Assembly: GCA_025963195.1 (NCBI GenBank)
Contig: JAOPVF010000405.1
Coordinates: 1-44,370 of the forward strand
Length of the DNA: 44,370 nt
Source of the DNA: Mycobacterium sp.
Lineage (GTDB): Bacteria > Actinomycetota > Actinomycetes > Mycobacteriales > Mycobacteriaceae
Direction: 5' to 3'
Positions within the stretch are counted from its first letter, which is position 1. Each line of letters starts with the position of its first letter. Shown here piece after piece: positions 1-44,370 of the stretch. The notes under the pieces were generated by a model. The model did no database searches and was not told the DNA's origin. It saw only the letters and a list, made by a program, of their open reading frames with translations. Both the position numbers and the translations under genes were made by a program.

Positions 1-2
1 CC

Positions 3-581
3 GACCGCCATCCCGGGGTGTCGGTCGCGATCAGCGAGTACGAACCCATCGAGGCGTTCGCGCTCCTCGCCGACGACGACCTCGACCTGGCCTTGACCTA
101 CGACTACAACTTGGCGCCTGCGGGCCCGGGTCCGTCCCTCGACACCGTTCCCTTGTGGTCGATCCCGTGGGGCCTCGGCGTTCCCGACGACGAGCCCGAC
201 CGGCCGCCGGACGTATCCGGGTACTACGACCGCAGCTGGATCGTGAACTCACGCAACACCGCCGACGAGGATGCGGTCCGCACGCTGGGTGCCCTCGCGG
301 GTTTCATGCCGCGGATTGCGCATCAGATCGACAGCCTGGAGCTCGCCGAAGACCTCATCGTTGCGGGGTACGGCGTCGGGTTGCTGCCCGTCGGCAGGCC
401 CACGGGCAGGGGCGTGAAGGTGGTTCCGCTGTCCGACCCGGCAGTGGTCCTCACCGCATACGCGGTCACCCGGATCGGTCGCGCCACGTGGCCCCCGCTG
501 CGCGCCGTGCTCGACCGGCTACGCCCACCGCCGGGTCCGCTGCCGCAACCGGGATGGCCGCGTCCTGCCGCAGGCGAGTGA
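3..581 (+). CDS. LysR-family transcriptional regulator, C-terminal substrate-binding part (5' truncated by window edge)
   Basis: Open frame from base 3; 'GVSVAISEYEPIEAFALLADDDLDLALTYDYNL' and 'LIVAGYGVGLLPVGRP' typical of LysR effector domains. Confidence 0.8.
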   Translation, partial: DRHPGVSVAISEYEPIEAFALLADDDLDLALTYDYNLAPAGPGPSLDTVPLWSIPWGLGVPDDEPDRPPDVSGYYDRSWIVNSRNTADEDAVRTLGALAGFMPRIAHQIDSLELAEDLIVAGYGVGLLPVGRPTGRGVKVVPLSDPAVVLTAYAVTRIGRATWPPLRAVLDRLRPPPGPLPQPGWPRPAAGE

Positions 582-591
582 CGCCCGCTCC

Positions 592-825
592 TCAGGCGGC
601 GTCGGTCCGCCGCCGGTGACGCTTGCGGGTGTCGGTCGACCACAGGTGGCCGCAGCCGGGGCACTGAAGGTGCACGATCATGCCCTGATTGCTCAACAGG
701 TATTGCCAATGCGTATCGCAGTTGCGCGCAGTCGAGCAGTCGTCGCAGCCGCGGCCGAGCAGGCAACTCGGGCACTGCAACCAGGCACGCCGCGACCGGT
801 CGGCAGTCGGGTCAATCGGCAACAC
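592..825 (-). CDS. Small Cys-rich (zinc-ribbon-like) hypothetical protein
   Basis: 77 aa with CPSC, GCDDC and CPGCGHLW motifs; overlaps next minus-strand gene by 14 bp. Confidence 0.6.
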   Translation of the reverse strand: MLPIDPTADRSRRAWLQCPSCLLGRGCDDCSTARNCDTHWQYLLSNQGMIVHLQCPGCGHLWSTDTRKRHRRRTDAA

Positions 826-1042
826 GGCTGGCCGATCGGTCGGGCAGCACGCCTGCTGCGACCAGTTCGTCGTAGATGCGTTGCTGCTCGGCGTCGAGGT
901 CGGCGTAGAGCATGTCGTACGCCTGCTCCTCCTCGGCGAGGACCGCGACGGGGTCCCAGTCGGGACCGATCGCGGCGAGCACCGCGCCGCGGCGACGAAC
1001 TTCGTCCAGCGTCAAGTCATATGCGAAATCGAGGTTGGCCAT
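812..1042 (-). CDS. Small conserved hypothetical protein (DUF6400-like)
   Basis: 'MANLDFAYDLTLDEVRRRGAVLAAIGPDWDPVAVLAEEEQAYDMLYADLDAEQQRIYDELVAAGVLP'; start chosen at the internal ATG. Confidence 0.55.
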   Translation of the reverse strand: MANLDFAYDLTLDEVRRRGAVLAAIGPDWDPVAVLAEEEQAYDMLYADLDAEQQRIYDELVAAGVLPDRSASRVAD

Positions 1043-1161
1043 GCAGGCGCTCCCAGGGGATCGTCGAACTAGTGAGGCGAGGATCATCCGACTCGTCGAC
1101 GATCGCAATGACCCACGTCACGTCTCCGGCCGGAGATTCGTCACACCGCGCTACCCGACGG

Positions 1162-2559
1162 TCACTGCCCCTCGGTCAACGTCTGCACGCTGCGATACCG
1201 CTCCACCACGTCGGGCGTCGGATCTCCCGTGTAGGTCACGGTCGCGCCCACCGACCACGACGGTGGCGCATCGGCCCCGGACAATGTCCACGCCGCCTGC
1301 CGGGCCGCGCCGCGCGCGACGTACTCCCCCGGTGTCGGTACGTGCACCGGCATGCCAAGGATTACCGGGGCGATCCGCCGGACCGCCTCCGAGCGTGCGC
1401 CGCCACCGACCAGGATCACGCGTTCGACGTGCACCCCCTGTTCGGTGATCCGGTCGACGCAATAGGCCATCGAGCTGAGAAGCCCCTCGACAGCGGCTCG
1501 GGCGACGTTGGCGGGCAACAGATTTCGCGTCGTCACGCCATGTAGCGCACCGGCGGCATCGGGCAGGTTGGGCGAACGTTCGCCATCGAAGTACGGCACC
1601 AGAACGAGCCCTTCGGCGCCGGCTGGCGCCGTCAGTGCGAGGCGGTCGAGTTCATCGAAGTCCACCCCGAGCATGGTCGCGACGGCGGCCAGCACCGGAG
1701 CACCGTTGAGGGTGCAGACCAGCGGTAGCTGCCTGCCGGTCGCGTCGGCGAATCCCGCCACCAGACCCGAGGCGTCGTGCGGCGCGGCGTCACCGACGGC
1801 GCTCACCACCCCGGAGGTGCCCAGTGACACCACGCAGTCCCCCGGCTCCGCGCCGATGCCGAGCGCCGCGGCGGCGTTGTCACCTGCGCCGGGTCCGAGG
1901 ACCGCGCCCGTGGCGGTCTGCCCCGCCGCCCGGTTCGGCCCGAGGACCTCGGGCAGGTGCGGGTTGCGGCCACGGAGGGCGAGCATCAGAAGGTCCGGGT
2001 GGTACTCATCGCCATCGGCCGCGAAGTAACCGGTGCCGCTGGCGTCGCTGCGGTCGGTGCACAGATCGGCGACGTCGGTGGCCTGCGCCAGTCGCCAGGT
2101 GAGCCAGTCGTGCGGTAGGCACACCGCGGCCGTTGCGTCCGCGTTCCTCGGCTCGGTGTCGGCCAGCCAACGGAGCTTGGCGGCGGTGATCGCCGCGACC
2201 GGCACCACCCCGACCCGCTTCGCCCACTCCTCCGGGCCGCCAAGTTCGGTGACCAGGTCGGCCGCCGCCCCACTCGACCGCGTGTCGTTCCAGAGCAGGG
2301 CATCCCGCACCACCGTGCCCGACGCGTCCAGGCAGATCATGCCGTGCTGCTGGGCGCCGACGGAGATCGCCGCCACGTCGTCGAGCCCACCGGCGGCGGC
2401 GGCCGCGGCCTGCAAGGCCGACCACCACCGCACGGGGTCGACCTCGGTGCCGCCGGGGTGCGGTTCCGACCCCGCGCGCACCGTCTCGCCGGTGTCGGCG
2501 TCGCAGACCACCACCTTGCAGGACTGGGTCGACGAATCGATTCCCGCGACGAGCGTCAC
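1162..2559 (-). CDS. xylB: Xylulokinase (FGGY carbohydrate kinase)
   Basis: 465 aa; '[21 protein letters not shown]', '[15 protein letters not shown]', '[16 protein letters not shown]'. Confidence 0.9.
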
Positions 2560-2609
2560 GCAACCTCCTCGAGTGTCAGAGACGTCCAGCGTAGTGCGAA
2601 GCTGGTGCC

Positions 2610-3437
2610 GTGAGACGCCCCTTCGTCGCCGCCGTGCTGGCCGCCCTCGTGGTGATCACCGCAGCACCGGTGCCGACTGCAGCGGCGGACTGCTCACCCG
2701 CACCGACGGCGTCGGACTGCGACCTACAAAGCCGCGTCGCCGCCGTAGACGCCTACCTTGCCACCCGTCCCGGCTCCGTCGGATACGTCCTCCGGGACCG
2801 CAAAACGGGCGCGACATACCGCAATTCACACGCGGGCGAGCTCATCTGGACCGCATCGACCATCAAGTTGGCCATGGTGGTGGACCTCCTCACTCGTCAG
2901 CGCGCAGGCACGGTGACCTTGAGCGATTCCGACCGGAGCCTGATGGCCGCGATGATGCACTCGTCCGACGACGACGCCGCCGACGCCCTGTGGGCCCGCC
3001 ACGGAGGCAGCGATCACCGTGCCTTCAACGCCGACTTCCCCCGTTTCGGGATGACCGATCTGCAACCACAGCGAGGGTTCAGCAGCACCTTTCCGTACTG
3101 GGGCTTTCAGAAGTCGACGGCCGATGACCTCGACCGGTTGATCAACTACGTGCTGACCGACCTCGACCCGGCCGATACCGCTGGCATCGTCGACCAGATG
3201 CAGCACGTCGCGCCGAATCAGCAGTGGGGCGTGTGGGGCGCGGGCCCGGCGATGGCGCCGGGCAACAAGGACGGATGGTCGCTGGAGCAAGGCGGCTGGG
3301 TGGTCAACTCGGTCGGATTCGCGGGGCCCGGTCAGCGGTACACCCTCGCGGTGATGAACTCGCTCGGCAGTGCGGGCGGCTACGACGACGGCGTGGCCAC
3401 CACCACGCGACTCAGCCAAGTTCTGCTGGCTGGGTGA
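2610..3437 (+). CDS. Secreted class-A beta-lactamase-like serine hydrolase (LppW-like)
   Basis: N-terminal signal peptide; S-x-x-K as 'STIK', 'SDD' at the SDN position, 'KDG' at the KTG position. Confidence 0.8.
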
Positions 3438-3624
3438 TCCGATTGACGGCCGACTGTAACGCCGTCGGCGACACCGCCGATTACGCTCTTAGCTGGTTTA
3501 ATTAAGCCGCTGATATTCCTTTCGAGGTTGGTATCACTGGTAGCGTTGAAACGGCGACGACATTCCGCATTCCGCTGAATGTCTTCAGGGTGGGTCGGTC
3601 TGAGGTATCGGAAGGTAGACAAGA

Positions 3625-3957
3625 ATGCGATTGATGACGAAACTGGTTGTTGGGTCTTGTGGTTTGGCGTTTGCGCTGACCACTGGTGCCGGGATTGCCT
3701 CCGCAGTACCGGACGTGAGCCCGATCATCAATTCGACGTGCACCTATCCGCAGGTAATGTCGGCGCTGAACGCCGAGAATCCAGACGCGGCCAACCAGGT
3801 GACCTCCAACCCGATTGCGAATGCGTGGCTGCAACAGCTCGTCGCATCGCCTCCGGAGGGGCGTCGCGCGATGGTCGCGCAAGCACAGGGCGTACCGGCC
3901 CTCGCGCAATACACCGGGCTGATCTTCCAGGTTGCGGGTACCTGCAACAAGTACTGA
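3625..3957 (+). CDS. Hemophore-related secreted protein
   Basis: Signal peptide then 'CTYPQVMSALNAENPDAANQV...ANAWLQQLVASPPEGRRAMVAQ...VAGTCNKY', typical of the mycobacterial hemophore family (Rv0203-like). Confidence 0.85.
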   Translation: MRLMTKLVVGSCGLAFALTTGAGIASAVPDVSPIINSTCTYPQVMSALNAENPDAANQVTSNPIANAWLQQLVASPPEGRRAMVAQAQGVPALAQYTGLIFQVAGTCNKY

Positions 3958-4034
3958 CCGCCATTCCGGGCAGTCACCGAGCAGTCATGAGTGACCAAGG
4001 TTTGTGACGCCGTCGACCGGGGAATCCCGCCGCC

Positions 4035-4883
4035 ATGTTGATCAGACGAATCGCCCGTCCCATGTTGGCCGCGACCTTCGTCGGGCGCGGCGTCGAGGCG
4101 TTGCGCAGCCCCAAACCGGCGGCCGACGCAACGCGTCTCACTCTTGAAGGCCTTGCCAAGCTGCCCGATCCCGTCGGACCGAACGTCCCGACGAACGCCG
4201 AAACCGTGGCGAGGATCAACGGCGCCGTTCAGATCGGCGCCGGACTTCTGCTCGCCACGGGTAGGTTGCCGCGTTTCGCCTCGGCGGCGCTCGCCCTCAG
4301 CGTCGTACCGGGAAGCCTTGGCGGAAACACGTTCTGGGCGGAACACGACCCGGCGCGCAAGGCCGAGCAGCGGCGCGCCTTCGTCGCCGACATCAGCCTG
4401 ATCGGTGGGCTGATCATCGCGTCGGTGGACACCGAGGGCAAGCCGTCACTGGGATGGCGTGGCCGCCGCGCCGCGCGCAAGGTATCGGAGGCCGTGGTGA
4501 CGGCACTACCGGTCGGCGCAGCGTCCAGTACGGCGCTCGCCGACAGCGCCTTGGCCGAGAAGCTCGGTCACGGACTACAGATCGGTGCCGAACGAGGCCG
4601 CGAGTTCGCGCACCTGGCGGTTGAACGCGGCTCGGAGCTCGCTGACGTCGCCCGCGAACGCGGCTCCGAGTTCGCCGACGTGGCCCGCGAGCGGGGGCCG
4701 GAAATCGCGAAGCTTGCACGCGAACGCGGCTCCGAGCTGGCCGAGGTGGCCCGCGAACGCGGCTCCGAGCTGGCCGAGGTGGCCCGAGACCGTGGACCCG
4801 AGCTTGCCAACCTGGCCCGCGAACGCAGCCAGGAATTGGCCGACACGGCCAAGGCGGAGGCCAGGAAGCGCCGCCGGGGCTGA
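4035..4883 (+). CDS. DoxX-family membrane protein with C-terminal 11-residue repeat tail
   Basis: 'MLIRRIARPMLAATFVGRGVEALRSPKPAA...NGAVQIGAGLLLATGRLPRFASAALALSVVPGSLGGNTFW' DoxX-like; then ERGSELAxVAR repeats. Confidence 0.85.
   Translation: MLIRRIARPMLAATFVGRGVEALRSPKPAADATRLTLEGLAKLPDPVGPNVPTNAETVARINGAVQIGAGLLLATGRLPRFASAALALSVVPGSLGGNTFWAEHDPARKAEQRRAFVADISLIGGLIIASVDTEGKPSLGWRGRRAARKVSEAVVTALPVGAASSTALADSALAEKLGHGLQIGAERGREFAHLAVERGSELADVARERGSEFADVARERGPEIAKLARERGSELAEVARERGSELAEVARDRGPELANLARERSQELADTAKAEARKRRRG
4590..4853 (+). repeat. Eight in-frame 33-bp tandem repeats encoding an 11-aa motif (consensus ERGSELAxVAR)
   Basis: Units: ERGREFAHLAV/ERGSELADVAR/ERGSEFADVAR/ERGPEIAKLAR/ERGSELAEVAR/ERGSELAEVAR/DRGPELANLAR/ERSQELADTAK. 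Confidence 0.95.
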
Positions 4884-4905
4884 GCTGCGCCAGTAGATTG
4901 ACGGT

Positions 4906-5373
4906 ATGACTGCTGGTGGTTTCGACCCACAATCCGGCCCCTACCCCACGCACGCCGAGCCGGGCGGCCTTGGTGCCCGGTTCCTCGCCAGACTGATCGA
5001 CGGAATCATCGTCGGGGTGGTCGGATCGATCGTGCTGTTCGCCCTGCACCTGCAATCAAACATCATGGTGACGGGACTGTTCACCGGGGTGCTCACCTTC
5101 ATCTACTTCGTCGGGTTCGAAGTGAGCCAAGGCTGGACGCCCGGCAAGAAGCTCCTTGGCTTGAGCGTGCACGGCCCGGCGGGCGCCGCCAAGCCGGATC
5201 TAACCCAGTCCGCGATCCGCAACGCGTTCACGGTGTTGACGATCATCCCGTTCGTCGGCGGACTTCTCGCCTTCATCGCCATCATCGTGATCGCCGTGAC
5301 CATCAACGGCAGCCCCAGCAAGCAGGGCAAGCACGACGAGCTTGCCGGCGGCACTCAAGTTCTCAAGGGCTGA
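4906..5373 (+). CDS. RDD-family membrane protein
   Basis: 'GARFLARLIDGIIVGVVGSIVLF...GWTPGKKLLGLSVHG' RDD signature. Confidence 0.9.
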   Translation: MTAGGFDPQSGPYPTHAEPGGLGARFLARLIDGIIVGVVGSIVLFALHLQSNIMVTGLFTGVLTFIYFVGFEVSQGWTPGKKLLGLSVHGPAGAAKPDLTQSAIRNAFTVLTIIPFVGGLLAFIAIIVIAVTINGSPSKQGKHDELAGGTQVLKG

Positions 5374-5379
5374 GCCGCC

Positions 5380-6783
5380 TCAGATCACCAGGTCCAGAAG
5401 CAGGACCACGACCAACCCGCTCACCGACAGCACGGTCTCCATGATGGACCACGTCTTGATCGTCTGACCGACGCTGAGCCGGAAGTACTGGTTGACCAAC
5501 CAGAAACCGGCGTCGTTGACGTGTGAGAAGAACAGCGAACCGGCGCCGACGGCCAGCACGACCAGGGACACTTGGCCGCTGGGCATGCCCTCGACCAGCC
5601 CGATGATCAGCGACGAAGCCGTGATGGTCGCGACGGTCGCGGAGCCCGTGGCCAACCGGATCAGCACCGCAAGGATCCACGCCAGCAGGATGACAGAGAA
5701 GTTCGCGCCCTCCGCCCAGCGTGCGAGCAGTGTGCCGATGCCGCTGTCGACCAGAACCTGCTTGAAACCACCACCGGCCGCGACGATCAGGATGATGCCC
5801 GCCACCGGCGGCAGACCGGATTCGATGCACTTGGTCAGCTCGTTGCGCGTCATGCCTGCGCCGCGCCCCAGGGTGAACATGCCAACGATCACCGCGAGGA
5901 GCAACGCGATCAGCGGGGTGCCGAGCGTGTCCAGGATCTGGCGCAGCCACTGACTCTTGTCGTCGATGAAGATGTCTGCCAACGCCTTGCCGAGCATCAG
6001 CACGACGGGCAGCAAGACGCTGAACAGGGTTGTTCCGAACGACGGTCGGCGCGCTGCCGCCTCGTCGTCGCCGAATCGGTCCGCCTCGAAGGTGTCGGGC
6101 GCGTCCACTACCACCCAACGGCCCGCGAGTTTCCCGAACAGCGGGCCGGCAACGATGATGGTGGGGATCGCCACCGCGACGCCGAGCGCCAGCGTGATGC
6201 CCAGGTCTGCATGCAGCAAGCCGATCGCGGTCAGCGGACCGGGGTGTGGCGGCACGAAGCCGTGCATCGCGGAAAGACCTGCCAGAGCGGGGATTCCGAC
6301 GGTGATCAGCGACAGCTGCGAACGCCGCGACACCAAGTAGATGACGGGCATCAGCAGGACGAGGCCGATTTCGAAGAACATCGGCAGGCCAATGATCGCA
6401 CCCACCAAGGCCATTGCCCACGGCAACATTCGCGGTGACGAGTGGCCGATGATGGTGTCGACGATCTCGTCTGCGCCACCGGAGTCGGCCAGTAGTTTGG
6501 CGAACATGGCGCCCAGTGCAATGAGGATGCCGACGCTGGCCGCGGTGTCGCCGAAACCCTTCGAGAACGAGGTCAATACCGTCTGCAGGTTCTCCCCCGA
6601 GACGATGCCCACCGTGAATGCACCGAAGAGCAGCGACAGGAACGGATGCAGCTTGACGATGGTGATCAGTACGACGATCACCGCGATACCCGCGAGGAAG
6701 GCCAGGATCAGCTGCCAGCCCGAGGCCACCGGTTCGGCGAGCTTCGGCGCGTCGTCAGCGAGGAATGTGATACCCGAGATCAT
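5380..6783 (-). CDS. gntP: Gluconate:H+ symporter (GntP family)
   Basis: 467 aa hydrophobic; 'MHGFVPPHPGPLTAIGLLHADLG' and 'FSHVNDAGFWLVNQYFRLSVGQTIKTWSIMETVLS' typical of GntP. Confidence 0.92.
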   Translation of the reverse strand: MISGITFLADDAPKLAEPVASGWQLILAFLAGIAVIVVLITIVKLHPFLSLLFGAFTVGIVSGENLQTVLTSFSKGFGDTAASVGILIALGAMFAKLLADSGGADEIVDTIIGHSSPRMLPWAMALVGAIIGLPMFFEIGLVLLMPVIYLVSRRSQLSLITVGIPALAGLSAMHGFVPPHPGPLTAIGLLHADLGITLALGVAVAIPTIIVAGPLFGKLAGRWVVVDAPDTFEADRFGDDEAAARRPSFGTTLFSVLLPVVLMLGKALADIFIDDKSQWLRQILDTLGTPLIALLLAVIVGMFTLGRGAGMTRNELTKCIESGLPPVAGIILIVAAGGGFKQVLVDSGIGTLLARWAEGANFSVILLAWILAVLIRLATGSATVATITASSLIIGLVEGMPSGQVSLVVLAVGAGSLFFSHVNDAGFWLVNQYFRLSVGQTIKTWSIMETVLSVSGLVVVLLLDLVI

Positions 6784-7284
6784 CTAGTGCTCCTGATTTG
6801 TGCGGGACAAGTAGGTTTCGACGATGGCGTCGATGTCTTGGTCGACGTCGACGTCGACGCCGCGTTCGTCGGATTCGAGCGGTTCCAGCGTGTCGAACTG
6901 TGATTTCAACAGGGACGGCGGCATGAAGTGCCCCGGGCGACTGGCCTGCCTCCGGCCGATGATCTCCGGTGTGCCGACCAGATGAAGGAACTCCACCTCT
7001 GGGCAGTGCTGGCGGAGTTGGTCGCGGTAGGTGCGTTTGAGCGCCGAGCAGCTCATTACCCCGCCGCTCCCGCATCGCTCGGCCAGCCAGGCGCCGATCG
7101 ACTCCAGCCAGGGCCGACGGTCGTCGTCGTCCAATGGATGCCCGGCGGTCATCTTGGCGATGTTGGCGGCGGGGTGGAAGTCGTCGGCATCGGCGAACGG
7201 CACGCGTAGACGCTGCGCGACCGCCGCCCCGACCGTCGACTTGCCCGATCCGGACACACCCATCACGACTACTGGTGATGCCAC
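6784..7284 (-). CDS. gntK: Gluconokinase
   Basis: 'VVMGVSGSGKSTVGAAVAQRL...FADADDFHPAANIAKMTAGHPLDDDDRRPWL...SCSALKRTYRDQLR'. Confidence 0.95.
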   Translation of the reverse strand: MASPVVVMGVSGSGKSTVGAAVAQRLRVPFADADDFHPAANIAKMTAGHPLDDDDRRPWLESIGAWLAERCGSGGVMSCSALKRTYRDQLRQHCPEVEFLHLVGTPEIIGRRQASRPGHFMPPSLLKSQFDTLEPLESDERGVDVDVDQDIDAIVETYLSRTNQEH

Positions 7285-7342
7285 TACTCCGCCTCTCCGC
7301 GCCCTACCTACTCGCTTGTGCTTGCCGTCACACAGTCTGCAT

Positions 7343-7359
7343 CAATAGTCAGACGATTG
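7343..7359. promoter_or_regulatory. Candidate operator for the adjacent FadR/GntR-type regulator
   Basis: CAATAGTCAGACGATTG, near-perfect palindrome (CAATnGTCnGACnATTG) containing TNGTNNNACNA (7346-7356), between divergent gntK and the regulator. Confidence 0.7.
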
Positions 7360-7384
7360 CAATAGGATCGCGTAAAGATATGTT
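7357..7384 (+). promoter_or_regulatory. Candidate promoter of the gluconate regulator gene
   Basis: TTGCAA-N16-TATGTT; -35 overlaps the right arm of the operator palindrome. Confidence 0.4.
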
Positions 7385-7422
7385 TTTTATAACGCCTTCC
7401 CGCTCTATGAGAAGATGTATCC

Positions 7423-8130
7423 GTGGCCCAGCAAGCAAACGTCAGCGCACTGCATGACAGCGTGCTGACCGCGCTCGGCACGCAGATCGTCTCGGGCGAC
7501 CTTCCCTCCGGCGAGGTGATCAACCTCGATGGCGTCAGCGCTCAACACGGCGTGTCCCGTAGCGTCGCCCGCGAAGCCATCCGCGTTCTCGAATCCATGG
7601 GCCTGGTCGCCTCCCGGCGCCGCGTCGGGATCACCATCCAGCCTGCCGAACAGTGGAACGTGTTCGACCCCAGGGTGATTCGCTGGCGACTTGGGTCCAG
7701 CGACCGGGCGGCACAGCTGATCTCACTGTCCGAGCTCCGGAGGGGTTTCGAACCCGCGGCGGCCGCCCTAGCCGCACAACGCGCCAACCCCCATCACTGC
7801 CGCATCATGGCGGCGGCGGTCTCGGACATGGTGATGCACGGCCGCTCAGGAGATCTCGAGTCCTATCTGTTGGCCGACAAGGTCTTTCACCAGACCCTGC
7901 TGGAAGCCAGCGGCAACGAGATGTTCCGCGCGCTCAACGGCGTCGTCGCCGAGATTCTCACCGGCCGCACTCATCACGGCTTGATGCCGGAGACGCCGAA
8001 CCCGGTCGCCATCGCACTGCACGACGAGGTGGCGCGCGCCATCCGCCTTCGGGATGAAGCAGGCGCCGAGAGGGCGATGCGCTCGATCATCGACGAGGCG
8101 AAGAGCAGCGTCACCCCGCCGTCAGATTGA
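7423..8130 (+). CDS. FadR/GntR-family (FCD domain) transcriptional regulator, likely gluconate-responsive
   Basis: N-terminal wHTH 'GEVINLDGVSAQHGVSRSVAREAIRVLESMGLV'; C-terminal FCD; divergent from gntK-gntP. Confidence 0.9.
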   Translation: MAQQANVSALHDSVLTALGTQIVSGDLPSGEVINLDGVSAQHGVSRSVAREAIRVLESMGLVASRRRVGITIQPAEQWNVFDPRVIRWRLGSSDRAAQLISLSELRRGFEPAAAALAAQRANPHHCRIMAAAVSDMVMHGRSGDLESYLLADKVFHQTLLEASGNEMFRALNGVVAEILTGRTHHGLMPETPNPVAIALHDEVARAIRLRDEAGAERAMRSIIDEAKSSVTPPSD

Positions 8131-8347
8131 AGTCCATCGTCAGCCCGGACTCCTCCGTCACCCGCACGGTACGTCGGGCGGTCATCACCACGTCGCACCG
8201 GTGGTCCTGCCGACCTGACCGGTCCGATCGTCCTCGCAGGTCACCGACTGCGGCGGGTGGCCACCTTGGCGAGTTGGTCGGACACGTCGGACTGCAACGC
8301 CTGTCGCGAGACGGACGGCACATCGGCTCCCCCGGCGGGGAGCGTGA
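8111..8347 (-). pseudogene. Frameshifted remnant of a DUF4333-type secreted protein gene
   Basis: Minus strand in three successive frames: 'PSVSRQALQSDVSDQLAKVATRR' / 'PQSVTCEDDRTGQVGRTT' / 'RCDVVMTARRTVRVTEESGLTMDFNLTAG*'; two single-base shifts restore a DUF4333-like C-terminus. Confidence 0.65.
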
Positions 8348-8350
8348 TGA

Positions 8351-9250
8351 TTGACTGCCGAAGTGACTAGGCAACCGTTGACCGCGCGCCGGCTGTTCGA
8401 CCGCTTCGAACCTGTGCACGCACTCACCTACTTCGCTCCCGAGGCCCTCGAAGCGTTCGAAGACCTCGGCTTCCGCGGTTTCTGGATGGGCTACTTTGCG
8501 GGCCGGTCCGCCCCGCTCGGACCAGTGCCCGCCGAAGTGATCACCGCGATCTTCTACGGCTTCTCCGCATCCCACGTGGAGCGCGCACTGCCATCCGCAT
8601 GGGAGTACGCCTCTCCCGCCAATGCATTGCGGGCGCGCGAGCAGTCGGCCGTCGCCGCGTTGCGCCGGTGCGGCGTGACCGCCGATGCGGACGTCGCGAC
8701 CGCGGCCGAGCTGTTGGCCAAGGCAGCCCGCAGCGCCCCGCTCGACGGCCGGGCGCTGTTCGCGGCCAACCTCGCGCTGCCATGGCCCGAGGAACCGGTG
8801 GCCACGTTGTGGCATGCGGCCACCCTGTTGCGCGAGCAGCGTGGCGACGCCCACGTTGCGACGCTGGCATCACTGGGGATCAGTGGCCGCGACTCCAACG
8901 TGTTGCATTGTGCTGCCGATCGGGTGCCACGCGAGTTTCTCGTGCTCAGCCGCCGCTACGACGATGACGAATGGCATTCTTGCGCAGCACGATTGGCCGA
9001 GCGGGGCATCCTCGACGACGCCGGGGCGCTGACCGACGCCGGCGTGGCGCTCAAGCAGAGCATCGAGGACACCACCGACAGGCTGGCGCTCGCCGCCTTC
9101 GATGCACTCGACGACGGTGAACTCGAGGAGTTGTTCCGTACCCTGACCCCCATCACGCGGGCGGTGGTCGCCGGTGGTGACATCCCTGTCGCGACACCGA
9201 TGGGCCTGCGGCGCGACGAGCTCGACGACGACGCCGCGCACCTGGACTGA
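8351..9250 (+). CDS. SCO6745-family protein
   Basis: 'RRLFDRFEPVHALTYFAPEALEAFEDLGFRGFWMGYFAGRSAPLGPVPAEVITAIFYGF'; TTG start. Confidence 0.8.
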   Translation: MTAEVTRQPLTARRLFDRFEPVHALTYFAPEALEAFEDLGFRGFWMGYFAGRSAPLGPVPAEVITAIFYGFSASHVERALPSAWEYASPANALRAREQSAVAALRRCGVTADADVATAAELLAKAARSAPLDGRALFAANLALPWPEEPVATLWHAATLLREQRGDAHVATLASLGISGRDSNVLHCAADRVPREFLVLSRRYDDDEWHSCAARLAERGILDDAGALTDAGVALKQSIEDTTDRLALAAFDALDDGELEELFRTLTPITRAVVAGGDIPVATPMGLRRDELDDDAAHLD

Positions 9251-9265
9251 GGCGGCGTTTCATGC

Positions 9266-9595
9266 TCAGCGGGGCGCGTACATGATCAGGCCGACGCCCA
9301 GCAGACACACCAGAGCTCCCGTGACGTCCCATCGGTCGGGCCGGAAGCCATCGGCGACCATTCCCCACAGCAGCGATCCGGCGATGAATATCCCGCCGTA
9401 GGCGGCCAATACACGGCCGAAGTGCGCGTCGGGCTGGAACGCGGCGACGAACCCGTACGCCCCGAGTGCGAGCACCCCGGCGCCCACCCACACCCAGCCG
9501 CGGTGCTCGCGAACGCCCTGCCACACCAGCCATGCGCCACCGATCTCGAGCAGCGCGGCCAGCAGGAACAACGCAATCGACTTGGCCAGGATCAC
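9266..9595 (-). CDS. YnfA-family small membrane protein
   Basis: '[70 protein letters not shown]'; GTG start. Confidence 0.9.
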
Positions 9596-9607
9596 GCACT
9601 CAGCTTG

Positions 9608-9671
9608 CCGCGAGCGCGCGCAAATGTCGTGAATCCAGCGGCGTGTCGGCCGCAAACACGCGCGCTCGCGG
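9608..9671. repeat. 64-bp element with perfect 13-bp terminal inverted repeats
   Basis: CCGCGAGCGCGCG (9608-9620) ... CGCGCGCTCGCGG (9659-9671), 38-bp internal segment. Confidence 0.85.
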
Positions 9672-9680
9672 GGAAGGGCA

Positions 9681-11705
9681 TCAGGGTTGGTTGCGGTTCC
9701 ACTCCAGCCAACCGACACCGGTGCGGCCGTCGGCGGTCGTCACGGTGGCCCAGGCCCGAGGGAAGTGGCTGATGCGACCGTCGGGCGAGGTGAGCCGCAC
9801 CGGCGCGTGCCCACGCACGTCGATGGTCGCGGCGAGCCCGCCTGGCGACAGCTCTAGCCTGGCCCCTACCGGTAAGTCGTTGTCGCCGAACTCTTCCCGC
9901 GCGGCGACGCTCTGCAACTCGACGAGCGGATCGCCCGCTTTCTGCACGTAGCCGATGCCGAACCGCGGGCCTCCTGGGATGCGCATGTCGATGGCGTGGA
10001 CGTGCGTGCCGTCGTCGAGGTGCAGCGCGCTCCACACCCAGTCCATGCCCCACCAGTCCCTGGCCGCCCACGAATGGTCGCGTTGGCCGGGCACGTCCTG
10101 GAAGGCGAACGTCTGGTCGTCCACGGTTGCGGTGCCCGTCACGGTGCACGGGATCTCGTAGCGCGTCGTGACGCGGTACTGATACGGCGTACCCGCGGTG
10201 GCCCACGTGAGGTTCATCGTGACGTCGACGGGACGGCCGGATTCGCCGTGCAACAACCCTGCCGGGTCGTCGTAGGCCTGACCGCGTCCGCGCAACGTCA
10301 CCGCGTAGGTCCGCAGGGGTTCGACGGCCTCGAGGGTCAGGTCGATGCCGTCGCCCGCGACGTGGGTGTGCACGTCGGGCAGGTCGGCCTCGAAGTCCAG
10401 GACGGCGACGGTCGGCATGCCGGGACCGCACAGCAACGCGTTGATCCAGGCGTGGCCCTGATTGGGGATCAGCCCGAGCCGGATCCAGCCGCCGACGTTC
10501 TGGCCGGGATCGGCGAAGTCGAAGTACCAGCTCTCGCTCCACAGCGGTTCGTCGCCCCTTGGGTGTGCGGCTTCGTCATCGGCGTTGGGCTGCAACGGTT
10601 CCGGCGTAGACGGCGATGGCAGGATGGCCAGTGCATCGGTGTCGATGGCGTGTTGGCAGTGGCGTTCGATCATCGTCATGAACATCAAGTCGCCGCGGTC
10701 GGTGCGCTCGACCAGCATCGGTGAGACGATCGACATCAGGACGCCGAAGAAGCTCTGTCTGCGCACGCCCTCCCTGACGTCGTCAAGGCTCAGTGGCGAA
10801 CCGGTGCCGAGGGCGTCGTGATAGGCGCCCAGCAAGTCGTCGTAGTGGTCGCGGCGGAGCTGCACCGGCAGTGCACAACCGAGGAAGTACGCGACGTCGG
10901 TCTGTGCGGGACCCCACGTGACGGTCTGCCAGTCGACGACCGTCAGCGCGCGCTCGGCGCCGGCCTCGCCGAACAGCATGTTGTCCAGGCGGTAGTCACC
11001 GTGGATCAGGCCCTGCGGACGCCCGGGTGCCGCCTCCTGGGCGACGAAGGCGTCGAATGTCGCGACGAATCGCTCGCACACCTCACGGTGCGCAGGCGCG
11101 ATCTGGTCGGCGTAGCGCTCGGCGAACCCTGCGTACAGGGCGGAGAGCAGTCCCTGGTTGATCGGCGACTCCCGGTTGATCCACTCTGCGCCCGCCAGCG
11201 CCGAGTCGCCGAGCAGGGCACCGTGCACCCTGCCCAGCTGGGTCAGCGCGAGGGTGGCCTGTTCGACTGTGGCACCGCGGATCTCGTCGCCGACGGCCGC
11301 GGGTGTGGCGTCACTCAGCAACAGGTCGAAGGCGCCGGTCTCCGGGTCGTAGGCGGTGTGGAAGCATTCAGAGATGGGCCCCTCGAGGCCTGGCGCGATG
11401 TCCGTGTAGAACCGAACTTCTCGTTCGTAGAGCCCAAGGGTGAGGCCGGTTTGCCTGCTGCTGGGATCGGCCGCGGCAACCTTCAGCACCACCGACGCCG
11501 GACCCGTGGTCCCGGCGGAGTAGGTCAGCGCGACGCGGTAGCACTCGCTCATCTGCCCGGTGCCGATGCGCTCGACGGTGAAGTCCCCGACGGTGCCAGC
11601 TCCGATCGCGGAGGTCAGCCATTCGGCGGTCAGATCTGCGGGGCGTTCGACGAGTGCGGGCACGCCAGCATCGTTAGTCACGAATTGACGGGTGTCAACT
11701 ATCAA
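9681..11705 (-). CDS. Fusion: aminoglycoside-phosphotransferase-like kinase + C-terminal CrtC/AttH lipocalin-like (DUF7064/7065-type) domain
   Basis: N-terminal '[13 protein letters not shown]', '[13 protein letters not shown]', 'VVDWQT'; C-terminal '[36 protein letters not shown]'. Confidence 0.85.
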
Positions 11706-13643
11706 CTAGTGGTGTGCGCTCGTCGTCGACGTGTGCGAGCCAGGGACGTCGAGCGCCGGGTTGCGGTCGAAGAACCCGTACGGCTTGAGCCAGAACGACA
11801 CGACGTCGACGGGCATCACCGGCCAGTCCTCGGGCCGGGTGATGTGGTGGATGCCGAACACGTACCACAGCACGACGTCGGTGTTCTCGATCGAGCGGTC
11901 GGCCTTGGTCCACTCGCCGAGGCCGGTGTCTGCGGTCGACTGGTTGACGAACTCCCCTGCGGGCCAACGCTCGTCGGGGTGGTTGGGGGTAACCCAGAGG
12001 GTATGCCCGATGACGTTGGCACGCTGCAGAACCGGTGACCGGGGGTCGAACATCGGTGGGATCGCGCCGCTGGGCACCAGTTTGTAGGATGGGTGGGTGC
12101 CAAGCCCGTTGGTGACGTTGGTGTTGACCACCTTCCACGCTCGCTGGGTGGCGAAGTCGACGTCCTGGCGACCTTGGGCCTCGGTGCGCAGCGCGACGTT
12201 GCGCACCGCCAGCGACAGTCCGTAGGGATTGTCGGGTCCGATCGGTTCGGCGTACGACTCGGTCATGTACGCGGTGTTGTCGGTGCCGTCGACGTCCAGA
12301 TCCAGCCGGGCCACCAGAAAGTGTTGGTGGAAGGGCGCATACGTGCGTTCGTCGACCAGCGTGCCATTGGGATTGGGCTGTCCTGGGGCCAACGGCGTGG
12401 TGACCATGATGCCGGTGGCCCTGACCTCGCACTCGATGTTGCCGTCCTGGTAGAGCCGCCAGTAGACGAGGTACTCGTAGTTGGCGACCGTGACGTGGAA
12501 GGACACCGTCAGCCGCCGCATCCGGCGCACCTCGGCGCCAGCGTCGTGGTCGACGTGCTTCCACAGAACGCCGTTGTCCTCCTCGTGGATGCAGACGGCG
12601 TTGGCGATGGTGTACGGCTCGCCGCCGCTGTCGTGCAGGACCGCGTCGAGGTAGCGGATCTCGCCGAGGCAATCACACCCCAGCTCGAGCGACGTGGTCA
12701 TGAAGCCGAGACCCCACTCGCCGATGTCGAAGGCGGTGCGCCGGTAGTGGTCGGGCGACGAATCGCGATAGGGCACCACCATCTCGGCGAAGGACATCCG
12801 GTGCGCCACCGAGCGTGAACGGTCGCCGTCCTGATAGCGGACGGTGTGCAGGGTCATCCCCTCGCGGTAGTTGAAACCGACCCGCAACGACCAGTTCTGC
12901 CACGTCAGCAGATTGCCGTCCAGGGTGAAGGACGGACCGTCGGGCTGCGTGACGTGCAGCGGCTTGAGCGGTTCGCGCCGCGAGGCCGTACGGATCCGTT
13001 CGGGGATGTGCCTTGGCACGTATTCGCCCATCACCTCGGGGGTTTCGACGTGCCCGGCATCCTCGATCCGAAGCAGTTCCATCGTGTTGAGGTCGATGAC
13101 GCAGTGCAGTCCGCTGATGAGATGGGCGTACGGGTTCATGCCCGGGCCGTTCTTGAGCCAGGTGTCCGACCACCCGATCCGGCGGTCGCGGTAGTCCGGC
13201 GGTGCGACGGCGGCGCCGTAGGTCCAGGTGTCGACGAAGACGTTGTCGATGTCGGTGATGCCCCGGTTCGCCAGCGCGGCGAGGAAGCCCGGGTGCTCGC
13301 GCAACATCCGGTCGCACTCGACGAACTCATCGACGGTGAAGTTGGGCTGCACTTTTGGGACGTGCGCGAAGGACTCGGCACGGTCCGCGCTCACCGAGAC
13401 CACGCTCTTGTAGGTGGCGTTGGCGGCCCGCTCGAAGCACACCACCGTTGCCCGGCGGGCAGGAACCGCGCCGTCATCCTCGTAGGCCTGCAGCTCTGCC
13501 TTGCTCGGTTCGAGGAGCTCGATCGAGGCGAACCGCCACCCGGCGTCGACGTCGTGCTCGCGTCGCAAAATCGCGGCAACGCTGCGGAATTCGTCGACCG
13601 ACAGCGGATCCAGTGGGTGAGTCACCCACCCACGCAACCACAT
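11706..13643 (-). CDS. Copper-containing primary amine oxidase
   Basis: Topaquinone motif 'VTVANYEYLVYWRLYQDGNIE'; 'NALGTHPSYKLVPS'-type region as 'NGLGTHPSYKLVPSG'; 'HPLDPLSVDEFRSVAAILRRE' N-terminus. Start could be GTG 13625. Confidence 0.92.
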   Translation of the reverse strand: MWLRGWVTHPLDPLSVDEFRSVAAILRREHDVDAGWRFASIELLEPSKAELQAYEDDGAVPARRATVVCFERAANATYKSVVSVSADRAESFAHVPKVQPNFTVDEFVECDRMLREHPGFLAALANRGITDIDNVFVDTWTYGAAVAPPDYRDRRIGWSDTWLKNGPGMNPYAHLISGLHCVIDLNTMELLRIEDAGHVETPEVMGEYVPRHIPERIRTASRREPLKPLHVTQPDGPSFTLDGNLLTWQNWSLRVGFNYREGMTLHTVRYQDGDRSRSVAHRMSFAEMVVPYRDSSPDHYRRTAFDIGEWGLGFMTTSLELGCDCLGEIRYLDAVLHDSGGEPYTIANAVCIHEEDNGVLWKHVDHDAGAEVRRMRRLTVSFHVTVANYEYLVYWRLYQDGNIECEVRATGIMVTTPLAPGQPNPNGTLVDERTYAPFHQHFLVARLDLDVDGTDNTAYMTESYAEPIGPDNPYGLSLAVRNVALRTEAQGRQDVDFATQRAWKVVNTNVTNGLGTHPSYKLVPSGAIPPMFDPRSPVLQRANVIGHTLWVTPNHPDERWPAGEFVNQSTADTGLGEWTKADRSIENTDVVLWYVFGIHHITRPEDWPVMPVDVVSFWLKPYGFFDRNPALDVPGSHTSTTSAHH

Positions 13644-13687
13644 CCGGAGATGGCACGCAGTGGGTTCACCAGATCGCGGCAGTGACC

Positions 13688-15193
13688 TCAGTCGGTGGCG
13701 AGCGAGAAGCCCTCCCATGCGCGTCGCCGCTCGGCGCGCGGGTCGTACGCGAGGTGGGACTGCCGGTCGAACACCATGACCGCCCGCTCATCCTCGGTGT
13801 GGGCCGGCCAGCCGTCGCCAGGCACCCCGGTCCTGCTGAAGGCATGCCATCGCCGCTGCACGTCGTTGCTCACCCGGTGCGCAGAGCGTCGGTCCGCCGC
13901 GGCGGTGAGCAGCGATCCGAACGGGGTTCGGTACACGTCGAACACGGCGAACAGTTCGGTGCCGTGGGTGGCGCCCAACCCCGACCAGTGGAACGTGCGC
14001 GGCGCATAGTCGTATCGGTAGACGTAGGTCGGCGCGTGCCCGCCGTGCGCTTCGGCGATCTGCCAGGCCGCGGTCCCGAAGGCGAAGTCACCCCCGAGCC
14101 GAATACACGCGCTCGGACTCGGATAGCCCGGGTACGCCTCGGTGATCCTGGTCTTCGATTCGACGTCGAGGTTGGCGAACAGGGCGTCGATCATCGGCTC
14201 GGTCGTCGGCAACAACTGGAGGAAGCGGGTGAAGAGCCTGCCCTCACTGGCGTTGGTGCCCACGATGAGTGGGACCCGGTGTGCGTTGCCGTCGCGCATG
14301 GCCACAACCGGATCCTGCGGCAGGTATTCGGTGCCGAACGTCGGCCCGACGACGAACGCTCCGCGGATCTCCTTCATCCCGCGGGTCACCTTCTCGAGAG
14401 CGTCGACCAAGTCCGCGGGCCGCGCCGCCATCACGGCCGCCGCCGCGTCCTGCGGCGCCACCTCGAGAACACCGGCGAGGTCGGTGGCGAAGGCCGCCGC
14501 GACGTCGGGAGGCCCCGACATGCCGCTGGCCGGACTCTCCGAAATAGCTTGTGCGAAGAGGCCTTTCGCCTCGGGCACCGCCAAGAGGGTAGCGACGGCA
14601 TGCGCTCCTGCGCTCTCGCCGAAGATCGTCACGTTGTCCGGGTCGCCGCCGAACACGGCAATGTTGTCGCGGACCCACCGCAAGGCCAGCACGATGTCGC
14701 GGAGGAACAGGTTGTCGTCGATCGGATTCTCCTGCGTCGAAAGCGACGACAGATCCATGCAGCCCAGCGTGCCCAGCCGGTAGTTCACCGACACGTAGAC
14801 GCAGCCCCGCCGCGCCAACGCGGCACCGTCGTACAGCGGCGTCGCCGAGCTACCGAGGATGTAACCGCCACCGTGGATGAAGACCATCACCGGCAGCGGA
14901 CCGTCGGACGGCTCCTCGGGTGCCACCACGTTGAGCGTCAGACAATCCTCGCTCATGGGCTGGTACTTTCCGACCCCCAGCAGGGTGTACTTGCGCTGCT
15001 GCGGTGCGCAGTAGCTGAATCCGTGGCAGTGGCGAACCCCGGGCCACGGCTGCACCGGCTGGGGCGCGCGGAAGCGCAGCTTGCCCACCGGTGGTCTGGC
15101 GAACGGGATGGACCTCCACCGATGCACGCGGTCGCGGGTGAAACCCTCGATGGTCCCGCTTTCGACGGTGACGCGCTTGGTGCGTTCGTGCAT
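13688..15193 (-). CDS. Type-B carboxylesterase/lipase
   Basis: 'VTIFGESAGAHAVATLLAVP' nucleophile elbow, 'MVFIHGGGYILGS' oxyanion hole, 'CLTLNVVAP'. Confidence 0.93.
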   Translation of the reverse strand: MHERTKRVTVESGTIEGFTRDRVHRWRSIPFARPPVGKLRFRAPQPVQPWPGVRHCHGFSYCAPQQRKYTLLGVGKYQPMSEDCLTLNVVAPEEPSDGPLPVMVFIHGGGYILGSSATPLYDGAALARRGCVYVSVNYRLGTLGCMDLSSLSTQENPIDDNLFLRDIVLALRWVRDNIAVFGGDPDNVTIFGESAGAHAVATLLAVPEAKGLFAQAISESPASGMSGPPDVAAAFATDLAGVLEVAPQDAAAAVMAARPADLVDALEKVTRGMKEIRGAFVVGPTFGTEYLPQDPVVAMRDGNAHRVPLIVGTNASEGRLFTRFLQLLPTTEPMIDALFANLDVESKTRITEAYPGYPSPSACIRLGGDFAFGTAAWQIAEAHGGHAPTYVYRYDYAPRTFHWSGLGATHGTELFAVFDVYRTPFGSLLTAAADRRSAHRVSNDVQRRWHAFSRTGVPGDGWPAHTEDERAVMVFDRQSHLAYDPRAERRRAWEGFSLATD

Positions 15194-15272
15194 GCATCTG
15201 ACGGTATCGAACAATTGCCGCGCCGGATGCCCCTGACGCGGTGTTCCCGGTACGCCCGCTAGCCTGGCCGGT

Positions 15273-15959
15273 ATGCGGATTGCTGTGCTCGTGGCGGTCG
15301 CTGCGCTGCTTGCGGGGTGTTCGTCGACGCCAGAGCGCCAGCCGTCCTCGTCAGCGCCCACCCCGTCGTCCTCCACCGCCTCCTCGACCACGTCGAAGGC
15401 CCCCACCACGTCACGCAGGTCCGCACCAGGCACGCCACCGGTGGCAGGGGCGGCGATCGCCGACGTCGTCTCGTGGATCGAAGCGGGTAAGCCCGCCGAT
15501 GTCGCGACCTACCACTCGGTGACGCTCGACGGCGTATCGACGCCGCTCGAGGACGGGGTGGCGTTCACCACCGCGGGCACGGAGGCGAACTGCGTGACCA
15601 ACAAGTATCAGGACGGCGCCCTGGCGTGCCTGGTCAAACTGACGAATCCGCCGCCCCGCCCGCCCGACTTCCCGACGGCGTGGAAGAACAACTGGGTGGA
15701 CTTCTACGGCACCAGCGTCGACGTCGGATCGCCGCACGGTGATCCCGGTGCATTCGCGGAGGGCACCGGCGCGGAACTGCCCGCCGGCCAGTCCCTTGCG
15801 TTCGGCGACTACCGCTGCAGGGCAGATACCGCCGGCCTGTTCTGCGTCGACTACGCCCACCAGACGGGGGTCAAACTAGCCCCGGCAGGCGTCGAGGGCT
15901 TCGGATGCCTGCAGAAGACCACACCGCCACCCGAGATCGGCCTGCGGCTCAGCTGCTGA
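15273..15959 (+). CDS. Putative lipoprotein
   Basis: Signal peptide and lipobox 'VAALLAGC' followed by a Ser/Thr/Pro-rich linker and a Cys-containing domain. Confidence 0.8.
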   Translation: MRIAVLVAVAALLAGCSSTPERQPSSSAPTPSSSTASSTTSKAPTTSRRSAPGTPPVAGAAIADVVSWIEAGKPADVATYHSVTLDGVSTPLEDGVAFTTAGTEANCVTNKYQDGALACLVKLTNPPPRPPDFPTAWKNNWVDFYGTSVDVGSPHGDPGAFAEGTGAELPAGQSLAFGDYRCRADTAGLFCVDYAHQTGVKLAPAGVEGFGCLQKTTPPPEIGLRLSC

Positions 15960-15980
15960 CTGCGCATCCTGACCCGCTTC

Positions 15981-16556
15981 CTATCCCGCGGGCTGGATAC
16001 GTGCGCGCACCCTCGCCGGATAGGTCTGCGTCATCCCGACCGCGCCGACGAGCACGACGATCGGGATCACCCAGTTGGTCCAGTCCTTGGTCTCCGGGAC
16101 CTGGGCCGCCGCGAAGCCGAGCACGGCGATCAGCACAAACACCAGCGCCCACATCAGTGTCAGCACGCGGTTGGTCTGCCGGAACGCCGGCTTCTCCCAA
16201 TCCTGCAGGGGCGGTGACAGCCGCGCGTACTGCTCGGTGAATGGGGTGAACGCCAACGATCCCAGCGCCATCAGCGCCAGCACGCCGCTGGACAGGCTCG
16301 TCGAGTAGGTGTCCATCCAGTCCCGGTCGGCGGCACCGACGATCATGGCCATGGCCGTCACCGCGATGAAGAACACGATGGTTACGACCTCCAGCAGTCG
16401 TGGGCCTCCGAAACCCATCGACACGCCGAGGATGATCGCCGACAGCACCGCACACAGCGCGCCGTACAACCACGTGCTCGGCCCCTCGGCCACCACCCAG
16501 TAGATGATCCACGGCGCGAAACCCACCACGGGGCTGCGCTCGAACCAGTCGTCCAC
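15981..16556 (-). CDS. Multi-pass membrane protein of unknown function
   Basis: 191 aa with several hydrophobic stretches; good coding composition. Confidence 0.75.
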   Translation of the reverse strand: MDDWFERSPVVGFAPWIIYWVVAEGPSTWLYGALCAVLSAIILGVSMGFGGPRLLEVVTIVFFIAVTAMAMIVGAADRDWMDTYSTSLSSGVLALMALGSLAFTPFTEQYARLSPPLQDWEKPAFRQTNRVLTLMWALVFVLIAVLGFAAAQVPETKDWTNWVIPIVVLVGAVGMTQTYPARVRARIQPAG

Positions 16557-16598
16557 ACCAGGAGACTAAGCGCATTCGGGCCCTATGCCCGGGTCATT

Positions 16599-17717
16599 TC
16601 AAGCAACACCCTTCTGCTTCAGCAGCGGGAGCACGCCTTCGGCGAACCAGTACGCCTCCTCGAGGTGTGGGTAGCCCGACAAGATGAACTCGTCGAAGCC
16701 CAGCGAGTGGTACTCGAAGATCAGGTTGGCGACCTCCTGGTGGCTGCCGACCAGGGCCGTGCCCGCCCCGCCGCGCACCAGGCCGACGCCCGCCCACAGG
16801 TTGGGGTAGATCTCCAACTGGTCGAGCCGGCCACCGTGCAGGGCCGTCATCCGCCGCTGACCCTCCGACTCCGACTTGGCATGCAGCGCAGTCGCGTTCG
16901 TCACCTGCTCTTCTGTGAGCTCGCCGACCAGATCTCGAGCGACGGCCCACGCTGCGGCCGAGGTGTCGCGGCTGATGGTGTGCAGCCGGATCCCGAACCT
17001 AACCTTGCGGCCGCGGGCCTCGGCCAGCGTGCGCACCTGCTCGATCTTGGCCGCGGCGGCCTGAGGCGGCTCACCCCAGGTGAGGTACACGTCGACGTAC
17101 TCCGCAGCCACGGGCAACGCGGCGGCCGATGATCCGCCGAAGTAGATCGCGGGCAACGGATCCGGCGGTGCCGACACCCTGGCGTCGGCAACCTCGTAGT
17201 AGTCACCCTTGAAGTTCACGGACTCCTCGCGCCAGATCGAGGTCACAACGTTCAGGAATTCGGATGTGCGGGAGTAGCGTTCGTCATGGCCAAGCCAGTC
17301 ACCGAATCGGCGCTGCTCGACGTCGTCGCCACCGCTGACGACGTTGAGCAGCACCCTGCCCTCCGAGAACCGTTGCAGCGTCGCGGTCTGCTGCGCTGCC
17401 AGCGTCGGCGGGGTGAGGCCCGGCCGGAACGCGACGAGGAACTTCAGCCGCTCGGTCTCGGCCAGCAGCGCCGCCGCGGTCAACCATGCGTCCTCGCACC
17501 AGGTTCCGGTCGGCGTCAGAACGCCTTCGTATCCGAGCCGGTCGGCGGCGCGGGCCACTTCGGCGAGGTAGCGGCGGGTCGGGGCACGGTAGTTGTCGGG
17601 CACGGTGTGATGCGACGACGCGTGCGACGCACCGACGATGGAGCGGCTGTCACCGTTGGTGGGCAGGAACCAGAAGAACTTCGCACGCGAAGCGGGCAAT
17701 TCAACTTGAGTAGGCAT
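16599..17717 (-). CDS. ssuD: FMNH2-dependent alkanesulfonate monooxygenase
   Basis: 'FFWFLPTNGDSRSIVG', 'GRVLLNVVSGGDDVEQRRFGDWLGHDERYSRTSEFL', 'IYFGGSSAAALPVAAEYVDVYLTWGEP'. Confidence 0.95.
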   Translation of the reverse strand: MPTQVELPASRAKFFWFLPTNGDSRSIVGASHASSHHTVPDNYRAPTRRYLAEVARAADRLGYEGVLTPTGTWCEDAWLTAAALLAETERLKFLVAFRPGLTPPTLAAQQTATLQRFSEGRVLLNVVSGGDDVEQRRFGDWLGHDERYSRTSEFLNVVTSIWREESVNFKGDYYEVADARVSAPPDPLPAIYFGGSSAAALPVAAEYVDVYLTWGEPPQAAAAKIEQVRTLAEARGRKVRFGIRLHTISRDTSAAAWAVARDLVGELTEEQVTNATALHAKSESEGQRRMTALHGGRLDQLEIYPNLWAGVGLVRGGAGTALVGSHQEVANLIFEYHSLGFDEFILSGYPHLEEAYWFAEGVLPLLKQKGVA

Positions 17718-17727
17718 GTGTGAACTC

Positions 17728-18765
17728 CTAGTTGGCGCTGATGAGCAGTGGACGCAGCGCGTCGTTGTAACGGCGGTCGACCCAGTCGACGAATTTCGGC
17801 GCTGCGGCGATCTGACCGGACTCGGCGAACAGGTCGGCGATCTTCTGTTCGGAGGCGACCACGGCGTCGTTGAGTTCGGTGGGCTTGCGCAAGCTGCGTG
17901 ACTGCGACACCTGGGCGACCTCGAGGTCCAGACCCACGGCCGCAGCGTAACTCTTGGCCCAATCCTCGGGATGGTCCTGAGCCCACCGGGCGGCCTTCTC
18001 GAACCGAATCAAGAAGTCTTCCAGCGCGGTGTTGCGCTTCGAGTCGGCCAGCGTCTGGTCGGACGCGATGCCGAACCAGTAGCCGTTGGTGACGTCCTTC
18101 GCCTGCCCGATGCTGCGCACCGGCAGCTGCGCGGCGGCTTGGGCGGTGTAGGGATCCCAGATCGCCCAGGCGTCTGCCTCCCGCTGCGTGAATGCCGACA
18201 GCGCGTCGGCGGGCTGCAGGAACACCAACTGGACGTCGGCCGGCGTGAGGCCCGCGTTCTTCAGCTGGGCCAGGATGTGGCCGTGCGCGGAACTCCCCTT
18301 GCCGACCGCGATGCGCTTGCCCCGCAATTCGGCGATGGACGTGATGGGCGAATCGGCGCGCACCAGCACCTGGTCGCCGTTGCCGCCTCCGTTGTAGGCC
18401 GAGACGACCTTGACCTTCGCGTTGGCGGCGGCGCCGAAGATCGGCGGGGTGTTCCCGGTGATCGCGAAGTCGATCTTGCCTGCAGTGGCGGCCTCCACCT
18501 GAGGTGGACCAGAGGTGAAGGTGGAGAACACCACCTTGTACGGCAGGTCGTTGAGTGCTCCCGCCGCGCGCAGCAGCGACTCGGTGCCGCCCTTCTGATC
18601 TCCGATCTGCAGTGTCACGTCGGAGAGTTCGCTCAGCGGCACGGTGGCCGGGGCCTGCTGGGGGCCTGAACTGTCCTGCCGGGACACACATCCGGTCAAC
18701 AGCAGGGCAAGTACGGCGATTAGGGCGGCGAAGGTTCGCCACATTCGGGGCATGACTGTCCTCAT
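17728..18765 (-). CDS. ssuA: Aliphatic sulfonate ABC transporter substrate-binding lipoprotein
   Basis: Lipobox 'LLLTGC'; 'VVFSTFTSGPPQVEAATAGKIDFAITGNTPPIFGAAA'. Confidence 0.93.
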   Translation of the reverse strand: MRTVMPRMWRTFAALIAVLALLLTGCVSRQDSSGPQQAPATVPLSELSDVTLQIGDQKGGTESLLRAAGALNDLPYKVVFSTFTSGPPQVEAATAGKIDFAITGNTPPIFGAAANAKVKVVSAYNGGGNGDQVLVRADSPITSIAELRGKRIAVGKGSSAHGHILAQLKNAGLTPADVQLVFLQPADALSAFTQREADAWAIWDPYTAQAAAQLPVRSIGQAKDVTNGYWFGIASDQTLADSKRNTALEDFLIRFEKAARWAQDHPEDWAKSYAAAVGLDLEVAQVSQSRSLRKPTELNDAVVASEQKIADLFAESGQIAAAPKFVDWVDRRYNDALRPLLISAN

Positions 18766-18785
18766 AGGGTCTCGGTGAATCGTGG

Positions 18786-19523
18786 TCAGTTCTGGACGCC
18801 GAGCTTGTCGAGCAGCGCGGCGCGGTAGCGCTCGGTGTCGGCCGAGGGATCCGACGGCGGGCGGCGCGGATCGTCGATGACCATGGTGTGCACGACCCGT
18901 CCTTCGTCGAGCACCAGGACCCGGTCGGCGAGCGCGATCGCTTCGTCGACGTCGTGCGTCACCAACAGCACCCCGAATCCGTGTTCGCGCCACAGGTCGA
19001 GCAGCAGTTCCCGCATGCTCAACCGGGTCAGTGCGTCGAGGGCGCCGAATGGTTCGTCGAGCAGCAACAGCTCCGGGTCGGCGACCAGCGCGCGGGCCAA
19101 CGAAACCCGTTGGGCCTGACCGCCGGACAACGTGAGCGGCCAGACGCCCGCGCGGTCGGCGAGTCCAACGTCGGCCAGCGCACGATCGGCGCGGGCCAAT
19201 GTCTCGGCCTTCGACAGCTTGCTGCGGGTCAATCCGTAGACGACGTTGGTTCGCACGTCGCGCCACGGGAACAGGCGCGGCTCCTGGAATGCCATCGCGG
19301 GCGCCCCTGCGACGACGCGTTCACCGGTGTGGTCGGGTGACAGGCCCGACAACACCCGCAGCACCGTCGACTTTCCGGAACCGCTGCGGCCGATCAGCGC
19401 GACGATCTCACCCTTGCCGATCTGCAGGGAGACGTCGACGAGCACGTGATGCCCGCCGTACCACTTGTCGACGTGGCGCAGCTCACCTGCGGTGCCGGTC
19501 CTGCGTTCGGAGGTAACGGTCAC
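18786..19523 (-). CDS. ssuB: Aliphatic sulfonate ABC transporter ATP-binding protein
   Basis: Walker A 'GRSGSGKST', signature 'LSGGQAQRVSLARAL', Walker B 'LLLLDEPFGALDALTR'. Confidence 0.94.
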   Translation of the reverse strand: MTVTSERRTGTAGELRHVDKWYGGHHVLVDVSLQIGKGEIVALIGRSGSGKSTVLRVLSGLSPDHTGERVVAGAPAMAFQEPRLFPWRDVRTNVVYGLTRSKLSKAETLARADRALADVGLADRAGVWPLTLSGGQAQRVSLARALVADPELLLLDEPFGALDALTRLSMRELLLDLWREHGFGVLLVTHDVDEAIALADRVLVLDEGRVVHTMVIDDPRRPPSDPSADTERYRAALLDKLGVQN

Positions 19524-20335
19524 GAGCGGTACCTCAGGGCTCGGCGTTCCATGGCGCGCACTCCTGCGTCGGTGCCGATGCCCAGCAGGGCATAGACGAT
19601 CAGACCGAAGATGATGATGTCGATGCGAAGGAAGTCGCGTGCGTTGTTGATGAGGAAGCCGATTCCCTTGTCTGCGTTGATCTGCTCGGCGACGATCAGG
19701 GTCAGCCAGGCGATGGCCAACGACTGACGGAAGCCCACGAGCACCTGCGGTGCTGCGCTCGGCACGATGATGGTGCGGAACCGCTGCCAGAACGAGAAGC
19801 CAAGCACCTGGGCGGTTTCGAACAGCTTGGGGTCGACCTGCCGGATCGCCGAGAACGTGTTGAGGTACAGCGGAAAACTGACGCCGAGCGCCACCAGCAG
19901 TACCTTCGGCAGTTCACCGATGCCGAACCACAGGATGAACAGCGGGATCAGGCCGAGGTGCGGAAGCGCGCGAACCATCTGCATCGGCGGGTCGACCGTC
20001 GCCTCGAACCATCGGGACAGACCGACGGCGGTGCCCAGTGCCAGGCCGATCACCCCGCCGAGGATGAGGCCCTCCACCACGCGGATCCCGGATACTCGCA
20101 GCGCATCGGCGAGTTGGCCGTTCTTGATGAGTTCGATTCCGGCCTCGAGGATCAGCGACGGGGCCGGCAGCACGTCCTGCGAGATCAACCCGACGGCGCT
20201 GCCCAACTGCCACAACGCCAGCAGGATGACTGGGGACAGCAGCCGGATCAGGCCCCACTTGCGCTGCCGCGGGCTCGTTTTGGCCGTCGACGAAGCCACC
20301 GTGGTCACGGCGGCGGGCTGGACGGGAGTGGTCAC
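19520..20335 (-). CDS. ssuC: Aliphatic sulfonate ABC transporter permease
   Basis: 'GIGELPKVLLVALGVSFPLYLNTFSAIRQVDPKLFETAQVLGFS...IIVPSAAPQVLVGFRQSLAIAWLTLIVAEQ'; 4-bp overlap with ssuB. Confidence 0.94.
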   Translation of the reverse strand: MTTPVQPAAVTTVASSTAKTSPRQRKWGLIRLLSPVILLALWQLGSAVGLISQDVLPAPSLILEAGIELIKNGQLADALRVSGIRVVEGLILGGVIGLALGTAVGLSRWFEATVDPPMQMVRALPHLGLIPLFILWFGIGELPKVLLVALGVSFPLYLNTFSAIRQVDPKLFETAQVLGFSFWQRFRTIIVPSAAPQVLVGFRQSLAIAWLTLIVAEQINADKGIGFLINNARDFLRIDIIIFGLIVYALLGIGTDAGVRAMERRALRYRS

Positions 20336-20400
20336 GATGCCGCGACCCTACGCATCGGCGCGAGACGCGTGAAGGGTTCAACTCTGCACGAGAGAAACGG

Positions 20401-20433
20401 AACGGCCCCGCCGGCGATGCCAGCGGGGCCGTT
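20401..20433 (-). terminator. GC-rich stem-loop downstream of the lipoprotein gene
   Basis: AACGGCCCCGC-cggcgatgcca-GCGGGGCCGTT, perfect 11-bp stem, no strong U tract. Confidence 0.75.
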
Positions 20434-20449
20434 GGATGAGCGGTTCGCG

Positions 20450-21157
20450 TCAGGCGAAGCGCGTGTTGCCCGTGACCAGATCACCGGTGACGTCGGTCCC
20501 GTTGATCTTCGAGGTCAGCTTGTTGTTCGCCAGCTTCACCGTCTGGTCGGCCTGCTGCAGGATCCGCTTGTTGCGGACCGTGGCCTGGAACTGCTGGTTG
20601 TTGAGCTGCTGCAGTTCGGCCTGCTCGAAGTCGCGGCCGGTGATGCCACCGTTGAACTGCACACCGGTCACCGAGCCGTCGGGACGCACGATCCAGGAGG
20701 CGCGCACGCCATTGAGTGCAGCGGTGTACATGCCTGCAGGCGAGGACACCGGAGCGGCGGTGAAGTCGTAGCTGACGCCGTTCATGGTCAGATCGCCCTT
20801 CACGTCCGAGCCGGTGAACTTTGCGTTCAGCGTGTCGCGGAACTTGTTCTTGACGTCGATGGCGCCGTTGGCCTGGTTGCCGAAGAACCACGCCTCGTCG
20901 TCGACGCCGTTGCAGGCGTAGGCGGTGATGTCGTTGCCGTCGACGGAGATTCCGATGGCCATCTTCTTTCCGTCCTTCTCGATGTCGGCCATGTACCTGG
21001 CCGATGTGGGGAAGGGCGCGGCCGTCGCGGGTGCCGCAGAGGACGGCGCCTGCGCGGGCGTCGCTTCCGTGGACGAGCCGCTCGAGCAGGCGGTCAGGGT
21101 ACCCAGCGCGAGCATTGCGCTGACACCGATGAGCAGGGTGCGGAACTGTTTTCTCAT
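20450..21157 (-). CDS. Secreted lipoprotein of unknown function
   Basis: Lipobox 'LGTLTAC'; Ala/Pro/Ser-rich linker then repeated 'G(S/T)DVKGDL/GTDVTGDL' segments. Confidence 0.85.
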   Translation of the reverse strand: MRKQFRTLLIGVSAMLALGTLTACSSGSSTEATPAQAPSSAAPATAAPFPTSARYMADIEKDGKKMAIGISVDGNDITAYACNGVDDEAWFFGNQANGAIDVKNKFRDTLNAKFTGSDVKGDLTMNGVSYDFTAAPVSSPAGMYTAALNGVRASWIVRPDGSVTGVQFNGGITGRDFEQAELQQLNNQQFQATVRNKRILQQADQTVKLANNKLTSKINGTDVTGDLVTGNTRFA

Positions 21158-21187
21158 GTCACCAGCATGCTTCGCGGCCCGCAGCAG

Positions 21188-21220
21188 TGCATGAAGATTG
21201 TATGGAGATTGCATGGAGAT
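21188..21220 (-). promoter_or_regulatory. Three tandem 11-bp direct repeats over the candidate promoter of the lipoprotein gene
   Basis: Minus strand ATCTCCATGCA|ATCTCCATACA|ATCTTCATGCA; contains TACAAT (candidate -10) with TTCATA 17 bp upstream. Confidence 0.75.
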
Positions 21221-21272
21221 ATGAACGCACTTCCGGGGCGAGCGAAGCGACGGGGTGGTTATTGCTCGGCGG

Positions 21273-22544
21273 TCATTCAGCCAAGAACGACTCGACCTCG
21301 GAACAGAACACCGGCCACGCGGGCTCGGTCTCGGTGAGCAGGTGGTTGTTGCTCGAAAGTGCCACCAGTCGCGAATCCGGTATCAGCGCGGCCAACTCCT
21401 CGCCATAGCGCATCGGCACGCGGTGATCATCGCGGGAATGCATGATCAGCGTCGGACACGACACCTGTTCCGCCAGTTCGCGTACGTCGATGCGGGCGAA
21501 TTCCTCGAGGAAGCGCACGGCGTTGTCCGGGGATGTGGTGCGGCGCTGCAGGTGGTCGAACGCCTCCCAGTCCGCACGGGATCCGTCGGGCAGGAACTGC
21601 GCTGCGAACACCTGCCGGAATGCCGGATCATCGCGACCCCAGCCAACCCGCGCGAGGTCGAGATCCAGTGCGGCCGCACGCCTCTCGGCATCGTCGATGG
21701 CACGCACCGCACGTCCCCGTGCGTAGGACGAACACAGGATGAGCTTGGTTACCCGCTCGGGATGCTTGGCCGCGTATGCCACCGCCACCGCGCCGCCCTG
21801 CGACACCCCGAGAAGCGGAAATCGTTCCAGCCCCAGCGCTTCGACGACGGACGCCAGGTCCGACACCCAATCGTCGAACGTGAAATCGGCTGCTTCCCAA
21901 TCCGATAGGCCGCAACCTCGTTCGTCGTACCGGATGAAGGTATGGCGGGCGGCGAGGTCGCGAACCCAGTGCCGCCAGACCGGGCTCTCGATGTCGTAGC
22001 CCAGGTGGGTCATCCAATTCGCGGCCCGCACCAAGGACGGGCCCTCCCCCGCGACCGCATACGCCAACCGCACACCGTCGGCCGCTCGGCAGAACGAGAT
22101 GTGCTGGCGCGGCGGCGGCGCCGATTCCGGTACCGCAGGCTTTGCCTCCGGCGTGTCTGTTGCGATGGTGCCGACGAACTGATAGCCACGGCCGCGCACG
22201 GTCCGGATGTAGCGCTGCGACTCGCCGTCATCGCCGAGCGCGTGCCGAACCGCCTTGATTCGGCTGGTCAGTGCCGCCTCGCCGACGAACCGGCCACCCC
22301 ACACCGTGTCGAACAACTCTTCCTTCGTGACGAACCGGTCGTGATTACTGACCAGATGCGTCATGACGTCGAACACCTGCGGTTCGACCTTGATCACGTC
22401 ACCGTCTCGGCGCAGTTCATAGCGGGCGGTGTCCAACGCGAAGTCATCGAACCGCCACACCCGGCCGGCGGGGGCCGGTTCCGGGGTCGACTCCGTTGAC
22501 GACAGGGTCAATTCGATCCGATCTCGAGGTTGGCGATCTCGCAT
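21273..22544 (-). CDS. OmpR-type winged-helix DNA-binding domain fused to alpha/beta hydrolase
   Basis: 'YELRRDGDVIKVEPQVFDVMTHLVSNHDRFVTKEELFDTVWGGRFVGEAALTSRIKAVRHALGDDGESQRYIRTVRGRGYQFVG' then 'LGVSQGGAVAVAYAAKHPERV'. Confidence 0.92.
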   Translation of the reverse strand: MRDRQPRDRIELTLSSTESTPEPAPAGRVWRFDDFALDTARYELRRDGDVIKVEPQVFDVMTHLVSNHDRFVTKEELFDTVWGGRFVGEAALTSRIKAVRHALGDDGESQRYIRTVRGRGYQFVGTIATDTPEAKPAVPESAPPPRQHISFCRAADGVRLAYAVAGEGPSLVRAANWMTHLGYDIESPVWRHWVRDLAARHTFIRYDERGCGLSDWEAADFTFDDWVSDLASVVEALGLERFPLLGVSQGGAVAVAYAAKHPERVTKLILCSSYARGRAVRAIDDAERRAAALDLDLARVGWGRDDPAFRQVFAAQFLPDGSRADWEAFDHLQRRTTSPDNAVRFLEEFARIDVRELAEQVSCPTLIMHSRDDHRVPMRYGEELAALIPDSRLVALSSNNHLLTETEPAWPVFCSEVESFLAE

Positions 22545-22606
22545 TTGTGCTCGCCGCCATCGTAGCTGTGAGCCGTCTATGCAGGAGATCGCGATGTCGA
22601 GCGGGG

Positions 22607-22948
22607 TCAGCGCCAGCCGTCGGCCGCCTTGGCCGCGCGCATCAGCGCGTCGCAGAGCTGGCGCAGTTCGAAGCCCTCGGCTCCTTCGTCGATGGCCGTT
22701 GCGAGGTCCTCGGCGGCGCACCTCACCTCGAACACGCGATCGGACAGCTCGGAGGCTTCGTCGGCGGTGAGAACCACCGAGTCGGGCGACAGTGATGTGC
22801 CCTTCACCATGGCGCGTTGCTCGTAGGCGCGTTGCCGACAGGACTGCCGGCAGTACTGCCTGCGCCTGCCCAGCCCGGCGTCTGCGACCTCGCGGCCGCA
22901 CCAGCGGCACGGCTGCGCGCGAATGCGTCGTTTGGTTCCTGTCGCCAC
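22607..22948 (-). CDS. Small conserved protein with N-terminal Cys zinc-finger-like motif (Rv2049c position)
   Basis: 'PCRWCGREVADAGLGRRRQYCRQSCRQRAYEQRA'; adjacent to rbpA. Confidence 0.75.
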   Translation of the reverse strand: MATGTKRRIRAQPCRWCGREVADAGLGRRRQYCRQSCRQRAYEQRAMVKGTSLSPDSVVLTADEASELSDRVFEVRCAAEDLATAIDEGAEGFELRQLCDALMRAAKAADGWR

Positions 22949-23005
22949 GGAACCCGACTCTAAACCGCTGGCAGCTCCGATCCCGGTATCATGGGTGGCT
23001 GAGTC

Positions 23006-23032
23006 GGGAACTTCGCGTCATCCGAATGCGTT
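23006..23032 (+). promoter_or_regulatory. Candidate ECF sigma (SigE/SigH-type) promoter of rbpA
   Basis: GGGAAC-N17-CGTT (GGGAACttcgcgtcatccgaatgCGTT); 40 bp upstream of the rbpA ATG. Confidence 0.55.
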
Positions 23033-23071
23033 GATTCCCCGGACGAATCGCATGACGAGGAGATGTTGACG

Positions 23072-23407
23072 ATGGCTGATCGTGTCTTGAGGGGCAGTCG
23101 CCTCGGAGCCGTGAGCTACGAGACCGACCGCAACCACGACTTGGCGCCGCGTCAGGTCGCGCGCTACCGCACCGACAACGGCGAGATCTTCGAGGTGCCG
23201 TTCGCCGACGACGCGGAGATCCCGGGCACCTGGCCGTGCCGCAACGGCATGGAGGGCGCCCTGATCGACGGCGACGTGCCCGAGCCCAAGAAGGCGAAGC
23301 CGCCGCGCACCCACTGGGACATGCTGCTGGAGCGCCGCTCGATAGAGGAGCTCGACGAGCTGCTCAAGGAGCGCCTCGACATCATCAAGACCCGCCGCCG
23401 CGGTTAG
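23072..23407 (+). CDS. rbpA: RNA polymerase-binding protein RbpA
   Basis: 'MADRVLRGSRLGAVSYETDRNHDLAPRQVARYRTDNGEIFEVPFADDAEIPGTW..CRNGMEG...KPPRTHWDMLLERRSIEELDELLKERL'. Confidence 0.98.
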   Translation: MADRVLRGSRLGAVSYETDRNHDLAPRQVARYRTDNGEIFEVPFADDAEIPGTWPCRNGMEGALIDGDVPEPKKAKPPRTHWDMLLERRSIEELDELLKERLDIIKTRRRG

Positions 23408-24169
23408 TCAGCGCACGACGCCGCGGGCGCGATCGAGGCGCCCGCGCACGCCCCATTCGGCGACCTTGAAGATCGCCTCACGGATGTTCGATCCGCTCAT
23501 CTTGGATTGACCGAGCTCGCGCTCGGTGAACGTGATGGGCACTTCGACGACGGAGAATCCCGCGGTGATGGCCCGCCAGGTCAGGTCGATCTGGAAGCAG
23601 TAACCCTTGGAGTCCACGGCACCGAGGTCGATCTTTTCGAGAACCTCGCGCCGGTACGCGCGGTATCCGGCGGTGATGTCCTTGATGTCGACGCCGAGCA
23701 GGACTCGTGAGTACCCATTGGCCGTCTGAGAGAGCACCAAGCGCCTGCGCGGCCAGTTGCGGACCGTTCCGCCAGGGATGTAGCGCGAGCCGATGGCCAG
23801 GTCGGCGCCTGCGTCCACGGCGTCGAGCAGCCGGTGCAGCTCCTCAGGGGCGTGCGAACCGTCGGCGTCCATCTCGACCAGCACCGCGTAGCCGCGGCCC
23901 AGCCCCCACGCGAATCCGGCCAGATAGGCGGCCCCGAGGCCGCCCTTGGCGGTGCGGTGCATGACGTGGATGCGGTCCGGGTCGGCCAGCGACAGCTCGT
24001 TGGCCAGTTCACCGGTGCCGTCCGGGCTGCCGTCGTCGACGACGAGGACGTGGACGTCGGGCCGCGCTGCGTGCACCCGGCCCACGATGAGCGGCAGATT
24101 CTCCCGCTCGTTGTAGGTCGGAATGATGACCAGCGTGCGCTGACTCCGGCGGTCGCCCCCTGCGGTCAT
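23408..24169 (-). CDS. ppm1: Polyprenol monophosphomannose synthase (stand-alone Ppm1 catalytic domain)
   Basis: GT2 '[35 protein letters not shown]', '[18 protein letters not shown]'. Confidence 0.93.
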
Positions 24170-25956
24170 GCCGCTCCTTCATCATCGGTCGCCTTCTTGC
24201 GGCGACGCACGAAGCTCCCATTGTGCAGTATCGCCGCGGCCAGGGACGCAACACCGATGGCAACGAGTAGTCCTTGGACGATCGGGCCCCACCTGGTTGC
24301 GGGCGTGAGGTCCGACTTCAACCGGATCTGGCTATCCAGGTAGGCAGGCACGAAGAACGCCGTGCTGGCCACCTCATGGCCGTCCGGCGTGATCACCGCG
24401 CTGATGCCCGTCGTGCCCGACACCACGGTGTAGCGATCGTGCTCGACGGCCCGCAACCGGGCGAACGCGAGCTGCTGGGCGCTCATCGCCTCGGTGAACG
24501 TGGCGTTGTTGGCAGGCACGGCGAGCACCTGGGCGCCGTTGAGCACGGACTCGCGGGCTGCGCGGTCGAAGATCACCTCCCAGCACGTGGTGACCCCGAT
24601 CGGAATGCCCGCGGCGGTGACCACCCCGTTGCCGGTGCCGGGCAGGAAGTAGCCCGCCCTGTCCGCGAACGACGACAGGTGAGCAAAGAAGCTGCGCCAC
24701 GGCAGGTACTCGCCGAACGGCTGCACGATCTGTTTGTCGTGTCGCTCGCCGGGGCCGCTCTGCCCATCCCAGACGATCACCGAGTTGGTCGACACCGGGT
24801 TGGCGGGGGTGTAGCCGGGCGCGGCGAGGACGGCGCCCACCAGGATCGGTGCGTGCACCGCGTTGGCGGCCGCAGAGATGACCTCCGCCGCGTCGCCGTT
24901 CCTGATCGGGTCGATGTCCGAGGAGTTCTCCGGCCAGATCACGACCGCGGGCTGCGGTGCTCGGCCAGCGCGCACGTCCTCGGCGAGCAGCATGGTCTCG
25001 CGAACGTGATTGTCGAGCACCGCACGCCGCTGGGCGTTGAACTCCAGGCCGAGCCTCGGCACGTTGCCCTGTACCGCGGCGATCGTGACCGCCGGGTCGT
25101 CACCCGCCCCCAGTCCGGACTGGCGCACGTGTGGACCTGCCAGCGCCACCGTGAGCAGGACGACGACGATGCAGACGCCAGGCAGCACCACTGCGGGCCG
25201 TGCGGCCGAGGTGCGTGGAGTGTGGCGCCACCACTGCACGCCCTCCATCACGATCGCCACCAGGCTGAAACCGATCAGCACGACGGCGAACGACACCAGC
25301 GGCGCACCGCCGAAGTGCGCGATGGGCAGCAGCGGGCTGTCGGTCTGGCCGAATCCAACCACCCCCCAGGGGAATCCGCCGAACGGAACCGTCGACTTCA
25401 GCCATTCCATCAGCGCCCACAGACCTGCGAACGCCAGTGGCCAGCCGGGCAGCCGCCGTACAGCGATGGCCAAGAGGCCGAAAAGACCGGGGAACAGAGC
25501 CTCCAGGGTCGACAGCGCCAACCACGGAACCGGCCCCACCAGACCGCTGATCCAGGGCAACAACGGTACGTAGAAGGCAAGACCGAAGAGAAATCCGTAG
25601 CCGAAACCGCCTACGGGCTTGGTGTCGGGGTGGGTCAACACCCAGGCCAGCAACGCGAACGCGGCGAACGACAGATACCACCACCCGAACGGCGGAAAGC
25701 TCAGGCACAGCAGCAGACCCGAGGCGACGGCGGCGGCCAGGCGCAACGCGCGCGGCTCCAAGACACGGCGCAGCCGGGCGGCGATCCGTGTCCATCGTGT
25801 GGCAGTCGGACCGGCGTCCGGGCCCACCGGGTCGACGTCAGCCGGGTTCTCGCTCCCGACTTCGGTGTCCTCCTTGATGGGGTCCGTGACCGCAGGCAGC
25901 GTCACGGTGTCATCGGATGGCCGGGACCAGTCGCGTCTGCGTCTGCGGTCAGCCAT
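24166..25956 (-). CDS. lnt: Apolipoprotein N-acyltransferase
   Basis: Catalytic residues in context: '[12 protein letters not shown]', '[17 protein letters not shown]', '[35 protein letters not shown]'. Confidence 0.93.
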
Positions 25957-27562
25957 GGATGGTGACACCCCGGAGCACCGTCTGGCGGCACGTCGGCAGC
26001 GCATCGTCGGGGTCGAGTCGGGGTAGGGCCGGCACCCGCGACCGCGGGTCGGTGGACCAACGCTGCACGGTGTCGGCCGGTGCCGCGACCTCGAGACCCT
26101 CACGTCCGCCTGGAACGTCCCACACCGCATAGGACGCGGGCGCACCGGGCGCGAGCGTTCCCGTGACGCCGTCGCGCACCCCGCCCGCCCGCCAGGCGCC
26201 GCGGGTGGCCGCGCCAAACGCCGCGCGGGCCGAGATCGCACTGCCGTGGGTCTGATGCCGTATCGCGGCGCGCACCGTCGCCCAGGGATTCATGCTGGTC
26301 ACGGGACTGTCCGAGCCGAAGGCGATGGGCACGCCTTGGGATGCTAACAGGGCGAACGGATTGAGCATCCGGGCTCGGTCGGCGCCCAGGCGCTGGGCAT
26401 ACATGCCGTGCTCACCGCCCCAGGCCGCGTCGAAGTTCGGTTGCATGCTGGCCACGACGCCCAACGCTCCGAGGCGGCCTGCCTGCTCTGCGGTCACCAT
26501 CTCCAGGTGCTCCAATCGGTGGCCGCACCGGGCGACGGCGGGGCCACCGAACCTGGCCGCGACGCGGTCCAGCGAATCGACCACCGCGGCGACGGCGGCG
26601 TCGCCGATGACGTGGAAGCCCGCCGCGATTCCGGCCTCAGTGCACGCGCTCAGGTGGGCTTCGACGGTGTCGGCGTCGAGGTAGGAGTTACCGCACGTGT
26701 GCGGCGCGTCGGAGTAGGGCTCTTGCAGCCACGCAGTGCGCGAGCCGAGTGCACCGTCGACGAACAGGTCACCGGCCAGCCCGCGGGCGCCGGTCTGTTC
26801 GTGCAGCGCTCGCGCCTCGTCGGCGGTGCGCACGGCCTCACCCCAGTAGCCGACGATCTCGACGCCGTGACCGAGGGTGCGCAGCGCGTACCAGTCGTCG
26901 ATGCCGCCGATCTGCGGTCCGGCACATTCGTGCACCGCGACGATGCCCGACCGCGCCGCGAGGTCCAGCGCGGCGACGCGGGCTTCGTGTAACTGGTTGG
27001 GCGTCAACATCTCCCGCGCCGCTGCCCGTGCCAGGTGATGGGCGTCGGCGGTGAGCGGTAGCCGAGGGTCGTAACCGGCTGCGATCGCCAGGCCTGGCAC
27101 CATTTGCCGCAGCCCCGTGGACGCGACCGCGGAGTGCGCGTCGACCCGCGCGAGGTAGGCCGGCCTGCCGCCGAGGATGGCGTCCAACTCCTGCGTGGTC
27201 GGCGAAGTGCTTGTTGGCCAATCGGTTTCGTCCCAGCCGTGTGCCCAGATGAGGCGGTCGGGGTGGCTGCGTGCGTATTCGGTGACGCGCCGTAGCAGGT
27301 CCTCCAGGGAGGCGGCCGCGTGCAGGTCGAGGCCGATGACGGACAACCCCGTCGCGGTGAGGTGGACGTGGCTGTCGACGAACGCCGGCGCCACGAAGCC
27401 GCCGTCCAGGTCGAGGACGTCGGCATCGGGAAACTGCACCCGCCCGACGTCGTCGGTGCCGAGCCACCGCACCACGCCGTCCGGACCGTCGCTCACGGCC
27501 ATCGCGGTGGCATCGGGCATCGCCGGGCTGTGCACGCGCCCGTTGACGAGAAGCGTCGTCAA
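25949..27562 (-). CDS. YtcJ-like amidohydrolase
   Basis: '[27 protein letters not shown]', '[10 protein letters not shown]', '[21 protein letters not shown]'. Confidence 0.9.
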
Positions 27563-27563
27563 G

Positions 27564-28052
27564 TTAGTCGGTGCGCCGCGGCAGGTAGCGCAGGTCGACT
27601 GGAGTCACGTCACCATCGACGACGTCGACGACCTCACCATCGATGTAGTCGCCGCGGCCCGGCCGGTACGGTGCGCTGCCCGCGGTGGCCACGACCAGCG
27701 GAACCCGGAAGAACCCTCGTGCGGCCAGCGCTACGACGGCCGGACGCGCCAGCGCACGGGTGGGCGGCAGGAGCAGTAGGACGCCAAGCACCGACGTGAC
27801 GAACCCTGGCACGACCGTCAGGACGGAACCCAGTGCGACCAGAACACCGTCGGGCAGGGCGCCGCGGGGCGCGGCCAACCCCGACCGAAATCGCTGAATC
27901 TGGCGCTTGACCTGCGAACCGGCCAGCGCAAGGCCGAGCGCGAAGGTGCCGACCAGCAGGAGCACGGTCCAGCCGAAGCCGATCGTGGACGCCAGCCCGA
28001 CCACCACCGCCAGCTCGACGAGGGCGTAGACGAGGAACAGCCGCATAGCCAT
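27564..28052 (-). CDS. fxsA: FxsA-family membrane protein
   Basis: 'LFLVYALVELAVVVGLASTIGFGWTVLLLVGTFALGLALAGSQVKRQIQRFRSG...VLTVVPGFVTSVLGVLLLLPPTR'. Confidence 0.92.
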   Translation of the reverse strand: MAMRLFLVYALVELAVVVGLASTIGFGWTVLLLVGTFALGLALAGSQVKRQIQRFRSGLAAPRGALPDGVLVALGSVLTVVPGFVTSVLGVLLLLPPTRALARPAVVALAARGFFRVPLVVATAGSAPYRPGRGDYIDGEVVDVVDGDVTPVDLRYLPRRTD

Positions 28053-28085
28053 GAAGTCTCAACGCTCGACGGAACCCAGGGGTTC

Positions 28086-28481
28086 CTAGCCCGCCGAGTC
28101 CACCGGTCGCACTTCGATGGCCGCGAGGATCTTGTCGACGCCGCCACGCACGATCGCCTGCGGAATCCACCACCATGCGTGCAACCAGTAGCGCCTGGTC
28201 ACCAGGTCGAACACCCGCCGGGTCTCGGACTTCGGCAGATTGCGGGCCACCGCCTCGACGGGTTCGCCCTTGGGCTTGCCGAGCACGCCACACCTCTGGA
28301 TGGTGACCCGCGGGGTGTTGTTGATCCGCTTGGTCTTCCACGATCCGGCGTCGGTGCTGATCAGCAGATTGCCGTCCTTGGGCGCACCCCAGATGGCGGT
28401 GGGCTTGGGCCTGCCGTCCTTGGTGAAGGTGGTCAGCAGGATGTACTTGGACTTGGCGACGTCGGCGAATGTCTCCGGCAC
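28086..28481 (-). CDS. PPOX-class putative F420-dependent oxidoreductase (tandem copy 1)
   Basis: 'MPETFADVAKSKYILLTTFTKDGRPKPTAIWGAPKDGNLLISTDAGSWKTKRINNTPRVTI'. Confidence 0.88.
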   Translation of the reverse strand: MPETFADVAKSKYILLTTFTKDGRPKPTAIWGAPKDGNLLISTDAGSWKTKRINNTPRVTIQRCGVLGKPKGEPVEAVARNLPKSETRRVFDLVTRRYWLHAWWWIPQAIVRGGVDKILAAIEVRPVDSAG

Positions 28482-28484
28482 GCC

Positions 28485-28865
28485 TCAGACCGCCGCCAAC
28501 TCGATGGTCACGTTGTTCTTCATGCCCCCGCGCAGCTTGGAGAAGACGTTGAACGCCTTGCCGACGACTCCGTATCTCCTGCCGATGGCGTCGTAGGTCC
28601 CGCCGTTGGCCGACTTGTCCAGGATGGCGGCGGTGGCATCGACCGCCTCACCCTTGACGTTTCCCGTTCGATCACAGGGGGCGATCGTGACGTGCGACGT
28701 GTTGCGGATCCGCTTGACCTTCCACGACTTCTCCTGGGTGATGACGACCAGGCGGTCACCGTGGGGTGCGGCCCAGATGGCCGTCGGCTTCGGTCTGCCG
28801 TCCTTCGTGTACGTGGTCAGCAGGATGTATTCCGACTTGGCGACGTCGGCAAAGGTCACGGGCAT
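28485..28865 (-). CDS. PPOX-class putative F420-dependent oxidoreductase (tandem copy 2)
   Basis: 'MPVTFADVAKSEYILLTTYTKDGRPKPTAIWAAPHGDRLVVITQEKSWKVKRIRNTSHVTI'; clear paralogue of copy 1. Confidence 0.88.
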   Translation of the reverse strand: MPVTFADVAKSEYILLTTYTKDGRPKPTAIWAAPHGDRLVVITQEKSWKVKRIRNTSHVTIAPCDRTGNVKGEAVDATAAILDKSANGGTYDAIGRRYGVVGKAFNVFSKLRGGMKNNVTIELAAV

Positions 28866-28893
28866 GGCACCAAACCTACCGGTGCCGGGGGCC

Positions 28894-31800
28894 CTAGCCC
28901 TCGAGGTCACCCTCGGTCTCCAGCAGCACCCTGCGCAGCCCGTCGAGCGTCGATGCCTCCGGCTCCGCCCACATTCCGCGGCCTGCGGCCTCGAGCAACC
29001 GTTCTGCCATGCCGTGCAGCGCCCATGGGTTGGATTCGGCCATGAACTTGCGGTTCTCGTCGTCGAGCACGTACTCCCCCGCCAGCCGTTCGTACATCCA
29101 ATCCGCCATCACGCCTGCGGTGGCGTCGTAGCCGAACAGGTAGTCGACGGTGGCTGCCATCTCGAACGCGCCCTTGTACCCGTGCCTGCGCATCGCCGTC
29201 ATCCAGCGCGGGTTCACCACGCGGGCACGGAACACGCGGGTGGTCTCCTCCGACAAGGTGCGGGTGCGGACCGCGTCGGGCCGGGTGTTGTCGCCGATGT
29301 AGGCGGCGGGCGCCTGCCCGGTCAGAGCGCGGACGGTGGCCACCATGCCACCGTGGTACTGGAAGTAGTCATCGGAGTCGGCGATGTCGTGCTCGCGGGT
29401 GTCGGTGTTCTTGGCCGCCACCGCAATCCGCCGGTACTGGCGGTTCATGTCGTCGGCAGCCGAGACCCCGTCGAGACCGCGCCCGTAGGCGAAACCGCCC
29501 CATGCCGTGTAGACCTCGGCCAGATCGGCGTCGTCGCGCCAGTTCTTGCTGTCGATGAGCTGCAGCAGCCCTGCGCCGTAGGTGCCTGGCCTGGAGCCGA
29601 AGATCCTGGTGGTCGCCCGCCGCGTGTCGCCGTGGTCGGCGAGGTCGACCTTGGAGTGTGCGCGGACGTAGTTGGCCGCGTCGGGTTCGTCGAGCTCGGC
29701 GACGAGGCGGACGGCGTCGTCGAGCATCGTCACCACGTGCGGGAACGCGTCGCGGAAGAAGCCCGAGATCCGAACGGTGACGTCGATGCGGGGGCGGTCC
29801 AGCTCCTCGGTCGTCATTGCCTCGAGGTCGACGACCCGGCGGGACGCGTCATCCCACACCGGCCGAACACCAAGCAGCGCAAGGACTTCGGCGATGTCAT
29901 CGCCGGACGTGCGCATCGCGGAGGTACCCCATACCGACAGGCCGACCGACTGCGGCCAGCACCCGTAGTCGTCCCGGTAACGGGCCAGTAGCGAATCGGC
30001 CATCGCCACGCCGGTGTCCCAGGCCAGCCGGGACGGCACCGCCTTGGGATCGACGGAGTAGAAGTTCCTGCCGGTCGGCAGCACGTTGACCAGCCCTCGC
30101 AGCGGCGATCCCGAAGGGCCCGCCGCGATGAACCTTCCATCGAGGGCGCGCAGCACCTGATCGATCTCCGCCGAGGTGCCGGCGAGCCGCGGCACCACCT
30201 CGGTGGCGGCGAATCGCAGCACCGCCGCGACGTTCGGATCGTCGGTCAGCCGATCGACCTGCTCGGCGTCCCAACCGGTCTCCTGCAGCGCGGCGACCAG
30301 CGCACGCGCCTTCTCCTCGGCGTCGTCGACGGCACCGCGGACGTCGGTGCCGTCCTCGGCCAGACCCAGCGCCTGTCGCAGGCCGGGGACCGAGCTGTCG
30401 CCGCCGAACAGCTGGCGGGCACGCAGGATCGCCAGCACCAGGTCGACCTGCGGCTGCCCCGCGGGTGCCTGCCCGAGGATGTGCAGTCCGTCCCGGATCT
30501 GGACGTCCTTGATCTCGCACAACCAGCCGTCGACGTGCAGCAGCATGTCGTCGAAGACGGCCTCGTCGGGCCGATCCTCCAGCCCGAGGTCGTGGTCCAT
30601 CTTGGCCGCGCGCATCAGCGTCCAGATCTGCTGGCGGATGGCGGGCAGCTTGCCGGGATCGAGGGTGGCGATGTTGGCGTGCTCGTCGAGCAGCTGCTCG
30701 AGCCTGGCGATGTCGCCGTAGGTTTCGGCGCGGGCCATCGGCGGGATGAGGTGGTCGATGAGCGTGGCGTGCGCCCGCCGCTTGGCCTGGGTGCCCTCAC
30801 CGGGATCGTTGACCAGGAACGGGTAGATCAGCGGCAGGTCGCCGAGCGCGGCGTCGGTGCCGCACGTCGCCGACATGCCCAGAGTCTTGCCAGGCAGCCA
30901 CTCCAGGTTGCCGTGCTTGCCGAGGTGCACCACCGCGTCGGCACCGAAGCCGCCGTCGGCCACCGACCGGCCGAGCCAGTGATAGGCGGCCAGATAGTGG
31001 TGGCTGGGCGGCAGATCGGGGTCGTGATAGATCGCGACCGGGTTCGCGCCGAAGCCGCGCGGCGGCTGCACCAGCAGGACGGTGTTGCCTGCCTGCATGG
31101 CGGCGATGACGATCTCACCGTCGGGATCGGCGCTGCGGTCGACGAAGAGCTCGCCGGGCGCCGGGCCCCAGTGCTCGACGACCTGATCGGCCAGCGCGGC
31201 GGGCAGGGTGGCGAACCATTCGCGATACACCCTGGCGGGCAACCGAATCGGGTTTCCGACCAACTGTCCCTCGGTCAGCCAGTCCGGGTCCTGGCCGCCG
31301 CGTTCGATCAAGGCGTGGATCAAGGCGTCGCCGTCCTGGGCGTCGACGCCTGCCACCTCCCCGATCAGGTAGCCGGCGTCGCGCATCGCCCGCAGCAGCG
31401 CCACGGCGCTGGCCGGGGTGTCCAGGCCGACGGCGTTTCCGATGCGGGCGTGCTTGGTGGGGTAGGCCGAGAACACGACGGCCACCCGCTTCTCGTCGGC
31501 GGGGATGGTTCGGAGCCGGGCATGCCGCACGGCGAGGCCGGCGACCCTGGCGCACCGTTCGGGATCGCCGACGTAGGAGATCAGCCCTTCGTCGTCGATC
31601 TCCTTGAACGAGAACGGGACCGTGATGATCCGGCCGTCGAACTCAGGAACCGCGACCTGGGTAGCGACGTCGAGCGGGCTGAGACCCTCGTGGCTGTCCT
31701 CCCACTGGGAGCGGGACGTGGTCAGACACAGGCCCTGCAGGATCGGGACGTCGAGTGCCGCGAGATGCGCGACGTTCCAGCTGTCGTCGTCACCGCCGGC

Positions 31801-32544
31801 GCCGACGGTGGCGGGAACGGCACCCCCGGCGGCCAGCACCGTCACCACCATCGCGTCGGCGCCTGCGAGGGTGTCGAGCAGTTCGGGGGCTGGGGTACGT
31901 AGCGACGCGCAATACAGCGGCAGTGCACGGCCGCCCGCCGATTCGATGGCCTGGCAGAGCGATTCGACGTAGGCGGTGTTGCCCGCCAACTGCTGGGCGC
32001 GATAGAACAGAACCGCGATCGTTGGGCCGTCATCATTCGTTGACCCCCGCTCGAGGACCCCCCAACTGGGAAGGGTCATTGGCGGCTCGAACCCGATGCC
32101 GGTCATCAGCACCGTGTCGGACAGGAAGGCGTGCAGCTGGCGGAGATTGCCTACACCGCCCTGCGCCAGGTAGACGTGCGTCTGCAGCGCGATACCCGCG
32201 GGCACGTTGGACCGGCCCATCAGCTCGGCGTCGGGCGCCTGCTCTCCGCTGACCACGACCGCGGGAACACCGCTGGCGAGAACCGCGTCGATGCCGTCCT
32301 CCCAGGCGCGGAACCCGCCGAGGATGCGCACCACCACGACGTCGACGCCGGTCAACAACTCGGTCAGGTCATCGAGCAGCAGCCGGGACGGGTTGGCCCA
32401 CCGATAACCAGCACCGCTGGTGCGGGCGGTGATCAGATCGGTGTCGGACGTAGACAGCAACAGAACGGTAGGCGACGACGTTGGGTTCTGATCGGCGTCC
32501 TGATCGGGTTGGGGCACGCCCCATTCGTACCGCACCGACCCCAC
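28894..32544 (-). CDS. cobN: Cobaltochelatase subunit CobN
   Basis: 1216 aa; 'DAVVHLGKHGNLEWLPGKTLGMSATCGTDAALGDLPLIYPFLVNDPGEGTQAKRRAHATLIDHLIPPM', 'GDDIAEVLALLGVRPVWD'. Confidence 0.97.
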   Translation of the reverse strand: MGSVRYEWGVPQPDQDADQNPTSSPTVLLLSTSDTDLITARTSGAGYRWANPSRLLLDDLTELLTGVDVVVVRILGGFRAWEDGIDAVLASGVPAVVVSGEQAPDAELMGRSNVPAGIALQTHVYLAQGGVGNLRQLHAFLSDTVLMTGIGFEPPMTLPSWGVLERGSTNDDGPTIAVLFYRAQQLAGNTAYVESLCQAIESAGGRALPLYCASLRTPAPELLDTLAGADAMVVTVLAAGGAVPATVGAGGDDDSWNVAHLAALDVPILQGLCLTTSRSQWEDSHEGLSPLDVATQVAVPEFDGRIITVPFSFKEIDDEGLISYVGDPERCARVAGLAVRHARLRTIPADEKRVAVVFSAYPTKHARIGNAVGLDTPASAVALLRAMRDAGYLIGEVAGVDAQDGDALIHALIERGGQDPDWLTEGQLVGNPIRLPARVYREWFATLPAALADQVVEHWGPAPGELFVDRSADPDGEIVIAAMQAGNTVLLVQPPRGFGANPVAIYHDPDLPPSHHYLAAYHWLGRSVADGGFGADAVVHLGKHGNLEWLPGKTLGMSATCGTDAALGDLPLIYPFLVNDPGEGTQAKRRAHATLIDHLIPPMARAETYGDIARLEQLLDEHANIATLDPGKLPAIRQQIWTLMRAAKMDHDLGLEDRPDEAVFDDMLLHVDGWLCEIKDVQIRDGLHILGQAPAGQPQVDLVLAILRARQLFGGDSSVPGLRQALGLAEDGTDVRGAVDDAEEKARALVAALQETGWDAEQVDRLTDDPNVAAVLRFAATEVVPRLAGTSAEIDQVLRALDGRFIAAGPSGSPLRGLVNVLPTGRNFYSVDPKAVPSRLAWDTGVAMADSLLARYRDDYGCWPQSVGLSVWGTSAMRTSGDDIAEVLALLGVRPVWDDASRRVVDLEAMTTEELDRPRIDVTVRISGFFRDAFPHVVTMLDDAVRLVAELDEPDAANYVRAHSKVDLADHGDTRRATTRIFGSRPGTYGAGLLQLIDSKNWRDDADLAEVYTAWGGFAYGRGLDGVSAADDMNRQYRRIAVAAKNTDTREHDIADSDDYFQYHGGMVATVRALTGQAPAAYIGDNTRPDAVRTRTLSEETTRVFRARVVNPRWMTAMRRHGYKGAFEMAATVDYLFGYDATAGVMADWMYERLAGEYVLDDENRKFMAESNPWALHGMAERLLEAAGRGMWAEPEASTLDGLRRVLLETEGDLEG

Positions 32545-32572
32545 GGGTCGAGACGTCGGTGCGGCTGGTCAA

Positions 32573-32680
32573 TCAGCGGTCGGAGTTGCCCCAGCGGCTG
32601 TACCACGATTGGGGGTACGGCTGACCGGCGGCGGCGATGAGAACGGCCACGACGGCAAAGAACACGATGAGTCCGAACAT
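32573..32680 (-). CDS. Candidate 35-aa single-TM microprotein upstream of cobN
   Basis: MFGLIVFFAVVAVLIAAAGQPYPQSWYSRWGNSDR*; preceded on the minus strand by AGGAGG-attgaa-ATG; ends 28 bp before the cobN start. Absent from the ORF list because of length. Confidence 0.6.
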   Translation of the reverse strand: MFGLIVFFAVVAVLIAAAGQPYPQSWYSRWGNSDR

Positions 32681-32780
32681 TTCAATCCTCCTGTCCTTCC
32701 GAGCGCGCCGTCCACGCTGACGGGTCGCAATGGAAGTTCAAACAAAACGTAGGACTGATCGGCTCGAATTCGGTGCTTTA

Positions 32781-32853
32781 GTGTGCGATGGAACACACCC
32801 GTCGCGAACGTGACACGGCTCACATTCTCGAGGTCGTGAATTCGAATCGCGAC
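32781..32853 (+). promoter_or_regulatory. Cluster of three inverted repeats upstream of the TauD-family gene, including a CRP-like site
   Basis: GTGTG-N8-CACAC (32781-32798); CGTGA-CACGGC-TCACA (32809-32824); GTCGTG-a-ATTCGAAT-CGCGAC (32833-32853). Confidence 0.55.
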
Positions 32854-32899
32854 CAGCCAAATGCTGGTCTCGGCGCAGAAAATCTGCGGAAATCGACGG

Positions 32900-33820
32900 G
32901 TGGCCAACTTTCCCAACATCGTGAAACTCGGCGCCAACATCGGCGCCCGGATCGACGGCGTCCACCTCGGCGGTGACGTTCCCGAGGCAACCGTCAAGGT
33001 GATCAACGACGCCCTGTTGACGCACAAGGTGATCTTCTTCCGCGACCAGCACCATCTCGACGACGACGGACAGCTCGCGTTCGCCAAACGCCTCGGGACG
33101 CCGACCACCGCACACCCGACGGTGACATCGCGGGGCGAGCGGGTACTGCCGATCGATTCCCAGTACGACAAGGCCAACAGCTGGCACACCGACGTGACGT
33201 TCGTCGACCGCATCCCAAAAGCCTCACTGCTGCGGGCGGTTACGCTGCCCGAGTACGGCGGCACGACCACGTGGGCGTCAACGGAGGTGGCCTACGACCA
33301 GTTGCCGGCTCCCCTGCGCGCGCTGACCGAGAATCTGTGGGCGGTGCACACCAACCAGTACGACTACGCCGAGAGCTACTACTCCGCGACCGCCGAGACC
33401 CTGACCGCCGCGGAGCGGGAGTACCGCGACGAGTTCGTCTCGGAGTACTACGAGACCGAGCATCCGGTGGTGCGCGTGCACCCGGAGACGGGCAAGCGGG
33501 TGCTGCTGCTCGGCCACTTCATCAAGCGGTTCGTTGGACTTGGCAGTACCGAGTCGAGCGCACTGTTCCAGCTGCTGCAAAACCGGGTCACCAAGTTGGA
33601 GAACACCATTCGTTGGTCTTGGCTGCCAGGCGACCTTGCCATCTGGGACAACCGCGCCACCCAGCACTACGCGGTATCCGACTACGACGACCAATACCGT
33701 CGGCTCAGTCGCATCACGCTGGCAGGCGATGTTCCCGTCGACGTGTACGGCACGCCCAGCCGCGTGATCGCCGGCGACGCGTCGCACTACTCGGACGTGG
33801 TGGTACCGCTGGCGGTCTGA
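32900..33820 (+). CDS. TauD/TfdA-family Fe(II)/2-oxoglutarate-dependent dioxygenase (Rv3406-like)
   Basis: '[14 protein letters not shown]', iron ligands 'SWHTDVTF', '[11 protein letters not shown]', '[40 protein letters not shown]'. ATG 32861 is an alternative start. Confidence 0.92.
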
Positions 33821-33836
33821 GTTCCCGACCAAGGAT

Positions 33837-34064
33837 TCACAGCCGGTGCATCTCCCGGCACATGGCGGCATCCTCCAGGTAGCCGCAGCGCCGCGGATAG
33901 CTTCGCGGCATGCGCCGCTCCTCGCGTTGCTCGCGCGGCGTGGCGGCCGTCGCCAACATGACGGCCTGCTCGGAGATCAGAACGGGCGCGGACCCCTCGA
34001 CCACCGCGCCCGTTCCGATCAATCCGCGCGGCGCGGATTCGCGCGCCGAAACCTCTACGGACAT
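33837..34064 (-). CDS. Small hypothetical protein
   Basis: 75 aa 'MSVEVSARESAPRGLIGTGAVVEGSAPVLISEQAVMLATAATPREQ...CGYLEDAAMCREMHRL'; divergent from cobG, no competing gene. Confidence 0.5.
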   Translation of the reverse strand: MSVEVSARESAPRGLIGTGAVVEGSAPVLISEQAVMLATAATPREQREERRMPRSYPRRCGYLEDAAMCREMHRL

Positions 34065-34202
34065 GACGTTCCCCCTGTTCGTGTCCCCGTGGATCCGGGT
34101 CCAACCGACGTAGAGCGAACGTATTTCGGCGGCGGTTCTCGGTCACGCGTAGTCCGCTACTCGAATCGCGATTTGGGTACCGCTCCTATGCTCGAAGCTG
34201 AC

Positions 34203-35315
34203 ATGACGAGGGTCCGCGACGACGACGCCTGCCCTGGCGCACTGCAGGTGCACCAGGCGGCCGACGGAGCGCTGGCCCGGATCCGATTGCCCGGCGGCAT
34301 GATCACCGCCGAGCAGCTACTCGCCCTTGCCGTCTCCGCGACGCGGTTCGGCTCGCAGGCAATGGAACTCACCTCCCGCGGCAACGTCCAGATTCGCGGC
34401 ATCACCGATCCCGAGGCCCTGGCCGACGCGATCGCCGCTGCCGGCCTGTTGCCATCGCCGAGCCACGAACGGGTGCGCAACATCCTCGCCTCCCCGCTGA
34501 CCGGCCGATCGGGCGGCAACGCCGACGTCCGCGACCTCGTGCGCGACCTCGACGCCGCGATCCAGGCCAGCCCAGCGCTGGCCAGCCTGCCCGGCCGCTT
34601 CTTGTTCGGCGTCGACGACGGCCGCGGTGACGTGTCCGGATCCGGCGTCGACGTGGGCGCCCTCTTGCTGGATGCCGAACGGGCAGCACTTCTGGTGGCG
34701 GGCGTCGACACCGGTGTCCGGCTGCCATCGGCCGACGTCGCCGCGGCCCTCGTCGCGGTTGCCGAGAACTTCGTCGAAACTCGCGGAAGCGCCTGGCGGA
34801 CAACGGAACTCGTGGATATCGAGCCGCTGCTAGCCGGGCTCACCAGATCCGCAGAACCCGGGGCCACGTGGCCGCCGGTGCAGCAGCCTCCCGTCGGCTG
34901 GATCGCACAGGACGACCATCGCGTTGCCCTAGGCGCCGCGGTGCCAATCGGCGTGCTCGAGGCCCGCACCGCCGAGTTCCTCGCCGCCATCGAAGCACCA
35001 CTGGTGATCACGCCGTGGCGCTCGGTGCTGGTATGCGACCTCGACGAGGGCGTTGCCGACGTCGCGCTCCGCGTGCTGGCTCCGCTCGGGCTGGTGTTCG
35101 ACGCGGATTCGCCGTGGTTGTCGGTGAGCTCGTGCACGGGTAGCCCGGGGTGCGCGCACTCGGTCGCCGACGTGAGGGCGGATGCTGCCGCAGCCGTCGG
35201 CACGCCCAGCGACGTGCACCGGCACTTCGTTGGTTGCGAGCGGGCGTGCGGCAGCCCGCCCGTCGGCCAGATTCTGGTGGCGACCGCGGACGGTTACCGG
35301 CCACGTCACCCGTAG
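34203..35315 (+). CDS. cobG: Precorrin-3B synthase CobG
   Basis: 'GRSGGNADVRDLVRDLDAAIQ', Cys motifs 'SCTGSPGCAHSVADVRADA' and 'FVGCERACGSPP'. ATG 34188 is an in-frame alternative. Confidence 0.92.
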   Translation: MTRVRDDDACPGALQVHQAADGALARIRLPGGMITAEQLLALAVSATRFGSQAMELTSRGNVQIRGITDPEALADAIAAAGLLPSPSHERVRNILASPLTGRSGGNADVRDLVRDLDAAIQASPALASLPGRFLFGVDDGRGDVSGSGVDVGALLLDAERAALLVAGVDTGVRLPSADVAAALVAVAENFVETRGSAWRTTELVDIEPLLAGLTRSAEPGATWPPVQQPPVGWIAQDDHRVALGAAVPIGVLEARTAEFLAAIEAPLVITPWRSVLVCDLDEGVADVALRVLAPLGLVFDADSPWLSVSSCTGSPGCAHSVADVRADAAAAVGTPSDVHRHFVGCERACGSPPVGQILVATADGYRPRHP

Positions 35316-35324
35316 GGTGATCGG

Positions 35325-35951
35325 GTGCTCGACTACATCCGCGACGCCGCCGAGATCTATCGGCAATCGTTCGCCACGATCCGCGCGGAGGCGGATCTGG
35401 CGCGCTTCCCCGGCGACGTCGCCGGGGTCGTGGTCCGGCTGATCCACACGTGCGGTCAGGTCGACGTCACCGAGCACGTCGCCTACACCGACGACGTCGT
35501 CACCACGGCCCGAGCCGCGCTCGATGCCGGTGCGCCCGTCTTGTGCGATTCGTCGATGGTGGCCTCGGGCATCACCCGATCCCGGTTGCCCGCCGACAAC
35601 GAGGTGGTCTCGCTCGTCGCCGATCCCGGTGCCGCCGACCTGGCCTCCCGACTGGGCAGCACCCGGTCAGCCGCCGGGGTCGACCTGTGGGCCGACCGTC
35701 TGGGCGGTGCGGTTCTGGCGATCGGCAACGCTCCGACCGCGCTGTTCCGGCTGCTGGAACTGATCGACGACGGTGCCCCCGTGCCGGCTGCGGTGTTGGG
35801 CGGTCCGGTCGGGTTCGTCGGGTCGGCGCAATCCAAGCAGGAGCTCGTCGACCGGCCACGTGGGATGTCCTACCTGGTGGTGACGGGAAGGCGCGGCGGC
35901 AGTGCGATGGCCGCGGCCGCCGTCAACGCGATCGCGAGCGAGCGCGAATGA
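35325..35951 (+). CDS. cobH: Precorrin-8X methylmutase CobH
   Basis: '[46 protein letters not shown]', '[22 protein letters not shown]', '[15 protein letters not shown]'; GTG start. Confidence 0.96.
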
Positions 35952-37411
35952 CGCCGCGCGGCACGCTCTGGGGCGTCGGACTCGGCCCCGGTGACCCGGA
36001 ATTGGTCACGGTCAAGGCCGCCCGCGTGATCGGCGAGGCCGACGTGGTGGCCTATCACAGCGCCCGGCACGGACGCAGCATCGCGCGCACCATCGCCGTG
36101 CCCTACCTGCGGCGCGGCCAGGTCGAGGAGCACTTCGTGTACCCGGTGACCACCGAGACATCCGATCACCCCGGCGGCTACGCGGGGGCGATGGAGGACT
36201 TCTACCGGGAGGCCGCCGACCGCATCGCCGTGCACCTCGAGGCAGGCCGCAACGTGGCCCTGCTCGCGGAGGGCGACCCGCTGTTCTACAGCTCCTACAT
36301 GCACATGCACACGCGGTTGACGTCCCGGTTCGACGCCGTCATCGTTCCCGGCGTGACGTCGGTGAGCGCGGCCTCCGCGGCCACCGGCATGCCGCTGGTG
36401 CAGGGCGACGAGGTGCTGACGATCCTGCCTGGCACGCTGCCATCCGACGAGCTGCGGCGCAGGCTCGCCGACACCGACGCTGCCGTCGTGCTCAAGCTCG
36501 GCCGCTCGTATCCCGCTGTGCGAGAGGCACTCTCCGCTGCCGGCCGGTTGAACGAGGCGCTGTACGTGGAGCGGGCCAGCACCTCCGGGCAGAAGGTGCT
36601 TCCCGCCGCGGACGTCGACGAGGCATCGGTGCCCTACTTCTCGTTGGCGATGCTGCCAGGGATGTCGTCTCCTCCCGAGAAGTCCGGCAGCGTCGCGGTC
36701 GTCGGGCTCGGCCCCGGTGACGTCGACTGGATGACGCCGCAGTCGCGCCGCGAACTCGCCGCCGCCACCGACCTCATCGGCTACGGCCCGTACCTCGACC
36801 GAGTCGGCATCCGGCCCGGCCAGCTCCGCCACCCGAGCGACAACACCGACGAGCCGGCCCGCGCGAAGCTGGCATGCACCCTCGCCGAGCAGGGCCACGC
36901 CGTCGCGGTGGTGTCGTCGGGCGATCCCGGCGTCTTCGCGATGGCGACCGCGGTGCTCGAGGAGGCCAAGCAATGGCCCGGCGTCGACGTGCGGGTGATC
37001 CCGGCGATGACCGCGGCGCAGGCCGTCGCCAGCCGCGTCGGCGCGCCACTGGGCCACGACTACGCGGTCATCTCGCTGTCGGACCGGCTCAAGCCGTGGG
37101 AAGTCATCGCCGCGCGACTCACCGCGGCGGCCGTCGCCGACCTGGTGCTGGCCATCTACAACCCGGCGTCGAAGACCCGCACCTGGCAGGTCGGGGCCAT
37201 GCGCGACCTGCTGCTCGAGCACCGCGACGGCTCCACGCCCGTTGTGATCGGCCGCGACGTGGCCGGCCCCGGCGAGCGCGTCGACGTGGTGCGACTGGCC
37301 GACCTCGACCCCGCCACGGTCGACATGCGCTGCCTGGTCATCGTCGGGTCGTCGCAAACCCAGTGGCACGGCGATCGCGTGTTCACCCCGCGCCACTACC
37401 CCGATGCCTGA
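35948..37411 (+). CDS. cobIJ: Fused precorrin-2 C20-methyltransferase / precorrin-3B C17-methyltransferase
   Basis: Two tandem TP methylase domains, each with VGLGPGD: '[22 protein letters not shown]' and '[22 protein letters not shown]'; ATGA overlap with cobH. Confidence 0.96.
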
Positions 37412-37433
37412 CCCGCCGAGGTAGTGTCCGGCC

Positions 37434-38501
37434 GTGGCCAACGCCGTGCCGATCCCGCGCCACCCCGCCGATGTCACCGCCGAGTGGTTGGGAGCCGTAC
37501 TCGACACCGACGTACGTGCGGTCGACGTCGTCCCCATCGGTACCGGACAGACCGGCGCCACCTACCGCCTGACGGCCACCTACGCGGACGACGAAGCGGG
37601 CCTGCCCGCCACGTTCGCGGTCAAGCTGTCATCGCAGGACGAGACGGTCCGCGAACGGGTCGCGCTCGGCTACCGCTCCGAGCACGCCTTCTACACGCAC
37701 GTTGCCGACCTGGTGCGAGTGCCGATCCCCCACCATCACTTCTGCGAGATCTCCGACGACGGTGGCGATTTCGTGCTCCTGCTGGCGGACCTCGCCCCCG
37801 CGGCACAGGGCGACCAGATCGGCGGCTGCACCCCGGCAGAAGCGGAACTGGCCGTGCGGGCACTGGCTGGTCTGCACGCGCCCACGTGGTGTGACGCGAA
37901 GTGGTCGAACTTCCCCGGGCTGGTCATGTCGGTACCGGATCGGGATGCGGCCAAGGGCTTCGGCGACATCGCCGTGATGGCCACCCAGATCACGCTGGAC
38001 CGATATGGCGACCGGATCACCGAGCAGGATCGCGACACCGTCACCGAGGCCATGTCGATGGTGACGCCGTGGCTGCTGGCCGAGCCGGGCCGGTTCGCAC
38101 TCGTGCACGGCGACTACCGCCTCGACAACATGCTCTTCACACCGGACCGGACCCGGATCACCATCGTGGACTGGCAGACGCTGGGATCGGGTCTGCCCGC
38201 CCGCGACCTGTCCTACTTCACCGCGACGAGCCTGCTTCCCGAGGTCCGGGCCACGGTCGACGACGCCCTGGTGGACGCCTACCACGACGAGCTGCTGCGC
38301 CACGGCGTCACCGGCTACGTCCGCGAAACCTGTTGGCGCGACTACCGCATCGGCACGTTGCAGGCACCGCTGCTGACCGTGCTGGGGTGCGCGTTCGCAG
38401 GTACGACCGAGCGCGGCGACGACATGATGATGGTGATGCTGGCGCGCAGCTGCCAGGCCATTCGCGAGCTTGGCAGCCTCGATGTGGTCAGAGCGCTCTG
38501 A
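37434..38501 (+). CDS. Phosphotransferase-family (APH/ecdysteroid-kinase-like) protein
   Basis: 'PIGTGQTGATYRL', '[14 protein letters not shown]', 'IVDWQTLGSGLPARDLSYF'. Confidence 0.92.
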   Translation: MANAVPIPRHPADVTAEWLGAVLDTDVRAVDVVPIGTGQTGATYRLTATYADDEAGLPATFAVKLSSQDETVRERVALGYRSEHAFYTHVADLVRVPIPHHHFCEISDDGGDFVLLLADLAPAAQGDQIGGCTPAEAELAVRALAGLHAPTWCDAKWSNFPGLVMSVPDRDAAKGFGDIAVMATQITLDRYGDRITEQDRDTVTEAMSMVTPWLLAEPGRFALVHGDYRLDNMLFTPDRTRITIVDWQTLGSGLPARDLSYFTATSLLPEVRATVDDALVDAYHDELLRHGVTGYVRETCWRDYRIGTLQAPLLTVLGCAFAGTTERGDDMMMVMLARSCQAIRELGSLDVVRAL

Positions 38502-39213
38502 CCCACGCCTCGGCTTCGGCAAGGGTCGGAACTGCGCGTACGTCGTCGGGCAACGGCGGGCGGTCCACCATGACCACGGGAACTCCGAGGTCATCTGCGG
38601 CGTCGATCTTGGCACGCGTCATGTCACCGCCGCTGTTCTTCGTCACCAGCGCGTCGATGCGGTGTACCCGCAGGAGCTCCAGTTCGTCGTCGTGGCGGTA
38701 CGGCCCGCGCGACAGCAGCAGGTGGTGCCGCAAGGGCAGCGCGTCGCCGTCCGGCGGGGTCACCGCCCGGATCAGGAACCAGGCGTCGACGCCCGCGAAT
38801 GCGCCGACACCGGTGCGTCCCGTGGTCAGGAACACCCGCGAATAGCCTTTGCCGGCAACCACTTCGGCGGCTTCGACGTCAGAACCCACCACGATCGCGG
38901 TGCCGTTCGGCCACGCCGGACGGGCCAGCACCAGGTGCGGTAGGTCAAGCGCGTGGCATGCCGTCGTGGCGTTCGCGGTGATGGTCGCGGCGAACGGGTG
39001 CGTCGCATCGACCACACCGTCGACTCCGGACTCGGCCAACCACCGCCGCAGTCCGTCGACACCGCCGAAACCGCCGATGCGCACCTCGCCGATCGGCAGG
39101 GCGGGATCGGGCACCCGGCCCGCCAACGAACTGATCACCGCAACGTCGGGATGCAACCGCGACGCCAGTGCCCGCGCCTCGGCAGTCCCGCCGAGCAGTA
39201 GCAGTCGAACCAT
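38488..39213 (-). CDS. cobK: Precorrin-6A reductase CobK
   Basis: 'VRLLLLGGTAEARALASRL', 'DGVVDATHPFAATITANA', 'DALVTKNSGGDMTRAKIDAADDLGVPVVMVDRP'. Confidence 0.95.
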   Translation of the reverse strand: MVRLLLLGGTAEARALASRLHPDVAVISSLAGRVPDPALPIGEVRIGGFGGVDGLRRWLAESGVDGVVDATHPFAATITANATTACHALDLPHLVLARPAWPNGTAIVVGSDVEAAEVVAGKGYSRVFLTTGRTGVGAFAGVDAWFLIRAVTPPDGDALPLRHHLLLSRGPYRHDDELELLRVHRIDALVTKNSGGDMTRAKIDAADDLGVPVVMVDRPPLPDDVRAVPTLAEAEAWVRAL

Positions 39214-39215
39214 GC

Positions 39216-39971
39216 TCAGTGTCGGCTTCCCCGGCGCCGGTCCGCCGAGTACAGGTAGCTGTCGGTGAATCCCTCCGTGCCCAGCACGTCACCGACGATG
39301 ATCACTGCGGTGCGGGTGATCTCGGCGGCATGCATCTTCCCGGCGAGGTCACTGAGCGTGCACCTCAGCACCGTCTCCTGCGGCCAGCTCGCGAATGCCA
39401 CCACCGCACAGGGGGTCTCGGCATGGTAGCCGCCGTCGATCAGCTGGGGGGCGATCGCGTCGACCTGCGCGGCGGCCAGATGCAGCACAAGCGTGGCGCC
39501 CGGTGCCGACAACGCCGCCAGGTCCTCCCCTGCGGGCATCGCCGTCGACAGCGTCGCCACCCGCGTCAAGGTGACGGTCTGCGACACTCCGGGCACGGTC
39601 AGCTCGCGGCCGAGCGCGGCCGCCGCAGCGGCGAACGCCGGTACGCCTGGCACGATCTCGTAGTCCACGCCGAGCGCGTCGAGGTGCCTGCACTGCTCGG
39701 CAAGGGCGCTGTAGATGGACGGGTCGCCGGAGTGCAGCCGCGCCACGTCGAGTCCGGCGGCATGGGCGTCGGCGAGTTCGGCGACGATCTGCTCGAGGGT
39801 CAGTGGCCCCGTGTCGATCACCTTCGCGTCGGGCGGGCAGAGGGCCAGCAGGTCGTCGGGCATGATCGAGCCGGCGTACAGACACACCGGGCAGCGGCTC
39901 AGCAGCCGCTGCCCGCGCACGGTGATCAGATCCGCCGCGCCGGGCCCCGCGCCGATGAAGTAGACGGTCAT
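39216..39971 (-). CDS. cobM: Precorrin-4 C11-methyltransferase CobM
   Basis: 'MTVYFIGAGPGAADLITVRGQRLLSRCPVCLYAGSIMPDDLLALCPPDAKVIDTGPLTLEQI', 'RLHSGDPSIYSALAEQ'. Confidence 0.96.
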   Translation of the reverse strand: MTVYFIGAGPGAADLITVRGQRLLSRCPVCLYAGSIMPDDLLALCPPDAKVIDTGPLTLEQIVAELADAHAAGLDVARLHSGDPSIYSALAEQCRHLDALGVDYEIVPGVPAFAAAAAALGRELTVPGVSQTVTLTRVATLSTAMPAGEDLAALSAPGATLVLHLAAAQVDAIAPQLIDGGYHAETPCAVVAFASWPQETVLRCTLSDLAGKMHAAEITRTAVIIVGDVLGTEGFTDSYLYSADRRRGSRH

Positions 39972-41146
39972 TGCTTGGTCACCCGCCACTGCGTGACCGG
40001 CATCGTCGGGCGCCACCCCGTGAAGCCGCCAACGGGCTCGCCTCGGTAGTGCTGAAACCGCCGAAGCTCACCCCCGAGGCGCGAATACCATTCGGCAAGA
40101 ACTGCTTCGGATTCCACGGTCACGGCATTGGCGACCAGTCGGCCGCCGACGGGCAGCCGCTCGACGCATGCCTCCAACAGCCCGGGCGTAGTGAGGCCGC
40201 CGCCGATGAAGATCACCGCGGGCGGTGGCACGAAGTCGAAGGCCTCTGGCGCGTCGAAGTGCACCTCGACCCGCGCGCCGAACGCCACCGCGTTCTCCGT
40301 GATCCGCTTGCGCCGAGCCTCGTCGCGTTCGAATGCCACTGCCTGGCAACCGGTTCCGCTGCGGCACCATTCGATTGCGATACTGCCCGATCCCGAGCCG
40401 ACGTCCCACAGCAGTTGTCCGGGCCGCGGTGCCAGCGCCGCCAGTGTCACCGCGCGCATCGTCTGCTTGGTGATCTGGCCGTCGTTGGCGAATGCGTCGT
40501 CGGGGAGCACGGTCGACACCCGGTCATCGGGCAGATATCGCACGGCGATCACGTTGAGTGGGTCGACGTGGCCGGGAGGTCGAACCGCCCACTCCTTCGC
40601 AGTGGCCGAGCGGCGGAGTTCCCCTGGGCCGCCGAGCTGCTCGAGCACGGTCATCTCGGAGTCGCCGCGGCCGGTCCCGGCCAACAACTTCGCCAGCGCA
40701 GCGGGGCTGGTGGCGTCGCGGGACAACACGACGGCCTGACCACCCCTGCGGACCGCGGTGTGCGGCTCGGCGTTGACGAGGCTGATGATCTCGGTGTCCT
40801 GCACCGCCCACCCGACCCGCGAGCACGCCAACGTCACCGACGACACGTGCGGCAGCACGTGCACCACGTCGGATCCGTACATCCGGATGAGCACGTTCCC
40901 GACACCGTGCAGCAGCGGGTCGCCGCTGGCCACCACGTGCACGTCGCCATCGGCGTCGTCGAGCAGCGTGCGCAGGGCGGGCAACATCGGCGACGGCCAC
41001 GGTCGCTTGACGGCGGTGACGCTGCCGTCGAGCAGGTCGAGCTGGCGCTGGGACCCGTAAACAACCGTCGCCCTCGACAGTTCGGCGAGCGACGCACTCG
41101 CCAACCCCCCCATCCCGTCGGCACCGATGCCGATGACGACGATCAT
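39968..41146 (-). CDS. cobL: Precorrin-6Y C5,15-methyltransferase (decarboxylating) CobL
   Basis: '[23 protein letters not shown]', 'MTKQTMRAVTLAALAPRPGQLLWDVGSGSGSIAIEW'-type region; 4-bp overlaps with cobM and the SDR gene. Confidence 0.95.
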   Translation of the reverse strand: MIVVIGIGADGMGGLASASLAELSRATVVYGSQRQLDLLDGSVTAVKRPWPSPMLPALRTLLDDADGDVHVVASGDPLLHGVGNVLIRMYGSDVVHVLPHVSSVTLACSRVGWAVQDTEIISLVNAEPHTAVRRGGQAVVLSRDATSPAALAKLLAGTGRGDSEMTVLEQLGGPGELRRSATAKEWAVRPPGHVDPLNVIAVRYLPDDRVSTVLPDDAFANDGQITKQTMRAVTLAALAPRPGQLLWDVGSGSGSIAIEWCRSGTGCQAVAFERDEARRKRITENAVAFGARVEVHFDAPEAFDFVPPPAVIFIGGGLTTPGLLEACVERLPVGGRLVANAVTVESEAVLAEWYSRLGGELRRFQHYRGEPVGGFTGWRPTMPVTQWRVTKQ

Positions 41147-41886
41147 CGCGGCAACCTCCGCCACACCGCGCGTGGCAACAGCCGGAATCCGAACACCAGA
41201 AGCGCCAAGGACGCCGGCACCCACACTTCGGCGCGACCCTTGGCCAGGGCGCGCGCGGTCGCATCGGCGACCTGCGCCGGCGTGCTCGACAGCGGCGCGG
41301 GCGTCATGCCCTCGGTCATGCGGCCGACCACGAAGCCGGGCCGGACCAGCAGCAACAGGACCCCGGAACCGTGCAACGCGTCGGCCAGACCGCCTGCGAA
41401 GCCATCGAGTCCCGCCTTGGCCGAGCCGTACACGTAGTTGGCGCGGCGCACCCTCGCGCCCGCGACGGACGAGAACACCACGATGGCGCCCCTGCCTGCC
41501 TCGCGCATGGTGGCCCCCAACACGGTCAGCAGGCTGACCTGGGCGGTGAAGTCGGTGTGCACGATGGCCGCGGCGTGCGCGGCATCGGATTCGGCCCGTG
41601 CCTGGTCGCCGAGAATGCCGAAGGCCAGCACAGCGGTGCCGATCGGGCCGTGGTCGGCCACGATCGACGCGACGAGGGCGGCGTGGGAGGTCAGGCGGTC
41701 GGCGTCGAACTCCCGCACGTGCACGACTGCCGCACCTGCGGCGGTGACGGCCGCGACCTCGTCGGTCAGCCGGTCGGCGGTCCGCGCGGCAAGGACCACG
41801 GTGGCTCCCCGAGCCAGTCGCGCCGCCAGCTCGACGCCGATTTCGCTGCGGCCGCCGAATATCACCACCAGGCCCGTGTCATTCAC
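41143..41886 (-). CDS. Short-chain dehydrogenase/reductase (Rv2073c-like)
   Basis: '[21 protein letters not shown]', '[34 protein letters not shown]' (YxxxK); GTG start. Confidence 0.9.
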
Positions 41887-41921
41887 GGCTGCGATTATGT
41901 CCTGCGCTAGGTTGGACTTCG

Positions 41922-42332
41922 ATGGCGAAGGCAACGACGAGGCTCACGAACGACGCAATGGCGTTTCTCACCGAACGCCATCTCGCCATGTTGACCACGC
42001 TACGGTCGGACACCTCGCCACACGTCGTCGCGGTCGGATTCACGTTCGATCCGAAGACGCACGTGGCCAGGGTGATCACCTCGGGTGGCTCGCAGAAGGC
42101 CGTGAACGCCGCCGAGCGCGGGATCGCCGTGCTGAGCCAGGTCGACGGCGCCCGCTGGCTTTCCCTCGAGGGCAGCGCGACCGTGAACTCCGACGCAGAT
42201 GCGGTACGCGACGCCGAGCTGCGCTACGCCCAGCGGTATCGCACGCCGCGGGTCAATCCGCGCCGCGTGGTGATCGAGGTTCGGGTCGAGCGGGTGCTCG
42301 GCTCGTCGGATCTTCTGGACCGTGGCGACTGA
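41922..42332 (+). CDS. PPOX-class F420-dependent oxidoreductase (Rv2074-like, F420-dependent biliverdin reductase family)
   Basis: '[52 protein letters not shown]'; same neighbour order as Rv2073c-Rv2074. Confidence 0.9.
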
Positions 42333-42389
42333 GCGGATGGTCGGTTCGTCACACGTGCCGGGCCGCTTCCTGGACGAGTTGCACGCGCG

Positions 42390-42737
42390 AGGCTCACCTT
42401 CCCAAGCCTGACCGACCTCCTCGCCCAGTACCAAGACCTGAACGAGGCGGGCATCGAACCGCACGTACCCGTGCAGCACCGTCCGACGACGTCGATCTAC
42501 TATCGCGATCCCGACGGCAACACGGTTGAGCTTCAGATCGACAACTTCAAGACACCCGACGAAGCGACCGAATACTTTCTGGGGCAGCCGTTTGAGGCCG
42601 ACCCGTTCGGCCCGTCGTTCGATCCGGACGCAATGCTGAGCGCGCTCCGGTCGGGCGTCCCCGAAACCGAACTCACCACGAGGGCCTGGGCGATGACCTG
42701 CACGCAGCGCAACGTCCCCGAGCTGTTGTTGACGTGA
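42390..42737 (+). pseudogene. 5'-truncated VOC-family (extradiol-dioxygenase-like) gene remnant
   Basis: In-frame 'RLTFPSLTDLLAQYQDLNEAGIEPHVPVQHRPTTSIYYRDPDGNTVELQIDNFKTPDEATEYFLGQPFEADPFGPSFDPDAM'; the N-terminal half expected of this family is absent because Rv2074-like coding sequence lies directly upstream. Confidence 0.65.
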
Positions 42738-42744
42738 CCGCGCA

Positions 42745-43875
42745 CTACACCACCACGAGGTCATGCGGCTGCTCATTGACCGACATCACACCGTCTTCGG
42801 TGACGACGACGATGTCCTCGATGCGGGCACCCCACTGGCCGGGAAAGTAGATGCCCGGCTCGACGCTGAACGCCATGCCAACTTGTAGCGGAATGTCGTT
42901 GCCCGCCACGATGTAGGGCTCCTCGTGCACGGACAGGCCGATGCCGTGTCCGGTGCGGTGCACGAACGCGTCGGCCAGCCCAGCGGCCGCCAGCACGTCA
43001 CGGGCCGCCGCGTCCACCTGTTCGGCGGTCACGCCCGGCCGCACCGCCGCGACCGCCGCCCGTTGCGCCTCCTGCAGTACCGAGTAGCGCTGCACCACTT
43101 CCGGTTCCGGCGTACCGATGCTGTAGGTCCTCGTGGAGTCCGAGTTGTAGCCGGGGTCGTACGGTCCGCCGATGTCGACGACGACGACGTCGCCATCCTG
43201 CAGCACCCGATCGGAGCACTCGTGGTGCGGGTCGGCGCCGTTGGGGCCGGAGCCGACGATGATGAAGGCCACCTCCGAATGTCCCTCCTCGACGATGGCG
43301 CGGGCGATGTCGGCGGCGACGTCGGCCTCGGTGCGCCCAGGCACCAGGAACTCCGGTACCCGTGCGTGCACCCTGTCGATCGCGGCTCCCGCCTTGCGCA
43401 GCGCGTCGATCTCGGCCGCGTCCTTGATCATTCGCAGGCGGCGCAGCACGTCGGTGGCGAGCACGGGCACGACGCCGAGCACGTCGGCCAGCGGCAGTAG
43501 GTGCAGCGCCGGCATCGAATCGGTCACGGCCGTGGCGACCGGACCTGGCGCGCCACCGAGGGCGTCTGCGACCAGCCGGTACGGATCCTGGCCGTCCACC
43601 CAATCACGCACGGAGAGACCGAGTTCCGGCACTGCGGACTCCTTCAGCGCGGCGAGTTCCATCCGGGGCACCACGATCGCGGGCTCCTGGCCCCCAGAAC
43701 CTGGAACCACCAGCGCGGTCAGCCGTTCGAAGGTCTGGGCCCGCGAGCCGAGCAGGTAGCGCAAGTCGTAGCCGGGTGTGATGACCAGACCCGCAAGGCC
43801 TGCCGCCGCCGTCGCCTCGGCAGCGGCCTTCAGTCGCTGCGCGTACACGTCGGTGCCGAATCGGAGGCTACTCAT
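42745..43875 (-). CDS. pepE: M24-family Xaa-Pro dipeptidase (PepE)
   Basis: Metal-ligand contexts 'DVVVVDIGGPYDPGYNSDSTRTY', 'HRTGHGIGLSVHEEPYI', 'AFSVEPGIYFPGQWGARIEDIVVV'. Confidence 0.95.
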   Translation of the reverse strand: MSSLRFGTDVYAQRLKAAAEATAAAGLAGLVITPGYDLRYLLGSRAQTFERLTALVVPGSGGQEPAIVVPRMELAALKESAVPELGLSVRDWVDGQDPYRLVADALGGAPGPVATAVTDSMPALHLLPLADVLGVVPVLATDVLRRLRMIKDAAEIDALRKAGAAIDRVHARVPEFLVPGRTEADVAADIARAIVEEGHSEVAFIIVGSGPNGADPHHECSDRVLQDGDVVVVDIGGPYDPGYNSDSTRTYSIGTPEPEVVQRYSVLQEAQRAAVAAVRPGVTAEQVDAAARDVLAAAGLADAFVHRTGHGIGLSVHEEPYIVAGNDIPLQVGMAFSVEPGIYFPGQWGARIEDIVVVTEDGVMSVNEQPHDLVVV

Positions 43876-43885
43876 GCCGACGAGG

Positions 43886-44281
43886 CTAATCGGCCCGCCA
43901 GTAGCTGGCGACCTCGACCAGGTTGCCGTCGGGGTCACGGCAGTAGTGCGACGTCATCGGGCCCTGCGCACCCGTCTTCGGGACCGGACCCTCGGTGATC
44001 TCGACGCCGCAGTCCCGCAGGTGCGCCCCGATCGCGTCGGGGTCGACGTCGGCGATGAAGCACAGGTCGAGCGAGCCTGGCGCATCCACCGCGCCCGTCA
44101 CCCAGTTCGGCGCACCGGTGGGCCGCACGTTGATCTTCTGTACGCCGAACGCCAGGGCGATCCGGCCGCCGCCGAACACCTCGCGTCTCATCCCAAGCAC
44201 CCGCACGTACCAGTCGACGGTGGTCTCGACGTCGTGGCAGTTCAACACGACGTGGTCGATGTGATCGATGGAGAAGGCCAT
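43886..44281 (-). CDS. VOC-family (glyoxalase/bleomycin-resistance-like) protein
   Basis: 'IDHIDHVVLNCHDVETTVDWYVRVLGMRREVF...MTSHYCRDPDGNLVEVASYW'. Confidence 0.9.
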   Translation of the reverse strand: MAFSIDHIDHVVLNCHDVETTVDWYVRVLGMRREVFGGGRIALAFGVQKINVRPTGAPNWVTGAVDAPGSLDLCFIADVDPDAIGAHLRDCGVEITEGPVPKTGAQGPMTSHYCRDPDGNLVEVASYWRAD

Positions 44282-44303
44282 ACCCCCCGCTACTGTCACT
44301 CGA

Positions 44304-44370
44304 ATGCCGGGCGATATCCACGAACACACCAACGGTCCCGTCCTGCTGCTCGACGGGGCCAGTATGTGGT
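44304..44370 (+). CDS. 5'-3' exonuclease (Rv2090-like), N-terminal fragment cut by window edge
   Basis: 'MPGDIHEHTNGPVLLLDGASMW' matches the start of the FEN/5'-3' exonuclease family and its position next to pepE. Confidence 0.65.
   Translation, partial: MPGDIHEHTNGPVLLLDGASMW

What the first reader, a model, noticed from the sequence alone, without database searches (positions are those of the whole stretch)
21188..21220. Three tandem 11-bp direct repeats sitting on the lipoprotein promoter next to an OmpR-type winged-helix/hydrolase gene
Minus strand reads ATCTCCATGCA ATCTCCATACA ATCTTCATGCA, 31-63 bp upstream of the lipoprotein ATG, overlapping a plausible TTCATA-N17-TACAAT promoter. Tandem repeats at exactly 11 bp are how OmpR/PhoB/PhoP-type winged helices bind head-to-tail. 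The gene immediately upstream encodes that fold fused to an alpha/beta hydrolase with no receiver domain, so a hydrolase-linked one-component switch controlling the lipoprotein is a concrete hypothesis.
Basis: partly seen in the sequence, partly recalled or inferred. Interest (0 to 1): 0.75.

Follow-up and report, generated by a model that had tools for sequence, protein, structure and literature searches.

The report
Hydrolase-fused regulator's three-repeat operator
Three 11-letter DNA repeats in front of a mycobacterial lipoprotein gene are one copy of a conserved switch site that occurs almost only in mycobacteria carrying the neighbouring DNA-binding gene, so they are very probably where that unusual hydrolase-fused regulator docks to turn on a small set of cell-surface genes.

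Summary
The repeats are real, exact and far beyond chance (0 of 400 simulated windows). They are not local to this gene. The same 3 x 11-bp array (ATCTCCAC-n3, three times) precedes the lipoprotein orthologue in about 25 relatives and also precedes three other gene families: an MGT-type glycosyltransferase, a small secreted protein and an ECF sigma factor, 2-7 arrays per genome. Across 396 Mycobacterium genomes, arrays and the wHTH domain of the neighbouring wHTH-hydrolase protein co-occur almost perfectly (88 both, 2 wHTH only, 4 array only, 302 neither). Species with only a stand-alone wHTH (72% identical, no hydrolase) keep arrays. A relative lacking the wHTH gene at the same locus kept the lipoprotein but has no array. 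A 55%-identical homologue outside the family has an array beside it. The third repeat sits on the -35 region, at fixed distance from an A-n3-T -10 element and an inferred leaderless ATG, as expected for PhoB-like class II activation. Binding and the role of the hydrolase are untested. Best reading: a one-component, OmpR/PhoB-fold activator with a hydrolase-fold sensor, and its operator.

The parts
21210..21220 (-). repeat 1 (distal) ATCTCCATGCA of the operator array
   Evidence: half-site ATCTCCA nearly invariant in 93 arrays
21199..21209 (-). repeat 2 ATCTCCATACA
21188..21198 (-). repeat 3 (proximal) ATCTTCATGCA, covering the -35 region (-41 to -31 from the inferred start)
   Evidence: fixed spacing to the -10 in 93 arrays
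21164..21169 (-). -10 element CATGCT (A-n3-T), 6 nt before the ATG; transcript inferred leaderless, start at 21157
   Evidence: conserved A at +52 and T at +56 of the array profile; ANNNT is the usual mycobacterial -10 and about 24% of M. smegmatis transcripts are leaderless (PMC6448022)
20450..21157 (-). lipoprotein gene (235 aa, LTAC lipobox-like), target of the array
   Evidence: orthologues with the same array upstream; no Pfam or NCBIfam match
21273..22544 (-). wHTH-alpha/beta-hydrolase fusion gene, proposed regulator (start codon not certain)
22173..22463 (-). OmpR/PhoB-type winged-helix domain (residues 28-124)
   Evidence: PF00486 1.3e-16; model; nearest solved sequences RstA, RegX3, CadC, PhoB
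21276..22106 (-). alpha/beta-hydrolase domain (residues 147-423) with Ser248, Asp373, His401 invariant in 31 homologues
   Evidence: PF00561 2.6e-27; alignment A1; model and fold search
22607..22948 (-). small CRWCGREVADAG protein gene just upstream of the regulator; with RbpA (23063-23407, +) it marks the syntenic locus

Best explanation
The three repeats are the operator of the neighbouring protein. Its OmpR/PhoB-type winged-helix domain (in some relatives a stand-alone protein) binds head-to-tail, one subunit per 11-bp turn, with the third subunit over the -35 region of a promoter that has only an A-n3-T -10 and a leaderless start. From there it recruits RNA polymerase (class II activation, as PhoB does) and turns on the lipoprotein and a few other envelope or secreted products, a glycosyltransferase and an ECF sigma factor. 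The alpha/beta-hydrolase domain, with an intact catalytic triad, replaces a receiver domain and most likely senses, and perhaps hydrolyses, a small ligand. Shown here by comparison: array, regulon, promoter geometry, co-occurrence with the wHTH. Inferred: binding by this protein, activation rather than repression, ligand sensing by the hydrolase.
For: Array conserved upstream of orthologues in the gene pair. In 99 genomes, all 25 with the fusion have arrays, and the only other genomes with good arrays (G035, G082) carry a stand-alone wHTH 72-73% identical. In 396 genomes the table is 88/2/4/302, Fisher p = 2e-80, not corrected for kinship. The wHTH is patchily distributed (11 changes on a 30-genome tree that deliberately includes the exceptions); in independent pairs the array goes the same way 5-6 times and never the opposite way. 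28 of 33 wHTH copies have an array within 1 kb, including second copies in G009, G027 and G053 next to an ECF sigma gene. In G154, G335 and G152 the locus has a stand-alone wHTH and no hydrolase, yet the lipoprotein keeps its array. G028 lacks the wHTH gene at the same RbpA locus, keeps the lipoprotein and has no array. A Micromonosporaceae MAG homologue (55%) has an array right beside it, upstream of a divergent gene. Outside the genus 1 of 178 genomes of the order has a match. Fixed spacing of repeat 3, -10 and ATG in 93 arrays.
Against: No binding or expression data. G371 has two good arrays but no wHTH found in a nominally complete assembly. G145 and G366 have arrays without the wHTH, although a lipoprotein remnant at the locus suggests recent deletion. 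Two more distant homologues (L308, L310) have no array nearby. A second transcription factor with the same distribution was not excluded. The half-site resembles that of a true response regulator (CopR of C. glutamicum).
Confidence: 0.78

Rival explanations
1. The array is the operator of a classical two-component response regulator of the OmpR family (CopR-like), and the wHTH-hydrolase gene is only a neighbour or another target.
For: CopR of C. glutamicum binds TGAAGATTTnnTGAAGATTT, an 11-bp direct repeat whose core ATCTTCA equals repeat 3 (PMC3140484). G371 has arrays without the wHTH.
Against: Arrays follow the wHTH domain in 396 genomes, including genomes where it is stand-alone, sits elsewhere or is duplicated, and beside a distant homologue in another family.
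Confidence: 0.13
2. The wHTH protein binds the array but represses, blocking the -35, and the hydrolase ligand relieves repression.
For: The array overlaps the -35 region, which also suits a repressor.
Against: The promoters lack a recognisable -35, begin the -10 with C instead of T, and keep a fixed repeat-to--10 distance in four unrelated gene families, which is typical of activator-dependent class II promoters. In recent wHTH losses (G145, G366) the lipoprotein is broken rather than freed.
Confidence: 0.15
3. Chance or non-functional tandem repeat, for example replication slippage in an AT-rich spacer.
For: Short tandem repeats can arise by slippage (general knowledge).
Against: Unique in the window and absent from 400 simulations; conserved across species and upstream of four gene families; reversed-pattern control near zero.
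Confidence: 0.01

Closest known systems
PhoB/OmpR-type response regulators (PhoB pho box, RegX3, MtrA)
   Same: Winged-helix fold (Trans_reg_C), direct repeats at 11 bp, proximal repeat over the -35 region.
   Different: No receiver domain; an alpha/beta hydrolase sits C-terminal; three repeats with the core ATCTCCA.
CopR of Corynebacterium glutamicum
   Same: Direct repeat of 11-bp period with core ATCTTCA (TGAAGATTT on the other strand; PMC3140484).
   Different: Phosphorylated two-component regulator with a single site in its genome; here 2-7 sites per genome and no receiver domain in the proposed regulator.
CadC/ToxR-type one-component regulators
   Same: N-terminal OmpR-type winged helix joined to a sensory domain that is not a receiver; CadC is among the nearest solved wHTH sequences.
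   Different: CadC and ToxR are membrane anchored with a periplasmic sensor (general knowledge); this protein shows wHTH, linker and hydrolase only, no membrane segment in the model.
RsbQ and KAI2-type hydrolase-fold signal proteins
   Same: Alpha/beta hydrolase with Ser-Asp-His triad that takes part in signalling; both appear among sequence or fold matches.
   Different: Not fused to a DNA-binding domain; matches to ordinary esterases are equally good or better.

Membership tests
OmpR/PhoB-type winged-helix DNA-binding domain | Trans_reg_C domain above curated cut-off and matching fold | tested here: met
   PF00486 60.9 bits against 26.2 cut-off; strand and helix order of the model
OmpR/PhoB-type winged-helix DNA-binding domain | Binds tandem direct repeats at about 11 bp | tested here: inconclusive
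   3 x 11-bp arrays track the domain across genomes; no binding assay
Two-component response regulator | N-terminal receiver domain | tested here: not met
   Only wHTH and hydrolase domains found
One-component regulator | DNA-binding and sensory domain in one chain | tested here: inconclusive
   wHTH plus hydrolase in one chain; sensing by the hydrolase not shown
Active alpha/beta hydrolase | Intact Ser-Asp-His triad | tested here: met
   S248, D373, H401 invariant in 31 sequences
Active alpha/beta hydrolase | Catalysis on a substrate | not testable with these tools
   needs an assay
CopR regulon | Copper-resistance genes as targets | tested here: not met
   target families are lipoproteins, MGT-type glycosyltransferase, small secreted protein and ECF sigma factor
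CopR regulon | Cognate sensor kinase | not tested
   no kinase search was run; none is adjacent in the window region examined

The most novel reading that the evidence does not exclude
A family of soluble one-component activators in which an alpha/beta hydrolase has taken the place of a receiver domain as ligand sensor, controlling a cell-envelope regulon in about a quarter of Mycobacterium species; in some species the bare wHTH, without the hydrolase, runs the same regulon.
Probability: 0.5. Interest if true: 0.72.

Novelty: new variant of a known kind. Interest (0 to 1): 0.6.

Why it matters
It turns a short repeat into a predicted regulon with a named regulator, a defined operator, promoter geometry and four target gene families, in about 23% of sampled Mycobacterium species (90 of 396). 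If the hydrolase is the sensor, it is a direct handle on a small-molecule signal that controls surface lipoproteins in environmental mycobacteria. No paper describing the regulator or the operator was found in the library searched, which does not cover most subscription journals.

Tried and rejected
Chance repeat: rejected. LpqH/19-kDa family for the lipoprotein, recalled from memory: no Pfam or NCBIfam match. CopR-like response regulator as binder: half-site similar, distribution and targets do not fit. Hydrolase required for the site: rejected by stand-alone wHTH genomes. Repeats near the distant homologues L308 and L310: none found. Literature searches for a wHTH-hydrolase regulator gave nothing relevant. 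A macrolide link (weak EstT-like hydrolase match and MGT-type glycosyltransferase target, both far below curated cut-offs) is noted as a lead only.

Full report
Observation. The minus strand at 21188-21220 reads ATCTCCATGCA ATCTCCATACA ATCTTCATGCA. Pairwise agreement is 9, 10 and 10 of 11; no other place in the window reaches this, and none of 400 first-order Markov windows does. The array lies 31-63 nt upstream of the ATG at 21157. The window belongs to a Mycobacterium assembly of 587 contigs, 73.5% complete (genus from the named relatives).

The neighbour. The gene ending at 21273 encodes an OmpR-type winged helix (PF00486, 1.3e-16) followed by an alpha/beta hydrolase (PF00561, 2.6e-27) and no receiver domain. 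An AlphaFold model (mean pLDDT 84) shows the wHTH at residues 28-124, a low-confidence linker and the hydrolase at 147-423. Ser248, Asp373 and His401 are invariant in 31 homologues, including two at 48-56% identity. The nearest solved wHTH sequences are RstA, RegX3, CadC and PhoB; the hydrolase is nearest to esterases, with RsbQ and KAI2 among the matches.

Conservation of the array. Searching 99 Mycobacterium genomes with the lipoprotein and reading upstream of the orthologues shows the same 3 x 11 array, consensus ATCTCCACnnAATCTCCACnnnWTCTYCATG, next to the wHTH-hydrolase gene. The array pattern (up to 2 mismatches) is found in 29 of 99 genomes, 2-7 per genome in most, with the reversed control near zero. 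In the window's own genome there are five: this one, one before a paralogue of the lipoprotein, one before a small secreted protein, one before a glycosyltransferase, and one unassigned.

Who reads it. The fusion protein is present in 25 of the 99 genomes and all 25 have arrays. Of the four other genomes with arrays, two have one poor match each (chance), and two (G035, G082) have a stand-alone wHTH 72-73% identical to the domain here and no fusion. In 396 genomes the wHTH (E <= 1e-22) is in 90, arrays (<= 1 mismatch) in 92, both in 88; Fisher p = 2e-80, which ignores kinship. On a tree of the lnt gene from 30 genomes, chosen to include the main exceptions, the wHTH needs 11 changes, and in independent pairs the array goes the same way 5-6 times, never the opposite way, and does not differ in 3-4 (sign test p 0.03-0.06 in this exception-enriched sample).

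Exceptions. G303 is 58% complete. In G145 and G366 the RbpA locus holds only a 3' remnant of the lipoprotein beside the small gene, so the regulator was probably deleted recently. G371 remains unexplained. In the opposite direction, G028 keeps the lipoprotein at the same locus without the regulator and has no array.

Locus-level evidence. 28 of 33 wHTH copies in the 99-genome set have an array within 1 kb; these include second copies of the fusion in G009, G027 and G053, where the array precedes an ECF sigma gene. In G154, G335 and G152 the locus carries a stand-alone wHTH and no hydrolase, followed (read in full for G154) by a sigma/anti-sigma pair, and the lipoprotein further on keeps its array. 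In G256 the stand-alone wHTH lies on the other side of the lipoprotein and the array (2 mismatches) is still there. A Micromonosporaceae MAG with a 55% homologue (its frame is broken in that assembly) has an array directly beside the gene, upstream of a divergent transporter-like gene. Outside the genus one of 178 genomes of the order has a match, in a simple repeat.

Promoter geometry. Aligning 93 arrays shows three half-sites of 7-8 bases at period 11 and, 21 nt after the array, an A-n3-T element. This is the usual mycobacterial -10, and about a quarter of M. smegmatis transcripts are leaderless (PMC6448022). In the window the -10 is CATGCT (21169-21164), 6 nt before the ATG, so the transcript is inferred to be leaderless with its start at 21157; the third repeat then spans -41 to -31.

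Targets. Of 157 arrays collected, 77 lead to the lipoprotein or its paralogue, 27 to a glycosyltransferase of the macrolide-type (MGT) superfamily, 21 to a small secreted protein and 8 to an ECF sigma factor. The collection over-represents the lipoprotein because many loci were fetched through it or its neighbour. The lipoprotein, its paralogue and the small secreted protein match no curated family.

Mechanism. Best reading: the wHTH binds head-to-tail, one per repeat, with the proximal subunit over the -35 region, and activates; the hydrolase serves as sensor. Array, regulon, geometry and co-occurrence are shown; binding, activation and sensing are inferred. The half-site core resembles that of CopR from C. 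glutamicum (PMC3140484), a reminder that the binder is assigned by comparison only.

Novelty. The parts are known; the combination (OmpR-type wHTH, hydrolase in place of a receiver, defined operator and regulon) was not found described in the library searched. It is filed as a new variant of a known kind, not as a two-component regulator.

Noticed in passing
window 4623-4826: 33-bp and 99-bp tandem repeat array (TRF scores 210-268) in what looks like coding sequence.
   Followed up: no
window 20401-20435: GC-rich inverted repeat just after the lipoprotein stop, possible terminator.
   Followed up: no
L135, L136, L335, L337, L338, L340, L342-L347: Stand-alone wHTH subfamily (about 160-203 aa) with a conserved C-terminal tail (RYRVAPSTRRRxFxGPPR or similar), in some genomes followed by an ECF sigma and anti-sigma pair.
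   Followed up: partly
L307 (M. ahvazicum): Fusion gene matches only over residues 1-307; two weak arrays 6-7 kb away.
   Followed up: partly
L248, L249: Apparent deletion scars at the RbpA locus that leave a 3' remnant of the lipoprotein gene and remove the regulator.
   Followed up: partly
L349, L350 (G371): Good arrays before a glycosyltransferase and a small secreted protein in a genome with no detected wHTH.
   Followed up: partly
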